Source of the DNA: Peptococcaceae bacterium
Lineage (GTDB): Bacteria > Bacillota > Desulfitobacteriia > Desulfitobacteriales > Syntrophobotulaceae
Assembly: GCA_012517475.1 (NCBI GenBank)
Contig: JAAYUV010000057.1
Span: forward strand, 1-57,686
Direction of reading: 5' to 3'
Length of the DNA: 57,686 nucleotides
The position numbers and the translations under genes are program-made. Position 1 is the first letter of the stretch. Each line of letters opens with the position of its first letter. The notes below the pieces were generated by a model that saw nothing but the letters and a program-made list of their open reading frames with translations, did not search any database and was not told the DNA's origin. Positions 1 to 57,686 of the stretch are shown here, piece after piece.

Positions 1-3000
1 CCGCCGGTTAAGGTTATTGTCACCGTATTATTTGCACTTGTCGTTGTAAATGCCGGCGAGTTTACATCCGTAATAGCAGTGCTTGCAACCGCCGTTACTG
101 AAGATGCCTGGGTTGCCTGCGTTGCTGCCTTGACAAGGACTGTATTGGTTGTTCCTCCGGCTAGAGTTAATCCGGTAATAGTTACAACTGTGCCGCTTGT
201 TCTGGTAAATGTTCCGGCTGCAAAAGCGCTTGCATTCGTCCCTGCAAAAGTGAAATCAGACGCAGCAATGGGCGCCGCTTTAAATGTTCCGCCGGTTAAT
301 GTGATGGTCACCGTGTTATTTGTAGCTGTTGTTGTATATTGCGGTGAGGTTACATCTGTAATGGCAGTTGTCGTGGCAGAAACCACTGTCGAGTAAGGAC
401 TATATCCGTAACTGTTATAGGCCATAACTTTATAATAATACGTTGTATTTGCATCCAATCCGGTATCTGTATATGCTGCAGGGGTTGGAGTACCTATATT
501 GGTATAAGTTCCCGATGAAGAAGTTGAACGGTAAACATAATAACATGAAGCCGAACTTACTGCATCCCAGGAAAGGGTAAGCTGATTGGAACCCACAGAT
601 GAAATGGAAAGATTTGTGGGAGCAGTAGGGACACTGCCGGTAGTAGTCGTGGCAGAGACAATGGAAGAATAATCACTTGATCCGGTACTGTTGACTGCCA
701 TAATTTTATAATAGTAGGTGGTGTAAGTTGAAAGACCGGTTTCTGTATAGCTGGTGGAACTCGTTGAGGTAACTAAATAGTAGGTCCCGGAATAGGAAGT
801 GGACTTATAAACGTAGTAATACGCAGCAAGACTTGCCGAGCCCCAGGTCAAATAGATTTGATCAGTGCCCAGAGCAGTTGCTGAAAGACCTGTTGGGACG
901 GAAGGATAGCCGGTGTTAGAGGTCGTTGCATAAGCTACTGAAGAGTAATCGCTCGTTCCACTGCCGTTAACGGCCATAACTTTGTAATAATAGGTAGTAT
1001 AGGAAGACAATCCGCTGTCGGTGTAACCTGTAGAGCTGGACGAGGTAACCAGAGAATAGGTTCCGGAATAAGAAGTTGATCTGTAAATATAATACGTTGT
1101 GGCAGAAGATACTGAGCTCCAGGATAGGCTAATTTGACTGGCGCTGAGGACGGTTGCAGTAAGATTTGACGGAGCAGTCAAGGCAGTACTGGAATTGGTG
1201 GCAGAGATACTTGTCAACACGCTGTTAGGGATAACACCCGAACCGCCGAAGACAATCACCTTATTAATGGTCCCGGTTCTTTCCTGGATAAAGGAAAGTG
1301 TGGATTGGTCTAATAAACTGTTGACCAGGACTATAGGAGATTTTTTTAGGGAAGCAAGGGCTGAACCGGCCAGGGCATCAGGGAATGACTGTCCCGTTGC
1401 AAGATAGCAGGTATTAAGATTCAATTGACTTGAGAAAGTTTTAATTATATTGATATTGGTTTCATAACGATTTGTTCCGCTTATCCGTTGGGGCGAAGGA
1501 AGTTGATTGTATATTGTGTTACTTATGGCGCCGGTTCCCCCAAGAACATAAGTAATTTGAACCGAATTCAATAGATACTGTTTAAGGTCCGACGACAAGT
1601 TGTTAGGGGGAGTTAAAAGGATGGGCATTCCTTTTATGGCCGCTATCGGAGCAATTGATAAGGCATCGGCAAAACTATCTCCGTTGGCAAGTACTGCTTG
1701 CCCGCTTGCACCGATTGCCTGAGCAATTTTCAGTGACGTATCATACCGGTCATTGCCGGCAATACGGGTTACAGAGATTCCCATATTTAGGATTGTAAGT
1801 TCGGTATTGGATGAAATAACCCTAGTCCCGCCGATGAGAAAGACACTCTTGACATTTAATCGTGAAAGTTCATCCCGGGTTTGTGTGTCTAAACTGTCTT
1901 TCGAGGTTAATAATATTGGAGCACTGTATTTATATGCTAAAGGTGCGCTGCATAAAGCATCCGGATAATTCTCACCGCTGACAATAACAGCATAATAGGA
2001 ACTATTCCAGCCGGATTTGGAAATTTGCTGTGAAGTCTGATAACGGTCGTCTCCTGCCAAACGGTCAGAAGTAAGCTGAAGTGATGTACTGCTGGAGGAA
2101 GTTACAGCACTCGCTATGGATGTAGTATAGATGGTTGAACCGGAGCTATTGACTGCCTGAACTTTGTAGTAATAGGTTGTTCCGGAAGAAAGACCTGTAT
2201 CGGTATATCCCGTAGAAGAAGTTGTGGTAACAGTGGAATAAGTCCCGGAATATGAAGTTGCTCTGGAAAGGATATAGTAGGATGTTTGACTGATTACATT
2301 CCAGGAAAGGTAGATTTGAGAAGAGCCGGTGGCCGTGGCGATGAGATCTCCTGAAGAGGAGGAAGAAGTGGTTGCATAAGCGACGGATGAATAATAGATG
2401 GTTGATCCCGAACTGTTAACAGCCTGAACTTTGTAGTAATAGGTAATTCCGGTGGAAAGGCCAGTATCTGCGTAGGTATTGGATGAAGTTGTTGTAACCG
2501 TCGTATAGGTACCGGAATACGAAGTGGACCTGGAAAGGATATAATAAGATGCACCACTGACAGCGGGCCAGGTTAAGTAGATTTGAGATGAACCTGTAGC
2601 CGTGGCAGTGAGGTCGCTTGAAGAAGACGAAGAAGCCGTGGCACTGGCGATGGATGAATAATAAATATAGGAACCTGAACTGTTGATAGCCTCAACTTTA
2701 TAGTAATAAGTAGTACCCGAAGACAGTCCACTGTCGGTATAACCGGTCGATGTGGTTGTATTAATGATAGAGTACGAGCCGGAATAAGACGTTGATCTCG
2801 AAAGGATATAATATGACGCTCCGCTTATAGCAGGCCAAGCTAAATATATTTGATTTGTACTCATGGCCGTAGCAGTAAGATCACTTAAAGAAGAGGAGTA
2901 AGTTGTAGCGTACGCTACAGAGGATAAAGCGCTAGAACCGTCACTATTAACGGCTATAACTTTATAGTAATAAGTGGTGTTTGAGGAAAGACCTGCATCA

Positions 3001-3251
3001 ATATGCCCTAGTGCTGATTCGGATCCAATGTAGGAATAGGATCCGTCATAGGAAGTACACCGGTAGATATTATAGGAAGTTGCACCGCTGGCATAATCCC
3101 AGGTCAAGCCAATCTGGTTGTAAGTTCTGGCAGTGGCAGTTAACCCGGTTGGAGTTGAAGGAACTGCCGCGAATATTTCTTTGGGAAATATGAAGAACGA
3201 AAGTAATAAACATAGGAATATGGTTATTATCCTTTGATTCAGATTTCTCAT
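1..3251 (-). CDS. Secreted surface protein with fibronectin-III and CWB2 cell-wall-binding repeats (3' end outside window)
   Basis: The minus strand is open without a stop from an ATG at 3251 to the window edge, so at least 1083 residues are present and the C-terminus is missing. Residues 1-29 form a signal peptide (basic start, hydrophobic core, cut near IFAA). Four fibronectin type III modules follow (about 30-385, each with YYYKV near its end). Three CWB2 (PF04122) repeats occupy about 390-685, marked by RLAGDDRYQTS, RIAGNDRYDTS and RISGTNRYETN. Three more FN3 modules lie at about 690-957, followed by at least two Thr/Ala-rich beta-type repeats carrying NNTVTITLTGG. GGAAGGG precedes the start. 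CWB2 repeats bind anionic cell-wall polymers, so a wall-attached exoprotein or adhesin is likely; its ligand is unknown. Confidence 0.88.
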   Translation of the reverse strand, partial: MRNLNQRIITIFLCLLLSFFIFPKEIFAAVPSTPTGLTATARTYNQIGLTWDYASGATSYNIYRCTSYDGSYSYIGSESALGHIDAGLSSNTTYYYKVIAVNSDGSSALSSVAYATTYSSSLSDLTATAMSTNQIYLAWPAISGASYYILSRSTSYSGSYSIINTTTSTGYTDSGLSSGTTYYYKVEAINSSGSYIYYSSIASATASSSSSSDLTATATGSSQIYLTWPAVSGASYYILSRSTSYSGTYTTVTTTSSNTYADTGLSTGITYYYKVQAVNSSGSTIYYSSVAYATTSSSSSGDLIATATGSSQIYLSWNVISQTSYYILSRATSYSGTYSTVTTTSSTGYTDTGLSSGTTYYYKVQAVNSSGSTIYTTSIASAVTSSSSTSLQLTSDRLAGDDRYQTSQQISKSGWNSSYYAVIVSGENYPDALCSAPLAYKYSAPILLTSKDSLDTQTRDELSRLNVKSVFLIGGTRVISSNTELTILNMGISVTRIAGNDRYDTSLKIAQAIGASGQAVLANGDSFADALSIAPIAAIKGMPILLTPPNNLSSDLKQYLLNSVQITYVLGGTGAISNTIYNQLPSPQRISGTNRYETNINIIKTFSSQLNLNTCYLATGQSFPDALAGSALASLKKSPIVLVNSLLDQSTLSFIQERTGTINKVIVFGGSGVIPNSVLTSISATNSSTALTAPSNLTATVLSASQISLSWSSVSSATTYYIYRSTSYSGTYSLVTSSSSTGYTDSGLSSYTTYYYKVMAVNGSGTSDYSSVAYATTSNTGYPSVPTGLSATALGTDQIYLTWGSASLAAYYYVYKSTSYSGTYYLVTSTSSTSYTETGLSTYTTYYYKIMAVNSTGSSDYSSIVSATTTTGSVPTAPTNLSISSVGSNQLTLSWDAVSSASCYYVYRSTSSSGTYTNIGTPTPAAYTDTGLDANTTYYYKVMAYNSYGYSPYSTVVSATTTAITDVTSPQYTTTATNNTVTITLTGGTFKAAPIAASDFTFAGTNASAFAAGTFTRTSGTVVTITGLTLAGGTTNTVLVKAATQATQASSVTAVASTAITDVNSPAFTTTSANNTVTITLTG

Positions 3252-3406
3252 ACTTTTCCCTTCCTTAATTATTAATGGTTATACTATGCTTTTATTGTAC
3301 TAAATTATGGCAAATTAATCTGAAAATTTACTTAATTTTTTATGAAAATCTGCTGAATTTTTAGCAAATTTTGCATGAGTATTTGCGGAATGCTTGCCGG
3401 TTACTT

Positions 3407-3435
3407 TTGCCCTGGGGAAGACAACATGCTATAAT
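3407..3435 (+). promoter_or_regulatory. Sigma-A-type promoter for the radical SAM gene
   Basis: TTGCCC at 3407-3412 and TATAAT at 3430-3435 are separated by exactly 17 bases. Transcription would start near 3442, about 30 bases before the chosen start codon. This also argues against a start further upstream, which would lie inside the promoter. Confidence 0.75.
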
Positions 3436-3471
3436 TATTTACCAAAGTTGCCAAGGAGGAATTATCCAGGA

Positions 3472-5349
3472 ATGATACATAAAAACAATGAATGGGTTCG
3501 GAGAAGGCTCGACCGCATCCTCCCCAAGGTAATGAAACCCGGCCGCTATGTAGGCGGGGAATGGAACATGATACGCAAGGAATGGAACGGGACAGACGTA
3601 CGCACAGTGTTTATATTCCCTGATGTCTATGAAGTGGGTATGTCCAACTTGGCTCTGCGCATACTGTACGGGCTGATCAATTCTTATGAAGGGTTCTTGT
3701 GTGAAAGAGCTTTTGCTCCTTGGCCCGATATGGAAGAAAAAATGAAAGAGGAAGGTATTCCTCTTTATTCTCTGGAATCTTTTCATCCTTTGAAAGATTT
3801 TGATGTGATCGCCTTTACACTGCAGTATGAACTGAGTTATACCAATATTTTGAATATCCTCAAGCTAAGTGAAATACCGCTACGATCTCTGGACAGGTTA
3901 GGGGAAGCCTGTCAGGGACAGGATTTCCCATTCGTTATTGCAGGAGGGCCTTGTGCCTATAATCCGGAACCGATTGCTCCTTTTATAGACTTGTTCCTCA
4001 TCGGAGAGGGGGAAGAACAATTTCCTGCAGCCCTTCGTGTTATCCGGGAAAGCAAAAAGAATGGAAAGTCTAAAATGGAAACTCTCCGGGAACTGTCCAA
4101 ACTACAGGGAATTTATGTACCCATGTTTTATGACGTTGAATATAATCAGGACGGAACCATACAGGAACTTAAAGTGAAGGAAGGTATGCCGCCCCGCATA
4201 AAAAAGACGGTAATGAAAGATTTTAGTTCAGCTTATTTTCCGGAAAAGGTTATTGTTCCTTACACGGAGGCTGTTCATGACCGGGTAATGCTGGAGGTTA
4301 TGCGGGGTTGTACGAGAGGCTGCCGCTTCTGCCAGGCCGGAATGATTTACAGACCTTTGCGGGAACGTTCACCGGAAACGCTCGTTAAACAAGCTGAGAA
4401 ATCCATTGAGGCTACCGGGTACGAGGAAATCTCTTTAGTATCCTTATCAACGAGTGACTATACCTGCGTAAACAGGGTTTTAGAAGATTTAATGGCTAAA
4501 ATGCAGGAAAAAGGCGTGAGTGTTTCACTGCCTTCCCTCCGTTTGGATTCTTTTGATGTGAAAATTGCCGAGCAGGTTCAAAAGGTAAGAAAATCCGGAC
4601 TGACATTTGCCCCTGAGGCCGGAACTCAGCGGCTGCGGGATGTAATAAATAAAGGTGTTACCGAGGATGATCTTCTCAACACTGCGGAAGCTGCATTCCG
4701 GGCCGGATGGAGCAATATTAAACTTTATTATATGATCGGTTTGCCGACGGAAACCTATGAAGACCTGGACGGAATTGTTGAGCAAGCACGGAAGGTATTG
4801 GATGTTTCGCGCAAAGCCGGAAGAAGAGGAGCAAAAGTTACCGTATCCGCAAGTTCCTTTGTTCCGAAAGCGCATACTCCTTTTCAGTGGGAAAGTCAGG
4901 ATTTGATTGAAATATTAAAAGAAAAACAAGTTTATTTAAAAAAGAAATTAAAAGATCATAGAATTAAATTTATTTATCATGATGTTGGGACCAGCTTTAT
5001 TGAAGCGGTCCTTGCCAGAGGGGACCGCCGGCTGGCCGGGCTTTTGGAATGGGCCGTTGAGTCCGGATGCAAATTTGACGGTTGGTCTGAATTCTTCAGG
5101 TTTTCCTTATGGCAGCAGGGAATGGCAGAAATGGGGATTAATCCTCACTTTTATGCAAACCGGAAATATGATAAAGATGAGATTCTTCCTTGGGATCATC
5201 TGAGCACCGGTGTGAACAAGACATATTTATGGAATGAATACCAAAAGGCGCTCGCGGAGGAAAAAACCCCTGACTGCCGGGGAAAATGCGGACAGTGCGG
5301 AGTGTGTCCGGATATCGCCAAGCCGGTTAAATTCAAACAGATGAATTAG
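3472..5349 (+). CDS. Radical SAM protein with B12-binding-like N-terminal domain (TIGR03960-like)
   Basis: This 625-residue protein has an N-terminal region resembling a cobalamin-binding Rossmann fold (FPDVYEVGMSNLALRILYG near residue 50). The radical SAM CxxxCxxC motif follows in MRGCTRGCRFCQAGM near residue 280. A further cysteine cluster sits at the extreme C-terminus (DCRGKCGQCGVC). The family is uncharacterised and is usually next to, or fused with, a DUF2344 protein, as is nearly the case here. The start at 3472 is chosen because AAGGAGG lies at 3453-3459 and a promoter ends at 3435. A role in modifying RNA or a translation component is suggested only by the neighbours. Confidence 0.88.
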   Translation: MIHKNNEWVRRRLDRILPKVMKPGRYVGGEWNMIRKEWNGTDVRTVFIFPDVYEVGMSNLALRILYGLINSYEGFLCERAFAPWPDMEEKMKEEGIPLYSLESFHPLKDFDVIAFTLQYELSYTNILNILKLSEIPLRSLDRLGEACQGQDFPFVIAGGPCAYNPEPIAPFIDLFLIGEGEEQFPAALRVIRESKKNGKSKMETLRELSKLQGIYVPMFYDVEYNQDGTIQELKVKEGMPPRIKKTVMKDFSSAYFPEKVIVPYTEAVHDRVMLEVMRGCTRGCRFCQAGMIYRPLRERSPETLVKQAEKSIEATGYEEISLVSLSTSDYTCVNRVLEDLMAKMQEKGVSVSLPSLRLDSFDVKIAEQVQKVRKSGLTFAPEAGTQRLRDVINKGVTEDDLLNTAEAAFRAGWSNIKLYYMIGLPTETYEDLDGIVEQARKVLDVSRKAGRRGAKVTVSASSFVPKAHTPFQWESQDLIEILKEKQVYLKKKLKDHRIKFIYHDVGTSFIEAVLARGDRRLAGLLEWAVESGCKFDGWSEFFRFSLWQQGMAEMGINPHFYANRKYDKDEILPWDHLSTGVNKTYLWNEYQKALAEEKTPDCRGKCGQCGVCPDIAKPVKFKQMN

Positions 5350-5353
5350 GGTG

Positions 5354-5779
5354 CTATCCTTGGCAACAAATGGTCTGGGCGATTCCAATAAAGTATTCTG
5401 ACTCACGGATGATATGTTTAATCACCGCTACAGCAACAGGATTTTTTTTAACTGAATGGCTTAAACTTAACATTTCAAACAGAAATTTGATAAAGCGTCC
5501 GCTTTGTTCAAGACTAAAACTAATCAGTCTTAAAACTTCATCTGCGACCACCGGGGGCGCCACATTTCCTGATCGTACTACTGTCTCTGTTAATTGTACT
5601 GCCTGACTGTGTGTTTTTGTTAAGACGGACTCCCATTCTTTCAGTTCTTGAACAAATTTTCTTTCCAAATCGGGAACAATTTCCCGGATGACGATGGTGT
5701 GTTCGTATTCCTGGTGTTTCCAGAAAGTTGCCTCATCCAGGAGCCTTAGGGGCATCTGTTCACCATAAGAAAACTGCAT
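5354..5779 (-). CDS. DUF2935-like protein
   Basis: A 141-residue, mostly helical protein starts MQFSYGEQMPLRLLDEA and contains FWKHQEYEHTIVIRE, which resembles half of the DUF2935 family seen in Bacilli and Clostridia. Function is unknown; conserved His and Glu residues in the helices would suit a metal-binding helical bundle, which is speculation. The start is set by AAGGAGG nine bases upstream; a longer frame to 5968 would overlap the divergent gene. It stops five bases from the stop of the upstream radical SAM gene (convergent) and separates that gene from its usual DUF2344 partner, so it looks like an insertion. Weak promoter candidate on the minus strand: TTGTGT, 17 bases, TAGATA. Confidence 0.68.
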   Translation of the reverse strand: MQFSYGEQMPLRLLDEATFWKHQEYEHTIVIREIVPDLERKFVQELKEWESVLTKTHSQAVQLTETVVRSGNVAPPVVADEVLRLISFSLEQSGRFIKFLFEMLSLSHSVKKNPVAVAVIKHIIRESEYFIGIAQTICCQG

Positions 5780-5914
5780 ATGTTTTTTCCTCCTTGAGCT
5801 GATGAATACTCTTCGCTTATCTACAAGATATTTATTCAAAACACAACGAATCATGCTTATCTCATTTTTGGATTTTAAGACCATGTAATAAAGTTTTAGA
5901 AAGAGGCGTTTGTT

Positions 5915-6679
5915 CTGAAAACGAGAATAGCCTATACCAAAAAAAAAGAAGCGAGATACATAGCTCACCTCGATCTAACCAGAGTGTTTGACAGGGCATT
6001 GAGACGCTCAAAAATTGAGGTAGCTTTTTCAGAAGGGTTTAATCCTCATCCCAAGATTTCTTTTGGTCCCCCGCTGCCGGTTGGGGTCGAGGGGCAACGG
6101 GAATTCGTAGATATTGATTTGAAGCTGCCGTCGGATAATCCCGAAGCAGTATTTCTCAAAGAAACGGTAAATCAATTGCAACGGCAGCTTCCTGAGGGGA
6201 TTGAATTAATCGATTGCGGAGTTCGTCCCCAAGGTGATAAGGCTTTAATGGCCGTGATCAACCTGGCTCGCTACAGAACCCGGGTTCCTTTTCTTTCTTC
6301 TATAGGGATTGAACAAATTCTGGAGGGCTGCAGGAACTGGCTGTCTAAAGAAGAAGTGATCGGGGTCCGCTTCCAAAAAGGGAAAAGGACAGAAAGGAAT
6401 ATTCGTCCTTTCGTAAGCCGGATCAATGTGCTTTCTCAAGAAGAATCCCGAAAAGAAACGCAAGATACCGATCAAATAGGTAATAACGAAGTGACTATGA
6501 TTTTTGATATTGTGACAGGCAACTCAGGATCTGTCCGGCCCATAGAAGTATTAGAGAGTCTTAAAGACTTGGAGGAACTTCCGGTAGACCTTCCGGGAGT
6601 ATACACCGTACGGGAAGGACTCTACATTGAACAGCCTGACGGCACGCTCTTGGATCCGATTGAGGTTTTAAATCTGTAG
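5915..6679 (+). CDS. DUF2344 protein (TIGR03936-like), probable CTG start
   Basis: The family signature AHLDLTRVFDRALRRSKIEV followed by FNPHPKISFGPPLPVG is present, and the protein is about 254 residues. The conserved N-terminal strand (LKTRIAYTKKKEARYIAHLD) lies upstream of the first ATG/GTG/TTG available in frame. The only possible start that keeps it is CTG at 5915, with AAGAGG at 5901-5906 and an 8-base spacer; an in-frame TAG at 5897-5899 closes the frame just upstream. DUF2344 partners the radical SAM protein encoded just upstream and is often fused to it. Function is unknown. It is followed after 19 bases by the RNase G gene. Confidence 0.85.
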   Translation: MKTRIAYTKKKEARYIAHLDLTRVFDRALRRSKIEVAFSEGFNPHPKISFGPPLPVGVEGQREFVDIDLKLPSDNPEAVFLKETVNQLQRQLPEGIELIDCGVRPQGDKALMAVINLARYRTRVPFLSSIGIEQILEGCRNWLSKEEVIGVRFQKGKRTERNIRPFVSRINVLSQEESRKETQDTDQIGNNEVTMIFDIVTGNSGSVRPIEVLESLKDLEELPVDLPGVYTVREGLYIEQPDGTLLDPIEVLNL

Positions 6680-6698
6680 GAAAGCTGGGGAAGCGGGT

Positions 6699-7946
6699 TT
6701 GAAACAAATTGTTATTACCTCGAAAAACAACCAAATAAGGGCTGCTGTCCTTGATGACGAAAAGTTGATCGAGGTATTGGATGATACCGCCATAGAATCA
6801 CGTTTGGCGGGAAGCATCTATAAAGGGAAAGTCAATAACATTGTTCCCGGCATTCAAGCTGCTTTCGTGGATATCGGATTAGGTAAAAATGCTTTTCTTT
6901 ATGTTGGAGATGTTGTTCCGGCTGATTATATTGGGGATGAAAAAATAATTCCTGCCACGATGCCCTCTATAGAAAATTTCCTAAGAGAAGGGCAGGAAAT
7001 TATCGTCCAGATTGTAAGAGAACCTGTTGGGAGTAAAGGGGCCAGGGTTACAACAAATCTTTCTCTTGCGGGCCGGTATGTTGTTTTGCTTCCCGGGGTG
7101 GAAGGATATTTGGGCGTTTCAAGAAAAATAAAAAATCAGCTTGAAAGACAACGATTGCAGATTATGGGCGAAAAAGCAAAACCTTCGGGTGCAGGTCTCA
7201 TTATTCGTACCCTGGCAGAGGGGGTTTCGGATAAGGAGTTTTTTGAAGACGTAGAGAGATTGCTATTTCTCCAGCAAGAAATCTTTAAAAAAATTGAAAA
7301 TAAAACAATACGAGGTCTCTTATACAGCGGCAGTGATCCCTTTTCCCGTCTTTTGAGGGAAACAATTGATGATCAAGTGGATAAGATTGTTATCGATGAT
7401 GATGATTTAGCAGAAATATTACGGGATAAACTGAGAGAAGTAGGATGTTCGGCTGCAAACAGAGTTTGGACTGATTTAAAAGGATCACTTTTCGAGCGAT
7501 ATGGAATTGACGTCGGAATCAGGAATGCTTTACAGCCAAAGGTTCAGCTCGCAAGCGGAGGATATCTCGTGATAGAACAGACCGAAGCCTTGACAGCCAT
7601 TGATGTGAATTCCGGGAAATATACCGGAAAGACTTCCCTGGAAGAAACACTTCTAAATCTAAACCTTGAAGCTGCAGAAGAGATCTCCCGGCAAATAAGA
7701 CTTCGTAACCTAAGCGGAATTATCATTATTGATTTTATTGACTTGGATAAAACAGAAGACTGGCAAACACTATTAGGCTGTTTAGAAAAACATTTTCAAT
7801 TAGATAAGGTCAAATGTAAAGTAATGGGACTTACAAAATTAGGCCTGGTGGAAGTCACGCGCAAGAAAGAAGGCCAGACTTTAGCGGCCCGTTACACTGC
7901 AGCATGTCCAAAATGCTCCGGAAAGGGATGGGTCACCAAATTATAG
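6699..7946 (+). CDS. rng: Ribonuclease G/E family protein
   Basis: This 415-residue endoribonuclease of the Rne/Rng family takes part in rRNA maturation and mRNA decay in the cytoplasm. An S1 RNA-binding domain covers about residues 37-115 (SIYKGKVNNIVPGIQAAFVD). The catalytic region contains AIDVNSGKYTG and IIIDFIDLD, which carry the two Mg-binding aspartates. The C-terminal zinc-link CPKC is present (ACPKCSGKGW). It is somewhat shorter than E. coli RNase G. The start is TTG at 6699 behind a modest GGGGAAGCGG site. It lies 19 bases after the DUF2344 gene, so the two are probably co-transcribed, and it precedes the L21 promoter. Confidence 0.93.
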   Translation: MKQIVITSKNNQIRAAVLDDEKLIEVLDDTAIESRLAGSIYKGKVNNIVPGIQAAFVDIGLGKNAFLYVGDVVPADYIGDEKIIPATMPSIENFLREGQEIIVQIVREPVGSKGARVTTNLSLAGRYVVLLPGVEGYLGVSRKIKNQLERQRLQIMGEKAKPSGAGLIIRTLAEGVSDKEFFEDVERLLFLQQEIFKKIENKTIRGLLYSGSDPFSRLLRETIDDQVDKIVIDDDDLAEILRDKLREVGCSAANRVWTDLKGSLFERYGIDVGIRNALQPKVQLASGGYLVIEQTEALTAIDVNSGKYTGKTSLEETLLNLNLEAAEEISRQIRLRNLSGIIIIDFIDLDKTEDWQTLLGCLEKHFQLDKVKCKVMGLTKLGLVEVTRKKEGQTLAARYTAACPKCSGKGWVTKL

Positions 7947-7962
7947 TCAATTTTATATATTG

Positions 7963-7991
7963 TTGACGAAAGGTTGCAATAATGCTAAAAT
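7963..7991 (+). promoter_or_regulatory. Sigma-A-type promoter for rplU
   Basis: TTGACG at 7963-7968 and TAAAAT at 7986-7991 have a 17-base spacer. The site lies 16 bases after the rng stop and leaves a leader of about 100 bases before rplU. Confidence 0.78.
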
Positions 7992-7999
7992 ATTTAAAC

Positions 8000-8095
8000 G
8001 TGGTGACTTCTTGCCACAACCGCGCTAACAAGGTGTAAAACTGGTTTTAAACAAAACCGACCTCTATGGGCGAGTCTGGGTATGGGAGGTGTAAA
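8000..8095 (+). promoter_or_regulatory. Structured L21-type mRNA leader
   Basis: The rplU leader contains a perfect hairpin GGTTTT-AAAC-AAAACC at 8043-8058. It also has a pairing of ACCTC (8060-8064) with GAGGT (8086-8090). The second pairing covers the Shine-Dalgarno sequence GGGAGGTG, so it could block translation. Position and size suit the Rfam L21 leader, which is thought to give autogenous control by ribosomal protein L21. Membership in that family was not tested with a covariance model. Confidence 0.55.
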
Positions 8096-8100
8096 AGAAT

Positions 8101-8412
8101 ATGTATGCAGTGATTGAAACCGGTGGTAAACAGTATAGAGTCCAGGAAGGCGATGTGATTAATGTCGAAAAACTTTCGGTAATTGAAGGGCAAACCCTGG
8201 ATATTAACAAGGTACTGCTTATTGAGAAAAACGGAACCGTTACGGTTGGGACTCCAGTTGTGGAGGGAGCTACGGTTGTTGTCAAGGTTATAGAACATGG
8301 CAAAGCTGATAAAGTGATTGCTTTCCGCTATAAATCCAAAAAACATGTCCGTGTCAAAAAAGGCCATCGTCAGCCTTATACCAAACTGTCTATTGAAACG
8401 ATTAAAGCGTAA
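8101..8412 (+). CDS. rplU: 50S ribosomal protein L21
   Basis: A 103-residue protein beginning [18 protein letters not shown], the conserved bL21 start, and ending in the basic [20 protein letters not shown] region that contacts 23S rRNA. Length is normal for the family. GGAGGTG lies eight bases before the ATG inside the structured leader. It is followed after only 53 bases by rpmA. The cysteine protease Prp, which sits between rplU and rpmA in many Firmicutes, is absent. Confidence 0.98.
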
Positions 8413-8465
8413 ATTCCTTTTTCTTTAAATATTATCATGTCTTCCATTCGAGGAGGTGAACTTTC

Positions 8466-8741
8466 ATGGCTCATAAAAAAGGTGTAGGTAGTACCCGAAA
8501 CGGTAGAGATAGTCAAGCGCAGAGACTTGGAGTCAAACGAGCCGATGGACAGTTTGTCACGGCCGGAAATATTTTAGTCCGTCAACGCGGAACCAAAATC
8601 CATCCGGGCAATAACTGTGGTATTGGCAGTGATGATACATTATTTGCTCTGATCGACGGTTATGTTAAATTTGAACGTAAAGATAAATTCCGTAAACAGG
8701 TCAGTGTTTACTCTCAAAATAGTGTGGCTCAGGCCCAATAA
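8466..8741 (+). CDS. rpmA: 50S ribosomal protein L27 (no N-terminal extension)
   Basis: A 91-residue bL27 starting directly with [16 protein letters not shown]. In many Firmicutes L27 carries a short N-terminal extension that protease Prp removes before the ribosome is functional. That extension is missing here and so is the prp gene, so the mature N-terminus would be made directly. The L27 tail reaches the peptidyl-transferase centre. GAGGAGGTG precedes the ATG. The gene is followed by a strong palindrome that probably ends the rplU-rpmA transcript. Confidence 0.98.
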
Positions 8742-8758
8742 CTCAAGCAAGCTTCATA

Positions 8759-8778
8759 CCCCTGGGTTAACCCAGGGG
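8759..8778 (+). terminator. Palindromic terminator after rpmA
   Basis: CCCCTGGGTT is followed at once by its exact complement AACCCAGGGG, a 20-base perfect palindrome 17 bases after the rpmA stop. The T tract behind it (TTTGCTGTCTTT) is broken, so termination may be partial. Confidence 0.6.
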
Positions 8779-8812
8779 TTTGCTGTCTTTGAAGCAATTT
8801 AAGGGAGGAAAA

Positions 8813-9310
8813 ATGTCTCAGTTAGATAAAACCCTGCTGTTTGAACAATTGGAAACCTATCAGATTCAGCGTCATGATTTTCTTAATAATTTCCAGGTTA
8901 TCCGGGGATATTTACAGTTAAACATGCCGGACCGGGCTCTGGCGTACATAGATGAAGCGATTGCAGGATTATTGCCCCAACAGGAGATCTACAAAGTTGG
9001 CCAGAAAAGTCTTCTGGCAATACTCATGGGTTTGTATATTGGGGTGAGATTAAAAGGTGTGGAAATGATGGTCAGTTTTCCGCCGGAAATGAAAAAAGAA
9101 GAGTTCTGGCTGGAAAGATGGCAGGAAGAATATGCTTTGCAGTTTTATGGTTACACTAAGGAATGTATCAGCCTGATTCCGGAAGATAGGAATCCTGAAG
9201 ATTTATTTGCTGAAATACATTTGACTGCACTTACTGACGGTTTTGCCTGTGAGTTTTTGCTTCTGGATCAGAGGCAGCCATATCTTGAAAGAAAATTTTC
9301 CACAAAATAA
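8813..9310 (+). CDS. Spo0B-like sensor kinase fragment / phosphotransferase
   Basis: A 165-residue protein with a Spo0B-type helical hairpin near its start: QRHDFLNNFQVIRGYLQLN contains the phospho-accepting histidine and the Asn of the H-box. No clear ATP-binding N or G boxes are visible afterwards, as in Spo0B, which transfers phosphate between response regulators in the sporulation phosphorelay. Genes of this type commonly sit just before obg in Firmicutes, as here. ATG at 8813 is chosen because GGGAGG precedes it; the longer frame would start inside the rpmA terminator. The assignment rests on the motif and context. Confidence 0.75.
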   Translation: MSQLDKTLLFEQLETYQIQRHDFLNNFQVIRGYLQLNMPDRALAYIDEAIAGLLPQQEIYKVGQKSLLAILMGLYIGVRLKGVEMMVSFPPEMKKEEFWLERWQEEYALQFYGYTKECISLIPEDRNPEDLFAEIHLTALTDGFACEFLLLDQRQPYLERKFSTK

Positions 9311-9370
9311 GAAGATTGTCCGTGTAAGGTTAAAAGTAGGGCCTAGTTTGAACAAAGGGGTTTAGCAACA

Positions 9371-10648
9371 ATGTTTTATGATCGGACAAAAATTTACGTA
9401 AAAGCCGGCGATGGTGGAGCAGGAGCAGTATCTTTCCGCAGAGAAAAATATGTTCCACTTGGGGGACCTAACGGAGGGGACGGCGGCCGCGGCGGGAACA
9501 TAATCCTGGAGGCGGATGAAGGCTTAAGAACCCTTGTGGATTTTCGATATAAAAGGCACTATAAAGCCGATCGGGGTGAACACGGAGAAGGGAAAGACAT
9601 GCATGGCAAAAGTGCGGAGGACCTGATCCTCCGGGTACCCGCCGGCACAATGATTAAGGATGAAGCTACGGGGGAGATCCTTGCAGATCTGACCAGGCAC
9701 GGGCAGCGGGTAACCATAGCAAAAGGCGGGCGGGGAGGCCGGGGTAACGCCAGGTTTATGAGCAATACCAATAAGGCCCCGACGGTAGCCGAAAGAGGGG
9801 AACCCGGCGAAGAACACTGGCTGCTGCTGGAACTAAAACTATTAGCAGACGTTGGTTTGGTTGGCTTTCCCAATGTAGGGAAATCTACGCTTATTTCCAG
9901 GGTGTCCGCAGCACGTCCGAAAATTGCAGATTATCATTTCACGACGCTGGTTCCTAATCTCGGAGTGGTTAAAGTTGAGGATGAAAGCTTTGTCATGGCC
10001 GACATTCCCGGAATAATTGAAGGTGCTCATACAGGGGCAGGACTAGGGCATGAGTTTTTACGTCATATTGAACGTACCAGATTATTGCTTCATATCCTTG
10101 ATATCGGAGGAACAGAGGGACGGGATCCTATTCGCGATTTTGAAATTATTAATAGGGAATTACAGCAGTATAGTCCTGCTTTAGCCGAAAGACCAATGAT
10201 TGTTGTACCGAATAAAATGGATGTGAGCGGTGCTGAAGAAAATCTTACCAGGCTTAAACAGTTTTTGCAGGGACAATATGAAATTTTCCCTATTTCTGCG
10301 GTTACCGGAGAAGGAGTTCAGGAACTCCTTCACAAAGTGATCCAGGTACTCCCCCAATTGCATCCTATTGAATTTTCTGCAAATCCGGATGAACATCGGA
10401 CAATCCAGGCTAAAAATGAGGAGCGCTTTCGGATTGATCGTCAGGATACAATGTATGTAATAAAAGGGAAAGAAATTGAAAGACATGCGGCTATGGCCTA
10501 TCTGGATACCGATGACGGGATTATGCGCTTTCAAAATATATTAAAAGTCATGGGTGTTGATGACGCTCTCCGGGAGGAAGGAATAAAAGCAGGCGATAAA
10601 GTCATGATCGGGAATTTGGAGTTAGAATGGTCAGAAGGAGGGCAATAA
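9371..10648 (+). CDS. obgE: GTPase Obg/CgtA
   Basis: This 425-residue ribosome-assembly and stress GTPase has the glycine-rich Obg fold at residues 1-158 (GGPNGGDGGRGG, GRGGRGNARF). The G domain follows with G1 GFPNVGKST, G3 DIPGIIEGA and G4 NKMD. The C-terminal OCT domain lies at about 340-425 (YVIKGKEIERHAAMAYLDTD). Length is normal. It binds the 50S subunit and takes part in late assembly and, in Bacillus, in the general stress response and sporulation. It is one base upstream of yhbY, so the two are translationally linked. Confidence 0.98.
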   Translation: MFYDRTKIYVKAGDGGAGAVSFRREKYVPLGGPNGGDGGRGGNIILEADEGLRTLVDFRYKRHYKADRGEHGEGKDMHGKSAEDLILRVPAGTMIKDEATGEILADLTRHGQRVTIAKGGRGGRGNARFMSNTNKAPTVAERGEPGEEHWLLLELKLLADVGLVGFPNVGKSTLISRVSAARPKIADYHFTTLVPNLGVVKVEDESFVMADIPGIIEGAHTGAGLGHEFLRHIERTRLLLHILDIGGTEGRDPIRDFEIINRELQQYSPALAERPMIVVPNKMDVSGAEENLTRLKQFLQGQYEIFPISAVTGEGVQELLHKVIQVLPQLHPIEFSANPDEHRTIQAKNEERFRIDRQDTMYVIKGKEIERHAAMAYLDTDDGIMRFQNILKVMGVDDALREEGIKAGDKVMIGNLELEWSEGGQ

Positions 10649-10649
10649 T

Positions 10650-10943
10650 TTGCTGACCGGTAAACAAAAAAGATATTTAAGGTCGTTGGGGAATGAGATG
10701 GAACCGATTCTGTTTGTGGGAAAAGAAGAAATCACTGAAAATGTGATTAAGCAGGCAAATAATGCACTTGAAGCGAGAGAACTGATTAAAGGAAGAGTAC
10801 TGCAGAATTGTGCAGATGTTCCCCAAAACATAGCGATGGAATTGGCCGGCGCGGCTAAAGCTGAACTTGTTCAGGTTATTGGACGCAACTTCCTTCTTTA
10901 TCGCATGTCCGAGGAAAAGACGAGAATCATTTTGCCTGAATAA
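10650..10943 (+). CDS. yhbY: YhbY family ribosome assembly RNA-binding protein
   Basis: A 97-residue CRS1-YhbY (CRM) domain protein beginning LTGKQKRYLRSLGNEMEPI, with the RNA-binding GKEEITENVIKQANNALEARELIKG core split over helix and strand. It associates with pre-50S particles. It starts at TTG 10650 with AAGGAGGG just upstream inside the end of obgE. Its place between obgE and nadD is conserved in Firmicutes. Confidence 0.93.
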   Translation: MLTGKQKRYLRSLGNEMEPILFVGKEEITENVIKQANNALEARELIKGRVLQNCADVPQNIAMELAGAAKAELVQVIGRNFLLYRMSEEKTRIILPE

Positions 10944-10998
10944 ATAGTTTTCTGTTTCATGGAATCAAGATTTACAGATATAACCGGGGAGAATAAGG

Positions 10999-11646
10999 AT
11001 GGAAGCCAATGTTCGTGAATCAATCGCAGGTGGGTTAAAACTTGGTATCATGGGAGGAACCTTTGACCCGATCCATTATGGGCATCTGGTTGCCGCAGAG
11101 ACAGCAAGGGTTGAACTCGGCCTTGATCATGTCCTATTTATCCCAACCGGTATTCCTCCTCATAAAACAGATCGGTTGATAACCGAAGCCAATCTGCGCT
11201 TTGAAATGGTTGAAATGTCTATTCGCAGTAATCAAAATTTTAAAGTATCCCGTATGGAAATTGAAAGGAATGGTCCGACCTATACCATTGATACATTACG
11301 GATATTGAAAGATATGTTTCCCAATCAGGAACTTTACTTCATAACAGGGACAGATGCTTTAAAGGAACTGCTTACCTGGAGGGAACCGGAGGAAATAATC
11401 CGGCTGTCAAGAATAGTAGGAGCATCCAGGCCGGGTTATGACTCTCATAGTGAACTGGGCAAAATTTTTCAAAAATTTCCTTTTATGAAGGATCGGATTT
11501 CCCGGTTGGAGGTTCCTGCGTTGGCGATATCTTCTACGGATATTAGGGCAAGGGTTCAAAACCAAAAGTCTATCCGTTATCTTTTGCCCGATGAAGTCCG
11601 TCTCTTTATCAAGAAAAACAATCTCTACCAAACAAATAAAAATTGA
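10999..11646 (+). CDS. nadD: Nicotinate-nucleotide adenylyltransferase
   Basis: NadD joins nicotinate mononucleotide with ATP to form deamido-NAD in NAD biosynthesis. The nucleotidyltransferase signature GGTFDPIHYGHLVAAE is at about residues 19-34, and the C-terminal ISSTDIRAR motif (the ISSTxIR signature) is near 180. Length (215) is close to normal, with a roughly 12-residue extra N-terminus. GGGGAG precedes the ATG at 10999. It follows yhbY and precedes the yqeK/rsfS pair as in Bacillus, but an RRM gene with its own promoter is inserted between. Confidence 0.96.
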   Translation: MEANVRESIAGGLKLGIMGGTFDPIHYGHLVAAETARVELGLDHVLFIPTGIPPHKTDRLITEANLRFEMVEMSIRSNQNFKVSRMEIERNGPTYTIDTLRILKDMFPNQELYFITGTDALKELLTWREPEEIIRLSRIVGASRPGYDSHSELGKIFQKFPFMKDRISRLEVPALAISSTDIRARVQNQKSIRYLLPDEVRLFIKKNNLYQTNKN

Positions 11647-11688
11647 CTTCCGGCTGCATTGTATACTATAGTATAAGTTGCTTATACT
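11643..11688 (+). promoter_or_regulatory. Overlapping promoters and dyads before the RRM gene
   Basis: Two promoter readings overlap: TTGACT (11643-11648), 18 bases, TATAGT (11667-11672); and TTGTAT (11659-11664), 18 bases, TATACT (11683-11688). The region also holds a perfect 14-bp palindrome (11662-11675, TATACTATAGTATA) and a 7-bp inverted repeat GTATAAG-TTG-CTTATAC (11671-11687). A repressor covering both start regions would be plausible. Confidence 0.55.
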
Positions 11689-11718
11689 ATTATCAAAATT
11701 ATTTTAGAGGTGAATCAG

Positions 11719-11973
11719 ATGACAAAAACTCTGTATGTAGGCAATCTTCCCTGGAGCACTTCTTCAGAGGAACTGACCGAGTTTTTTTCTCGGTACGGTA
11801 ATGTGGTTGGCAGCAGAATTATTACCGACAGAGAAACAGGTCGTTCAAGGGGTTTTGGCTTTGTAGAAGTCGCTGCGGATGATGCTGCCCGACTTGCCGA
11901 GGAACTTAATGGCAGTGATTTTAATGGCCGTTCACTGACAGTTAACGAAGCTAGACCTCGCCAAACTGTCTAA
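11719..11973 (+). CDS. Single-RRM RNA-binding protein
   Basis: An 84-residue protein consisting of one RNA recognition motif. RNP2 is LYVGNL and RNP1 is RGFGFVEV, with the standard beta-alpha-beta order. Small free-standing RRM proteins of this kind occur in cyanobacteria and scattered Firmicutes and are often cold- or stress-induced; their RNA targets are mostly unknown. ATG 11719 is preceded by AGAGGTG. The gene has its own promoter region with dyads and its own terminator, so it is probably regulated separately from the surrounding nadD-yqeK-rsfS genes. Confidence 0.93.
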   Translation: MTKTLYVGNLPWSTSSEELTEFFSRYGNVVGSRIITDRETGRSRGFGFVEVAADDAARLAEELNGSDFNGRSLTVNEARPRQTV

Positions 11974-12021
11974 GCGTTTTGGTTAGGGGTTTTTCTTAAG
12001 ATAAACATCCCTGAGCCCGGC

Positions 12022-12055
12022 GAATACGGTACAATAGTGTGCCGTATTCTTCTTA
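12022..12055 (+). terminator. Terminator after the RRM gene
   Basis: GAATACGG (12022-12029) pairs with CCGTATTC (12042-12049) across a 12-base loop and is followed by the T-rich TTCTTATTATC. It separates the RRM gene from yqeK. Confidence 0.6.
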
Positions 12056-12093
12056 TTATCATTTTTATCTCACTCGGAACAGAGGTGGAAATC

Positions 12094-12669
12094 ATGGCAT
12101 ACTCCCTTGGGCAATTTCGCCTTCAGGCAGCAAAAAGTCTGGAGTTTGAAAGATTCCAGCATACTATCGGAGTGGAAGTACTCGCTTGTGATCTCGCCAA
12201 GAAATATCAAATCAATGCTGAAGCAGCTTCGTTGGCTGCCCTTACTCATGACATGGCAAAAGCCTATTCAATTCAGGAACAAATTGAGAAAGCAAAAGAA
12301 TGGAACCTGATCCACTATCCTGAGGATTTGCAGTGTCCTCAGGTAATCCATGGAAGAGTTGCAGCATACATGCTGCAAAATGAATATGGAATTAATGATC
12401 AGGATATTCTCAATGCGGTAGCCAATCATACCTTGGGAAGACCGGGAATGTCACCTTTGGAAATGCTGATATACAGCGCAGACCTTACGGAACCCTCAAG
12501 GTGTTTTCATGGAGTAGACAAGCTGCGTGAGAAGTTGTATGATGACCTTAAAGAGGGAACCTTGGCTTGTGTCGAGCATACGATAAATTACCTTACCCAA
12601 AGTGCAAAGGTTATCCACCCTCTAACCCTGCTTACGTATGAAAGCTTAAAGAAAAATGAAAATGATTAA
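12094..12669 (+). CDS. yqeK: HD-domain hydrolase YqeK (symmetrical Ap4A hydrolase type)
   Basis: A 191-residue HD-domain phosphohydrolase. The metal-binding residues are seen in RFQHTIGVEVLA, in ALTHDMAK (the HD pair) and in NHTLGRPGM. YqeK family members cleave diadenosine tetraphosphate symmetrically to ADP. ATG 12094 is selected because AGAGGTGG precedes it; a longer frame begins inside the RRM terminator. The stop overlaps the frame of rsfS, which has its own ribosome site right after, so the two are in one operon as in Bacillus. Confidence 0.92.
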   Translation: MAYSLGQFRLQAAKSLEFERFQHTIGVEVLACDLAKKYQINAEAASLAALTHDMAKAYSIQEQIEKAKEWNLIHYPEDLQCPQVIHGRVAAYMLQNEYGINDQDILNAVANHTLGRPGMSPLEMLIYSADLTEPSRCFHGVDKLREKLYDDLKEGTLACVEHTINYLTQSAKVIHPLTLLTYESLKKNEND

Positions 12670-12685
12670 TAAAGGAGGCTCCAAT

Positions 12686-13027
12686 TTGGTACTTGGTCAT
12701 AACCTGTTGAGTAAAGTGGTTGATTATATTGATGACAAAAAAGGAAATAAAATAACCATTTTGGAACTCAAAGGAATCTCTATTATCGCGGATTATTTTA
12801 TTATTGCTACTGGAAACACGACAACACAAACAAAAGCGATTACTGATTATTTGCTGGAAAAATTACCGGAACTGGGAGTGCCGATTTTAAGAAAAGAAGG
12901 ACTGCCGGAAGCTAACTGGGTATTAGTAGACTGTGGTGATCTCGTGATTCATATCATGACACCGGAAACCAGGGAATTCTATAGTCTGGAAAGGCTATGG
13001 GGAGATGCCCGTGAAGTGGTATTGTAA
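12686..13027 (+). CDS. rsfS: Ribosomal silencing factor RsfS
   Basis: A 113-residue RsfS/YbeB/Iojap protein. It binds L14 on the 50S subunit and blocks subunit joining when nutrients are short. Family motifs are visible: ISIIADYFIIATGNTTTQTKA, followed by the VLVDCGDLVIHIMTPETREFY region. The start is TTG 12686, seven bases after AAAGGAGG at 12671-12678; an upstream in-frame ATG at 12656 lies before this site and inside yqeK. Confidence 0.94.
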   Translation: MVLGHNLLSKVVDYIDDKKGNKITILELKGISIIADYFIIATGNTTTQTKAITDYLLEKLPELGVPILRKEGLPEANWVLVDCGDLVIHIMTPETREFYSLERLWGDAREVVL

Positions 13028-13030
13028 ACC

Positions 13031-13060
13031 TTGACTTAAGCTAAGGTTTCTATATAAAAT
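13031..13060 (+). promoter_or_regulatory. Promoter for the leuS T-box transcript
   Basis: TTGACT (13031-13036) and TAAAAT (13055-13060) with an 18-base spacer, just after the rsfS stop and before the T-box leader. TATAAA at 13053 with a 16-base spacer is an alternative -10 in the same place. Confidence 0.6.
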
Positions 13061-13093
13061 AAGATTTGTATTTTGTATAATTAATAAGCACTG

Positions 13094-13294
13094 AAGGAAA
13101 GAAGTACCTGCTGGAACTTGAATCAGAGAGGCAGCGGTTGGTGTAAGCTGTTTTCAAGGAGAGTTGGGAACTCAATTCCTGAGCTGTGTCCAGGTAGCAG
13201 CGGACACCGGTGTGAACCGTTATAATCTTTGAGCGCAATGAATTAGGGTGGTACCGCGGGAGAAGGCTCTCGTCCCTTGGGGATGGGAGTTTTT
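13094..13294 (+). promoter_or_regulatory. Leucine T-box riboswitch
   Basis: The T-box sequence AGGGTGGTACCGCG is at 13245-13258. A terminator stem pairs 13267-13276 with 13280-13289 (ten pairs including G-U) and is followed by TTTTT. In Stem I, AGTA at 13103-13106 and GAA at 13168-13170 match the specifier-loop signature. The next triplet, CTC at 13171-13173, is a leucine codon, in agreement with the downstream gene. Uncharged leucyl-tRNA would stabilise the antiterminator and turn leuS on. Confidence 0.92.
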
Positions 13295-13381
13295 GTGCAT
13301 TCTTACCATAACTATTAAAAAGGAATTCTTATTTTAGATTTGAACAAAAGGGAAAGAATAGGGACTGGGAGGTCGGATAAA

Positions 13382-15871
13382 ATGCAGGAAAGATACCTTT
13401 TTAATGAAATCGAATCCAAATGGCAGAAAAGCTGGTTTGAACACAAGGCCGGTAAAACGGATGATGACCCCAATAAGGGGAAATTTTATGCCTTGGCGAT
13501 GTTTCCTTATCCATCCGGAAATCTGCATATGGGTCATGTTCGCAATTATTCTATTGTTGATGTAATAGCGAGATTCAAAAGAATGCAGGGCTATAATGTT
13601 CTTCATCCGATTGGCTGGGATGCCTTTGGTCTTCCGGCTGAAAATGCTGCTATCAAAAATCAGACTCCGCCGGCGGAATGGACTTGGAAGAATATTGCCA
13701 ACATGAAACGGCAATTGCAGGAAATGGGTATCTCTTATGATTGGGACAGGGAAGTAGCTACCTGTCATCCCGATTATTATCGCTGGACCCAGTGGATTTT
13801 TCTTCAGTTTTACAAAAACGGTCTTGTTTATAAGAAAAAGGCCGCTGTAAACTGGTGCCCGTCCTGTGCTACGGTTCTGGCCAATGAACAGGTCGTGGAA
13901 GGGGCCTGCGAACGGTGTGATACCCCCGTTACAAAGAAGGACCTGGAGCAATGGTTTTTCAAAATAACCGATTATTCCGAGCAGCTTCTTAATGATCTGG
14001 AAAAACTGACCGGATGGCCGGAAAAAGTGAAGACGATGCAGCGCAACTGGATCGGTCGTTCTGAAGGGGTTGAGGCCAAATTTAAGGTGGTTGGCACAAC
14101 AGATATGATTACGGTATTTACCACCAGGGTGGATACTATTTTCGGAGTCAGTTATGTTGTTTTGGCCCCGGAACATCCCCTTGTCACCGAATTGGTTAAA
14201 GGAACAGAATATGAGGGCGATGTAAATGCATTTATCGAGAAGATGAAAGGTCTCAATGAAATTGCCCGAACTTCAACCGAAGCAGAAAAAGAGGGAATGT
14301 TTATTGGCCATCATTGCATCAATCCTTTAAGCGGAGAACTTGTTCCTATTTGGATTGCTAACTATGTTCTCCTGGAATATGGTACGGGAGCCGTCATGGG
14401 GGTTCCCGGACATGATGAAAGAGATTTTGAATTCGCTAAAAAGTATAATCTTCCGATTACCAGAGTTATTCTCGATCCGAAAATGTCTGTGGAAGACAAA
14501 GACCTTCCGTTGGAAGCAGCCTACACAGAGGACGGAATGATGGTAAATTCCGCCGATTTTGATGGAACGGACAACACGACTGCCTGGGACAGGATGGCAG
14601 GAAAACTTGAAAAATTCCAATTAGGTGAACGAAAGATTAACTATAGGCTGAGGGATTGGCTCATATCCCGGCAGCGGTATTGGGGAGCCCCGATCCCTAT
14701 GATTTATTGCGATTCCTGCGGAACGGTCCCGGTTCCGGATGATCAGCTGCCTGTGCAGCTTCCTGCCGACGTGGTTTTTAAAGCGGGAGAAAATCCCCTA
14801 ACCACTTCCCAGACGTTTGTCAATGCGACCTGCCCCAAATGCGGGGGAAAGGCTCGCAGGGAGACAGATACCATGGATACGTTCATGTGTTCATCCTGGT
14901 ATTATTTACGATATTGTGATCCCCGGAATACGTCGAAAGCCTTTGACGAGAAAACTACGGCCAAATGGATGAATGTGGACCAGTATGTGGGTGGGGTAGA
15001 ACATGCTATCCTCCACCTGCTGTATTCCCGCTTCTTTACCAAGGCACTCCGGGATTTCGGCTATCTGGATGTGGATGAACCTTTTGCCAATCTCCTGACT
15101 CAGGGGATGGTTTGTATGGATGGGTCCAAGATGTCCAAGTCCAAAGGAAATGTGGTCAGTCCTGAAGAAATTATTGGCAAATATGGGGCCGACACCGCCA
15201 GAATGTTTATTCTTTTTGCTGCACCGCCTGAGCGTGATCTGGAGTGGAGTGACCAGGGAGTGGAAGGCTGTTACCGTTTCCTGAACCGGGTCTGGCGTTT
15301 GGTTGCTCAATATGAGGAATCGTTCAAAACAGAAGAAAACGGAAATAAAAGCCTATCCCCGGAAAAACTTAGTGCTGAAGCCAAAAAGATGCGTTTTCAT
15401 ATTCATACCTCCATTAAACGGGTAACCAACGATGTAGGGACAAGATTCAACTTTAATACGGCAATCAGCTCTATTATGGAGTTGGTCAATGCCCTTTATC
15501 TCTATAAAGAGCAAAAAGATGTCAACCCTTGCGTTGCCAGGGAGGGGATTGAAACGGTTCTTAAACTTTTAGCTCCGTTTGCCCCTCATATTACCGAAGA
15601 ACTATGGAGTCAGATCGGATATACTGAGAGTATTCACAAACAAACATGGCCTTGCCTGGATGAAAGTGCACTGGTTGAAGAAGAAATCACAATTATCCTT
15701 CAAGTCAACGGCAAGGTACGTGATAAGGTTCAGGTCCCGGCGCAAATAGCTGAAGAAGAACTGGAGAAACTTCTTCTTGCTTCCGATAAAGTCAAACAAT
15801 ATCTGGAAGGAAAAACCGTGGTCAAGGTGATTACGGTTCCGGGTAAACTGGTTAATATTGTGGTTAGGTAG
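13382..15871 (+). CDS. leuS: Leucyl-tRNA synthetase
   Basis: An 829-residue class I synthetase charging tRNA-Leu. The HIGH-type signature is [16 protein letters not shown] near residue 40. A zinc-binding cysteine set lies near 160 (WCPSC...CERC). The CP1 editing domain spans about 220-410 ([34 protein letters not shown]). The catalytic loop is MSKSKGNVV near residue 585. An anticodon-binding helical domain and a short C-terminal domain (QVNGKVRDK) complete it. ATG 13382 follows GGGAGG; the frame is open upstream to 13340 without a ribosome site. It is controlled by the leucine T-box upstream and ended by a hairpin at 15941. Confidence 0.98.
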
Positions 15872-15940
15872 TTTCAAAAAAATTTAGCGTCTGTAAATTT
15901 GAGGGTAAAAATCAATTATTAAGGGAATAGACCGTTAGTA

Positions 15941-15968
15941 AAGCCGTTGATCAAAGTCAGCGGCTTTT
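15941..15968 (+). terminator. Terminator after leuS
   Basis: AAGCCGTTGAT pairs with GTCAGCGGCTT (11 pairs, two of them G-U) across a short loop and is followed by TTTTTGGTTG. The rest of 15872-16099 shows no gene. Confidence 0.75.
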
Positions 15969-16099
15969 TGGTTGTACGAACTCTTTACTGATGGTTGACA
16001 AAAGGATGTAATAGTGGCATGCCAGGGGAAAAATGAACTCGCTGCATATTACGAGGGGACGAAGTTTTTAAAAGAAGCTCAGGGTTGAATTGTACGGCC

Positions 16100-16819
16100 T
16101 TAAGCAAACAATTGTCCCAGGGGAACCGCCAACCCTTCGAAAAAGGGAGATTGTGCGGTCTCTGCACCTTGATATACACGGTATTCCTTGATGTCTTGAT
16201 TTTCAAAGCTGTATAGATAAATTTCTTTGCGCAATGGGTTGATTATCCAGTATTCTTTGATACCGGCATGAAGATATAGACTAAGCTTTTTCAGCATATC
16301 TTTCTTTTGAGTTGATTCGGATAGTACTTCCAGCACCAGGGTGGGTGTACCGGTATACCTGCCCCTTTCATTTATGTTCTCCGTATCACAAATCACAATG
16401 ATGTCAGGCTGTACCACGTTCTTTTTTTCATCAATGACCAAAGTGACATCAAAGGGTGATGTAAGCGGGCGGCATGGTTTGCCTTTAAAGTAATTGTACA
16501 TAATATTGACAATCTCCATAATAATGCTTTGGTGATCATAGGAGGGGGAAGCTAACAGGTATACCTCCCCATCGATATACTCGTAGCGGTTTTCGCTAGC
16601 CTCGCTGAGCTTCAAAAAATCCTCATAAGTTATTTTTTCTTTATCCCAGATATAGGGTTCGGCCTTTTCGGCAATGATCGAAGAACTTTCTCCCGGTTCC
16701 ACATAGCGCTTTATGACCACCGTTTTTTTCCCGTTTTTTGTAATGATAACGTCTTCGAACCAAGCAAGTTTCAGGTAGCGGCCAAAATTATTCTGCGCCT
16801 CAGTCGATGTTATTTCCAT
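16100..16819 (-). CDS. Phd/YefM-like antitoxin domain fused to a Uma2-family nuclease
   Basis: This 239-residue protein has two parts. Residues 1-45 (EITSTEAQNNFGRYLKLA, then VIITKNGKKTVVIKR) look like the DNA-binding fold of Phd/YefM antitoxins. Residues about 60-239 match Uma2/DUF820 proteins of the PD-(D/E)XK nuclease fold: YEYIDGEVYLLASPS, VVQPDIIVICD and LVLEVLSEST carry the expected acidic residues, and EYWIINP follows. Uma2 proteins are expanded in cyanobacteria and some Firmicutes; their role is not settled. The second of two adjacent ATGs is taken because GGGGAG lies four bases from it. A perfect 23-bp inverted repeat lies just upstream and could be its operator. Confidence 0.82.
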   Translation of the reverse strand: MEITSTEAQNNFGRYLKLAWFEDVIITKNGKKTVVIKRYVEPGESSSIIAEKAEPYIWDKEKITYEDFLKLSEASENRYEYIDGEVYLLASPSYDHQSIIMEIVNIMYNYFKGKPCRPLTSPFDVTLVIDEKKNVVQPDIIVICDTENINERGRYTGTPTLVLEVLSESTQKKDMLKKLSLYLHAGIKEYWIINPLRKEIYLYSFENQDIKEYRVYQGAETAQSPFFEGLAVPLGQLFA

Positions 16820-16833
16820 CATACTCCCCCCAT

Positions 16834-16888
16834 ATTACTACAATAAAATTAGCTAAAATAAATTATTAGCTAATTTTATTGTAGTAAT
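16834..16888. repeat. Perfect 23-bp inverted repeat upstream of the Phd-Uma2 gene
   Basis: 16834-16856 (ATTACTACAATAAAATTAGC then TAA) is the exact reverse complement of 16866-16888, with a 9-base AT-rich spacer. It is AT-rich with no T tract on either side, so it fits an operator or a mobile-element remnant better than a terminator. It begins 12 bases upstream of the first ATG of the Phd-Uma2 gene and lies downstream of the creatininase-family gene. Confidence 0.9.
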
Positions 16889-16948
16889 CCTTTATTCAAA
16901 TGTCAAATGTAGAAACAAATTATCTATAGTTAATACAAAGAAGAGATC

Positions 16949-17800
16949 CTATAAGCATCCTTTTAGTAAAATCGCTCCGCTCATCTGTTCCACAAGCTTT
17001 AATTCAAACTCTTTTGCTTTCTTTATTTCAATCCTGGAGGGATTTCCGCAATAACCTAATGGAAAAGCTTTTTTCACTTCATCCCAGCCTTTAGACCAAA
17101 CAACTGCTTCATCAAGTGTTGTTTGGGTTGACTGAAGATGTTTTGCCAATTCGGTATTGACGTGCTCCGGAAAAACGGCGGACATCCAGCTGGTTTCAAA
17201 TGTACCGGCATGGAGGTCGACATATAGGGAAGGAGAGGTAAAAGCCGGCATATTGTAAGCGATCACAAAATTTTCTGCCTCGGCCAAGTTATATTGAGAC
17301 AAACTTTGATTGGGTACCAGGAAAAAAACGTTAGCTCTGTCATTACGCGCTTGTCTGACGGCCTGGATAATCGAGTTATTGTGATGAGGATCTCCATGAA
17401 TGCTGACGAGAATGACACTGCCGAACCCCCAGCGCAAAAGATCTGAAAGAATATCAAGCAGCAAGTTCACCATGGTCTGCGATTTTAGGTTGAATGAACC
17501 GGGAAAAGAACCTGTTGAATAATTCTTTCCCCAAAAGAGTGGGGGAGCAATCACACAGTGTTTTTCCCGCTGCCAAAGGTACTCCCGCAGTTTAAGGCAG
17601 AGGTGATTGGTCAGGTAAGTATTGGTAGCAACAGGGAGATGGGGGCCGTACTCTTCAATGGCGGAAATGGGAAATAGTACTGCTGCCCCTCCTATAGCGG
17701 ATTGTTCAATTTCCTTGTATGTCATATCCGTCATGAAACCGGTTACAGGAGGGCTTTGTTTTTTATTCCCTTTGACCAAAGGGAATAAGTTTCTGAACAT
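16949..17800 (-). CDS. Creatininase-family amidohydrolase
   Basis: A 283-residue protein of the creatininase/MftE-type family, metal-dependent hydrolases of cyclic amides or small peptides. Family motifs are present: FPISAIEEYGPHLPVATN (with Glu and His metal ligands), VSIHGDPHHNN and YVDLHAGTFETS. The typical EQHG is EEYG here, a change at a motif that usually includes a metal-coordinating Glu followed by His-Gly. The substrate cannot be predicted. GGAGGA precedes the ATG at 17800. It stands alone on the minus strand among accessory genes. Confidence 0.85.
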   Translation of the reverse strand: MFRNLFPLVKGNKKQSPPVTGFMTDMTYKEIEQSAIGGAAVLFPISAIEEYGPHLPVATNTYLTNHLCLKLREYLWQREKHCVIAPPLFWGKNYSTGSFPGSFNLKSQTMVNLLLDILSDLLRWGFGSVILVSIHGDPHHNNSIIQAVRQARNDRANVFFLVPNQSLSQYNLAEAENFVIAYNMPAFTSPSLYVDLHAGTFETSWMSAVFPEHVNTELAKHLQSTQTTLDEAVVWSKGWDEVKKAFPLGYCGNPSRIEIKKAKEFELKLVEQMSGAILLKGCL

Positions 17801-17901
17801 TTTTTTGTCCTCCGTTTCTTTTTATCATTGGTTATGTTCGCAAGTAATCTGCTGGTTTAATGTATGTCGGCAGAATGAAAAATGTTTAAGGAGAAGTCAA
17901 G

Positions 17902-17940
17902 CGGGGAACTTATCCGGTAAGGTAGGTTCCCCGTCTTTTT
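17902..17940 (+). terminator. Orphan plus-strand intrinsic terminator
   Basis: CGGGGAAC (17902-17909) pairs with GTTCCCCG (17926-17933) and is followed by TCTTTTT. No plus-strand gene precedes it: the preceding gene runs the other way. It may end an unannotated small RNA or antisense transcript. No convincing promoter was found in 17801-17900. The rest of 17801-18078 shows no gene. Confidence 0.6.
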
Positions 17941-18078
17941 ACAACCAATTGCGCTTTCAAAATCGTTCAATGGCTTTTTAACTTTTTGATTTGCTGGTTA
18001 AGATTTTCTGTCAAAGATTTAAAGATAGTCCGGGTTTATAAGAAAAATGAAAGAATTTACGACTAAAGTTTATGCTGC

Positions 18079-18369
18079 TTAATAATAAGGATAAGGATAG
18101 CCATAAGGGTAAGGACCATAAGCATATCTGGCACCGGCTCCGTATCCGAGACCGAAAGCAAATGGAACTGTGAGTGCTAACGCGGCAATGGCCAGGAATG
18201 GAAGGAAGAGAAAACCGGGATTGTCGGAATGGAATAAAATACCGTCATGACGGACTTCTACAATTTCTCCATGATAAGTTTTACCATTATAGAGATTGAC
18301 GGTAGCTCTTCTTCCAACATAAGGAGCCATTGCAGCATAATTCAACTGGGTATTTTTGAATAATGTCAT
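18079..18369 (-). CDS. Small protein with Sm-like strand motif, hydrophobic segment and Tyr/Gly/Pro tail
   Basis: A 96-residue protein of no recognised family. Residues about 17-48 (GRRATVNLYNGKTYHGEIVE, then VRHDGILFHS) resemble an Sm/SH3-like barrel. A hydrophobic stretch FLFLPFLAIAALALTVPFAF suggests one membrane segment, followed by a tail rich in Gly, Tyr and Pro. Tails like this occur in some spore-coat and cell-surface proteins, but that link is only a guess. AAAGGAGG precedes the ATG at 18369. Confidence 0.7.
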   Translation of the reverse strand: MTLFKNTQLNYAAMAPYVGRRATVNLYNGKTYHGEIVEVRHDGILFHSDNPGFLFLPFLAIAALALTVPFAFGLGYGAGARYAYGPYPYGYPYPYY

Positions 18370-18574
18370 GAACCTGGAGTACCTCCTTTTTGAAATATTA
18401 CCTGATAAAAACAGGCTAGTATAATGTATGCATTTGGAATAAAAAGGTAATTGCTTTCTTCATCATTAATGACTGACTGGAAATTAATATTTGAGAAAAG
18501 GATTTTGCCATAATTTGGAGAATAATAACAAAATATACAATAAATTACAGAAACATCTTTGGGGAGTAAAAAAG

Positions 18575-19156
18575 GTGGATAGAAAATTAAAGTATCTATG
18601 GTGGGGAGTTTTGGGGGCTCTTGTGCTTGCAGCCGGAATAAAATTTTTATTGCCTGTAAAATCGCCAGTTACAATAGAAGAAGCTCAAGGAGATAGGGAA
18701 ATTGTAGTATACGTTACCGGTGCTGTAAATTATTCAGGCCTTATCCATTTACCGCTTGATTCCAGACTGGAGGATGCTTTAAAGAAAGCTGGTTTGCGGA
18801 CAGACGCGGATATTGAAGCCCTCAATCCGGCTCAGAAACTGAAAGATGGTCAGAAGATTATTGTTCCGTCTAAACTGCCGGCGGAGAACGGACAGACAGG
18901 AAGCACAGGTTCTGCAAGTCCAAGTTCTGCAAGCTTAAGTTCCGCAGGCGTCAACTCTTCGAGGGTGAATATTAATACTGCCGGTGCGGGAGAATTAGAT
19001 TCTATCCCCGGGATTGGTCCGGCGATCGCACAAAGAATCATTGATTATCGTATGAAAAACGGTTTATTCTCGAGTCCCGAAGAAATTCAAAATGTATCGG
19101 GAATCGGCCCCAAAACCTATGAAAAGATGGCTCCTTATATTACGGTAGGTCATTAG
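18575..19156 (+). CDS. comEA: Competence protein ComEA, helix-hairpin-helix DNA receptor
   Basis: A 193-residue membrane-anchored DNA-binding protein of the transformation apparatus. One transmembrane helix is near the start (YLWWGVLGALVLAAGIKFLL). A SLBB-like domain follows (EIVVYVTGAVNYSGLIHLPL), then a Ser/Gly linker, then the helix-hairpin-helix DNA-binding domain (VNINTAGAGELDSIPGIGPA, NVSGIGPKTYEKM). GTG 18575 is chosen with GGGGAG eight bases upstream; a longer frame to 18491 lacks a ribosome site. It is followed by comEC, as usual. Confidence 0.93.
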   Translation: MDRKLKYLWWGVLGALVLAAGIKFLLPVKSPVTIEEAQGDREIVVYVTGAVNYSGLIHLPLDSRLEDALKKAGLRTDADIEALNPAQKLKDGQKIIVPSKLPAENGQTGSTGSASPSSASLSSAGVNSSRVNINTAGAGELDSIPGIGPAIAQRIIDYRMKNGLFSSPEEIQNVSGIGPKTYEKMAPYITVGH

Positions 19157-19187
19157 TCTTTTTCAGAAGGAGAACAAGCGGGTTATC

Positions 19188-21560
19188 ATGAAGGATCAAT
19201 TCATGCGGCATGCTGCAGCTATACTCTTGGGCGGGTTTATTGCCGTTCAGATAAAACAGGAAGTCAGGATTTGGATTCTGGCTTTTTTTGTATTGCTGCT
19301 TATACGTGTATTCTATTGGAAACCTGCAGACTTCTGGGGAAGGATGAATAAGCCGGAGATCTTTTTGCTTTCAGCCGCAATCCTGATTGGTTTCTTTTAT
19401 GGAATGACTGCGGAAAGAATTATTGCCGGTCCCCTCATCATTCAGGAAACCGTATTGCAAGGAAAAATTGAGGACTGGTCGATAGATCATACCGTCGCAA
19501 AAGGAATAATTCTCTTACAAAATGATAAGCAAATTCATAAAGGATTGGGCGAAAGATATTCCATTCGTGTTTATACCGACAGCAGGGGTACTTTTGGACA
19601 AGGCTGGGAAGTTGTTAAGCCGGGGGACAGGATAAGATTCGCAGGAAGACTGGAGCAGCCCAAAGGACCGGGAACCGCGGGTGAATTTGATGTGCCTTTA
19701 TACAATGCTGTAAGGGGCTTAAGTGGATTGGTCACGGCAAAAAGCGAGGTAACCGTATTGGAAAAGGGAGAGCCCGGTATCTCATGGAGGATAAGAGAGA
19801 AGGTCGGCAGTGTCTTAAAAGCAAACTGGCCGGATCAGGCAGGAATTATGCAAGGGATACTGTTTGGCGATTCCAGCCGGATCCCGTCCCAGTCTCTTGA
19901 AATGTATAAAGCATCAGGAGTAATGCACGTTTTTGCTGCATCGGGATCAAATGTTGCATTTGTTATTCTCTTATTCTGGGGAATCTTCTTTTTCCTGCCG
20001 CAAAAATTGAGAATTGCAGCCACTGTTGGAATGGTCGTTCTTTATGCGGCATTATGCCAGGGAAATCCCCCTATACTTCGAGCATCCATTCTTGGGATAG
20101 CTGTGCTTATCGGGAGGATAGGCAAGGGAAAAATGTCTTCATTGCGGTGGCTGATGTTTGCCGCGCTTTCTCTTTTTGTTATGAAGCCGTTATATCTTAA
20201 GGATATCAGTTTTCTCTTATCCTTTGCTGCAACCTGGGGAATGATTGTACTTTCTCCCCGCTTGGAAAAAGTCAAAGGAATTAATAAACTTCCAGGACCG
20301 CTTAGGTTCTCGGTCGCTGTCTCACTGAGCGCTCAGATTGCGGCCTTACCTATTTTAATCGAGGTGTTTCATAAAATTTCGCTGGTAGGTTTTATAGCCA
20401 ATATATTTATACTTTTTATTTTAGGGGCTGTATTGCAATTCGGGTTAATTGGAACTGTCCTTATCATGTTCCCGTTTTTTCCCTGCGTTTTTTTTCAAGC
20501 GGGTGTCTGGCTGCTTTATTTTACAGATACCGTTTTAGGATGGCTTGCTGCATTTCCTTTCTCTTATTATTGGGTATTAAGTCCAGGCCAATTATTTTGG
20601 CTGCTATGGTACTGTTCCTTGGGGGTATGGCTTTTTGGCAAGGATAAGGTGTGGTTTATACTTAGGGTACAATTGAGGAAATTGTCCGGACCGCTCAAAC
20701 CCATTTTCTTTCTTTTATTTTTCATTTTACTGGTATGGATTTCTTCATCGAAAACAAACGGTATTTCCGTAACCTTTCTGGACGTAGGCCAGGGAGATTG
20801 TGTTCTGATTCGGACCGCTCAAGAAAATCTCCTCGTTGACACCGGTCCCAAAAATGACAGATATGATGCAGGGGAGCGTATTATCGTACCCTATCTTATG
20901 GAAAAAAGAATTAATGAATTGGATATGGTCTTTATTACCCATGAAGATAGCGATCATATAGGCGGGGCAAAGTACCTGTTTGCCAACATTCCCGTAAAAA
21001 CAGTGGGAGTGCCCGAAGTTGGGGACAGACTGGGCAATCCGGGGTGGCAGGAAGGAATTCCCCCTGAGTTTCTTGACAATAAGGATAAACTTATGAGGCT
21101 ACAAGCCGGAGATACCCTGGAGTTTTCTTCCGGTCTGACAATTGAAATATTGGCGCCGGTTTCCGCAACTGGCGGATCAACAGCGGATCCCAATAATAAT
21201 TCTCTTGTCATGATCCTTCATTATCTCGGGAGCGAGATCCTGCTGACAGGTGATATGGAAAAAGAAGAAATGCAGCAGATTTCGGACAGAGGAGCCAAGT
21301 GGAATGCAGATTTTATTAAAGTACCGCATCATGGCGGAAAAGGATCTTTGGAGCCGTCATGGTATGATGAGACCTATCCATTGGCTGTTATTATTTCTGT
21401 TGGAAGAAATAGCTTCGGGCATCCGTCCCCTGAAGTACTTGCGTATTGGCAGGAAAGAAACGTTACTATATTCCGTACGGATATCCAAGGAACAATCGAA
21501 TTAGAGAATGAAGGGCAGGGTTTTCGGATAATTGCCGGCAGAAATCCTGATCCTGATTAG
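19188..21560 (+). CDS. comEC: DNA internalization protein ComEC/Rec2
   Basis: A 790-residue polytopic membrane protein forming the channel for single-stranded DNA uptake. The N-terminal part has two membrane segments and an OB-like DUF4131 region. The Competence domain follows at about 220-490 (YKASGVMHVFAASGSNVAFV is its signature). The C-terminal metallo-beta-lactamase domain begins with VTFLDVGQGDCVLIRTAQEN and contains the metal motif THEDSDHIGG and KVPHHGG. It is full length with no break. The best ribosome site AAGGAG is rather far (about 15 bases) from the ATG. Confidence 0.96.
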   Translation: MKDQFMRHAAAILLGGFIAVQIKQEVRIWILAFFVLLLIRVFYWKPADFWGRMNKPEIFLLSAAILIGFFYGMTAERIIAGPLIIQETVLQGKIEDWSIDHTVAKGIILLQNDKQIHKGLGERYSIRVYTDSRGTFGQGWEVVKPGDRIRFAGRLEQPKGPGTAGEFDVPLYNAVRGLSGLVTAKSEVTVLEKGEPGISWRIREKVGSVLKANWPDQAGIMQGILFGDSSRIPSQSLEMYKASGVMHVFAASGSNVAFVILLFWGIFFFLPQKLRIAATVGMVVLYAALCQGNPPILRASILGIAVLIGRIGKGKMSSLRWLMFAALSLFVMKPLYLKDISFLLSFAATWGMIVLSPRLEKVKGINKLPGPLRFSVAVSLSAQIAALPILIEVFHKISLVGFIANIFILFILGAVLQFGLIGTVLIMFPFFPCVFFQAGVWLLYFTDTVLGWLAAFPFSYYWVLSPGQLFWLLWYCSLGVWLFGKDKVWFILRVQLRKLSGPLKPIFFLLFFILLVWISSSKTNGISVTFLDVGQGDCVLIRTAQENLLVDTGPKNDRYDAGERIIVPYLMEKRINELDMVFITHEDSDHIGGAKYLFANIPVKTVGVPEVGDRLGNPGWQEGIPPEFLDNKDKLMRLQAGDTLEFSSGLTIEILAPVSATGGSTADPNNNSLVMILHYLGSEILLTGDMEKEEMQQISDRGAKWNADFIKVPHHGGKGSLEPSWYDETYPLAVIISVGRNSFGHPSPEVLAYWQERNVTIFRTDIQGTIELENEGQGFRIIAGRNPDPD

Positions 21561-21691
21561 GAAGGTTTTCTTGAATGTATTGATAAGATGGGCTTATGTT
21601 GCACAAGAATAAGAATTAATGATAGACTTGAGAATAGTCTTGGAAGTTATTAGGAACTGATAAAATGATGAAAAAGGAGTCTTAGCTTATT

Positions 21692-22216
21692 ATGGAAAAA
21701 CCGGTTGTCACCATTGAAATGGAAAACGGAGATGTGATCCAGGCTGAACTTTATCCTGAGGTCGCACCCAACACAGTCAATAATTTTATTTACCTTGCCA
21801 AAAAAGGTTTCTACGACGGTTTAATTTTCCACCGGGTCATTCCCAACTTCATGATTCAAGGCGGATGCCCTGAAGGTATTGGTGTTGGCGGTCCGGGTTA
21901 TGCCATTAAAGGGGAATTTTCCGATAACGGGTTTTCGAATGAGCTGAAACATACCCGCGGCGTTATGTCTATGGCACGTTCCAGAATGCCTGATTCCGCA
22001 GGATCTCAGTTCTTTATTATGGTCGCGGATTCGCCGCATCTTGATGGGCAGTATGCTGCTTTTGGAAAAGTCCTGCAGGGGATGGAAGCAGTAGATAAAA
22101 TCATTTCTTCTCCAAGAAATTTTCAGGACCGTCCCAATCAGGATCAGACTATGAAGAGTGTTACAGTGGATACAAAAGGAGTAGAATATGAGGAGCCGGA
22201 GAAGCTAAAAAGATAA
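21692..22216 (+). CDS. Cyclophilin-type peptidyl-prolyl cis-trans isomerase
   Basis: A 174-residue cytoplasmic cyclophilin without a signal peptide. Active-site segments are recognisable: FHRVIPNFMIQGG, SAGSQFFIMVADSPHLDGQY and AAFGKVLQGMEAVD. It isomerises prolyl peptide bonds during protein folding. AAAGGAG lies upstream of the ATG. A weak promoter candidate is TTGCAC, 18 bases, TAGACT at 21599-21628. It is followed by a terminator and a structured gene-free stretch before holA. Confidence 0.94.
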   Translation: MEKPVVTIEMENGDVIQAELYPEVAPNTVNNFIYLAKKGFYDGLIFHRVIPNFMIQGGCPEGIGVGGPGYAIKGEFSDNGFSNELKHTRGVMSMARSRMPDSAGSQFFIMVADSPHLDGQYAAFGKVLQGMEAVDKIISSPRNFQDRPNQDQTMKSVTVDTKGVEYEEPEKLKR

Positions 22217-22316
22217 ATTGTTATGAATTTGGGAAAAATTTGGTTTTACGTGAATAAAAAGAGGAAGGTCATGGAAATAATACCAGTGAACATCTCTTTT
22301 CTCCTCCTCTTTCTTT

Positions 22317-22350
22317 CCCCCTTCACATGGTTGAGGGGGACTTTTTTTTT
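22317..22350 (+). terminator. Terminator after the cyclophilin gene
   Basis: CCCCC at 22317-22321 pairs with GGGGG at 22335-22339, extended by TT/GA pairing, and is followed by nine T residues at 22342-22350. Confidence 0.8.
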
Positions 22351-22353
22351 GCT

Positions 22354-22411
22354 GGATTCCAATTTGCATTCACGAATGGATCATCAAATGAGAAAATGTA
22401 AATTGGAATCC
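22354..22411. repeat. 17-bp inverted repeat between the cyclophilin gene and holA
   Basis: GGATTCCAATTTGCATT (22354-22370) is complementary to AATGTAAATTGGAATCC (22395-22411) with one G-U type mismatch and a 24-base loop. A small CATTC-AC-GAATG hairpin overlaps the left arm and loop. It follows directly after a terminator. The gene-free stretch 22217-22528 otherwise holds only a short GCAAG/CTTGC hairpin near 22423-22440. Confidence 0.7.
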
Positions 22412-22528
22412 GGAGTGGGTGGCAAGTTCTTATTTCTTGCAGCCAATTCGTTGATGCATAGACTTGTTGGCGAGAAGGAACTCTTAAGCTTTTGGCGAAA
22501 TAAAAAAGAAAACATTAGGTGTGATGAA

Positions 22529-23593
22529 ATGTCTCTGGAAACAGTCAAAAAAGATATACAAAATAACCTGATCTCTCCTGTCTATCTCTGGTACGGGGAG
22601 GATCGTTATTCCTTGGCTGAAGCCCTTAAGATTTTAAAAGAAGTCTTTCTAAGGGAAGATCCTTCAGGATGTGGAATTGAAACCTACCTAGGAAAAGAAA
22701 TTTCACCGGAGGAAGTAGTTGAGGCGTCCAATACGTCATCGTTTTTTTCCCGCAGACTGGTTATCGTGGATGATATTCCTTATTTTAATCAAGGAAAAGG
22801 TAATTCCAACAGCGGGGAAACGAATAGAAGGGAAGAAATAGAATCCTCCGAAGGAAGTGAAGGCAGCAATTTAGACCGTCTTATCAATTACTGTCAAAAT
22901 CCCAATCCTGCTGCTTGCCTGGTACTGATTTCCGAGAAAGCGAACCGGGGCAGAAAACTTTATAAAGAGATTGCCAAAGCTGGAAAAGTACTGGAGTTTA
23001 CTTATCCCAAAGGGCAAACCGAATGGCTGCATTGGGTTCAAAAAGAAGCAAAAATAAGGGGGAAAATAATAAATGCATCTGCGGCTTCTTTTTTGGTAGA
23101 GAGCGCGGGACATCATACCGGTATTCTGAGTCAGGAACTGGATAAGCTGTGCCTGTATGTAGGGGATAAACCAGAGATTAATCAGGATGATATCAGTGCG
23201 GTAAGTATTCCCCTTATCGAAACTTCTGTTTTTGCAATGCTCGATGCTATTGCCGCAGGCAATTCGAGTACTGCAATTCATAGACTGACAGAAGTACTAA
23301 GCCAGGAATATTTTCTCAAAGTCCATACCATGATCGTCCGTCAAATCCGGCTATTATTGGCCGGCAGTATCTTGAGGCAAAGAGGGGGTACTGTAGAAAA
23401 ACTCATGGAGATTACTGGAATCAGGTCATCTTTTGAGGCAAACAAAATATTTCGCCAGGCAGCGGGGTTTACCCCGGAGAAATTATGTCTTGCAATGGAA
23501 GATTGTTTGAAGACCGAACTATCTTTAAAAAGCAGCGGCGGTAACCCGCATTTGCTTTTGGAAATGATGGTAATTCGGTTCTGTCAAAAATAA
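22529..23593 (+). CDS. holA: DNA polymerase III delta subunit
   Basis: A 354-residue clamp-loader delta subunit, which opens the sliding clamp during replication. The start of the AAA-like domain is seen in SPVYLWYGEDRYSLAEALKI. The following region with SSFFSRRLVIVDDIPYF and ACLVLISEKANRGRKLYK matches the family, and the helical collar domain is C-terminal (LNRLTEVLS-type segments, MIVRQIRLLLAGS). ATG 22529 has AGGTG upstream; the longer open frame to 22223 runs through the terminator and inverted repeat and is not coding. Firmicutes commonly have holA between comEC and rpsT, as here. Confidence 0.92.
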   Translation: MSLETVKKDIQNNLISPVYLWYGEDRYSLAEALKILKEVFLREDPSGCGIETYLGKEISPEEVVEASNTSSFFSRRLVIVDDIPYFNQGKGNSNSGETNRREEIESSEGSEGSNLDRLINYCQNPNPAACLVLISEKANRGRKLYKEIAKAGKVLEFTYPKGQTEWLHWVQKEAKIRGKIINASAASFLVESAGHHTGILSQELDKLCLYVGDKPEINQDDISAVSIPLIETSVFAMLDAIAAGNSSTAIHRLTEVLSQEYFLKVHTMIVRQIRLLLAGSILRQRGGTVEKLMEITGIRSSFEANKIFRQAAGFTPEKLCLAMEDCLKTELSLKSSGGNPHLLLEMMVIRFCQK

Positions 23594-23707
23594 ATGATAT
23601 ATATCATGCTTCGTTTAAAGGAGACGACCAAACCTTTTTAAGAATAAAACACGAGATATAGTGGAAAAACTAAACCAACCTTTATGTATGAAGAGAGGAT
23701 GGCAACC

Positions 23708-24676
23708 ATGTCCCTATATCTTTTGTTTCCGGCCTTTACGATGTTTTTTGCCCTTGCGTTGATTGCAACTGTTCCCAGGGAGGAAATCCTTCGTTTATCG
23801 TTTTATGGCATTATCTTTGGGGGAATGGCCGATATCCTGGTTCATTCTTTTGGATATTTTACCGGTTTATTTGCGTGGATTAATTATGGACCGTTTGGTT
23901 TTATTGGAGTACATTTGTTTTCCAGTATTTCCTGGTCCATTTTCTTTATTTTATTTTATTATTTCATGCCAAAGAAAAAACCCTTTAACTACTTGTTTGT
24001 ATGTGCCGGAATTTTTGCTTCTTTTCTATACTATAATCTGGTTCTTGATCTGGGTATCTTTCAGGCCCAAAGCCGGTTTTTGCTTCCGTTATTCGGTTTT
24101 GGAGCTTGGTTTATTGTGGCGACATGGGGTTTCTATCAATTAAAGTATCTCATTGAGGGAAAGAAAAATTTGGCACTGGACGCAATAAAACTTGTTTTTG
24201 GATACCTTCCCAGAGCTTATGAAAATGGCAATGATTTGGAAGCACGGGAAAAGATGATGTTTGCAAATATTATGGCAGGTATGGCATTTAATCATGCGGG
24301 ATTGGGATATGTTCATGCCTTGGCCCACCAGCTGGGAGGATTCTACGAATATCCTCATGGCTGTTCCACCGCTGTGTTGCTGCCATATGTGTTTGATTTT
24401 AATTCGGTTTCGGTACCTGAAGAAAAAATACTGAAAATATGTGAGGCTATGGGAATTTCCGCAGCAAACAGAATCAATGCCGTAGACTCTGTTATGGATT
24501 CAATTAAAAATTTAAGTGCAAATATCGGTATTCCGGCTAAATTGAGTGAGATCGGATTGAAGATAGAGGACATTGAAACCATCTCTAAAAATGCGCTTAA
24601 AGACATCAGTTCCTTTACAAATCCAAGGCAGGGAAATCTTGAAGACATGAGCAAAATATTGCATGCAGCGTTCTAG
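23708..24676 (+). CDS. Chimera: multi-span membrane protein fused to the C-terminal half of an iron alcohol dehydrogenase
   Basis: Residues about 1-155 form a membrane protein with roughly five hydrophobic segments (SLYLLFPAFTMFFALALIAT, ILVHSFGYFTGLFAWINYG, and others) of no firmly recognised family. From about residue 160 (ALDAIKLVFGYLPRAYENG) to the end the sequence is the C-terminal domain of a Fe-dependent group III alcohol dehydrogenase: MAGMAFNHAGLGYVHALAHQ, LGGFYEYPHGCSTAVLLPYV, FTNPRQGNLEDM. The whole N-terminal NAD-binding domain and the helix carrying the first two metal ligands (Asp and His of the TDALTHA type) are missing, so dehydrogenase activity is unlikely. The reading frame is intact across the joint near 24170. 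ATG 23708 follows GAGAGG. Confidence 0.8.
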   Translation: MSLYLLFPAFTMFFALALIATVPREEILRLSFYGIIFGGMADILVHSFGYFTGLFAWINYGPFGFIGVHLFSSISWSIFFILFYYFMPKKKPFNYLFVCAGIFASFLYYNLVLDLGIFQAQSRFLLPLFGFGAWFIVATWGFYQLKYLIEGKKNLALDAIKLVFGYLPRAYENGNDLEAREKMMFANIMAGMAFNHAGLGYVHALAHQLGGFYEYPHGCSTAVLLPYVFDFNSVSVPEEKILKICEAMGISAANRINAVDSVMDSIKNLSANIGIPAKLSEIGLKIEDIETISKNALKDISSFTNPRQGNLEDMSKILHAAF

Positions 24677-24690
24677 TGCAAAACAATAAC

Positions 24691-24735
24691 AAAAAAGGAG
24701 CTTAGCAATACTGCTCTTGCAGCATACTAAGCTCC
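24691..24735 (-). terminator. Terminator after rpsT
   Basis: On the minus strand GGAGCTTAG pairs with CTAAGCTCC, with an inner GCTGC/GCAG pairing, followed by TTTTTTG. The same stem may also slow plus-strand transcription from the chimeric gene. Confidence 0.85.
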
Positions 24736-24748
24736 CTTATTCTTGAAA

Positions 24749-25021
24749 TTAACTTGCTTTATTAGTTGCTCCGGCATATTTTTTAGACATTCTGGACTTT
24801 TTGCGGGCTGCTTTATTTTTATGAATTAAGCCATTGGCAGCTGCTTTATCGAGTGCGCGGGAAGCTTTTTGCAGAGCTTCGGCAGCATTTTCGGCATTAT
24901 TGGCCACAGCTTCTTCAAAACGTCGAATAGCGGTTTTCAAGGCGGATCTTGCAGCGGTATTCTTTTCGTTTTGCATCTTGCTTACTTGGACTCTTTTAAT
25001 TGCAGATTTGATATTTGGCAT
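24749..25021 (-). CDS. rpsT: 30S ribosomal protein S20
   Basis: A 90-residue bS20 beginning MPNIKSAIKRVQVSKMQNEK and ending with the basic helix HKNKAARKKSRMSKKYAGA. It binds 16S rRNA early in 30S assembly. The ATG at 25021 is preceded by AAGGGGGTG; a frame six codons longer lacks a ribosome site. In many Clostridia rpsT is followed on the other strand by gpr and spoIIP; here the liv operon and other genes lie in between and gpr is not in the window. Confidence 0.98.
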   Translation of the reverse strand: MPNIKSAIKRVQVSKMQNEKNTAARSALKTAIRRFEEAVANNAENAAEALQKASRALDKAAANGLIHKNKAARKKSRMSKKYAGATNKAS

Positions 25022-25073
25022 GTAGGTCACCCCCTTCAAAACGATCTACCGTACGTTTTTTTACGCAAATGAT

Positions 25074-25103
25074 ATTTTATCACATTTCATTCACTCTATG
25101 CAA
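25074..25103 (-). promoter_or_regulatory. Promoter for rpsT
   Basis: On the minus strand TTGCAT and TAAAAT are separated by 18 bases, and TGA before TAAAAT gives an extended -10 (TGnTAAAAT). Confidence 0.7.
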
Positions 25104-25251
25104 CAAATTTTACTAAAAATGTTGGGATGTACGTCCTGCTCATAAAAAGTAACAAATATTTATAAATAGCAATATGATATTAAGGAGGAAAGGTAAGATT
25201 TTTATATCAAAACTATTCTTAAACTATTTTAAGTTTTATAGGAGAATGGTA

Positions 25252-25279
25252 TTGACCTCATTCGAAAAACTGTTATAAT
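25252..25279 (+). promoter_or_regulatory. Promoter for the liv operon T-box leader
   Basis: TTGACC (25252-25257), 16 bases, TATAAT (25274-25279) with TG one base upstream, an extended -10. It precedes a leader of more than 600 bases. Confidence 0.8.
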
Positions 25280-25304
25280 ATAAACCACTAACTGAATAAT
25301 TCTT

Positions 25305-25591
25305 ATGTAAAAGTAATGACGGGGTAAAGTAAACGAAATGTACTTTTCAGGGAGGAAGCGTCCTGGACTGAAAGCGCTTCTAAAGGATCAATCGTTGAAG
25401 GTTCACCTCTGAACTGTCGGACTGAAACCTTTCGGCAAGTAGGTTCGAACGGAAACTTCCACCGTTAAAAGGAAGGGGGTATAAGGAATACAATTCCCGT
25501 ACCTGCTGAGTAAGAGAGGTCTATATAGACCTAATTAGGGTGGTACCGCGAAAACACTTTTCGTCCCTTGGAGGGATCGAAAAGTTTTTTT
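25305..25591 (+). promoter_or_regulatory. T-box riboswitch 1 of the liv operon (complete)
   Basis: The T-box motif AGGGTGGTACCGCG lies at 25537-25550. The terminator stem pairs ACTTTTCG (25556-25563) and TCCC with GGGA and CGAAAAGT (25578-25585), followed by a T tract to 25591. A long upstream region (25305-25500) with AGTA at 25328-25331 fits Stem I and its specifier loop. The specifier codon could not be set with confidence: triplets after GAA at 25411 (CTG, Leu) or near 25401 (GTT, Val) are candidates. A branched-chain amino acid is expected from the genes downstream. Confidence 0.88.
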
Positions 25592-25598
25592 ATTTGAC

Positions 25599-25718
25599 GG
25601 CCATGGAGGGCCTAATGCCGCGATGCCATGGATGGCAAGGAGCGGCAACGGTCACGGGATGGCCCAACGGCGCGGCAACGGTCATGGATGACCTAGTGTC
25701 GCTGAAGCCATGGAAGGC
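25599..25718 (+). repeat. Array of five mini-hairpins between the two T-box modules
   Basis: Five short stem-loops repeat every 25-30 bases, most around an ATGGA-like loop: GGCC/GGCC (25599-25612), TGCCA/TGGCA (25624-25637), GGTCA/TGGCC (25650-25664), GGTCA/TGACC (25680-25693) and GCC/GGC (25707-25718). The linkers of units 3 and 4 share GCGGCAACGGTCA. The stems differ from each other but stay paired. The segment is clearly richer in G and C than its surroundings. Confidence 0.8.
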
Positions 25719-25759
25719 GGGAGGCGACCGGCCAGGACTACTCAAGCAGCAGTTACTTT

Positions 25760-25872
25760 TTTAATGGAAATGATTATTCCCGTACCCTTCAGAGAGGGTT
25801 AATTGTTTAACCAATCGGGGTGGTACCGCGGAAGGCCACAGCTTTCGTCCCGGCGAAGGCTGTGGCGTTTTT
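25760..25872 (+). promoter_or_regulatory. T-box module 2 of the liv operon, apparently lacking Stem I
   Basis: A second T-box motif GGGGTGGTACCGCG is at 25817-25830 and is followed by a 13-bp terminator stem (GCCACAGCTTTCG with CGAAGGCTGTGGC, 25835-25866) and TTTTT. The preceding ATTCCCGTACC repeats the Stem III-side sequence of module 1. Upstream, where Stem I should be, lies the mini-hairpin array. This module therefore has the acceptor-end sensor and switch but no visible codon-reading domain. Confidence 0.82.
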
Positions 25873-25904
25873 ATATTAATTTTAAAAAAATAGGAGTGAA
25901 GACA

Positions 25905-27095
25905 ATGAAAAAGGTGCAAAGAAAATCGAAGGGTAGCGTATGGATTGTTCTTATGATCGTTTTAAGTTTGATTTTAGGCGGCTGTGGCAACAAGGGAACA
26001 TCTGCCAGCAGCCCATCCGGGAAGGAAACCTATAAAATCGGTGCGGTCATTGACATCAGCGGCAACTCTTCATCTTTGGGGGTGCCGGAAAGGGACACTT
26101 TATTGATGATGACTGAAAAAATTAATGCTAACGGCGGAATCAACGGGCATCCGATCGAACTGATGATTATGGACAATAAGAGTGATGAAACAGAGGCAGT
26201 ACTTGCCACCAAAACCCTTATTGAAAAAGGGGTCCTTGCCATCCTCGGGGCCAGCGCCAGCGGCACATCCATGGCCATGCTCAAAACGGCTCAGAGCGAA
26301 AAGATTCCTATGGTATCCATGGCAGCTGCCAGCAGTATTGTGGAACCTGTCTCAGAACGCCAGTGGGTATTTAAAACCGCCCAGAGTGATATTGTTATGA
26401 TCAATAAAATCATGGAATATTTGAAGAAAAATAACCTGACCAAAATTGCTTTTATGTATATGAACAACGCTTATGGCGATAACGGCAAGAAGGCGATCAC
26501 CGCTGCCGTCAAAGATAGCGGCATCAGTGTCGTGGATGAAGAAAAATTTGATGCCGCCGATAAAGATATGACTCCGCAGCTAACCAAGGTGAAAGCCAGC
26601 GGTGCCCAGGCCGTAATCGTATGGGCGATTCCACCCTCCGCATCCATCCTGACAAAGAATTATAAGGATCTGGGACTGTCTATCCCGCTCATCCACAGTC
26701 ATGGGGTAGGAAATCAGAACTTTATTGACCTGGCTCAGGGCGCAGCTGACGGAGTCATTCTGCCAATCGGCAAACTCACTGTGGCAGCACAAGTTCCCGA
26801 TACAGATCCTCAGAAAAAAGTCCTGGATAGCTATATTGCGGATTATTCCAAAAAATATAACACCCAGCCGAATTCTTTCGGTGGATATGCCTATGACGCT
26901 TTGAGCCTGTTGGTCAATGCCATTGAAAAAGCGGGTGCAGACCGTTCCAAGATCAGAGATGAGTTGGAAAAGACGAAAGGGCTTACCGGAATTTCGGGAG
27001 TATTCAATATGTCTGCCCAGGATCACAATGGACTGAAGGAAGATTCTTCTGTATTGGTGCAGATTAAAGACGGCAAATGGCAATTAATGAAATAA
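25905..27095 (+). CDS. livK: Branched-chain amino acid ABC transporter substrate-binding lipoprotein
   Basis: A 396-residue extracytoplasmic binding protein. The lipoprotein signal ends at LILGGCGNKG, so the Cys is lipid-modified. The mature part has the Peripla_BP_6 fold: YKIGAVIDISGNSSSLGVPE at its start, GASASGTSMAMLKTAQSEKI and NSFGGYAYDALSLLVNAIEK later. It collects Leu, Ile or Val (other amino acids cannot be excluded) and delivers them to LivHMGF. ATG 25905 follows TAGGAGTG, after the second T-box terminator; the open frame reaching back to 25803 is riboswitch sequence. Confidence 0.93.
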   Translation: MKKVQRKSKGSVWIVLMIVLSLILGGCGNKGTSASSPSGKETYKIGAVIDISGNSSSLGVPERDTLLMMTEKINANGGINGHPIELMIMDNKSDETEAVLATKTLIEKGVLAILGASASGTSMAMLKTAQSEKIPMVSMAAASSIVEPVSERQWVFKTAQSDIVMINKIMEYLKKNNLTKIAFMYMNNAYGDNGKKAITAAVKDSGISVVDEEKFDAADKDMTPQLTKVKASGAQAVIVWAIPPSASILTKNYKDLGLSIPLIHSHGVGNQNFIDLAQGAADGVILPIGKLTVAAQVPDTDPQKKVLDSYIADYSKKYNTQPNSFGGYAYDALSLLVNAIEKAGADRSKIRDELEKTKGLTGISGVFNMSAQDHNGLKEDSSVLVQIKDGKWQLMK

Positions 27096-27105
27096 GGTGG
27101 GGCGA

Positions 27106-27981
27106 ATGGGAGAACAATTATTGCAACTGCTGTTTAGTGGGTTGACCCTGGGAAGTATTTATTCCCTTATTGCCCTGACCCTCGTAATAACCTTTAATAT
27201 CACGGGAATACTCAATCTCGCTCAGGGAGAATTCGTTGTGATTGGGGCGTTGACAGCCGTCAGCTTGAAATCGGCAGGAATCCCGATGGTTCCGGCTATT
27301 GTCATTTCCATCCTGGTCGTGGCCGTTCTCGGAGGAATCCTGGAGCGTCTGACAATTCATCAGGCGCGGGGGGCCAGCGGGTTAACCATGCTGATTATCA
27401 CCATCGGAATATCCATTTCTTTGCGGGGAATGTCGCTCCTGATCTGGGGCACAGAAACCTATTCCCTTCCTTCCTTTACCAAAGGCGGCTCTCTCATTCT
27501 GGGGGGCGCCGCCTTGAATTCCCAAAGTATTTGGATTTTTTTACTCGCAGGAATGACACTGGCAGGGGTAAGTGCCTTTTTTCGCTTAACCTTTTGGGGA
27601 AAAGCGGTAAAAGCCTCTGTTTTGAGCCCTACCGGAGCAAGACTGCAGGGAATCAACCTCAATACAATTTCCTTTTTAGCCTTTGTGGCCGCAGGAGCCT
27701 TGGGGGCAGCGGCAGGAATATGTATTGCTCCCGTTACCATGGTGACGTATGATATGGGATTTATGTTAGGGGTTAAGGGTTTCGTTGCGGCCGCTATAGG
27801 CGGACTGAGCAGTATTGGCGGAGCGGTTGTCGGGGGAATACTTCTCGGAATTTTGGAATCGTATAGTTCCGGGCTCATTTCTTCCGGTTTAAAAGACGGG
27901 ATTTCTATTGCCATTTTGTTAGGCGTACTTTTGATCAGACCTGAAGGAATTATTGGGGCAATCAAACACCGTAGAATTTAA
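27106..27981 (+). CDS. livH: Branched-chain amino acid ABC transporter permease LivH
   Basis: A 291-residue integral membrane permease (BPD_transp_2 type) with about eight membrane segments. The start GLTLGSIYSLIALTLVITFN and ILNLAQGEFVVIGALTAV are diagnostic of LivH, and the conserved region GVKGFVAAAIGGLSSIGGAV is near the C-terminus. ATG 27106 follows AAGGTGGGG, ten bases after livK stops, so it belongs to the same operon. Confidence 0.94.
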   Translation: MGEQLLQLLFSGLTLGSIYSLIALTLVITFNITGILNLAQGEFVVIGALTAVSLKSAGIPMVPAIVISILVVAVLGGILERLTIHQARGASGLTMLIITIGISISLRGMSLLIWGTETYSLPSFTKGGSLILGGAALNSQSIWIFLLAGMTLAGVSAFFRLTFWGKAVKASVLSPTGARLQGINLNTISFLAFVAAGALGAAAGICIAPVTMVTYDMGFMLGVKGFVAAAIGGLSSIGGAVVGGILLGILESYSSGLISSGLKDGISIAILLGVLLIRPEGIIGAIKHRRI

Positions 27982-28018
27982 TTGAGCTGATAAAAAAATG
28001 CAAAGTGAGGGAAGCGAA

Positions 28019-29002
28019 ATGAAAATAAGTAAATACAGCGGTCTGTTGATTGCCCTTATGCTTCTGGCTGTTCCGTTGGCTGCCCAAAGTAATTATTTGT
28101 ACAGCATATTGATTGTCATTGGCCTTTACACTTTATTAGTTCATGGGTTAGGAATCTTAATGGGTTATGCCGGGCAGGTTTCCTTTGGCCATGCTGCGTT
28201 TTTTGGACTGGGCGGATATACCGCGGCGATTCTGACAACCAAATTTGCCTGGACTCCTCTTCCGGCTTTATTGGCTTCTGTCCTTTTACCGGGTATTGTT
28301 GCGGCAGTCATCGGCAGACAAACGCTGAAACTCCGGGAACTCTATCTTGCTTTGGCAACCCTCGGTTTTGGCATTTTGGTGCATATCATATTCAATGAGG
28401 GCGGGGAATTGACAGGAGGGCCTTCGGGGATCAGCGGAATCCCTCATCTTGCGATAGGGGGGTTCACATTTAATAATGACCGGGATTTTTATATTCTAGT
28501 CTGGGTACTCCTTGTTATTCTAATGACCGGTATTAAAAATTTGATCCATTCCCGTACGGGCAGGGCTTTATGCGCTATCCGGGAAAGTGAATATGCCGCC
28601 GAGAATGCGGGGATAGATTGTGCCCTGCTTAAACTGCAGGCTTTTATCTTCAGTGCCTTACTGGCCGGATTGGCGGGAGGATTATACGCGTTCTATGTTA
28701 CCTTTATCAGCCCTTCCCCTTTTAGTTTCCATGCTTCTGTCCAATTCGTTCTTATGGCGGTTATCGGAGGTCTTGGGACTTTTTGGGGTCCTTTGCTGGG
28801 TTCTATGGTAGTCGTCGCATTAAGTGAAGTTCTGCGGGAAGTGGTCCCGTTAATTATACCGAATGCCGGCGGCGAGTATCAGATTATTATCTATGGAGTC
28901 ATCCTTGTTGTGCTGATGATATATCAGCCCGGGGGGTTAAGCGGGATAAAAAGATATTTTCGCCGGAATCCCAATAACATCATTAATAGTTCCAGTGAAT
29001 AG
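28019..29002 (+). CDS. livM: Branched-chain amino acid ABC transporter permease LivM
   Basis: A 327-residue integral membrane permease pairing with LivH. Signature regions: LGILMGYAGQVSFGHAAFFG, LTGGPSGISGIP, and GRALCAIRESEYAAENAGID, the cytoplasmic loop that contacts the ATPases. The late segment LMAVIGGLGTFWGPLLGSMV is also typical. ATG 28019 is preceded by GTGAGGGA. It lies 37 bases after livH. Confidence 0.95.
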   Translation: MKISKYSGLLIALMLLAVPLAAQSNYLYSILIVIGLYTLLVHGLGILMGYAGQVSFGHAAFFGLGGYTAAILTTKFAWTPLPALLASVLLPGIVAAVIGRQTLKLRELYLALATLGFGILVHIIFNEGGELTGGPSGISGIPHLAIGGFTFNNDRDFYILVWVLLVILMTGIKNLIHSRTGRALCAIRESEYAAENAGIDCALLKLQAFIFSALLAGLAGGLYAFYVTFISPSPFSFHASVQFVLMAVIGGLGTFWGPLLGSMVVVALSEVLREVVPLIIPNAGGEYQIIIYGVILVVLMIYQPGGLSGIKRYFRRNPNNIINSSSE

Positions 29003-29092
29003 AAAATAGAATGTGCCATAAAAAAATCATATAAAAGTGGGAAATATCAGTTACAGAGAAAATACAATCTCGAAAAAGGAGGTTCATTATAG

Positions 29093-29860
29093 ATGCTTTT
29101 GGAATTGGACGGAGTGACCAAACATTTTGGCGGAATTGCAGCGGTGAATGATGTAGGGTTTGAAGTGAGAAAAGGAACCGTCGCTGCATTAATCGGACCG
29201 AATGGAGCGGGTAAGACTACTCTTTTTAATCTGATAACAGGTACGCTGGAAATTGATTATGGTTCTATCACGTTAAACGGTAAGAATTTGTCCGGCCTCA
29301 AGCCGTTTCAGCTGGCAGCCGAGGGTGTAACCAGAACCTTTCAAAATTTGCAAATATTTAATTCCATGACTGTGCTGGAAAACGTAATGGTAGGAGCTTA
29401 TTTACGCAGTAAAAAAGGATTCTTCAGATCATTAATCAGCTATCCGGCACGCTGCCAGGAAGAAAAAAAGATACGGGAAGAATCCCTTATGCTGCTGGAT
29501 GAAATCGGTTTGGCTGAAGCTGCAGGGTTTCCGGCTTCATCGCTGCCCTTCGGACAGAAAAGACTGGTGGAAATTGCCAGGGCATTAGCCGCTGATCCCT
29601 GTTTGATATTGCTTGATGAACCGGCTGCCGGATTGAATTCGGCAGAATCAGAAGTTCTTACAGGATATTTAAAAAAACTGCGGGACAGGGGAACGACCAT
29701 GGTCCTGATAGAACATGACATGGAAACGGTGATGAGAGCGGCTGACAAAGTGATTGTTTTAAACTTCGGGCAGGTTATTGCTGAGGGCACCCCGGCTGAG
29801 ATTCAGGCTCATCCTGAAGTGATTAAAGCCTATCTGGGGGAGGATGAAAAAATTGCTTGA
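29093..29860 (+). CDS. livG: Branched-chain amino acid ABC transporter ATPase LivG
   Basis: A 255-residue ABC ATPase. Walker A is GPNGAGKTT, the signature region is SSLPFGQKRLVEIARAL, Walker B is LILLDEPAAGLN and the switch His is in LIEHDMETVM. The characteristic LivG insertion with TRTFQNLQIF is present. The start follows AAAAGGAGG, 90 bases after livM. Its end overlaps the start of livF by 17 bases, suggesting translational coupling. Confidence 0.96.
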   Translation: MLLELDGVTKHFGGIAAVNDVGFEVRKGTVAALIGPNGAGKTTLFNLITGTLEIDYGSITLNGKNLSGLKPFQLAAEGVTRTFQNLQIFNSMTVLENVMVGAYLRSKKGFFRSLISYPARCQEEKKIREESLMLLDEIGLAEAAGFPASSLPFGQKRLVEIARALAADPCLILLDEPAAGLNSAESEVLTGYLKKLRDRGTTMVLIEHDMETVMRAADKVIVLNFGQVIAEGTPAEIQAHPEVIKAYLGEDEKIA

Positions 29861-30572
29861 AATAAAGAATCTGGATGTTTTTCACAGCTATATCCATGCG
29901 CTTAAGGATCTGTCCTTCACAGTGAAGGAAGGGGAATTAGTGGCCGTGTTGGGAGCCAACGGCGCCGGCAAGAGTACCCTTTTAGGCACCATAGCAGGGC
30001 TTTACAGACCGGCAAAAGGGGAAATCATTTACCGTGATGAGGATATTAGCAAGTGTTCTGCGGAAAGGATTGTCCGGAAGGGCATCAGTCTTATCCCTGA
30101 AAACAGGGAGATTTTTGGGACATTAAGCGTACGGGATAACCTGCTGTTAGGGGCATTTCACCGTTATCGCAAGGATAAAACAACGATTCAAAAAGATCTT
30201 AAAGAAATCCTGGAGATTTTTCCGGCTTTAAAAGGAAGAGAAAAGGATTTGGCAGGAAGTCTGAGCGGCGGTTTGCAGCAAATGCTGGCAATCGGGAGAG
30301 GATTGATGACAAATCCCAGGCTCTTGCTGCTGGATGAACCCTCCATTGGCCTGGCGCCTCTGGTTGTCAAAGAAATCATGTCTATTCTCGTCCGGTTGAA
30401 AGCATCCGGGGTTACGATTATCCTTGTTGAACAGAATACCCAATCTGCACTAAAGGTGGCAGACAGCGCTTTAATCATAGAAAGAGGAAGAATTGCCCAT
30501 ATGGGCAATTCCTCGGAGGTCATCGCTGATTCTTCAATTCGGGAAGCTTATTTGGGAAGGGTTTGCCTGTAA
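29844..30572 (+). CDS. livF: Branched-chain amino acid ABC transporter ATPase LivF
   Basis: A 242-residue ABC ATPase, partner of LivG. Walker A is GANGAGKST, the signature is GSLSGGLQQMLAIGRGL, Walker B is LLLLDEPSIGLAP and the switch region is LVEQNTQSALKVAD. PENREIFGTLSV is typical of LivF. A TTG at 29853, better spaced from GGGGGAGG, is an alternative start. The last 39 bases overlap the end of the convergent gene on the minus strand. Confidence 0.96.
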   Translation: MKKLLEIKNLDVFHSYIHALKDLSFTVKEGELVAVLGANGAGKSTLLGTIAGLYRPAKGEIIYRDEDISKCSAERIVRKGISLIPENREIFGTLSVRDNLLLGAFHRYRKDKTTIQKDLKEILEIFPALKGREKDLAGSLSGGLQQMLAIGRGLMTNPRLLLLDEPSIGLAPLVVKEIMSILVRLKASGVTIILVEQNTQSALKVADSALIIERGRIAHMGNSSEVIADSSIREAYLGRVCL

Positions 30573-31181
30573 GCGAAATCCCCATTCTTCCCATTTCCAA
30601 ACCGAGAAACGGCCTGGAGAGTTTGAGTCTGTCCTATATCGGCCGTCTTTTTCCTTCTGATACCGGCCTTCCCGGATACGCAGTTCCTGTAAGCTGTCTC
30701 CATCCGTATCTTCTATGGAGAGATCAAGGATCGGAGAATCAAGGTCGGAGGAGCACCAGACCGGCTTAAATTGATCATTGTGCAATTTATATACAAAAAG
30801 ATGATTCTTGTAGCTTTGGTCCTCGCCATTTTTCCAAAAAGGGCGTATGGAGCCAAAGCTTCCTGTTTTCCAGAGGGTCATAACCAGATTAAGACTTCCG
30901 TCATTGTCCACATCCCCAAGAATAATCCTGTCGACCTGCCATTCCGGGGGTGTCCTCCAGAGTTCGTTTTTTCCCTCGCTAATTGCAAGAGAATAATTGG
31001 CTAGTGTATATTCTTCCGGTATTCCGTCTCTGTCAAGGTCACCTGAGGTATTGTAGATCTCCGGGAAATTTTTGTAACCGGAAGAGCTGACAGAACCGGA
31101 CAGGGCTACGAAAACGGCCAGGAGGGTGACCAGAACCAGACCAATGGTTATAACCGAAAAGGGATTTATTCTTTTTACCAT
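30534..31181 (-). CDS. Membrane-anchored protein with FG-GAP/VCBS-like calcium motifs
   Basis: A 215-residue protein with one N-terminal membrane segment (VITIGLVLVTLLAVFVALSG) and an extracellular part. Three Asp-rich calcium-loop motifs are visible: DLDRDGIPEEYT, DVDNDGSLNLVM and DTDGDSLQELR, as in FG-GAP/VCBS beta-propeller repeats. Function is unknown. Its start overlaps the end of the upstream DUF3160 gene (ATGGTAA junction), so the two are coupled. Its 3' end overlaps livF in the opposite direction. Confidence 0.7.
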   Translation of the reverse strand: MVKRINPFSVITIGLVLVTLLAVFVALSGSVSSSGYKNFPEIYNTSGDLDRDGIPEEYTLANYSLAISEGKNELWRTPPEWQVDRIILGDVDNDGSLNLVMTLWKTGSFGSIRPFWKNGEDQSYKNHLFVYKLHNDQFKPVWCSSDLDSPILDLSIEDTDGDSLQELRIREGRYQKEKDGRYRTDSNSPGRFSVWKWEEWGFRLQANPSQISFPN

Positions 31182-32428
31182 GCCGGGACTGTGTAGGCTT
31201 TTGTCCAGGACGGCTGAGCAGGAGCCTGATTGGTTTCAAGCTGTTCTTTCCATTTTTGATCGGTCAGACGGTTTTGGGATGGATTCGTAAATTCGTAATA
31301 GGAGTAGACTGCTCCTTTGGCAATACGCAGTTTGCCTTCAATAGGGACCACGGCATAAATAGTACTGACGAACCCTGTACCTTCTTCCAAAACAAGACCG
31401 TTCGGGTCGGTGGCAACATCCGCAATGAGCGAAGCAGGGTTCTCCATAATAGCGGATTGATGGTCGATTCCTTTGTCCCGCATGGCTTCGAGCCAAAAAT
31501 GTTCCAGGTTTGCCCCGAAGCCCCTGATCAGATCGTATTCCTCATTACTTAAGGATTGGTTCATCAGCTCTTTTTGAGAAATAGCCTGAAGTTTTTTGGC
31601 AAGGTCCTCCATGAGTCTAAGACAGGCGCGATCATTTTCTTTTAACAGCTTTCTGCTGTCCAGTCCTTCGATTGTCATTCCGGTAAGAGCGGCAAGCCGG
31701 GCATACACTTCGGGATTGGGTTCAACATAACCCCGGTCATCAATTTCCTGCATTCCTCCGCCTGCTTCCGCGTAGACTTGTTTGGCGTAAAGAATGGTGT
31801 CGTGTTTAAGTTCTGTCCAGCTGCCCAGGTAGGTTTCCAATTGTTTGCGGGTCCAGGCGTCATTTTGCATAAAAGCGGGATACCCTTCTCCCTTTGCTTT
31901 GGTTAAAGGGGAGAGAGTATAGAGCCACGACCAGTAGAGATTCTGAGTCCAGGTTTTGGTATTCAGACCGGAGATGGCTTCCTGCATCTTCCGCATATTT
32001 TGAGGGTAGTTTCCATAACCGGTTTCCCCCATGGCTTCCAGGATCTTGTAAGCTTCCCCCGAACCCATGGCGGCAGGGATATCCAATCCTTTGGGCAGCA
32101 GCCTGCGCTGTCCTTCCTTGTTTTCCTTTACTTCCCGGTAAACCAGGCGTTGAAAGACGGAAGCATCCAAAGTAAAACGCTGGCCCATAAAACGAAAGCC
32201 CTTGATTTCTTTATCCCTGTCCGATTGAATGGTTTCATCAAAAATAGGGATGGAGTTGATTTGCGGCGGCTCCAGCTTTTTCAAGCCGGCAACAAAAGCG
32301 GCCCATTGATCCGAATTTCCCGTCAGTTCGTTCAGGCTGGGCATCTTTTGATAGGTTTCTGTTAAGTTACCCTGTTCAGTATATTCAAGAGGACTGGAAA
32401 AAAATTCTAAAGAGACGGCAAAAAAGTT
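31175..32428 (-). pseudogene. 5'-truncated DUF3160 gene
   Basis: An open frame of 389 residues from ATG 32344 has the C-terminal part of a DUF3160 protein: IKGFRFMGQRFTLDASVFQR, LPKGLDIPAAMGSGEAYKIL, LYTLSPLTKAKGEGYPAFMQ. Full family members are secreted and nearly twice as long. No ribosome site precedes ATG 32344, and the frame stays open upstream to a TAG near 32429 with family-like residues (EYTEQGNLTETYQKM) but no start codon, signal peptide or N-terminal half. It therefore looks like a remnant whose 5' end was lost next to spoIIP. Expression from an internal start is possible. Confidence 0.65.
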
Positions 32429-32479
32429 CTAGCGTTGGGCAATCCCTCATATTCCTAATTATGGAAGGAGGGTCCGCTT

Positions 32480-33499
32480 TTGTTCTATCAAAATACCTGG
32501 GTAAAAACGGTTGGAATCATTTTGTTCCTGGCTGTCTTTATATTCTTTTTATATTTTAATATTACTCATGACAGTTCAGCTCGCTATCTCATCGGACTTC
32601 TATCGGAAAAAAGTATCCCTCTGGAAATGGTTCTATTAGAGGGCGCCCCGGGGCTATCTCAGCCTCAGCGGGAATATATCAATCAGGTTAGGTATTCAGC
32701 GGCAGGACTGGGGATGTATCTTCTAACCGGGGTGAATATTTCTGATCCCCGTACTTATTTCTTAGCGTTTTATGCTCCGCCTAAGGAAGGACTCCCCTGG
32801 ATCGGATGGACGTATCACCCGAATGACCCGGAAATGGAGGGTTCAATACTCGAACCCCTCGATAATCCTTTTTATAGCGAACCGGCTCCTGTGACCAGCG
32901 AACATGACGTCTTGGTAGGAGTCTATCATACACATAATGCCGAGTCGTATGCGGGAGACGGAGGGAAAGACCGTGTCAACGGAGGGGAAAACGGTAATGT
33001 AGTAGAATTAGGGAAATTATTGGTTGATGTCATGAATAAAAATGGGATCCCTGCCTACCACTCCGCTACGGTCAATGACAAAATTTATATTAATGCCTAT
33101 GACTATTCCTACCAAACGGCAAAGAAAATATTGCAGGAACATCCTACCATCCGGCTTCTTTTGGATGTCCACAGGGATGGGCTCCCTACACAAGTAGGGA
33201 AATCTTCTGTAACGATTAATAATAAAGAAACAGCTAAGGTAATGATCGTGATCGGTCAGAAAAATCCAAACTGGGAAAAGAATAACCAGATTGCCAACAA
33301 AATACTTGCAATTGGCGAGGAGAAATACCCGGGTCTGTTTTTTCCCAAGATCAGGTATGCTTCTGAAGCACGCTATAACCAGCACCTAACCAACGGGGCC
33401 CTGCTTTTTGAAATAGGAAGCCAGCTCAATACACCGGAAGAAGCTAAGGCTGCTGTTGAACCTTTGGTCCAAGTATTGAAGGCTTATCTGCAAAAGTGA
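32480..33499 (+). CDS. spoIIP: Stage II sporulation protein P
   Basis: A 339-residue membrane-anchored peptidoglycan hydrolase (amidase and endopeptidase) that works with SpoIID and SpoIIM in septal thinning during engulfment. One N-terminal membrane helix (VGIILFLAVFIFFLYFNI) is followed by the catalytic domain with GVYHTHNAESY, LLLDVHRDGLPTQVGK and ALLFEIGSQLNTPEEA, carrying the zinc ligands and catalytic Glu. TTG 32480 is the start, seven bases after AAGGAGGG. Its presence indicates an endospore former. The protease gene gpr, often just upstream, is missing here. Confidence 0.95.
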   Translation: MFYQNTWVKTVGIILFLAVFIFFLYFNITHDSSARYLIGLLSEKSIPLEMVLLEGAPGLSQPQREYINQVRYSAAGLGMYLLTGVNISDPRTYFLAFYAPPKEGLPWIGWTYHPNDPEMEGSILEPLDNPFYSEPAPVTSEHDVLVGVYHTHNAESYAGDGGKDRVNGGENGNVVELGKLLVDVMNKNGIPAYHSATVNDKIYINAYDYSYQTAKKILQEHPTIRLLLDVHRDGLPTQVGKSSVTINNKETAKVMIVIGQKNPNWEKNNQIANKILAIGEEKYPGLFFPKIRYASEARYNQHLTNGALLFEIGSQLNTPEEAKAAVEPLVQVLKAYLQK

Positions 33500-33551
33500 T
33501 ATAATTCGCAGTAACTATTAAATTCTGTATGGATAAAAGGATACTGCGAAT

Positions 33552-35126
33552 ATGTCCAACACACAAAAGATGATCAAAGCTGCCGGTTTTCTGATGGCAG
33601 CAAACCTGGTTTCAAGGTTTCTCGGTTTTATCCGGGAATCCCTGATGGCGGGCCTCTTCGGTAAGACCGGAGCTACCGACGCTTATAATACGGCTTTTAT
33701 TCTTCCGGACCTTCTCTACTGGCTTCTGGTTGGCGGGGTTTTAAGCGCTGCTTTTATCCCTGTACTTTCGGAATATATTGCCAAGGAAAAAGAAGAAGAA
33801 GGCTGGAAAGTTGTAAGCTCAGTTACCAATATTATTTTCCTGTTTCTCTGCGGTCTTGTTGTGATCGCCATGATTTTTGCGCCAAAATTTATTGCTCTGC
33901 AGGTTCCCGGCTTTAGCCCCGAAAATAAAGAACTCGCTGTTTATTTGACACGAATTCTTCTGCTTCAGCCTGTTGTCCTGGCTTTAAGCGGGATTACCAT
34001 GGGAATTCTCAATTCCTACAAAATTTTTTGGCCGTCTGCCATTGGTACGGTGCTGTATAATGCCTGTATTATCGTATTTGGAGCTTTATATGCGGACTCG
34101 GGCGATGCACGGAGTATCGCCGGATTCGCTTTTGGGGTGGTAATCGGGGCTGCAGCCAATTTTTTGGTGCAGGTTCCTGCTCTCCGCAAGGTCGGGCTGC
34201 GTTATTATCCCCTCATCGATTTCAAACACCCCGGAGTACGTAAAATAATTTCTCTTTCCCTGCCTATTATTATTATGTACACCCTGAACCAGTTTCAGGT
34301 TATTGTCAATTCCAACCTGGGATCTGCGCTCGTACCCGGGAGTCTTACGGCAGTCTGGTATTCCTACCGCCTTTTCCAGCTTCCGGTGGGCATCTTCGCT
34401 TTGGCAATCGGGGTAGCGGTATTTCCGACTCTTTCGGAACAGGCCGCTTTAAAAAAGCTGAAGGATTTTTTAGATACCATCTCCGGGGCGATCCGGCTCA
34501 TTATTTTCATTACGATTCCCATATCCATAGGGATGGTTGTTTTGCGTTTTCCCCTGATCAGGGTTCTTTTTGAACATGGGGAATTTGGACCTAAAGATAC
34601 GGAATCTACGGCTATCCCTTTGTTTTATTTTGCTTTGGGGATCACGGCTCAGGCGATTATACAGATTCTCCCGCGGGCGTTTTACGCTTTGCAGAACACT
34701 TGGATGCCGGTTATTTTGGGTGTTGTCGCCATGGCTGCAAGCATTGCCTGGATGTACGTCCTTGTCGGGCCTTTGGCGCATGGGGGATTGGCGTTAGCGG
34801 TTACTTTAGGCGCCATTCTTCAGATGTTTCTCCTCTTTGCTGTTTTGCGGAGGATTCTGGGTAAAATAGACGGCAGAAGAATCACGGGTACTTTTTTAAA
34901 AACTTTGGCGGCATCGTCTTTTATGGGGATTGTTGTTTGGTTTTGGGCTAAATTCCTTACACCCTTGCTGGGTGTCGGAAAACTGGGGTCCTCTGTGGTC
35001 TTGGCCAGCGGGGCGGTAGTGGGAGTAATCATTTTTGCTCTTGTGACAAGCCTCCTCAAAATGGAGGAGTTTACCATGGCGATGGAGATGTTGGGCAAAA
35101 AAATAAAGAAAGGCCGTCACAGGTAA
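33552..35126 (+). CDS. murJ: Lipid II flippase MurJ (MviN family)
   Basis: A 524-residue membrane protein with about 14 segments, moving lipid II across the membrane for cell-wall synthesis. Family motifs: ANLVSRFLGFIRESLMAGLF with the conserved Arg residues, AFILPDLLYWLLVGGVLSAA, and ALAIGVAVFPTLSEQAA. AAAGGA lies upstream of the ATG. It follows spoIIP after 52 bases and may share its transcript. Confidence 0.95.
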   Translation: MSNTQKMIKAAGFLMAANLVSRFLGFIRESLMAGLFGKTGATDAYNTAFILPDLLYWLLVGGVLSAAFIPVLSEYIAKEKEEEGWKVVSSVTNIIFLFLCGLVVIAMIFAPKFIALQVPGFSPENKELAVYLTRILLLQPVVLALSGITMGILNSYKIFWPSAIGTVLYNACIIVFGALYADSGDARSIAGFAFGVVIGAAANFLVQVPALRKVGLRYYPLIDFKHPGVRKIISLSLPIIIMYTLNQFQVIVNSNLGSALVPGSLTAVWYSYRLFQLPVGIFALAIGVAVFPTLSEQAALKKLKDFLDTISGAIRLIIFITIPISIGMVVLRFPLIRVLFEHGEFGPKDTESTAIPLFYFALGITAQAIIQILPRAFYALQNTWMPVILGVVAMAASIAWMYVLVGPLAHGGLALAVTLGAILQMFLLFAVLRRILGKIDGRRITGTFLKTLAASSFMGIVVWFWAKFLTPLLGVGKLGSSVVLASGAVVGVIIFALVTSLLKMEEFTMAMEMLGKKIKKGRHR

Positions 35127-35148
35127 TTACAGGATACGCCGATACCGG

Positions 35149-35187
35149 GCCGTTCCATCCGTATGTTGCTTTAGGGAGCGGCTTTTT
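35149..35187 (+). terminator. Terminator after murJ
   Basis: GCCGTTCC (35149-35156) pairs with GGAGCGGC (35175-35182), followed by TTTTT. Its right arm lies within the lepA promoter spacer. Confidence 0.65.
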
Positions 35188-35195
35188 GTTATAAT
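35166..35195 (+). promoter_or_regulatory. Promoter for lepA-hemW
   Basis: TTGCTT (35166-35171), 18 bases, TATAAT (35190-35195), with TG one base before the -10. It overlaps the murJ terminator. Confidence 0.6.
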
Positions 35196-35231
35196 TATTA
35201 GCTGTAATATATTTGGGGAGAGAAATGATCA

Positions 35232-37037
35232 ATGGCACAAGCGTCAAGAAATATAAGGAATTTTTCCATTATTGCACACATAGATCACGGTAAGTCAACT
35301 CTCGCTGACCGTCTTATTGAGTATACCGGAACACTTTCGACAAGAGAACTCAAGGAACAGGTTCTGGATTCCATGGATTTGGAAAGGGAACGGGGAATTA
35401 CCATTAAGCTTCAGGCGGTTCGCCTCCGTTATAAGGCCAAAGACGGGGAAATCTATGAGTTGAATCTAATTGATACCCCGGGGCATGTCGATTTTTCCTA
35501 TGAAGTATCCAGAAGTTTGGCAGCCTGTGAAGGGGCATTGCTTGTGGTGGATGCCGCACAGGGAATTGAAGCTCAGACCTTGGCCAATGTGTACCTGGCT
35601 TTGGAAAATGATCTGGAGATTATCCCGGTTATTAATAAAATTGACTTGCCAAGTGCAGAGCCTGAACGAGTAAAACAAGAGATTGAAGATGTCATTGGAA
35701 TTGATGCCAGTGAAGCAATCCTTGCTTCAGCCAAAAGCGGCCTGGGCGTGGAAGAGATTCTGGAGGCCATCGTCAAACGGATTCCCCCTCCGAAGGGCGA
35801 CGACGAAAAACCGCTTAAGTCATTGATCTTTGACTCCAAATTTGACTCCTATAAAGGTGCAATTCCCTATATTCGGATATTTGACGGAAAATTGGGGAAA
35901 GGAACCAATATTAAAATGATGTCTTCCGGCAAGGTTTTCGAAATTATTGAGGTGGGAGTTTTTACTCCGGGGATGACCATTGTCGAAGAGCTTCGGGCCG
36001 GACAAGTCGGATATATAGCAGGAAGTATTAAAAATGTCGGGGATACCCGGGTGGGGGATACGGTCACAGATGCGGACTATCCTTCTTCAGAACCGCTTCC
36101 GGGTTACCGTAAAGCAGTATCGATGGTTTTCTGCGGGCTATATCCTGTTGAAACTTCGGATTATGACCGTCTGAAGGATGCTTTGGAAAAACTGCAGCTA
36201 AACGACGCCAGCTTAATGTATGAAAATGAAACTTCTGTGGCTTTGGGCTTTGGTTTCCGCTGCGGCTTCCTGGGGCTGCTCCATATGGAGATTATTCAGG
36301 AACGAATAGAAAGAGAATTCGGGCTCTCCATTATTACGACCGCGCCCAGTGTTGTTTATAAAGTGAATACCATCAACCAGGAGCAAGTCCTGATTGATAA
36401 TCCTGCGTTACTCCCTCCGGAAGGGAAAATAGAATCGATTGAAGAGCCGATGGTTAAGGCTACGATCATGGTGCCTTCTGAATATGTCGGCACCATTATG
36501 GAACTTAACCAGGAGAAAAGAGGAAGTTTCCTGAACATGGACTATATTACAGCGTCCAGGGTCAGCCTTTACTATGAACTGCCTTTAAGCGAAATTGTCT
36601 ATGATTATTTCGACCAGTTGAAATCCCGGACTAAGGGTTATGCTTCCCTGGATTATGAGCTTATCGGTTATAAGGAAGCCAACCTTGTTAAATTGGATAT
36701 TATGCTCAATGGGGAGATTGTCGATGCCCTTTCCTTTATTGTCCATAAAGACAGGGCATATCAACGGGGAAGAAAGCTTGTGGAAAAACTCCGCGGCCTT
36801 ATTCCGCGGCAGATGTTTGAAATTCCCGTACAGGCGGTTATTGGTTCCAAAGTTATTGCCAGAGAAAATATCCGGGCTATGCGGAAAGACGTACTGGCTA
36901 AATGCTACGGCGGTGACATCACCCGGAAAAGAAAGCTTCTGGAAAAGCAAAAAGAGGGGAAAAAACGGATGAAGCAGGTTGGCAATGTCGAGATACCCCA
37001 GGAAGCTTTCATGGCGGTTCTGAAGATGGACGATTGA
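35232..37037 (+). CDS. lepA: Elongation factor 4 (LepA)
   Basis: A 601-residue translational GTPase. G1 is [14 protein letters not shown]2 region is RERGITIK, G3 is DTPGHVDF and G4 is NKID. The EF4-specific C-terminal domain is present ([38 protein letters not shown]). It acts on stalled or mistranslocated ribosomes and in 30S assembly. Length is normal. GGGGAG precedes the ATG. It is followed after 14 bases by hemW, a conserved arrangement. Confidence 0.98.
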
Positions 37038-37051
37038 CAGGTGAGAGAAAT

Positions 37052-38251
37052 ATGCCTTCTTTATATGTTCATGTTCCATTCTGTGTGAAAAAATGTGATT
37101 ACTGTGCTTTTTATTCGCTTCCGCTCCTGAATTCGTGTGAGGGGTTGGCGGACTATTTACGCGGGGTGGCTCAGGAAATAGAATTAAGATCGAATGAAGC
37201 CCCGGCAGGGGTTTCTTCTCTTTATTTAGGAGGCGGTACTCCGACGGTGCTTTCGTGGCGCCAGCTAGACGACCTATTGAAAGAGATCCATTTGCATTTT
37301 ACTTTTCTGTCCGGACAGGGAAAAGAAGGGCAGTCCTTCCCGGAAAAGACAACAGAGGCCAACCCGGGGACAATTACTGAAGAGAAATTGAAAGTATTGC
37401 GGGATTATGGGGTGAACCGGATATCATTAGGGGCTCAGAGTTTTAATGATCGATTGCTTTATCAGATCGGGAGAATTCATCGGGCCCAGGATATTTTGCA
37501 TGCAGTGAAACGAATCAGGAAAGCGGGAATCGAAAATCTTAATCTCGATCTCATTTTTGGACTGCCCGGGCAAACCTTAGAGGATTGGCAGGATACATTG
37601 CGGAAGGCCGTCGGGCTATCTCCGGAACATCTTTCGGTTTACGCCTTAACATTGGAAGAGGATACACCTCTGGGAAAAAAATACCTGGCAAGGGACTTAA
37701 ACTCGTTCAAAATGAGTGATCGGGATGAGGCCGGGGACTTGCCGGACGATGATCTTCAGGCTGATATGTATGAATGGGCAGTGGACTTTTTATCTAACAA
37801 GGGATTCAGACGTTATGAAATATCCAATTTTGCCCGATCCGGATATGAATGCCAGCATAATCTGGCTTACTGGCGCTGCGAGGAGTACATAGGGCTGGGC
37901 CCCGGAGCAGTTTCCTGTATGCGCAGGGTCAGATCCAAGAATATAGAAGACATGGAGGCTTACCTGAAAGATGCTGCGGCAGGAAAAAGGCCTTTTGACG
38001 GTGCAGAAACGGAATTCCTTACCCCTGAACAACAAATGTCGGAGTATATGATGCTTGGACTTCGGACCGAACAGGGGATAGATCCTATAGACTTTTATCA
38101 TAAATTTCAGGTTTCAATTCAGGATATTTACGGTCAGATTATGGCAAACTATATAGATAGAGACGTCCTGTCGATTTCTGGCGGAAGACTAAAAATTCAT
38201 CCGAATTATTCGTTTGTTGCCAATTCAATCATTAAGGATTTTATCCGATAG
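37052..38251 (+). CDS. hemW: Radical SAM heme chaperone HemW
   Basis: A 399-residue coproporphyrinogen oxidase-like radical SAM protein. The cluster motif is VPFCVKKCDYCAF near residue 9 (CxxxCxYC). LYLGGGTPTVL and LNLDLIFGLPGQTLEDWQDT are typical, and the HemW C-terminal domain follows. HemW carries heme to target enzymes and lacks the residues needed for true coproporphyrinogen oxidase activity. ATG 37052 follows CAGGTGAG. Confidence 0.95.
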   Translation: MPSLYVHVPFCVKKCDYCAFYSLPLLNSCEGLADYLRGVAQEIELRSNEAPAGVSSLYLGGGTPTVLSWRQLDDLLKEIHLHFTFLSGQGKEGQSFPEKTTEANPGTITEEKLKVLRDYGVNRISLGAQSFNDRLLYQIGRIHRAQDILHAVKRIRKAGIENLNLDLIFGLPGQTLEDWQDTLRKAVGLSPEHLSVYALTLEEDTPLGKKYLARDLNSFKMSDRDEAGDLPDDDLQADMYEWAVDFLSNKGFRRYEISNFARSGYECQHNLAYWRCEEYIGLGPGAVSCMRRVRSKNIEDMEAYLKDAAAGKRPFDGAETEFLTPEQQMSEYMMLGLRTEQGIDPIDFYHKFQVSIQDIYGQIMANYIDRDVLSISGGRLKIHPNYSFVANSIIKDFIR

Positions 38252-38322
38252 CTGACCGCCGCTAAGACTCCCGCTTTGTTAGGAGCATAAAAATCATTCG
38301 CTTAAAATTTACCAATTGTATC

Positions 38323-38351
38323 TTGACAATCTTTTACCTTCGTGCTAATGT
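38323..38351 (+). promoter_or_regulatory. Promoter of the hrcA-dnaK operon
   Basis: TTGACA (38323-38328), 17 bases, TAATGT (38346-38351). It lies directly before the CIRCE operator. Confidence 0.75.
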
Positions 38352-38363
38352 AGGGTCATAACG

Positions 38364-38390
38364 TTAGCACTCACTAGAGGGGAGTGCTAA
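38364..38390 (+). promoter_or_regulatory. CIRCE operator (HrcA binding site)
   Basis: TTAGCACTC (38364-38372), a 9-base spacer and GAGTGCTAA (38382-38390) match the CIRCE consensus exactly. HrcA bound here represses the operon; GroEL normally keeps HrcA active, so heat shock relieves repression. Confidence 0.98.
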
Positions 38391-38412
38391 CAACAAAACT
38401 GGGGGTAGCGAA

Positions 38413-39465
38413 ATGGAAATGGATGAAAGGAAAGAAAAAATTTTAAAAGCCATTGTGCAAGATTATATTTCCACCGCCGAACCTGTTGGATCAAGGACAA
38501 TTTCCAAGAAATTTGAACTCGGTGTATCCCCTGCCACCATCCGGAATGAGATGTCGGACCTGGAAGAAATGGGGCTGATCGAGCAGCCTCATACCTCTGC
38601 AGGAAGGATTCCTTCGGATACGGGGTATCGTTATTATGTCGATTATTTGATGGATCCTATGATCTTGAACGAAGAAGAGCAAAAGACGATTAATTTGGAA
38701 ATCAAAAATCGTCTGAATGAAGTGCAGGAGGTTATTGAATATACCGGAAAGCTTATTTCTCAGGTAACAAGTTTAACCAGTCTTGTACTTGGACCTAAGA
38801 ACAGGAACAGCGTGCTCAAAAGGCTTTATTTCTTACCCTATGAACCTGGAAAAGCGATTATGCTTACGGTAAAGGAAAATGGTTCGGTAGAGAACAATAT
38901 TGTGGAAATAGGTCATGATACGACACCGGAAGAATTGCAAATCCTGGCCAATATCTTTAATGAAAAAATGGGTGGGACCAGGGTTCAAGATTTGAAAAAA
39001 GGTTTGTTGAATGAAATATACAGCGAACTCTCCAGAAAACGCCGGATGATTGACGGGATGATGGGAATTCTGGAAAGAATGTTTGAGGATAAAAACAATG
39101 AGAATCCTGAACAACGGGTTTATCTCGGCGGTACGCTTAATATGTTAAACCAGCCGGAATTTCGGGACTTAAACAAGGTAAAGAATCTATTTTCTGTTTT
39201 TGAGGAAAACAATAAACTCAAAGAATTATTAAGCCATAATCAAAACGGGTTAAATATTACCATAGGGTCTGAGAACACGGATGAGGTTTTCAAAGACTGC
39301 AGCGTGATCTCTGCCACTTACCATATCAACGGGAAACAAATCGGTTCCATTGGAGTATTGGGGCCAACCCGTATGGATTATGGTAAAGCAATCACGATTG
39401 TTGATTATATGACAAAAAGTCTGACGGAGATGCTTACAAATAAGCATCTAAGAATAAGGACTTAG
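38413..39465 (+). CDS. hrcA: Heat-inducible transcription repressor HrcA
   Basis: A 350-residue repressor with an N-terminal winged-helix domain (MDERKEKILKAIVQDYISTA, TISKKFELGVSPATIRNEMS) and a GAF-like inducer domain. It binds the CIRCE element 23 bases upstream and so controls its own operon. GGGGGTAGCG precedes ATG 38413; an ATG two codons later is an alternative. Confidence 0.97.
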   Translation: MEMDERKEKILKAIVQDYISTAEPVGSRTISKKFELGVSPATIRNEMSDLEEMGLIEQPHTSAGRIPSDTGYRYYVDYLMDPMILNEEEQKTINLEIKNRLNEVQEVIEYTGKLISQVTSLTSLVLGPKNRNSVLKRLYFLPYEPGKAIMLTVKENGSVENNIVEIGHDTTPEELQILANIFNEKMGGTRVQDLKKGLLNEIYSELSRKRRMIDGMMGILERMFEDKNNENPEQRVYLGGTLNMLNQPEFRDLNKVKNLFSVFEENNKLKELLSHNQNGLNITIGSENTDEVFKDCSVISATYHINGKQIGSIGVLGPTRMDYGKAITIVDYMTKSLTEMLTNKHLRIRT

Positions 39466-39480
39466 GAAGGAGGCGGTTCT

Positions 39481-40038
39481 GTGACAGAGCAAATGACGAA
39501 CAATGAAGTAGAGGATCTCCAGGAATCTCAAGCCGGTAATGCTGAAGAAAGTATGGATATTCCGGCAAAGGATTCGGGAACTTTGGAATTAAAAGCAGAA
39601 CTGGATGAGTACAAATCCAAAGCAGAAGATTACTACTCCCAGTTGCAAAGACTAAAGGCTGAATTTGATAACTTCCGGAAAAGGACTCAGAAGGAAAAGG
39701 AAGAAGCAGCAAAATACGGATCAGAAAGGATCATCCTTTCCTTGCTTCCGGTACTCGATAATTTTGAGAGGGCAGTAGAATCCAGCCACAAAAACAAGGA
39801 TTTTGAGTCCTTATCTCAAGGGGTGGAGATGATCCACAGGCAATTTCTCAAAGTTCTTGAAGATGAAGGACTAAAAACAATACAAGCAGCCGGAGAGCAG
39901 TTTGATCCCAATCTTCATGAAGCTCTTCTCAGGGAAGAAACCGATCAAGGAGAAAATGTCGTTTTGGAAGAACTGCAGAAAGGCTATTATCTGAAAGACA
40001 AAGTTTTAAGACCGAGCAGAGTGAAAGTGTCAGGCTGA
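39481..40038 (+). CDS. grpE: Nucleotide exchange factor GrpE
   Basis: A 185-residue GrpE that releases ADP from DnaK. An acidic, disordered N-terminus is followed by a long coiled coil (KAEDYYSQLQRLKAEFDNFR) and the beta domain (AGEQFDPNLHEAL, VLRPSRVKVS). The start is GTG 39481 after AAGGAGG. It lies 15 bases after hrcA. Confidence 0.97.
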   Translation: MTEQMTNNEVEDLQESQAGNAEESMDIPAKDSGTLELKAELDEYKSKAEDYYSQLQRLKAEFDNFRKRTQKEKEEAAKYGSERIILSLLPVLDNFERAVESSHKNKDFESLSQGVEMIHRQFLKVLEDEGLKTIQAAGEQFDPNLHEALLREETDQGENVVLEELQKGYYLKDKVLRPSRVKVSG

Positions 40039-40079
40039 TGAGCCGCATATGTTTTTGAAATAAAGGAGGAAAATAAACC

Positions 40080-41930
40080 ATGAGCAAGATTATTGGTATT
40101 GATTTGGGAACCACCAATTCCTGTGTTGCCGTTCTGGAAGGTGGGGAACCCGTTGTAATTCCAAACCCTGAAGGAGCCCGTATTACCCCTTCAGTCGTTG
40201 GGTTTTCCAAGACAGGTGAAAAACTTGTAGGACAGGTTGCAAAAAGACAGGCCGTATCCAATCCGGATAATACGGTTATCTCAATTAAGCGTCATATGGG
40301 ATCGGATCACAAAGTGAGTTTGCTTGGAAAAGCCTATACCCCGCAGGAAATCTCTGCAATGATTCTACAAAAATTAAAATCTGATGCGGAAGCCTACCTG
40401 GGAGCCAGTGTATCAAAAGCTGTTATTACGGTACCGGCTTACTTCACAGACTCTCAGCGTCAGGCTACCAAGGATGCCGGAACAATTGCAGGATTGGAAG
40501 TTTTGCGTATCATTAACGAACCAACCGCTGCGGCCTTGGCCTACGGTTTGGATAAGGAAAATGATCAGACTGTTCTGGTCTATGACCTGGGCGGCGGTAC
40601 TTTTGACGTCTCTATTCTGGAACTCAGCCAGGGCATGGTTGAAGTAAAAGCAACCAATGGTAACAACCATTTGGGTGGTGACGATTTCGACCAGCGTTTG
40701 ATGGATTATATTGTTTCTGAATTTAAGAAAGCCAATGGGGTTGATCTTTCTAAAGACCGCGTAGCAATGCAGCGCTTGAAAGAAGCAGCAGAAAAAGCGA
40801 AGATTGAACTCTCCGGTGTTACCCAGTCCAATATCAACCTGCCGTTTATTACCATGTCCGCTGAAGGACCGCTTCACCTGGATATGAACATTACAAGAGC
40901 TAAATTCGAAGAACTGACTGCAGATCTGGTGGAAGCTACCATGGGACCAACCCGTCAGGCGATGGAAGATGCCAAATTGTCCTTTAAAGATATTGATCAG
41001 GTCATCCTTGTCGGCGGATCCACCCGTATACCTGCCGTTCAGGAAGCGATTAAGAGGATTAGCGGAAAAGAGCCTCATAAAGGGGTTAACCCGGATGAAG
41101 TCGTTGCCCTTGGTGCTGCTATTCAAGGCGGTGTCTTGGGCGGTGAAATGAAAGATATTGTGCTGGTTGATGTCGCTCCTCTTTCCTTAGGGATTGAAAC
41201 CTTGGGCGGTGTATTTACCAGAATTATTGACCGCAACACGACCATCCCCACTACAAAATCCCAGGTATTTTCTACCGCTGCTGACAGCCAGACATCCGTA
41301 GACATTCATGTTCTTCAAGGGGAACGTGAAATGGCTGCGTACAATAAAACTCTTGGCCGCTTCCAGTTAACAGGAATTCCTCCCGCTCCGCGCGGAATCC
41401 CGCAGATTGAAGTAAAATTTGATATTGATGTCAATGGTATTGTTCATGTCTCCGCTAAAGATATGGCAACCGGCAACGAACAAAAGGTAACCATCACCGC
41501 TTCCACCGGCTTAAGCAAGGAAGAGATTGAAAAGATGCGTAAAGATGCCGAAGCGAATGCGGAACAGGATAAAAAGCAGAGAGAATTGATTGATGCCAAA
41601 AATGAAGCGGATTCCCTGGCCTACCAGGCTGAAAAGACCCTGAAAGAATTTGAAGGAAAAGGGGACGCTGCCGAAAGGGAAAATATCAAGAAGGCTGCGG
41701 AGGAACTCCGGAGTGCCGCCGGGACGGACAATATCCAGGAGATGAAGGCTAAATCCGAAGCACTGACGAAAATTCTTTATCCATATGTGGAAAAGATGTA
41801 TCAGCAGCAGGCTGCCCAAAACCCCGGCCAGCAGGGTGCCAACCCGAATACGGGCGGGCAGAATACCGGAACAGGAAAAGCCGATGAAAATGTTGTAGAT
41901 GCCGAATATACAGAGGTTGACAAAGATTAA
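40080..41930 (+). CDS. dnaK: Chaperone DnaK (Hsp70)
   Basis: A 616-residue Hsp70 starting [20 protein letters not shown]. The ATPase domain ([31 protein letters not shown]) is followed by the linker ([18 protein letters not shown]), the substrate-binding domain and a C-terminal lid ending in a Gly/Gln/Asn-rich tail and the acidic [12 protein letters not shown]. The first lid-adjacent gap typical of Gram-positive DnaK is consistent with its length. AAGGAGG precedes the ATG. Confidence 0.99.
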
Positions 41931-41988
41931 TAAAGGCTGCACATTGATTCCTCAAAAGGAGTATAATAATATATTGGAGATAAACCTT

Positions 41989-42012
41989 GGGCGCAAAGGG
42001 ATCTTTGTGCCC
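41989..42012 (+). promoter_or_regulatory. Intercistronic hairpin between dnaK and dnaJ
   Basis: GGGCGCAAAG (41989-41998) pairs with CTTTGTGCCC (42003-42012) across four bases, with one G-U pair. No T tract follows directly, so it is more likely an RNA-processing or stabilising stem, or a partial attenuator setting the DnaK:DnaJ ratio, than a full terminator. Confidence 0.6.
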
Positions 42013-42077
42013 ACTCCGCTTTATAAATATCGACTGTCTTCGGTATAGATATACAGGGAGGAGTTTCAACAACCATC

Positions 42078-43229
42078 ATGAAGCGAGATTATTATGAGGT
42101 TTTGGGAGTAAGTAAATCTGCAAGTCTTGACGAAATAAAAAAAGCTTATCGGAAAATTGCCAAGGAAAATCATCCTGATGTGAAACCCAATGACAAGCAG
42201 GCAGAAGAACGTTTTAAGGAAGCTACTGAAGCATATGCCGTGTTAAGTACTCCTGAAAAAAAGGCCAAGTATGACCAATATGGGCATGCCGGAGTTGATT
42301 TCAACGGCCAGGGCGGATTTGGAGGAGGCTTTGGTGACTTTTCTGATTTTACCGATTTTGGACTTGGCGATATCTTTGAAATGTTTTTTGGCGGCGGCAT
42401 GGGTGGTGGAGGCCAAAGAAGAAGGGGACCTTCAAGAGGATCTGATTTACGCTATGATCTGACCATCACCTTGCACGAAGCTGCATTTGGAGCTAAAAAA
42501 ATAATTGAAGTGCCGGTCTCTGAGACTTGTTCGCATTGCAACGGAAGCGGTGCGGCTCCTGGAACACAACCTTCCACATGTTCCCAGTGCGGGGGATCAG
42601 GACAGGTACGTTCCGTGCAGAGAACGCCTTTCGGACAAGTGGCTACCACTCGCACCTGTCCTGCTTGTAACGGCCAGGGCAGCATGATCACTACACCCTG
42701 TAATCAATGCAACGGCCGGGGTAAGGTACGTGAAGTGAAGAAGATTGAAGTAAACATTCCGGCGGGATCGGAAGAGGGTTTAAGTCTTCGTTTCAGCGGA
42801 CGGGGAGAAGCAGGAGAAAAAGGCGGCCCTTCCGGAGATCTTTATGTAGTCCTAAACGTTCAGCCTCATGACTTTTTTGAACGCCGGGGGAACGATATTT
42901 ACTGTGAAGTACCGATAACCTTTGTTCAAGCAGCTTTAGGAGATGAAATCGATGTTCCTACCATTCATGGAGAAGTAAAAATGAAGATTCCGGAAGGAAC
43001 ACAGACCTCCAAAGTATTTAGAATTAAAGGGATGGGTGTTCCCTATAGAAGAGGCGGCGGCGCAGGAGATCAGCACGTCAGGGTGATCGTGGCTACCCCG
43101 ACCAAACTTACCGAAAAACAAAAAGAATTACTTAAAGAATTCGGAAGAATTACCTCGGAAGACCAGCAGATGGGCAAAAGGTCTTTTTGGGACAAGGTTA
43201 AGGAAAATGTGAAGGATGCTATAGGATAG
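42078..43229 (+). CDS. dnaJ: Chaperone DnaJ (Hsp40)
   Basis: A 383-residue type I Hsp40. The J domain at 1-70 has the HPD motif in ENHPDVKPND. A Gly/Phe-rich linker follows. Four CxxCxGxG zinc repeats lie at about 150-215 (CSHCNGSG, CSQCGGSG, CPACNGQG, CNQCNGRG). The C-terminal substrate-binding domains complete it. It stimulates DnaK ATPase activity. GGGAGG precedes the ATG at some distance. Confidence 0.98.
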   Translation: MKRDYYEVLGVSKSASLDEIKKAYRKIAKENHPDVKPNDKQAEERFKEATEAYAVLSTPEKKAKYDQYGHAGVDFNGQGGFGGGFGDFSDFTDFGLGDIFEMFFGGGMGGGGQRRRGPSRGSDLRYDLTITLHEAAFGAKKIIEVPVSETCSHCNGSGAAPGTQPSTCSQCGGSGQVRSVQRTPFGQVATTRTCPACNGQGSMITTPCNQCNGRGKVREVKKIEVNIPAGSEEGLSLRFSGRGEAGEKGGPSGDLYVVLNVQPHDFFERRGNDIYCEVPITFVQAALGDEIDVPTIHGEVKMKIPEGTQTSKVFRIKGMGVPYRRGGGAGDQHVRVIVATPTKLTEKQKELLKEFGRITSEDQQMGKRSFWDKVKENVKDAIG

Positions 43230-43238
43230 GAGTTAGGT

Positions 43239-44177
43239 ATGAACTGGATGGAAATTGCGGTAACAGTTTCAGCAGAGGGAGAAGAAGCTGTTACCGATCT
43301 TTTTTACAGACTCGGAAGCCAGGGTGTAGTTGTGGAATCACCCGAGCTCATTAAGACGTACATAGATTCCGGAATTTGGGATTACCATGTCTTTGACCAG
43401 ATTGATATAACAGGAAAATCTGTGATAAAAGGCTATTTTCCTGAGGATGAGCGGTTGAACGGGAGACTTGTATCTCTTAGGGAGGAACTTCTTTTGTTAA
43501 AGGAGCTTTTTCCCGAATGGGTTATCGAATCGGAAACGATTATGGTCAAGGAAGAGGATTGGGCGAATGAATGGAAGCGTTACTTTAAACCGGTTCGGAT
43601 CGGAAGGCGTTTCCTGATTAAACCTTCCTGGGAGGAAATACAACCGGAAAAGGATGACCTTGTTATTGAAATCGATCCCGGAATGGCTTTTGGAACAGGG
43701 ACCCATCCCACGACTTCTCTTTGTCTGGAAGCCATTGAAGATCATGTAACTGCAGGCCAGGTAGTTTTTGACATCGGGACGGGTTCAGGAATTCTGGCCG
43801 TAGCAGCTGCCAAAATGGGGGCAGTCGTTCAGGCGGGGGATATTGATATCATGGCAGTCAGGATTGCCCAGGAAAATATTGCCCTGAATAGAGTTTCAGA
43901 CAGCGTATCAGTTAAGGCGGGAAATCTGGGGGAAGTCTTTACGGGATTAGCCGATGTGGTTATTGCCAATATAATTGCCGATGTAATCATAGATCTTCTG
44001 CCTCAACTCTTCGGGATGATGAAAGAAGACGGACTCTTCATTGCTTCCGGCCTGATAGATACCCGAGTTGAGGAAGTTCTGGAAAAGCTGAATGAATTTG
44101 GTCTCCAATGTGTCGGGAAGCTTGAAGATTCGGGCTGGGTACTGGTAAAAGCTCAGTTTGAGAAAGAAACGGATTAG
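43239..44177 (+). CDS. prmA: Ribosomal protein L11 methyltransferase
   Basis: A 312-residue SAM-dependent methyltransferase that trimethylates L11. The N-terminal L11-recognition region (MEIAVTVSAEGEEAVTDLFY) precedes the catalytic domain with MAFGTGTHPTTSLCLEAIED, FDIGTGSGILAVAAAKMGA and the NIIADV motif. It starts ten bases after dnaJ and continues the operon. Confidence 0.97.
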   Translation: MNWMEIAVTVSAEGEEAVTDLFYRLGSQGVVVESPELIKTYIDSGIWDYHVFDQIDITGKSVIKGYFPEDERLNGRLVSLREELLLLKELFPEWVIESETIMVKEEDWANEWKRYFKPVRIGRRFLIKPSWEEIQPEKDDLVIEIDPGMAFGTGTHPTTSLCLEAIEDHVTAGQVVFDIGTGSGILAVAAAKMGAVVQAGDIDIMAVRIAQENIALNRVSDSVSVKAGNLGEVFTGLADVVIANIIADVIIDLLPQLFGMMKEDGLFIASGLIDTRVEEVLEKLNEFGLQCVGKLEDSGWVLVKAQFEKETD

Positions 44178-44206
44178 AAACTTGAAGAATGTTACAGGAG
44201 AGAGCT

Positions 44207-44944
44207 ATGCACCGGTTCAAAATTGGAAGCAAAACCGCAGACGCCTTTATTATCCGGGATGACGAGTTTTACCATCTTGTAAAAGTGCTGCGCCTTAGGC
44301 AGGGAGATCAAGTTGCGGGGTTTGACAATTCCGGTGCCCAGTGGCAGGGAATCATTGAATCAATTGATAAAGACAGCGCAGTTTGCAGGATCATGAAAGA
44401 AGAGTTTCCCGGTGTCGAAGCCAAAACCGCAGTCTATTTGGTAATGGGGCTGGCTAAAGGAGAAAAAATGGAATGGGTAATCCAGAAGGGGACAGAATTA
44501 GGAATGGCGGGGTTTATCCCTCTTCGGACCCAAAGAGCAGTTTTGCAGTTGGAAGGAAAAAAAGCCGGAGAGAAAGTTGCCCGCTGGCAAAAGATTGCCT
44601 CCGAAGCTGTCAAACAATCCCGCCGGGTTGTTGAGCCGGAAGTGACCCAAATTGCTGACTGGGGAGATTTGGAGAGAATCCTGCCCCCCGAAACACAATG
44701 GCTTATACCCTATGAAGATGAAACAAATAATTCCTTAAGCAATACATTGGATGGTTTTAAAGCAGAATATCCCATAGCAATTCTAATTGGACCCGAAGGG
44801 GGATTTACTCCTGCAGAAGTATCCGGAGCACGTGAGAGGCTTAAAGCCTCAAGCGTTTCACTGGGGCCGCGGATTTTAAGAACTGAGACAGCGGCTTTGA
44901 CATCATTAATCATGGTTTTGACTCATTTTGGAGATCTCGGGTAG
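44207..44944 (+). CDS. rsmE: 16S rRNA (uracil-1498-N3)-methyltransferase RsmE
   Basis: A 245-residue SPOUT methyltransferase. An N-terminal PUA-like region (FYHLVKVLRLRQGDQVAGFD) precedes the knotted domain with the motifs GTELGMAGFIPLRTQRAV, LIGPEGGFTPAEVSGARE and LGPRILRTETAALTSL. It methylates U1498 in the 30S subunit. ATG 44207 follows CAGGAGAG. Confidence 0.97.
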   Translation: MHRFKIGSKTADAFIIRDDEFYHLVKVLRLRQGDQVAGFDNSGAQWQGIIESIDKDSAVCRIMKEEFPGVEAKTAVYLVMGLAKGEKMEWVIQKGTELGMAGFIPLRTQRAVLQLEGKKAGEKVARWQKIASEAVKQSRRVVEPEVTQIADWGDLERILPPETQWLIPYEDETNNSLSNTLDGFKAEYPIAILIGPEGGFTPAEVSGARERLKASSVSLGPRILRTETAALTSLIMVLTHFGDLG

Positions 44945-44985
44945 CCCGAAAATCTTTCCCGGCCCTATTATTCTTGGGGGAAATT

Positions 44986-46308
44986 ATGGAAAAAGTATGC
45001 TTTCTTACATTAGGCTGCAAAGTAAACCAGACGGAAAGTGAAGCGCTGGCTCAAACCCTTGCGGGAGAAGGATATAAGATTGTTGCAGAATCGGAAAATC
45101 CTGACGTCATCATTATTAATACCTGTACGGTGACAGGTACCGGAAGCAGTAAATCCCGCAAATTGATCCGTAAAATAGCCAAGGAATATCCGGCAAGTAC
45201 TCTTGTCGTCATGGGGTGTTATTCTCAGACCAAGCCGGAGGAGGTTGCGGAACTGGAGGGTGTTGATCTTATTATGGGAACGCAGGACAGGCTTTCTGTC
45301 CTCCAACATCTCAGGCGTCTGCGTAAGGAGCAGCCAGATTCTGAGACTAATCTTAAAAGGCAGAGAGAACCAGTCACTGCCGTACAGGCTTTTGGTTCAA
45401 ATTCTTCCTTTGAGGAACTCCCCTTGCTTGAGAGCGAAAGCCGCACCAGGGCCATGCTTAAAATCCAGGACGGGTGCAGTCAGTTTTGTACCTACTGTAT
45501 TGTTCCGTATGCCAGAGGACCATCCAGGAGCCGCGGCCCCGAAAAGGTTCTCGCTGAAGCGGAAAGATTGCTTGGCGCAGGTTACAGGGAAATTGTGCTC
45601 ACAGGGATACATATCGGGGTTTACGGCCAGGATCTTGATCAGGAGATTAACCTTGCAGGGCTTATTTCCCGGTTAGTTCAACTCAAAGGGCTGACCAGAC
45701 TCCGGCTCGGTTCGATTGAGCCCATGGAATTTACACCGGAGCTGCTCGGAATCCTTACCCATGGAACGGTTTGCCCGCATTTTCATATCCCTCTTCAAAG
45801 CGGTTCCGATATCATCCTGGCAAAAATGAAGAGACCCTATACCACAAAAGAGTATGCATTGCTGCTTGAGATGATCAGGAAGATTCTCCCTGATGCCGCT
45901 ATTGCTGCAGATATTATGACAGGATTTCCCGGGGAAACGGAGGAAAACCATCTGGAAGCTTTAAAGTTTATTGAACAATGTGATTTTGCCAGTATTCACG
46001 CTTTTCCCTATTCCCGCAGACCGGGAACACCGGCGGCGGAAATGCCCGGTCAAATTCCCAAAAATATCAAATCTGCCAGGGTAAATGAACTAATAAAACT
46101 TGGCAGGAAAAGCAGGGAAAAGTACGTCCAAAAGTTTATTGATCAACCTTTGGAATTACTCTTGGAAAAAGTGAATGAAGACGGATCGGCACAAGGCCAT
46201 ACCAGAAATTATATGGAATTAAGGCTTCCTCCGGAATTGAATCCCGGATGCTGGGCCCCTGGGCAACTTGTAGAATGTATTGTAAAAAAAGAATACCTTT
46301 TTTCTTGA
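44986..46308 (+). CDS. mtaB: tRNA t6A37 methylthiotransferase MtaB
   Basis: A 440-residue radical SAM methylthiotransferase that turns t6A37 into ms2t6A37 in tRNA. The N-terminal UPF0004 domain has cysteines in FLTLGCKVNQTE, NTCTVT and VVMGCYSQ. The radical SAM motif is QDGCSQFCTYCIVPYARG. A TRAM domain is at the C-terminus (PLELLLEKVNEDGSAQGHTR). GGGGGA precedes ATG 44986. Confidence 0.97.
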   Translation: MEKVCFLTLGCKVNQTESEALAQTLAGEGYKIVAESENPDVIIINTCTVTGTGSSKSRKLIRKIAKEYPASTLVVMGCYSQTKPEEVAELEGVDLIMGTQDRLSVLQHLRRLRKEQPDSETNLKRQREPVTAVQAFGSNSSFEELPLLESESRTRAMLKIQDGCSQFCTYCIVPYARGPSRSRGPEKVLAEAERLLGAGYREIVLTGIHIGVYGQDLDQEINLAGLISRLVQLKGLTRLRLGSIEPMEFTPELLGILTHGTVCPHFHIPLQSGSDIILAKMKRPYTTKEYALLLEMIRKILPDAAIAADIMTGFPGETEENHLEALKFIEQCDFASIHAFPYSRRPGTPAAEMPGQIPKNIKSARVNELIKLGRKSREKYVQKFIDQPLELLLEKVNEDGSAQGHTRNYMELRLPPELNPGCWAPGQLVECIVKKEYLFS

Positions 46309-46385
46309 TTTTTCTAAAAAGTAATTAACGAAAAGCATTTTTTGTTGTATCATAAGATAAATAAATCAAGAAATGAAGGAAAAAC

Positions 46386-47243
46386 ATGAAACTGTTAAAA
46401 AATTGGAAATCAAAAGTTGGCTTTATTATTGTAGTCATTATTGCGTTATGCGTACTTTTCATGAAAGTGCCCCTGTATTATCAAGCCAGAAGTTATATTA
46501 CCATGTATGTTTACAGCAAATATGAGAATAAAAACAGTTTGATGGCCAAACAAGGGATAACCGTAAATATTCCCGGCGGTTCCAGTACCAAAGAAAAAGA
46601 CTGGTATCCATTTATGATGGTTTTTAATGATGATAAAGGAATATCCAGTTATCTGGGCAGGGATCTCAATCTGACTGTACTGTATAATTTCGGTTCTTTT
46701 AGTTGGAATCAAAGTTCTACGGATTTCTTCCAGGATGATTCCCCTTACTTTGCCAGTTTTTATGGCGGTTATGTAGTCAAAGATAAATTGGGTACTAAAA
46801 AAATTGGATTTACTGAAAAAGGAGAGCCTGACATTCAGGAAATTTTCTCAATTCCTGAGTATGATTATAAACACTTGGTTCTGGAAAGTTTAGGCTGCCC
46901 TCCGGAAAAGTTGAAGATGGAGATCCTTTCCTATAATGTCAAAAAAGATGTCAAGTATGCGGGATATGATAATTGGGTACAGATTGATTCTTTTATGCAG
47001 ATTAACAGTCCTAACCATAAGTACCGGGGTGACCGCAGGGCATATTATCAATACGGTAATCCTCTGAAAAAGTGGAATCAGGAGGATTTTAAGCTCATAA
47101 CCACTTATGGCAGGCTTTATGTAAGATACTTTGAAGAGTTCCAGGACACAATATTCTTATACGTTATGTCCCCGGATAGTACCACCATCGAGAATTGTGA
47201 CGCGACTATACTGAGCAAGACCACGATTACGAAAAATACCTAA
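46386..47243 (+). CDS. Hypothetical single-span membrane protein
   Basis: A 285-residue protein of no recognised family. One N-terminal membrane helix (VGFIIVVIIALCVLFM) is followed by a domain of about 250 residues rich in Tyr, Asp and Lys, presumably outside the membrane. Two regions are well ordered in appearance: SLMAKQGITVNIPGGSSTKE and DYKHLVLESLGCPPEKLKME. GAAGGA precedes the ATG. It interrupts the mtaB-HIT-rpsU-yqeY order that is usual in Clostridia, so it may be a later insertion. Confidence 0.75.
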   Translation: MKLLKNWKSKVGFIIVVIIALCVLFMKVPLYYQARSYITMYVYSKYENKNSLMAKQGITVNIPGGSSTKEKDWYPFMMVFNDDKGISSYLGRDLNLTVLYNFGSFSWNQSSTDFFQDDSPYFASFYGGYVVKDKLGTKKIGFTEKGEPDIQEIFSIPEYDYKHLVLESLGCPPEKLKMEILSYNVKKDVKYAGYDNWVQIDSFMQINSPNHKYRGDRRAYYQYGNPLKKWNQEDFKLITTYGRLYVRYFEEFQDTIFLYVMSPDSTTIENCDATILSKTTITKNT

Positions 47244-47285
47244 TGATTGATCTTAGCCAATAACATAAAATGGAGGTTCTTTTAG

Positions 47286-47630
47286 ATGCCTGACTGTATT
47301 TTCTGTAAGATCATTAACAGAGAAATTCCTTCTCAGGTAGTATATGAGGATGAAGAATTGCTTGCTTTCAAGGATATCCATCCTGTTGCTCCCGTCCATG
47401 TTCTTGCCATTCCTAAAAAACATGTTGTGAGTGTCAACGATCTTGCTGATGAGGATGCCGAAGTCGTCGGGAAAATATTTTTAGTAATAAAAGAACTGGC
47501 TTCCCAACTGGGAATAGCCGAAACCGGGTACAGGGTTGTAACAAATTCCGGAGAAGATGGCGGACAAGAAGTAGGACATTTGCATTTTCACCTTATTGGA
47601 GGCAAACCATTAGGGAGAAAGATTGGTTAA
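47286..47630 (+). CDS. HIT-family nucleotide-binding hydrolase (HinT-like)
   Basis: A 114-residue histidine-triad protein. The zinc-type N-terminus CIFCKIINREIPSQVVYEDE and the active-site triad GHLHFHLIGGKPLG are complete. HinT proteins hydrolyse adenosine phosphoramidates. Length is normal. TGGAGG lies upstream of the ATG. The following 47631-47761 shows no gene. Confidence 0.95.
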   Translation: MPDCIFCKIINREIPSQVVYEDEELLAFKDIHPVAPVHVLAIPKKHVVSVNDLADEDAEVVGKIFLVIKELASQLGIAETGYRVVTNSGEDGGQEVGHLHFHLIGGKPLGRKIG

Positions 47631-47761
47631 AATGATAAATTTGGCTGAAACTTATTCGATTTCATCATCTATCCAACATATACTTTATCATAGCGATTTA
47701 TAAATTGGGTTGCATCCGCAGTGGCCAAGCTTAATGCCCGGATTAGCAGGTTGCTTCCAGC

Positions 47762-47790
47762 TTGACGTGTCCATGTTCATCCTTTATAAT
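47762..47790 (+). promoter_or_regulatory. Promoter for rpsU-yqeY
   Basis: TTGACG (47762-47767), 17 bases, TATAAT (47785-47790), a near-consensus vegetative promoter about 34 bases before the rpsU ribosome site region. Confidence 0.88.
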
Positions 47791-47830
47791 TATTTCGTAT
47801 CATTCGACCAGTGGAGGGAGGGATAAAAAA

Positions 47831-48007
47831 ATGAGTGAAGTGAGAGTAGGTAAAAATGAATCCCTGGATTCTGCACTCCGCCGGTTCAAGCGAAATTGTC
47901 AACGTTCGGGAGTTTTGTCGGAGGCTCGTAAACATGAGCATTACGAAAAACCTAGCGTGAAAAAGAAAAAGAAATCCGAGGCTGCGCGTAAACGCAAATT
48001 CAAATAA
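47831..48007 (+). CDS. rpsU: 30S ribosomal protein S21
   Basis: A 58-residue bS21 beginning [20 protein letters not shown] and ending in a lysine/arginine-rich tail. It sits near the anti-Shine-Dalgarno end of 16S rRNA. GAGGGAGG precedes the ATG; the open frame upstream to 47762 is promoter sequence. Confidence 0.97.
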
Positions 48008-48022
48008 GGGAGTTGTCTCCAA

Positions 48023-48475
48023 TTGTCCCTGAAGGATCGTCTTGTTGAGGATATGAAGGCTGCCATGAAAGCCAAAGAGGAGGGGAAGGTTAGACTTTCT
48101 GTCATCCGAATGGTTCGGGCTGCTATCAAAAATGCTGAAATAGACAAGAAAACGGAGTTCAACGATGCTCAGGTTATAGAAGTGCTCGCTCGTGAAGTGA
48201 AAATGCGTCGGGATGCAATGGTAGAGTTCGCGAAAGGGAATCGTACGGATAAAGTTCAGGAGCTGGAAGAGGAAGTCGCCATCCTCATGGAGTACTTACC
48301 TCAACAGTTCACTGAAGAAGAGATCCGAAAAATAGCCGAGGAAATCATCGCTGAAACCGGGGCCCAGGGACCCAAGGACTTAGGAAAGGTCATGGGAATG
48401 ATTACTCCGAAGACCAAGGGAAGAGCCGACGGAAAGATTGTTAACCAAATTGTGAGAGAGCTCCTGGGTAATTAA
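48023..48475 (+). CDS. yqeY: GatB/YqeY domain protein
   Basis: A 150-residue YqeY protein starting SLKDRLVEDMKAAMKAKEEG and containing LRSVIRMVRAA-type helix (LSVIRMVRAAIKNAEIDK) and the C-terminal tRNA-binding-like helical domain (LGKVMGMITPKTKGRADGKI). It resembles the tail domain of amidotransferase subunit GatB. TTG 48023 is the start with GGGAG upstream. It follows rpsU by 15 bases and is in the same operon. Confidence 0.95.
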   Translation: MSLKDRLVEDMKAAMKAKEEGKVRLSVIRMVRAAIKNAEIDKKTEFNDAQVIEVLAREVKMRRDAMVEFAKGNRTDKVQELEEEVAILMEYLPQQFTEEEIRKIAEEIIAETGAQGPKDLGKVMGMITPKTKGRADGKIVNQIVRELLGN

Positions 48476-48501
48476 CAAGTTGATAAATTGATGAAAAAGA
48501 A

Positions 48502-48710
48502 GGGGATGTTGCAAAACTACTTAAAAAGTAGTTGAGCGATATCTTCTTTTTCTATAAAGAAATAGAAACCTGATAAAATCGTTGGTTTATTTTTAGGCAT
48601 AATTAAATTATACAGTATTTGCGGGCTCTCCGGGGCTCGCATTTGCTATTCCCAGACAAATAAGGAGGGCTGTTGCCCACGAACTTTCACGTTCATTGTG
48701 CAACAGCCCC
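48502..48710. mobile_element. 209-bp terminal-inverted-repeat element (MITE or IS relic)
   Basis: GGGGATGTTGCA (48502-48513) and TGCAACAGCCCC (48699-48710) are inverted copies with one mismatch. The termini resemble those of several DDE insertion sequences with GGGGCTGTTGCA-type ends. The interior is AT-rich and has no gene; it contains an ACTACTT/AGTAGT hairpin next to the left end. No clear target duplication was found. Confidence 0.5.
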
Positions 48711-48716
48711 TTTTTT
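48667..48716 (+). terminator. Terminator after yqeY, formed at the element's right end
   Basis: GGGCTGTTGC (48667-48676) pairs with GCAACAGCCC (48700-48709), with further pairing of CGAAC with GTTC in the loop, followed by TTTTTT. Confidence 0.75.
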
Positions 48717-48725
48717 ATTCCAGTT

Positions 48726-49409
48726 CTAGACGGATTTTATTCTATATTGTTTTGTTGGCCTGCCCACGGTTCCATACTCCAAATCCACAGTAATCTTTTC
48801 TTCATGAAGAAGATACTCCAGATAGCGCCAAACGGTTATTCTTGACATCGATAAAGCAGAAGCAATTTGCTGACAAGTCAGATAGTTGTCATGTTTTAGT
48901 AGAAAAGTCAGGATTTGTTCCAAGGTGATTAAATGAAGTCCTTTGGGGAGACTGGGCAGTGTCTTTTCCTTTTCTGCAAAAAGGTTTAACTGGTCCAGGT
49001 CATCTTGACTTAGCTTTGCTGTTTTAGATATCAGATTGCGAATTTTGAGATAACTTTTTAATGCTCTTTCCAGACGAATATCGTCAAAAGGTTTAAGAAT
49101 ATAGTCTATCGCGCCCAAGCGAAAGATCTTATTAATTGTCGCAGAATCGCTGGCGGCCGTGACGCAAATCACGTCAGACGGCAGCTCGAAATAGCGTATT
49201 TGTTTTAACAGATCTACTCCGTTTCCCTCCGGCAAGTAAATGTCCAATAAGACTAAATCAGGCCTAAGTTCTTTAATTCTCTCCAAAGCGTCCGTTTCTT
49301 CGGAACTTGATCCAACCACACAAAAATCCGGAAGTTTTTCAATATATTTTTTATTGATATAAGCCACCATGGGATCATCTTCTACAATATAGACCTTTGC
49401 TTTATTCAT
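48726..49409 (-). CDS. CitB/DcuR-family response regulator
   Basis: A 227-residue two-component regulator. The receiver domain has the acidic pair D11-D12, the phosphorylation site D56 in LVLLDIYLPEG and the conserved Lys in YILKPFDD. The C-terminal domain (LKHDNYLTCQQIASALSMSR, ITVWRYLEYLLHEEKI) is the helix-turn-helix of the CitT/DcuR/MalR class. Partners of this class sense extracellular citrate, fumarate, malate or similar acids. Its kinase gene lies upstream in the same direction, but an IS110 remnant separates the two, so it may now depend on a promoter in that element. Confidence 0.93.
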   Translation of the reverse strand: MNKAKVYIVEDDPMVAYINKKYIEKLPDFCVVGSSSEETDALERIKELRPDLVLLDIYLPEGNGVDLLKQIRYFELPSDVICVTAASDSATINKIFRLGAIDYILKPFDDIRLERALKSYLKIRNLISKTAKLSQDDLDQLNLFAEKEKTLPSLPKGLHLITLEQILTFLLKHDNYLTCQQIASALSMSRITVWRYLEYLLHEEKITVDLEYGTVGRPTKQYRIKSV

Positions 49410-49429
49410 ATTTATTACCCATTCCTTTC

Positions 49430-49711
49430 GCTTCGCTCAAGGCACAAAACGGCATGAAACCGTTGCCCTTGAGCTTGCTTTATTTTAAAACTATCTTGTT
49501 GAGATTACAGGCAACTACAAATCACGTGGAGGTGAGTGCGCTGCTCCTTTGGGAGTAGACCGCATATTTATATGTGTGGACTGTCCTATCAAGCACAAAT
49601 AAGTGTGCCATTAGAGCACGAAGACTTATCTTTGTATAAACAACTCGTTTATAGCTGGACAATCAGTTAATGCCTGCTCTTCTCAATAATTCTTTGCGAA
49701 GGGAGACTTTA
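49430..49711 (+). mobile_element. IS110 element left end, candidate bridge-RNA region
   Basis: Between the response-regulator start and the transposase start are about 280 non-coding bases rich in secondary structure: CTCAAGG/CCTTGAG with inner AACGG/CCGTT (49436-49473), CTCC-TTTG-GGAG near 49552, and CCGCATA-TTTA-TATGTGTGG near 49560-49580. In IS110-group elements the sequence before the recombinase encodes a bridge RNA that pairs with target and donor DNA. Exact element ends cannot be set because IS110 elements lack terminal inverted repeats. Confidence 0.45.
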
Positions 49712-50771
49712 ATGCTAAAAATCGTTTACCCCATCTGTTGTGGAATTGATGTCCACAATAAGTTTCTTGTTGCCTGTATTGCCACTACCAATGACAAAGG
49801 GGTTACCACTTACAAGTCTCATCGTTTTTCTACCTACACAAATGATTTGCGAAAGCTTTCGGATTGGCTTTCCTCTAATTCCCGCCCACATGTTTGCATG
49901 GAATCAACCGGCAAATATTGGGTGCCTGTGTACAATATTTTGGAAGCCACCTGTAAAATCACTCTGGCCCATCCAAAGTACGTCAAGGCGATTCACGGCA
50001 AGAAAACCGATAAAAAGGATGCCAGATGGATTGCTGACCTGTTTAAGCACGACCTTGTTGCCGGAAGTTTTATGCCACCTCTCCCAATTCGTCAACTGCG
50101 TGACTTGATGCGTTACCGTTTCAAGCTCACAAACTTTAAGTCCAGCGAGAAGAACCGGATTCAAAATTGTCTTACTGTATCAAATATCCAGCTTGCCAAC
50201 GTGGTATCTGATACTTTCGGTAAGAGTTCAATGAAAATCATTGACTACTTGCTTGAAAATCCTGATGATAAGGATTTCGATTTTGTTCCTCTTCTTCACG
50301 CCTCCATGTTGAATAAGGTGGATAAGATCCGACTTGCTTTAGACGGGATGATTACCCCCGAGCAACAGCAAAAAATGAATATTATCCTTTAAACACTTGT
50401 GTTCCTGGACAGGGGTGACTCCTCAAAACAACGAGAGTGCGAGCAAAAAACATTCTGTGCGCATCTCCCGTGCCGGTGTTTATATCAAACCACTTTTAGT
50501 CCAATGTGCAAACGCAGTTGTTAAAAGCGATAAACACCCTGAAATCAAGGGCCGCTATTTGTCCGTTAAGAAGCGACGTGGACATAAGCGTGCTATTATT
50601 GCGGTTGCCCGAATGTTGCTAACCGCCATATATCACATCCTTAAGAAAGGAGAACCCTACAATCCCGAACTCTACAAAAAGGCAGAAATTATGCCGCAGA
50701 CTCGCAATATCACTGTAGAACAAGCTATTTTAATAGCTCGAAGGCACGGGTACTCAGTAATTAAGGGTTGA
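49712..50771 (+). pseudogene. IS110-family transposase, internally deleted and frame-disrupted
   Basis: 49712-50392 encodes the N-terminal DEDD domain: CGIDVHNKFLVA, MESTGKYWVPVYN and HGKKTDKKDARWIADL contain the catalytic acidic residues. The frame ends at TAA 50390-50392. From 50394 another frame continues the family's C-terminal domain: HLCSWTGVTPQNNESASKKH, then RISRAGVYIKPLLVQCANA, with the catalytic serine region. The segment of roughly 70-80 residues that normally joins these parts, including the PGI motif region, is absent, so the break is a deletion rather than a simple frameshift. The enzyme cannot be functional. It lies on the plus strand, opposite to the two-component genes it separates. 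Confidence 0.85.
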
Positions 50772-50840
50772 TATTAATTTAAAGTTATCACTATTAAGTT
50801 TTTAAAACCGTCCCATGGATGGTTTGTTTGCTACATTTTT

Positions 50841-52451
50841 TTAGGTTATACCGCCAGAGTACTTGGTTTCAGACTTGTCCTCCCTATTCAAGTTATAAGG
50901 AATGATTACCCTGAATGTTGTTCCAAGTTCTCTGGAAATGACGATGACCTTTCCCCCTGCAACTTTTACTCTACCCTGGAGGTTAAACAGACCTAGTCCT
51001 TGGCCGTCTTTCTTTGTGGTAAATCCCTGATCGAAAATGTAAGGCAGAATATGGTCTGGTATTCCAGATCCGCTGTCACTTACTTCAATTTTTATCTCTT
51101 CAGCAGTTTGTTCGATCAGAATACTTACTTCGCGCTGTGATTTGTTGGAGGGTAAAGAATCAAAGGCGTTTTCAATTAAATTGCCTAAGACAATAACCAT
51201 GGCGTGTTCGTCGAAAAACGTTGGAAGCTTATATAACCTGCTTTTTTGGTCAATCATAAAACGAATTTGTTTTTCTTCCGCTTCGCTGGCTTTTCCCATT
51301 AAGAGACCTGCAACCGTGCTGGATTGTATGTGATCCATCAAAAAGCTGACTAAATTTCGTTCTTTGAAAGTTATTTCTGATATATATGAACGTGCTTCAT
51401 CCAGTGCTTCCAGGTTAATGAGGCCCAAAATGACGTGAAGTTTATTTAAATACTCATGAGTTCTCGCCCGTAACGCAGCGACAATTTTTTTAACCCCGGT
51501 TAGCTCTTCAGCAATTTTGTTAACCTCTGTCAGAGGACGAAAAGTTGCGATAGCTCCTACAATTTTTCCTTTAATGGTTAAGGCAACACGGTTAGTCATT
51601 ACAACACTATTGTTAATTATCAACTGTTGATCTTCCTGTAGGTAATTGGAGTCCATAACAGCGGGGAGTTGGGAATCTGGTATCAGCTCCCGGATGTCTC
51701 GCCCCAAAAAATGTGTATCAACTGGGAATAGATTCCTGGCCGTCTGATTAATCATCGTGATTTTGCAATTTTGATCTATTGCAATAATTCCCTCTTTTAC
51801 AGAATGGATGATGGTTTCTCTTTCCTGCAAACGGGTGGCTATTTCCAAAGGTTCCATTCCAAACATGATTTTTTTGACACTTCCAGCCAATAAGAAAGAA
51901 AAACAAATAATTAAAGCAAGACTGAAAGGTATGATGAAATAAAAAATATTATAAATCTTGGATAGAATCATAGAAATATCCGGTTGAAAGAAACCAACGG
52001 CAATGACGCCAACCTGGGTACTTCCGCGTAATATTGGCCGGAATGCCCGGATAGAAAGACCGGAAACCCCGACCGCTTTGGAAGTATAGGATTGACCGCG
52101 TAAAGCCGGGCCTTCATCTCCACCGGAAAAAGGGAGTCCGATTAATGAACGGTCCGGGTGGGTATAACGAATACCTTTCATGTCCATAAAGACAACGAAG
52201 ACAGCTTGAGTTTCCGCCCGGATTTCATCAGCAATTTCCTGCAAATTTTTGCTGGGGTCCCCGCTTGCATATGCCGAAATCACATCTTGCCGGGTTGCGG
52301 CCAGAGAAGCGATATCTAAAGCCTGGCGGGCAATTTGATTTTCGAAACTATTGATAAATGTATAATGAAGAATGGAAAGGGCAAGCAATAGGGGAATAAT
52401 ACTGCTAATCAAAGTAATGAAAAAAATACGGGCTTTAAGCGGGAGTTGCAT
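50841..52451 (-). CDS. CitA/DcuS-family sensor histidine kinase
   Basis: A 536-residue membrane kinase. Membrane helix 1 is at about residues 9-30 and helix 2 at about 170-192; between them is an extracytoplasmic Cache/PAS sensor (VFVVFMDMKGIRYTHPDRSL is typical of CitA/DcuS). A cytoplasmic PAS domain spans about 208-305. The Spo0B-type H-box is ALRARTHEYLNKLHVILGLI. The ATPase domain has NLIENAFDSL (N), VSDSGSGIPD (G1) and GLGLFNLQGRVKVAGG (G2). It probably senses a di- or tricarboxylate. It is transcribed away from the CODH-like operon, across a shared regulatory region. Confidence 0.95.
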   Translation of the reverse strand: MQLPLKARIFFITLISSIIPLLLALSILHYTFINSFENQIARQALDIASLAATRQDVISAYASGDPSKNLQEIADEIRAETQAVFVVFMDMKGIRYTHPDRSLIGLPFSGGDEGPALRGQSYTSKAVGVSGLSIRAFRPILRGSTQVGVIAVGFFQPDISMILSKIYNIFYFIIPFSLALIICFSFLLAGSVKKIMFGMEPLEIATRLQERETIIHSVKEGIIAIDQNCKITMINQTARNLFPVDTHFLGRDIRELIPDSQLPAVMDSNYLQEDQQLIINNSVVMTNRVALTIKGKIVGAIATFRPLTEVNKIAEELTGVKKIVAALRARTHEYLNKLHVILGLINLEALDEARSYISEITFKERNLVSFLMDHIQSSTVAGLLMGKASEAEEKQIRFMIDQKSRLYKLPTFFDEHAMVIVLGNLIENAFDSLPSNKSQREVSILIEQTAEEIKIEVSDSGSGIPDHILPYIFDQGFTTKKDGQGLGLFNLQGRVKVAGGKVIVISRELGTTFRVIIPYNLNREDKSETKYSGGIT

Positions 52452-52483
52452 ACACTTGCGTCCTTTCCAAGACTATTTTTATG

Positions 52484-52546
52484 TATTGTAACATCAATTT
52501 TTATCAATATTGTAATTTATCAATATTGTAACATCAATTTTATCAA
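52484..52546. promoter_or_regulatory. Three tandem AT-rich repeats in the divergent control region
   Basis: Three head-to-tail units begin with TATTGTAA and end with TATCAA: 52484-52507 (24 bases), 52508-52523 (16 bases, lacking the CATCAATTT middle) and 52524-52546 (23 bases). Units 1 and 3 are nearly identical. They lie between the kinase start (52451) and the CooF-like gene (52696), where binding sites for the response regulator are expected. No confident promoter was identified in 52547-52695, which is A-rich with AGAACAATA repeated twice. Confidence 0.6.
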
Positions 52547-52695
52547 CCGGGGTAAAGCAAACTGAAAAAACAATAAACAAAATCAGAACAATAAGAACAA
52601 TAAGAAAACAAAAAGAACATTTATAGGTGACATGGGATAAAAATAGAAAATATTCCATGTCTTTTTGATTAATGAAAGAAGGGAGGGAATATTTT

Positions 52696-53214
52696 ATGAC
52701 AAACAGTAATAGTTCCAAAAAAAGGATTTTCTGTGATCAGAAACTTTGCCTTGGGTGTAAAACATGTGAACTGCGCTGCGCGGTTGAAAGAAGTTCGGTC
52801 AGTAAAAGTTTAACAGACGCTGTAAGAGAGGGGATTCTCCCAAGACCCCGGGTATATGTAGAATGGGATGGAAACAGGCCCTTTGCCTTGCAGTGCCGTC
52901 ATTGCCAGGAGGCCCCCTGTTTGGAAATCTGTTCTACAGGTGCTTTGCGAAAAGATGAAGAGAGCGGATGCACTTATATTGACGGGGAGCGCTGCATTAG
53001 CTGCTGGATGTGTGTAATGGTCTGCCCGTATGGTATGATTGCTCCTGCTGTGGAAAAAAATGCCGCAGATAAATGCGACCAGTGTTTCCAAATGGCAGAG
53101 CCTTTCTGTCTGGCTTCATGTCCGACCGGAGCCCTGCAGCTATTGACTCCTGAAGAATATGAAAAAACTTTCGCCCAAAAGAGAATCAACGCTTTTCAGT
53201 CTCTAAATGGTTAA
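52696..53214 (+). CDS. CooF-like four-cluster ferredoxin
   Basis: A 172-residue polyferredoxin related to CooF, the electron carrier of CO dehydrogenases, and to HycB/DmsB-type subunits. Four cysteine sets are seen: CLGCKTCELRC, CRHCQEAPCLEIC, CISCWMCVMVC and CDQCFQMAEPFCLASC, predicting four [4Fe-4S] clusters. ATG 52696 follows AGGGAGG. It is the first gene of the operon divergent from the kinase and would accept or donate electrons to the CODH-like protein next door. Confidence 0.9.
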   Translation: MTNSNSSKKRIFCDQKLCLGCKTCELRCAVERSSVSKSLTDAVREGILPRPRVYVEWDGNRPFALQCRHCQEAPCLEICSTGALRKDEESGCTYIDGERCISCWMCVMVCPYGMIAPAVEKNAADKCDQCFQMAEPFCLASCPTGALQLLTPEEYEKTFAQKRINAFQSLNG

Positions 53215-53238
53215 GTTTGTTAAGGGGGATAAAAAAGA

Positions 53239-54609
53239 ATGCGTCAAGTTCGGAAAAAAAGCGCCGATCCGGCTGCCCGTCCTTATTTGCTTAAAGCGAG
53301 ACAAGAAGGTCTGGAATTATCCTGGAATCGATTTGAAAGTATGCTTCCGCAGGATGGATTCGGCAAGCTGGGATTAACCTGTTTTGAGTGTCTGCAAGGC
53401 CCGTGTCGGCTGAATCCTTTCAGTCAAAATGAAGAATTGACCATTTGCGGACGCAGCAAAGAAGATCTGGTCGGTCAAAACCTTCTCCGGATACTAAACC
53501 AATCATCCGATGCCCAAGAGGTGTTTGTTGCTGACAATCCCGGATCGACTTTAACAGAAAAACTATTAAAAACAGCACAGATGCAAATCGAGGAAAAGAA
53601 AAAGAACAGGGAATCCTTAAGTAAAGAGAAGATTTCCAAGCAAGTGGGCCTGGGAGTTTTAAGAGAGGATAAGGTAAATATTTGTCTGGAGGGTATAACT
53701 TCGTCAGTATTGAAGGCATGCGCTGCCCTGGCCGAAGAAATGACAGAGGAAGCGGTAAACAGAGGCGCCAAGGGCTATAACCTTGTCTTAGCGGGAGATG
53801 TAACTCCCCATTACCCAGTACCGACAGTGAGCAATGCCGGTGGGGTAGAGTTTGCTATATTGAGCGGAATTGTTGACCTATACGCAGTCGGAAAAACTGG
53901 TTTAGGTTTAGGGAAAAATGTAGTTTCCGCATATCATACTGTTTACAGAGATGCCCCTTCTCAACCGGAAAAAGAAGAGATCAAAGACTGGTTTGTACAG
54001 GCAGCCGTAGCATACGGAAAACGGAACAAGGCTAAGGTTTTACTTTCTGACCAGAACGGGCAGGCTGATTTGCTGCAGCTTAACCGGACTTTAATCAAAG
54101 CACATTTGGATCAGGGATCAATTCGGAAAATATGTGTTTTGACCGGAGGTTCCAGTGTAGCGGTTCAGGAAGATGCCTTGCTTTGTGAAGCTGCAGTTAA
54201 ACTGGCAGCCGAAGATGTCCTTTGTCTGGCTATAGGCAATGCGGCCGCAACGCTTGGCAAATATGGACTTTTAGCATCAGGAGCAAAAGAGGCCTCGGCT
54301 AATGTAACCCGAGCATTAGGAACGGATCAAGGAGCACCAGTATATTGGGCAGGAAGTGAAACAGAGATATTAGAAGTTTTAGATTTGATCGAAGGGGTTG
54401 GAGCAGAGCGCGTTTTGGCAATAGCTCCCGAACTTTCCACATCTGGTGATTTGCAGACGGCACTGGCATTGGCCGGAGCAGGTGTAAAAGTATTTACGGC
54501 TGTTCAACTGCCGGTCTATGGATGTGAGAAGGTGGCCAGGGATTTGGATGAGTTGATCAGCTCCTGTGCTCCAACAGATTTTGTGGAACGGATTATTGCT
54601 GAACTTTAG
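53239..54609 (+). CDS. Short CO-dehydrogenase (CooS)-like protein without C-cluster ligands
   Basis: A 456-residue protein related to CooS (usually about 630). C48, C51, C56 and C70 (TCFECLQGPCRLNPF, ICGRSKEDL) are at the exact positions of the B-cluster ligands of Carboxydothermus CODH-II. The D-cluster positions 39 and 47 are Asp and Thr. All six C-cluster ligands appear replaced: the HGH region reads CLEGIT, the C333 region GKTGLGLGK, the C446 region AIGNAAATLGKYGLL and the C476 region WAGSETEIL; the C295 and C526 segments also lack Cys. CO oxidation is therefore very unlikely. The scaffold with one [4Fe-4S] cluster may bind partners or transfer electrons. It is the second gene of the operon. 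Confidence 0.85.
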   Translation: MRQVRKKSADPAARPYLLKARQEGLELSWNRFESMLPQDGFGKLGLTCFECLQGPCRLNPFSQNEELTICGRSKEDLVGQNLLRILNQSSDAQEVFVADNPGSTLTEKLLKTAQMQIEEKKKNRESLSKEKISKQVGLGVLREDKVNICLEGITSSVLKACAALAEEMTEEAVNRGAKGYNLVLAGDVTPHYPVPTVSNAGGVEFAILSGIVDLYAVGKTGLGLGKNVVSAYHTVYRDAPSQPEKEEIKDWFVQAAVAYGKRNKAKVLLSDQNGQADLLQLNRTLIKAHLDQGSIRKICVLTGGSSVAVQEDALLCEAAVKLAAEDVLCLAIGNAAATLGKYGLLASGAKEASANVTRALGTDQGAPVYWAGSETEILEVLDLIEGVGAERVLAIAPELSTSGDLQTALALAGAGVKVFTAVQLPVYGCEKVARDLDELISSCAPTDFVERIIAEL

Positions 54610-54637
54610 TTTAAGTTTTCAGAAAGGAGGGTTTGTT

Positions 54638-55384
54638 TTGCGTATAGATGCCGCCAAATGTGTAGGCTGCGGGCAGTGTAGGCCGTTTTGTACCATGGGG
54701 TCCATTCATTTCCGGCGCAGTGAAAAAGGGACAAAGGTTCATTGTTATGTGGATGAAGAGGAGTGTGTTGACTGCGGGATCTGTTTCCGATCCAAAGTCT
54801 GTCCGGCGGATGCCCTATACCAGATTGTCCACGGTTGGCCACGTTCTATTAGGGGAACATTCAGTAATCCCCTGGCTGAGCATAAAGAGACAAGAGTTCC
54901 CGGCAGGGGCACGGAAGAAATGAAAACCAACGATATCACCAATCGTTTTAAAAGAGGATATGCCGGAATGGCCGCTGAAATGGGACGACCGGGAACGGGA
55001 GCCCGTCTTAGGGACGCAGAAAAAGTTTTCAAAGCTTTAGCCAAGTTGGGCGTAGAATTTGAACCCAATAACCCGTTGACCGGATTGCTGGCTAATAAAC
55101 AAACTGGCGAAATGAATCCGGAAGTCCTGAGCGAAAAAGTGCTTTCCGCCATTATCGAAATGGTTTTTCCGCTCGAAATGGTGATACCAGTATTGGATAC
55201 GATGGAAAAAGCCGCCCGGGAGATTGATACGGTTTTCTCCATTGACTTGGTAGCAAGGGTGGATGAAGACCTCTCTGTTCCTACGGCCAAGATTATGGAA
55301 AAATACGGAAGATGGTTCTCTTTTAACGGAAAAACAAATCTGGGCTTAGGTCGTCTCCAGGTGAAAGGAGCATATGTGTCATGA
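54638..55384 (+). CDS. Two-cluster ferredoxin fused to an unrecognised 190-residue domain
   Basis: A 248-residue protein. Residues 1-60 are a ferredoxin domain with CVGCGQCRPFC and CVDCGICFRSKVC, for two [4Fe-4S] clusters. Residues about 85-248 match no family I recognise: RFKRGYAGMAAEMGRPGTGA, RLRDAEKVFKALAKLGVEFE and VFSIDLVARVDEDL stand out. The domain has a conserved look (Gly/Arg-rich turn, then amphipathic helices) and no cysteine. TTG 54638 is the start, seven bases after AAAGGAGGG. It overlaps the next gene by four bases (ATGA), showing tight coupling. Confidence 0.85.
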   Translation: MRIDAAKCVGCGQCRPFCTMGSIHFRRSEKGTKVHCYVDEEECVDCGICFRSKVCPADALYQIVHGWPRSIRGTFSNPLAEHKETRVPGRGTEEMKTNDITNRFKRGYAGMAAEMGRPGTGARLRDAEKVFKALAKLGVEFEPNNPLTGLLANKQTGEMNPEVLSEKVLSAIIEMVFPLEMVIPVLDTMEKAAREIDTVFSIDLVARVDEDLSVPTAKIMEKYGRWFSFNGKTNLGLGRLQVKGAYVS

Positions 55385-56022
55385 CCCACACGCTGCATCG
55401 CAAAGGTACTCCCGAAAGTTTTGAGCATGATTATGTCGTATTCTCCATGACGGCAAAAGGTTTTAATGAAAAAAATTCACGCGGAGCATTGCAAAAGTTT
55501 CTCAGAATATTAAGCAAATATGAAATTGTCAATATGGGTGATATGAAAACAGGCGGAATGTATCTGGTGGACCAGGAACAGATTATTGACAACGTGCAGG
55601 ATACATCGATTGTTCATGCCGTATTTCAAGACAAGGATGAGGTCAGAAAAGCCCTAAAAGAACTTAAAGAAGCCGATTTGGGGGTATCGGTCATTGTATC
55701 GGGAATCGTTGCCGAAGTTGAGGGAGTCTGCCAGGATGTCGGGATAGAACGGCATACGGTGGAGTACTCGGTAGGAATCAGAGGGAATCTTTCCAGGCTT
55801 CCTGAAGAAGAACTCCTCGAAATAACAACCATGTGCGGACATGGTATGGTATCTCAGCATCTGGCCAGGCAGATGCTTCTGGATATCAAGAGGGGCAGAA
55901 GAAGTGCTCAGGAAGCAGGAGAAATCTTGGCTACCCCTTGTGTCTGCGGTGTTTTTAACCCCCACAGAGCGAGAAAATTACTGGAAGAATTGGTTGAAGT
56001 CTGGTGTTACGATGAGCTTTGA
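55381..56022 (+). CDS. Unrecognised protein with conserved-looking cysteine motifs
   Basis: A 213-residue soluble protein of no family I recognise. The N-terminal half (DYVVFSMTAKGFNEKNSRGA, LQKFLRILSKYEIVNMGDM) resembles a mixed alpha/beta ligand- or subunit-binding fold. The C-terminal half carries TTMCGHGMVSQHLARQMLLD and ATPCVCGVFNPHRARKLLEE; these Cys and His residues could bind a metal or Fe-S cluster. Its start overlaps the stop of the ferredoxin-fusion gene, so the two proteins are probably made together and may form a complex. Confidence 0.85.
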   Translation: MTHTLHRKGTPESFEHDYVVFSMTAKGFNEKNSRGALQKFLRILSKYEIVNMGDMKTGGMYLVDQEQIIDNVQDTSIVHAVFQDKDEVRKALKELKEADLGVSVIVSGIVAEVEGVCQDVGIERHTVEYSVGIRGNLSRLPEEELLEITTMCGHGMVSQHLARQMLLDIKRGRRSAQEAGEILATPCVCGVFNPHRARKLLEELVEVWCYDEL

Positions 56023-56043
56023 GGGGGAAAGGGGTTATAATTA

Positions 56044-57264
56044 ATGGCTTATTTGATCATTGGCAATGGTCCGGCAGGAGTAAGCGCGATTGAGCGGATC
56101 AGGGAGATTGATCCGCAGGGGAAGATCATGCTTGTTTCCAGGGAGAATAACCCTCCTTACAGTCGCATTATGACTCCGGAGTATATGATATCCGAAGTGG
56201 ACGAAGAAAATCTATTTTACCGAGGTACAGGGTTTTATGAAAGATATTCGGTTGAAACAAGATTGGGCTGTAAGGTGAAAGCCATTGTCCCCGAGAAAAA
56301 GACAGTTATCCTGGAGAACCAAGAGGAAATCGGATATAAACGTGTACTGATCGCTTCCGGTTCAAGGCCTATTGTACCTTCCTGGGCAGATACAGGGATC
56401 AAAGGGGTTTTTACACTCTGGGATAAAGCGGATTCCGTAGTTATTAACCAGCAACTGGGGGAGACCAAAGAGGCGGTTATTATCGGGGGAGGTTTGGTAG
56501 GGCTCCAAGCTGCCAGAGCATTGTCTGCCAGAAAGATTAAAGTAACTATTATTGAAAAAATGAAACAGCTTATGCCCTTGCAGTTGGATACTATCGCTTC
56601 TTCGCTTCTTCTTCAAGCCGTAATGAAACAAGGGATTGATGTTCATCTGGATACCGAAGTTCTTTCTCTTGAGAGTCAGAACGGAAAAATCACGGCTGTA
56701 GCTACCAAAGATCAAACCATTCCTGCAGACTTGGTTATTGTAGCTATCGGAGCCAAGCCAAATCTTGAAATGACCGTTGGAACAGCATTGGAGAGGGACA
56801 AGGGATTAATAACCAATGAATATATGCAAACAAATATTCCCGATATTTATGCGGCCGGCGATGTTGCTCAGGCGTATTGTCGGCTTACAGGGGAAAAGAC
56901 GGTAAGAGCACTTTGGTTATCTGCCGTGCAGCAAGGGAAGGTAGCTGGGGCCAATATGGCAGGCCGTCAAGAGAGATATTTAGGAAGCACAGCCATGAAT
57001 TCTATTCAACTCTTTGGACTTTCCATCATTTCTCAAGGACGGATTGAAGCTCTTCAGGAAACAGACGAAATTATTTTAAAGTATCAAGATAGGGGTGTTT
57101 ATCAAAAGCTTGTCTGTGAAGATGGAAGACTCATTGGTTTTATACTTGTCGGGGATGTACGGCAAGCAGGAGTTCTTCACTACAAACTTGGCCAAAGTCT
57201 CTTCTCTGGTTATTGGGGAGGTTTCAGGATCCCCGATGGCTATCAAGTAAATCCCACATTCTAA
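56044..57264 (+). CDS. FAD-dependent NAD(P)H oxidoreductase
   Basis: A 406-residue flavoprotein of the pyridine nucleotide-disulfide oxidoreductase class, similar to rubredoxin reductases and NirB N-terminal domains. The FAD site is IIGNGPAGVSAIERI, the NAD(P) site VIIGGGLVGLQAARAL and the second FAD motif DIYAAGDVAQAY. No redox-active CxxxxC pair is visible. CooS-CooF-flavoprotein operons are known, in which such an enzyme couples CO-derived electrons to NAD(P). Here it would couple the CODH-like complex to NAD(P)H. GGGG-rich sequence precedes the ATG, 22 bases after the previous gene. Confidence 0.93.
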   Translation: MAYLIIGNGPAGVSAIERIREIDPQGKIMLVSRENNPPYSRIMTPEYMISEVDEENLFYRGTGFYERYSVETRLGCKVKAIVPEKKTVILENQEEIGYKRVLIASGSRPIVPSWADTGIKGVFTLWDKADSVVINQQLGETKEAVIIGGGLVGLQAARALSARKIKVTIIEKMKQLMPLQLDTIASSLLLQAVMKQGIDVHLDTEVLSLESQNGKITAVATKDQTIPADLVIVAIGAKPNLEMTVGTALERDKGLITNEYMQTNIPDIYAAGDVAQAYCRLTGEKTVRALWLSAVQQGKVAGANMAGRQERYLGSTAMNSIQLFGLSIISQGRIEALQETDEIILKYQDRGVYQKLVCEDGRLIGFILVGDVRQAGVLHYKLGQSLFSGYWGGFRIPDGYQVNPTF

Positions 57265-57318
57265 ATTCAAATAAGATTTTATGGCCTTGGCTAAACTTCG
57301 ATGTCCTTGGGGACAAAG

Positions 57319-57388
57319 CATCCAATATAAGATTTATTAAATTGGATGGGTATGTCAAAGGAGGGGCAGATCCTGAAGAGGATCTGCC
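57319..57388 (+). terminator. Two hairpins after the oxidoreductase gene
   Basis: CATCCAAT (57319-57326) pairs with ATTGGATG (57341-57348). GGCAGATCCT (57365-57374), loop GAAG, pairs perfectly with AGGATCTGCC (57379-57388). No T tract follows the second, so termination is uncertain; the pair could form an attenuator or stabilising structure between the operon and the carrier gene. Confidence 0.45.
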
Positions 57389-57509
57389 ATCTGCCTAAAG
57401 CCCTTAAAGAAAACGCTATTATATAAATAAAACTTATTGTACTAAGGTATTTACTTATTTCGCAGAAAAGAAAATTTCATAGAAAGAAAGTATATAAGGA
57501 GGATGACAA

Positions 57510-57686
57510 ATGAGTTTAGGTTTTTTAGCTAATACTGGGTTTGCAAAGGCTCTTGCTGCCAACATGGACATGATCTCCCTGATCGTAATCGTCATAGCCA
57601 TTATCATTACAATTTGGAAAGATACCAACCTGGGAACTCTTGCTCTTGGTATGGCGCTTGTAGTAGGTTATTTCATCGGCGGAATA
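57510..57686 (+). CDS. Membrane carrier, MatC-like N-terminus (3' end outside window)
   Basis: The first 59 codons are present, starting at ATG 57510, six bases after AAGGAGG. Residues about 20-37 (DMISLIVIVIAIIITIWKDT) and 42-59 (LGTLALGMALVVGYFIGGI) are two membrane helices arranged as in the N-terminal domain of MatC-type dicarboxylate carriers. A dicarboxylate carrier would match the CitA/DcuS-type sensor encoded upstream. The rest of the gene is outside the window, so the assignment is tentative. Confidence 0.6.
   Translation, partial: MSLGFLANTGFAKALAANMDMISLIVIVIAIIITIWKDTNLGTLALGMALVVGYFIGGI

Follow-up and report, generated by a model that had tools for sequence, protein, structure and literature searches.

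What does a CO dehydrogenase (CODH)-like protein do in an operon together with two ferredoxin-type proteins, a flavoprotein and a cysteine protein of no named family? The question was raised by a window of 57,686 nucleotides (the whole stretch of DNA that was analysed), in which five genes, P1 to P5, form an operon at 52696-57264 on the forward strand. In this order they encode a CooF-like protein, a CODH-like protein, a ferredoxin fusion, an unnamed Cys protein and an FNOR-type flavoprotein. The first-pass annotation had reported these five gene types, with an ATGA overlap and a divergent CitA/DcuS-type kinase, and all were recovered by profile search and in the reading frames.

P1 (52696..53214, +) is a CooF-like polyferredoxin with four 4-Cys motifs (Fer4_11, 59.9 bits), 68-74% identical to its relatives. 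In the Pfam/NCBIfam profile search it resembled four-cluster ferredoxins of the HydN/DmsB/CooF sort. The ATG at 52696 was preferred over 52672 as its start because of a Shine-Dalgarno-like AGGGAGG. The CODH-derived P2 (53239..54609, +; 456 aa) is followed by P3 (54638..55384, +), with a likely TTG start at 54638. P3 joins a 2[4Fe-4S] ferredoxin, matched by Pfam Fer4 in the N-terminal part only, to an unnamed, putatively ACT/PII-like domain. The ATG of P4 (55381..56022, +) overlaps the P3 stop (ATGA at 55381), and the protein was modelled as a ferredoxin-like N-domain and a helical C-domain. P5 (56044..57264, +) is an FNOR/PadH-like FAD/NAD(P)H flavoprotein (Pyr_redox_2, 195 bits; Rubredoxin_C, 44.9 bits), the closest model being PadH (270 bits, cut-off 475). 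A promoter and terminator scan gave a result no richer than that for shuffled sequence.

P2 is a CODH relative without its C-cluster. It scored 86.6 bits against TIGR01702, the equivalog model of Ni,Fe-CODH (curated cut-off 478), and 45.6 bits against Pfam Prismane, and it aligned with CODH-II of C. hydrogenoformans at residues 5-89. True CODHs, at least 600 aa long and scoring 313 bits or less, formed a score class separate from the P2-type proteins. The four B-cluster cysteines (C48, C51, C56 and C70 in the window) were kept in all 23 aligned P2 sequences. The D-cluster cysteines were replaced by Asp/Thr in the window P2, and among the 23 sequences one or both were present only in L071, L073, L118, L127 and L130. 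The C-cluster ligands, scored at the alignment columns His259, Cys295, Cys333, Cys451, Cys481 and Cys523 (L003 numbering), were absent from the window P2, and the ligand set was missing in 22/23 sequences. The CO site is gone, as the first-pass annotation had claimed; the loss is seen in the alignment. The exception, L127, retained five of the ligand columns, was 27-32% identical to true CODHs and is a plausible intermediate between these and P2. P2 is fast-evolving, with 32-64% identity among relatives and a length of 391-619 aa. One short CODH-like frame had no P4 nearby (G084), but it turned out to be a frame-shifted AcsA beside AcsB, not a P2-type gene.

P3 (77-88% identity to relatives) and P4 (71-82%) evolve far more slowly than P2. 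Four P3 residues, E94, K96, R117 and K232, were invariant (100%), a set that appears unusual for a mere electron carrier. The C-domain of P4 carries the motif TMCGH...CxCG (C152, H154, C187, C189). Exactly three cysteines were conserved, together with an invariant histidine: C152 in 70/70 members, C187 and C189 in 69/70 and H154 in 100%, the invariance of C152 and H154 being partly built in for those members that were picked with a pattern containing TMCGH. H6 was likewise conserved in 100%. The Cys motifs were seen, too, in P4 genes found without this pattern. Such residues fit a site-differentiated [4Fe-4S] cluster, and a three-Cys cluster is predicted for P4.

No believable Pfam or NCBIfam family was found for P4 when all 70 members were searched. 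DUF749 (11 of 70 members, best E 0.0028) and argB (10 of 70, best E 0.0021) were weak, scattered matches and were not believed. PADLOC returned nothing for P4, and its profile matched nothing below E 0.36 among PDB sequences. The structure models had a pLDDT of 87.6 for P3 and 91.9 for P4. Fold searches gave no clear match to P4 among PDB chains, and the matches of both proteins to ACT/PII-like folds, among them aspartokinase ACT and SbtB/PII (Foldseek/VIA), were weak (best Foldseek E 0.0033 for P3 and 0.035 for P4, for which Z did not exceed 7.4). A fold relative of known reaction was found in these searches neither for P4 nor for the second domain of P3, which weighs against an enzymatic reading. 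A common origin of that domain and P4 was dropped (hhalign probability 1.9%), as was a possible connection with methanogenesis marker proteins, for which no model matched in a genome sample without methanogens. In some Desulfosporosinus copies P4 is cut to 139 aa and has no Cys domain; these conserved N-domain-only forms also weigh against P3-P4 being an enzyme. Recoding of P4 was rejected, the apparent inner stops being either the 139-aa forms or frames that overran the natural stop (L099, L105, L119).

The synteny of P1 to P5 was seen again in 11 or more other genomes, which puts the arrangement far beyond chance. That the five genes are a conserved unit, as first proposed, was borne out by the neighbourhood search, which showed no scattering. 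In a set of about 480 Bacillota genomes that includes the window, every P2-type gene (16/16) had P4 within about 2.5 kb; 13 of these genes came from 101 relatives (window included) and 3 further ones from 398 Bacillota genomes. P1 and P5 adjoined P2 at nearly all P2 loci, and P3 was within 300 nt of P4 in 115 of the 124 P4 matches. The P3-P4 pair is widespread without P2, in many bacterial phyla and in archaea, with up to seven copies per genome; its carriers include Desulfosporosinus, Hungatella, Dehalococcoidia, deltaproteobacteria and some archaea. P4 was not found in the plasmid collection. Judged by this distribution, the core of the system is the P3-P4 pair and not P2. The initial description, in which two proteins were added to a CODH-like complex, had read the system backwards, because the pair so often occurs where there is no CODH-like protein.

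The genes around the operon had suggested dicarboxylate-type two-component control. A DcuS/MalK/CitA-type sensor kinase (50841..52451, -; sCache_3_2, SPOB_a and HATPase_c) is indeed divergent from P1. Its domain order is complete (sCache_3-type sensor, PAS, SPOB_a, HATPase), and its best NCBIfam model was NF008298 of the DcuS/MalK subfamily (454.8 bits, slightly below the cut-off of 520). A DcuR/DpiA-type response regulator is encoded at 48726..49409 (-; NF007750, 162 bits). In the window, a frame-broken IS110 element (transposase in two pieces, 49670..50771, +; PF01548 and PF02371) splits the kinase and regulator genes. At L039, L040 and L044 a kinase orthologue, 62% identical, occupies the same place and is directly followed by the regulator gene, and by this position the regulator is probably the cognate partner of the kinase. 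AT-rich direct repeats in the kinase-P1 intergenic region (52475..52541; TATTGTAACATCAATTTT twice and TTTATCAATATTGTAA twice) are a candidate regulator-binding site. The control is a local feature, found at these three further loci and at a minority of P1-P5 loci; other copies had PrpR-type sigma-54 activators, GntR regulators or no regulator.

The carrier reported after P5 is putatively MatC-like. Its 5' end is present (57510..57686, +), but with only 59 codons (177 bases), because the window is the entire contig and ends there. The fragment itself had no Pfam match. It was 57-71% identical to frames of 435-465 aa in relatives, and a full-length relative, 64% identical over the fragment, matched PF07158 MatC_N (99.8 bits) and CitMHS. 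The carrier 5' region is present twice in the source genome.

Across phyla, neighbouring genes tie P3-P4 strongly to carboxylic-acid metabolism. Transporters of the TTT, TRAP or 2HCT type were found near P4 at 14/20, 12/20 and 26/80 loci, compared with 1/20 random loci. Some pairs are embedded in the transporter operon (TctC-[P3-P4]-TctB-TctA), and at L169, L178 and L179 the pair is accompanied by a transporter and a regulator only, with no dehydrogenase. Further neighbours are LarA, Ldh_2, GlcD, AOR, POR, PdxA and aconitase, and near some pairs ETF-like genes as well; some pairs have AOR, LarA, GlcD or TPP-enzyme genes next to them but no transporter. Desulfosporosinus sp. SRJS8 has the contiguous order POR-carrier-aconitase-like-GlcD-GlcF-P1-P2-P3-P4-P5, and GlcD-GlcF precedes P1 to P5 in a second genome as well (directly upstream at L037/L057 and L061). 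The link to dicarboxylates drawn at first was right as to carboxylic acids and too narrow as to their type: the neighbours suggest hydroxy acids, tricarboxylates, sugar acids and oxamate-type acids too. So great a variety of neighbouring pathways fits poorly with a single P3-P4 reaction and weighs against an enzyme.

We tentatively propose, at somewhat less than an even chance, that P3-P4 is an Fe-S enzyme acting on imported hydroxy- or oxo-carboxylates, and that P1-P2-P5, a CODH-CooF-FNOR unit put to new use, connects this enzyme with NAD(P)H. The two proteins would form an iron-sulphur enzyme belonging to an undescribed family, with a small hydroxy- or oxo-carboxylic acid, imported by the adjoining carrier, as substrate. 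P4 is predicted to bind this acid at a [4Fe-4S] cluster on C152, C187 and C189, close to H154, and electrons would travel through the two [4Fe-4S] clusters of P3. P1, P2 and P5 would be a former CO dehydrogenase-CooF-FNOR electron-transfer unit, in which P2 has lost the CO-converting C-cluster and its retained B-cluster would serve as relay or scaffold, so that P5-P1-P2-P3 would form the electron path connecting P3-P4 with NAD(P)H. This path and the formation of a complex by P1-P5 are predictions. For the direction in the source lineage, oxidation of a 2-hydroxy acid is our best guess, suggested by the GlcD-GlcF, aconitase-like and POR genes linked to the operon. More doubtful is that P3-P4 represents a new class of Fe-S oxidoreductases, with substrate-specific paralogues matched to carboxylate transporters, which captured a decayed CODH as electron relay. 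The ferredoxin subunit would then drive chemistry on hydroxy or oxo acids at a three-Cys [4Fe-4S] site, and the CODH, its active site decayed, would have turned from enzyme into wire in the source lineage.

It is rather unlikely that P3-P4 is an electron-confurcating or adaptor module, which would shuttle electrons between dehydrogenases (GlcD-GlcF, AOR, POR, Ldh_2) and ferredoxin/NAD(P)H and not act on a substrate. In the EtfAB-linked lactate dehydrogenase of acetogens, a 2-hydroxyacid dehydrogenase reduces NAD+ with the help of reduced ferredoxin, and by analogy the same might happen in the P1-P5 operon. The GlcD-GlcF genes upstream of P1-P5, the AOR, POR and ETF-like genes near other pairs and the NAD(P)H flavoprotein P5 agree with this. 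However, many pairs have a transporter and a regulator and no dehydrogenase, a single flavin site is evident, and an adaptor has no obvious need for the invariant Arg/Lys/Glu set or for up to seven paralogues per genome. The placement of many pairs inside or beside transporter operons would also suit Fe-S PII/ACT-like regulators that sense redox state or a metabolite and gate the adjacent carboxylate transporter or operon, and both proteins appear to have ferredoxin-like, ACT/PII-like domains. We consider such sensors improbable: with Z under 8 and E above 0.001, the fold resemblances are weak and could stem from an arrangement that many proteins share, other pairs lie by enzyme genes without a transporter, and the strict P2-P4 tie is left unexplained.

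Membership of P2 in the Prismane/CODH superfamily, and the partial ligand set of L127, would allow P2 to be an enzyme still, converting another small molecule at a reduced CODH/HCP-like site with P3-P4 as accessory or maturation proteins. This is very unlikely given the missing C-cluster ligands in nearly all P2 sequences, the variable length and fastest evolution of P2, and the many P3-P4 pairs without it. There is a similarly slight chance that P3-P4 help to assemble or repair the metal centres of neighbouring carboxylate-metabolising enzymes. Many of the enzymes beside them, unrelated to one another, contain Fe-S, nickel or tungsten (LarA, AOR, aconitase-type), but pairs beside transporters alone and pair-specific paralogues favour substrate specificity, and P5-P1-P2 would have no clear role.

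If the Fe-S enzyme reading is true, P3-P4 is a missing step in anaerobic hydroxy-/oxo-carboxylate breakdown in the carrier lineages named above, and CODH homologues would have to be divided into CO enzymes and electron-transfer derivatives that lack the C-cluster. Since many pairs stand beside a transporter, substrates could be guessed locus by locus.

Among known systems, aconitase and enzymes of the IspG/IspH type have a three-Cys [4Fe-4S] cluster whose free iron binds the substrate, IspH being reductant-linked. P4 is like them in its three conserved cysteines, polar residues and small-carboxylate context; no sequence or fold relation between them and P4 was found. The kinase and regulator that adjoin the operon belong to the DcuS-DcuR, CitA-CitB and MalK-MalR family, unlike which their genes are split by IS110 in the window. 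P5 resembles PadH, and P1 the ferredoxin part of PadI (71 bits), of NADH-dependent phenylglyoxylate dehydrogenase, where the same sort of flavoprotein and ferredoxin serves a 2-oxoacid oxidoreductase. However, both scores were below the curated cut-offs (475 and 700), and the P1-P5 operon has no thiamine-diphosphate subunits.

Mini-CooS of Thermosinus carboxydivorans is, like P2, a shortened and divergent CODH-like protein, but is reported to have a complete metal-cluster motif (PMC8776680), whereas that of P2 is incomplete and the C-cluster is missing. The searched passages of the CODH surveys, mini-CooS and CODH genomic-context literature did not describe the P1-P5 operon. Published CODH surveys excluded short sequences and cluster deletions or mutations, so P2 would have been passed over and C-cluster-less derivatives filtered out unseen (PMC6344411, PMC4703632, PMC11338639). 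The same sources give the Ni-CODH/CooF/FNOR unit as a CooF-like ferredoxin, a CODH-superfamily protein and an FAD-dependent NAD(P) oxidoreductase (PMC6344411, PMC4703632, PMC11338639). P1, P2 and P5 are these three protein types in one operon. Unlike in that unit, P2 has no C-cluster and mostly no D-cluster, and with the C-cluster ligands the CO-converting electron source appears to be missing; P3 and P4 are added, and the context is carboxylate, not CO.

The operon occupies the right end of the window, which is the entire contig C111 of a draft genome of 3.68 Mb. It consists of five plus-strand genes: P1 (52696-53214), encoding a CooF/HydN-like ferredoxin; P2 (53239-54609), a divergent protein within the CODH/prismane superfamily; P3 (54638-55384), a 2[4Fe-4S] ferredoxin that continues into an unnamed domain; P4 (55381-56022), not assigned to any family; and P5 (56044-57264), an FNOR/PadH-type FAD/NAD(P)H oxidoreductase. 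P3 and P4 are joined by an ATGA overlap. Behind P5, 59 codons of a carrier gene are present before the contig ends; a full-length relative of this carrier is a MatC_N protein.

P4 was found within ~2.5 kb of all 13 P2-type genes, window included, in 101 related genomes, and it was likewise close to the three further P2-type genes (3/3) in 398 genomes of the same phylum. Real CODHs among the matches were told apart by scores of ≤313 bits and frames of ≥600 aa. One short CODH-like frame that lacked P4 nearby proved to be AcsA with a frame shift. In a tree of 70 P4 sequences, the 16 P2-linked copies from Bacillota, the window's among them, formed one clade (100/99); across the whole tree, the P2-P4 link required 4 to 7 gains or losses. 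Bacillota had the gene order P1-P2-P3-P4-P5; elsewhere the order was often P1-P2-P5-P3-P4. With P4 beside every P2-type gene in these genomes, the five genes are therefore a conserved unit, not the scattered homologues that would have counted against the first-pass annotation.

The core of the system is the P3-P4 pair. When species genomes were queried with a P4 alignment, 142 P4 loci emerged; the best 80 came from Bacillota, Chloroflexota, deltaproteobacterial lineages, Acidobacteriota, Gemmatimonadota, Aerophobetes, Desulfurococcales and Sulfolobales, among others. Within Bacillota, P4 occurred in 27 of 398 genomes, with up to seven copies per genome. P3 was located ≤300 nt from P4 in 115 of 124 P4 hits, 112 of these in the order P3-P4. 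P4 is not covered by any Pfam or NCBIfam model, nor is the second domain of P3 by any Pfam model. Six loci (L104, L109, L116, L126, L131, L136) have a long P3 whose ferredoxin part is extended internally by ~40 residues; they fall in a separate P4 clade and usually lack transporter or catabolic neighbours. Split P4 forms occur in Desulfosporosinus and Gracilibacter (L050-L052, L055), one a conserved N-domain-only P4 of 139-140 aa after P3, the other a Cys-domain P4 of 180 aa (or 121 aa). They adjoin P1-P2 and P5 at some of these loci, and share one sugar-acid/TTT cluster with IlvD and Nuo-like genes.

AlphaFold2 models were confident for both proteins (pLDDT 87.6 for P3, 91.9 for P4). As modelled, P3 combines a 2[4Fe-4S] ferredoxin with an ACT/PII-like domain, and P4 a ferredoxin-like N-domain with a helical C-domain; the P4 model had no significant match in the PDB. 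P3 contains eight ligand cysteines, and its E94, K96, R117 and K232 are invariant. In P4 the conserved cysteines number exactly three, namely C152 (70/70), C187 and C189 (69/70 each), and H154 and H6 are invariant, the invariance of C152 and H154 being partly built in because the best-80 set was fetched with a pattern containing TMCGH. All 27 full-length P4 genes found only by profile had both MCGH and the CxC pair, with changes in flanking residues only. Judging from these residues, the three cysteines and a histidine would fit the needs of a [4Fe-4S] cluster with one free iron.

Cluster ligands of P2 were read from an alignment with three genuine CODHs encoded in its own genome. The window P2 keeps the four B-cluster cysteines, has Asp and Thr at the D-cluster cysteine positions, and has none of the C-cluster ligand set, which bears out the earlier statement that the CO site is gone. 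This set was lost in 22 of 23 P2 sequences. The exception, a 603-aa protein from Aerophobetes (L127:6008-7819) with 27-32% identity to CODHs, keeps the D-cluster and most C-cluster ligands (five columns) and misses the His and first Cys of the C-cluster set; by sequence, it is a possible intermediate between CODH and a relay form. P2 evolves fast, relatives being 32-64% identical to the window copy; the values for the conserved P3 and P4 are 77-88% and 71-82%.

Carboxylate transporter genes of the TTT, TRAP or 2HCT type were present within the fetched stretch at 14/20 P4 loci found by profile, 12/20 from relatives and 26/80 found by pattern, compared with 1/20 control stretches of P4-bearing genomes. 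Further recurrent neighbours were lactate-racemase LarA, GlcD/GlcF, Ldh_2, AOR, POR, PdxA, a TPP enzyme with CoA-transferases, aconitase-type enzymes and AllG. A second P3-P4 pair of the same genome (L054:10073-11460, on contig C2) neighbours aconitase-type genes, an isocitrate/isopropylmalate dehydrogenase, TctC/TctB/TctA and a sigma-54 activator. The nearest relative has the order GlcD-GlcF-P1-P2-P3-P4-P5, and Desulfosporosinus sp. SRJS8 carries PorC, carrier, aconitase-like, GlcD, GlcF and P1 to P5 on one strand. The window contig ends inside a repeat (57281-57686 against positions 1-398 of contig C58, 408 bases, 92% identity): C58 holds a second carrier copy after a PrpR-PorABC cluster. 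Carrier 3' ends also lie at the ends of contigs C100 and C103, the latter with a TerC-like gene, an aconitase-like gene, GlcD and GlcF. Given the GlcD-GlcF, POR, aconitase-like and carrier linkages, the operon probably belongs to a regulon for carboxylate uptake and 2-hydroxy/2-oxoacid oxidation. In an Anaerolineaceae MAG (L074:7689-12109), P3-P4 is flanked by a CoA-ligase (FdrA-like) gene on one side and the gene for AllG, oxamate carbamoyltransferase, on the other, a hint of oxamate/allantoin breakdown. Another operon (L180:7896-17830), with two P3-P4 pairs, a TTT transporter, an ADP-forming acyl-CoA synthetase and indolepyruvate oxidoreductase-like subunit genes, likely encodes an aromatic 2-hydroxy/2-oxoacid pathway.

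A DcuS/MalK-type kinase gene (50841-52451) runs divergently from P1; the kinase's probable DcuR-like regulator is encoded at 48726-49409. Control by a dicarboxylate-type kinase, as suggested in the first-pass annotation, is plausible, with DcuS/DcuR pairs of the same kind at three other loci (L039, L040, L044), but only locally: other loci have PrpR-type activators, GntR regulators or no regulator. AT-rich direct repeats (52475-52541) may be a regulator-binding site. While kinase and regulator genes adjoin in Desulfosporosinus relatives, in the window an IS110-type transposase gene, split by a frame break (49670-50771), lies between them, so the system may be altered or impaired in this strain.

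We propose that P3-P4 would be an Fe-S enzyme acting on an imported hydroxy/oxo acid, and that P5-P1-P2 would wire it to NAD(P)H. In the chief rival reading, P3-P4 would serve ordinary dehydrogenases as an electron carrier or confurcation partner; against it, a regulator and a transporter are the pair's sole companions at some loci (L169, L178, L179). Less likely, P3-P4 would be a sensor or serve in maturation. Residual catalysis by P2 is also less likely; from its ligands, P2 appears to have lost CO conversion and to act now as a relay or scaffold.

The CODH-CooF-FNOR unit has been published for CO (PMC6344411, PMC4703632, PMC11338639). The CODH surveys left out sequences that were short or had damaged clusters, and a C-cluster-less derivative would thus be overlooked. 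Compared with that unit, the operon has the same partner types, but P3-P4 would take the place of the CO site.

Follow-up and report, generated by a model that had tools for sequence, protein, structure and literature searches.

The window analysed here, a stretch of 57,686 nucleotides from a contig of a Peptococcaceae bacterium, contains close to its end an operon of five genes transcribed from the forward strand. CooF (52696..53214) is a CooF-like multi-[4Fe-4S] electron-transfer protein; mini-CooS (53239..54609) is a protein of the CO dehydrogenase (CODH) fold, with an intact reading frame of 456 amino acids that runs from an ATG at 53239 to a stop codon at 54607-54609; FdX (54638..55384) carries two ferredoxin-type [4Fe-4S] motifs and a conserved C-terminal domain; DUFx (55381..56022) represents a new family, with a ferredoxin-like alpha/beta N-terminal part, a helical C-terminal part and the motifs C152-G153-H154 and C187-x-C189; and FNOR (56044..57264) is an FAD/NAD(P)-binding oxidoreductase. 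The listed reading frame of CooF opens at 52672, and the start at 52696 was favoured on the basis of the orthologs and of AGGGAGGG upstream of the later ATG. FdX starts with a TTG preceded by AGAAAGGAGGG; the earlier start given by the ORF caller (54566) overlaps mini-CooS. The order CooF, mini-CooS, FdX, DUFx and FNOR is kept across the relatives examined. FNOR and CooF resemble PadH and PadI of phenylglyoxylate:NAD oxidoreductase: the best NCBIfam model for FNOR is that of PadH (E 2.9e-80, below the curated cut-off), and CooF matches the PadI model (E 6e-20, likewise below the cut-off). CooF and FNOR may link to NAD as a module of the PadI/PadH type; the models of that system list no CODH-like subunit, and its catalytic subunits differ.

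Divergent to the operon lies a gene for a DcuS/MalK-like sensor histidine kinase (50841..52451, reverse strand), followed further away by one for a DcuR/DpiA-like response regulator (48726..49409, reverse strand). Between them, at 49670-50771, lies a transposase of the IS110 family that comes in two parts (DEDD_Tnp_IS110 and Transposase_20). The kinase and regulator genes are adjacent in G053, G036 and G040, and a homologue of the kinase adjoins the operon in these three genomes and in G165; the IS110 insertion may uncouple the response regulator from its kinase in the window. Beside several of the operons the two-component genes are missing. On the other side the contig ends just past the operon (57264-57686), with an open frame from 57510 whose 59 codons look, by eye only, like the start of a membrane transporter and gave no match in a Pfam search. 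Downstream genes of the operon may be missing at this contig end.

The first-pass annotation had described mini-CooS as a CODH-like protein about 170 residues short, with the B-cluster cysteines at the same numbers as in CODH-II of Carboxydothermus hydrogenoformans and with D-cluster C39 and C47 and all six C-cluster ligands lost. This description was borne out. Residues 5-89 of both proteins align with identical numbering (phmmer; whole-sequence E 1e-28), so that C48, C51, C56 and C70 of mini-CooS are the B-cluster cysteine positions of CODH-II. For the C cluster we take the CODH-II ligands to be H261, C295, C333, C446, C476 and C526, and these numbers, like those assumed for the B and D clusters, are consistent with the motif positions given by phmmer. 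The numbering of C295 agrees with PMC13240472. When mini-CooS is aligned with 11 CooS proteins (the same genome encodes three of these), the D cluster has D for C39 and T for C47; at the C cluster H261 is replaced by I, C333 by G, C446 by G, C476 by N and C526 by E, and C295 is deleted. D-cluster cysteines vary among published CODHs too. No cysteine or histidine, which the annotation had named as evidence against its own reading, stands at a C-cluster position of the window's protein in this alignment, and the acid-base residues H93 and K563 are both absent. Compared with CODH-II (636 amino acids in 1su6), mini-CooS is short by about 180 residues, mainly because much of the region past residue 90 or so is absent. 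Against TIGR01702 it gives an E of 1e-24, yet its 86.6 bits lie below the curated cut-off of 478. Judged by these residues, mini-CooS no longer carries the nickel C cluster, and its CO chemistry has very probably gone. Among 18 Bacillota-type members three of the former ligand sites are replaced in a fixed or nearly fixed manner (C39 to D in 18/18, C446 to G in 16/18, C476 to N in 16/18) and two cysteines that the annotation had not mentioned appear in new places (C329 in all 18, C149 in 16). Such replacements, together with the invariant new C329, argue for a changed role under selection and not for random loss.

A structure model had also been proposed, and an AlphaFold model built from 15 sequences (mean pLDDT 83.8) keeps the CODH fold along nearly the whole length of the protein. 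It matches the crystal structures of Desulfovibrio vulgaris CODH (6dc2; Z 31.1, rmsd 3.9 over 454 residues), CODH-II (1su6; Z 30.3) and CooS-V (7b7q; Z 28.5); the next-best match, of the fold only, is to class III hybrid-cluster protein (Z 22.4). The B-cluster loop (residues 37-55) has pLDDT values below 50, and its details are not interpretable.

The same ligand loss and the same neighbours, for which the annotation had suggested a search, were found in other genomes. Mini-CooS occurs in 11/73 genomes of the host's order, as 13 full-length copies and one remnant of 194 amino acids, at a threshold of E up to 1e-50. At this same threshold a sample of the phylum gave matches in 2/398 genomes (the window's own and G165), more divergent members such as L138 falling below it. 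Among 100 relatives, orthologs of 453-464 residues are present in G009, G049, G040, G015 and G010. Longer forms, with an open frame of about 503-547 residues, come from G068, G040, G049, G055, G053, G035 and G036; all of them, shorter and longer, lack the C-cluster ligands. Additional copies in G040 and G049 consist of CooF, mini-CooS, a shortened DUFx and FNOR, with no adjacent FdX, the nearest lying about 9 kb away. The operons adjoin TRAP transporter genes in G053, G036, G040 and G068 and TctCBA in G165, which makes 5/14 of the mini-CooS loci scanned, with flanks of differing length; a zinc-type alcohol dehydrogenase gene adjoins several of them.

Mini-CooS is under purifying selection. Its dN/dS was 0.11-0.28 in 6/6 measurable pairs and a seventh pair was saturated; these are simple counting estimates, with dS close to saturation in some pairs. 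All 13 full-length frames of the order are intact, and no in-frame stop was found in the matches to relatives. The relaxed selection that the annotation had named as contrary evidence is thus not seen, and its suggestion of a new function instead of decay is supported. The partner proteins are more constrained: in matched pairs dN/dS was 0.03-0.09 for FdX and 0.04-0.16 for DUFx, and identity to the window's proteins is 77-88% for FdX (ten relatives) and 71-81% for DUFx (full-length copies), against 32-65% for mini-CooS. Mini-CooS is a family with a conserved operon and no lone degenerate copy. Individual copies can decay, as is shown by the 194-amino-acid remnant of a second copy in G036 (L047, contig C167), which is followed by a DUFx homologue and is probably a decaying copy.

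The wider point lies beyond the mini-CooS gene, in the operon and the associated FdX-DUFx pair. Since a search of genome contigs with the window's mini-CooS alone gave no matches, the more conserved FdX was chosen as query; the best 80 of 172 relatives were considered, and an FdX reading frame was called in 74 of these 80 loci. Among the matches listed, the hosts include Bacillota, Deltaproteobacteria, Chloroflexota, Bacteroidales, Aminicenantes, Bathyarchaeota and Lokiarchaeota, among others. FdX was also found in 26/398 genomes of the phylum sample, with up to seven copies per genome; a plasmid search with FdX gave no match. One genome, G101 (contig C1), has seven FdX copies, and a number of them adjoin AOR, TRAP or Tct genes, which points to paralogs that serve different substrates. 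Among the matches listed, 65 of the 74 loci had DUFx within 8 kb of FdX, 15 a CODH-like gene, 18 Tct genes, 6 TRAP genes and 9 AOR genes. Other genes assigned by Pfam or NCBIfam near FdX-DUFx, besides TctABC, TRAP and AOR, code for proteins like 3-hydroxyisobutyrate dehydrogenase and isocitrate or isopropylmalate dehydrogenase, class V aminotransferase, RraA-like and PdxA-like proteins, LarA, the PEP mutase family, IlvD/Edd, a DHDPS-like aldolase, aconitase, AllF/AllG-type proteins and a hydantoinase-like protein. The window's genome has a second FdX-DUFx pair (L130, G000 contig C2:9000-28000) that adjoins TctABC, a gene for the large subunit of the aconitase family and an isocitrate/isopropylmalate dehydrogenase-like gene.

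Outside its ferredoxin motifs FdX had no Pfam match above the 1e-8 level; its C-terminal domain contains the motifs GRGTEEMKTN and GRP (alignment of 58/63 FdX reading frames plus that of the window). For DUFx, 62/66 reading frames plus that of the window were aligned, and C152, G153, H154, C187 and C189 were invariant in all 63 sequences. Its model (pLDDT 93.7) has an alpha/beta part and a helical part. Searches of the DUFx sequence gave only scattered weak hits in Pfam, none of them accepted, and nothing convincing in the PDB (best E 0.05); the fold search of the model had no standout (Foldseek best E 0.048, best Z 4.9). A duplication relating the C-terminal domain of FdX to the N-terminal domain of DUFx was considered and set aside, the signal being weak (hhalign probability 1.15%, E 0.046). 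By analogy with aconitase-type enzymes, the three cysteines of DUFx may bind a [4Fe-4S] cluster in which one iron is left open.

CooF and FNOR accompany the CODH-like gene. Among the matches listed, both were found within 8 kb in 10/15 FdX loci with a CODH-like gene and in 0/59 loci without one (Fisher p 4e-9, relatedness ignored). The five exceptions include two short contigs, and in one of these (L050) CooF is present on the same contig as read in L037. FdX is present in 13/73 genomes of the order: in 11/11 of those with mini-CooS and in 2/62 of the others (p 2e-11, relatedness ignored).

The CODH-like proteins beside FdX (14/15 reading frames plus that of the window, L065 being omitted from this alignment) vary in their C cluster. 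In a tree of 42 proteins, 31 FdX-linked CODH-like proteins fall on one side and the 11 CooS proteins on the other (support 100/100); the tree and the ligand table omit the G036 fragment and L152, which hardly differs from L151. In the tree the long branches of L060 and L111 are joined to each other, and those of L065 and L138 are long too. Four FdX-linked CODHs (L060, L064, L111 and L151) have a complete or nearly complete C cluster. L060, L064 and L151 keep H261, C333, C446, C476, C526 and K563, and in their C295 region (GVCT or AVCG) the cysteine is one alignment place off; L111 keeps the other C-cluster cysteines, with R at H261 and no K563. K563 is found in all 11 CooS and, among the 31, only in L060, L064 and L151. 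The tree joins six Syntrophaceae-type proteins (L073, L079, L081, L094, L150 and L153) to L064 and L151 (100/100). These six have lost C333, C446, C476, C526 and K563; L150 still has H261. The Bacillota group, L056 and L154 have lost all C-cluster ligands. Given a CODH ancestor, this tree needs two changes of state, so the C cluster was lost at least twice. The B-cluster cysteines are invariant in 31/31 proteins, whatever the state of the C cluster, and in the Syntrophaceae-type branch C39-x2-C42-x5-C48 remains in members without a C cluster, which indicates that the wiring outlived the active site.

With the anaerobic Ni-CODHs (CooS; CODH-II and CODH-IV of C. hydrogenoformans, D. vulgaris CODH), mini-CooS has the fold and the B-cluster cysteines in common; it differs in lacking the C-cluster ligands, H93, K563 and the D cluster, in being 180 residues shorter and in being linked to FdX-DUFx. 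CooS-V (clade D) and the hybrid-cluster proteins use a CODH scaffold without CO activity. They are so presented in PMC13056359 and PMC13240472. In these proteins the site still holds a modified or hybrid cluster, whereas mini-CooS has lost every C-cluster ligand. CooF and FNOR are frequent partners of ordinary CooS according to Inoue 2019 (PMC6344411), where clade G rests on one protein with a type III D cluster, His replaced by Tyr, the first Cys by Thr, and FNOR and CooF as neighbours. L064 and L151 fit these marks as given there (Tyr at H93, Thr for the first C-cluster cysteine and Cys-x2-Cys-x5-Cys in the D region), and both fall in the same clade as the window's protein (100/100) against the 11 CooS. 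By description, the clade G CODH (OGP75751) and the mini-CooS of Thermosinus carboxydivorans (WP_007288589) share with the window's protein small size and the CooF/FNOR context. Inoue 2022 (PMC8776680) places Thermosinus mini-CooS in clade G with a complete metal-cluster motif; compared with that description, the C cluster of the window's protein is wholly absent. Text searches of the literature, which covered few subscription papers, retrieved no description of CODHs without a C cluster in this operon.

We propose that mini-CooS now probably passes electrons for the breakdown of an organic acid. In the reading that we favour, and hold with about even confidence, it is an electron relay, a CODH body placed between FdX-DUFx and the CooF-FNOR module. 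FdX-DUFx would be an iron-sulfur enzyme whose substrate is an organic acid brought in from outside. Electrons would move in either direction along a chain from FdX by way of the B cluster of mini-CooS, assuming that this cluster is assembled, and CooF to FNOR, with NAD(P)H at its end, and the CODH body would serve in such a complex as a dedicated adaptor joining the enzyme to the module that ordinary CODHs use. This relay would explain why the B cluster alone is kept, why CooF and FNOR accompany the CODH-like gene and why FdX-DUFx also lives without it. It is supported by the invariance of the B-cluster cysteines irrespective of the C cluster, by both co-occurrence patterns (that of CooF and FNOR being among the matches listed), by the likeness of CooF and FNOR to PadI and PadH of the NADH-dependent phenylglyoxylate dehydrogenase and by the full-length CODH fold of the model; an organic acid as the putative substrate is suggested by the many loci in which FdX-DUFx lies beside TctABC, TRAP, sugar-acid or hydroxy-acid genes and by the TRAP or TctCBA genes next to some mini-CooS operons. 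Several observations speak against the relay. The D cluster, the usual electron exit, is also lost in the Bacillota clade (C39 to D in 18/18), the B-cluster loop is poorly modelled, and mini-CooS evolves faster than FdX and DUFx in matched pairs, which would also fit a less constrained accessory part. In addition, the second copies of G040 and G049 have no adjacent FdX, 59/74 FdX loci have no CODH-like neighbour (among the matches listed), and transporter genes are close in 5/14 mini-CooS loci only.

The main rival to the relay, which we consider unlikely, is that a new site, active or ligand-binding, has arisen in the cavity that once housed the C cluster, mini-CooS itself being catalytic or binding an organic acid while the B cluster feeds electrons. 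The near-fixed glycine and asparagine at 446 and 476, the new C329 and C149 and the conservation of E204, G333 and E398 would fit such a site. However, the conserved glycine and asparagine may be structural, other ligand positions vary (H261 gives way to I, V, A, C, P or L; the segment around C295 is mostly deleted), and C-cluster loss in the Syntrophaceae-type branch led to other residues, with S at position 446 and either E or Q at 476, so that no common new site emerges. It is more doubtful still that mini-CooS is a redox sensor, or a scaffold for the assembly or docking of FdX-DUFx, and not a turnover relay. The adjoining DcuS/DcuR-type system, the single remaining cluster in a poorly ordered loop of the model and a 2026 survey (PMC13056359), in which redox sensing or regulation is suggested as the role of clades C and D, are in line with this, but the genes linked to mini-CooS are those of CooF and FNOR, electron carriers in turnover, and not those of regulators, and the two-component genes are absent beside several operons.

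We regard it as very improbable that an unrecognised cluster lets mini-CooS still react with CO or some other small molecule, as in the hybrid-cluster proteins or CooS-V: the fold also matches both (Z 22.4 and 28.5), the latter being a CODH scaffold that holds another cluster, but mini-CooS has none of the six C-cluster ligands and neither acid-base residue. Least credible is a decaying remnant carried along in the operon. Mini-CooS is the least conserved of the five gene products in most matched pairs and one copy in G036 is a remnant, yet decay is disfavoured by the low dN/dS in all measurable pairs, by the intact frames in the order and by the invariant B cluster.

If the relay reading is correct, a CODH scaffold can persist with electron transfer as its sole task once the Ni-Fe-S active site is gone, a loss that took place separately at least twice, and annotation of this group as CO dehydrogenases by homology would be wrong. 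Proteins of this kind would also drop out of the CODH surveys that require intact cluster residues: Inoue 2022 (PMC8776680) removed sequences mutated in the B-cluster cysteines or in the last three C-cluster cysteines, PMC11338639 and PMC13240472 likewise required intact motifs, and PMC13056359 discarded sequences that were gapped at cluster positions and did not include clades G and H. The FdX-DUFx pair occurs widely in bacteria and archaea; apart from the ferredoxin motifs it matches no Pfam family, and it looks like an enzyme of anaerobic organic-acid use that has yet to be studied. Tentatively, in a broader proposal that may well prove wrong, it would be an undescribed family of iron-sulfur enzymes by which hydroxy-, sugar- or polycarboxylic acids are used anaerobically, and the three invariant DUFx cysteines would carry its substrate-binding cluster. 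At least twice, a CODH that was already part of this system would have lost its nickel site and become the pure electron conduit of the complex. Mini-CooS would then be a metalloenzyme turned into wiring.
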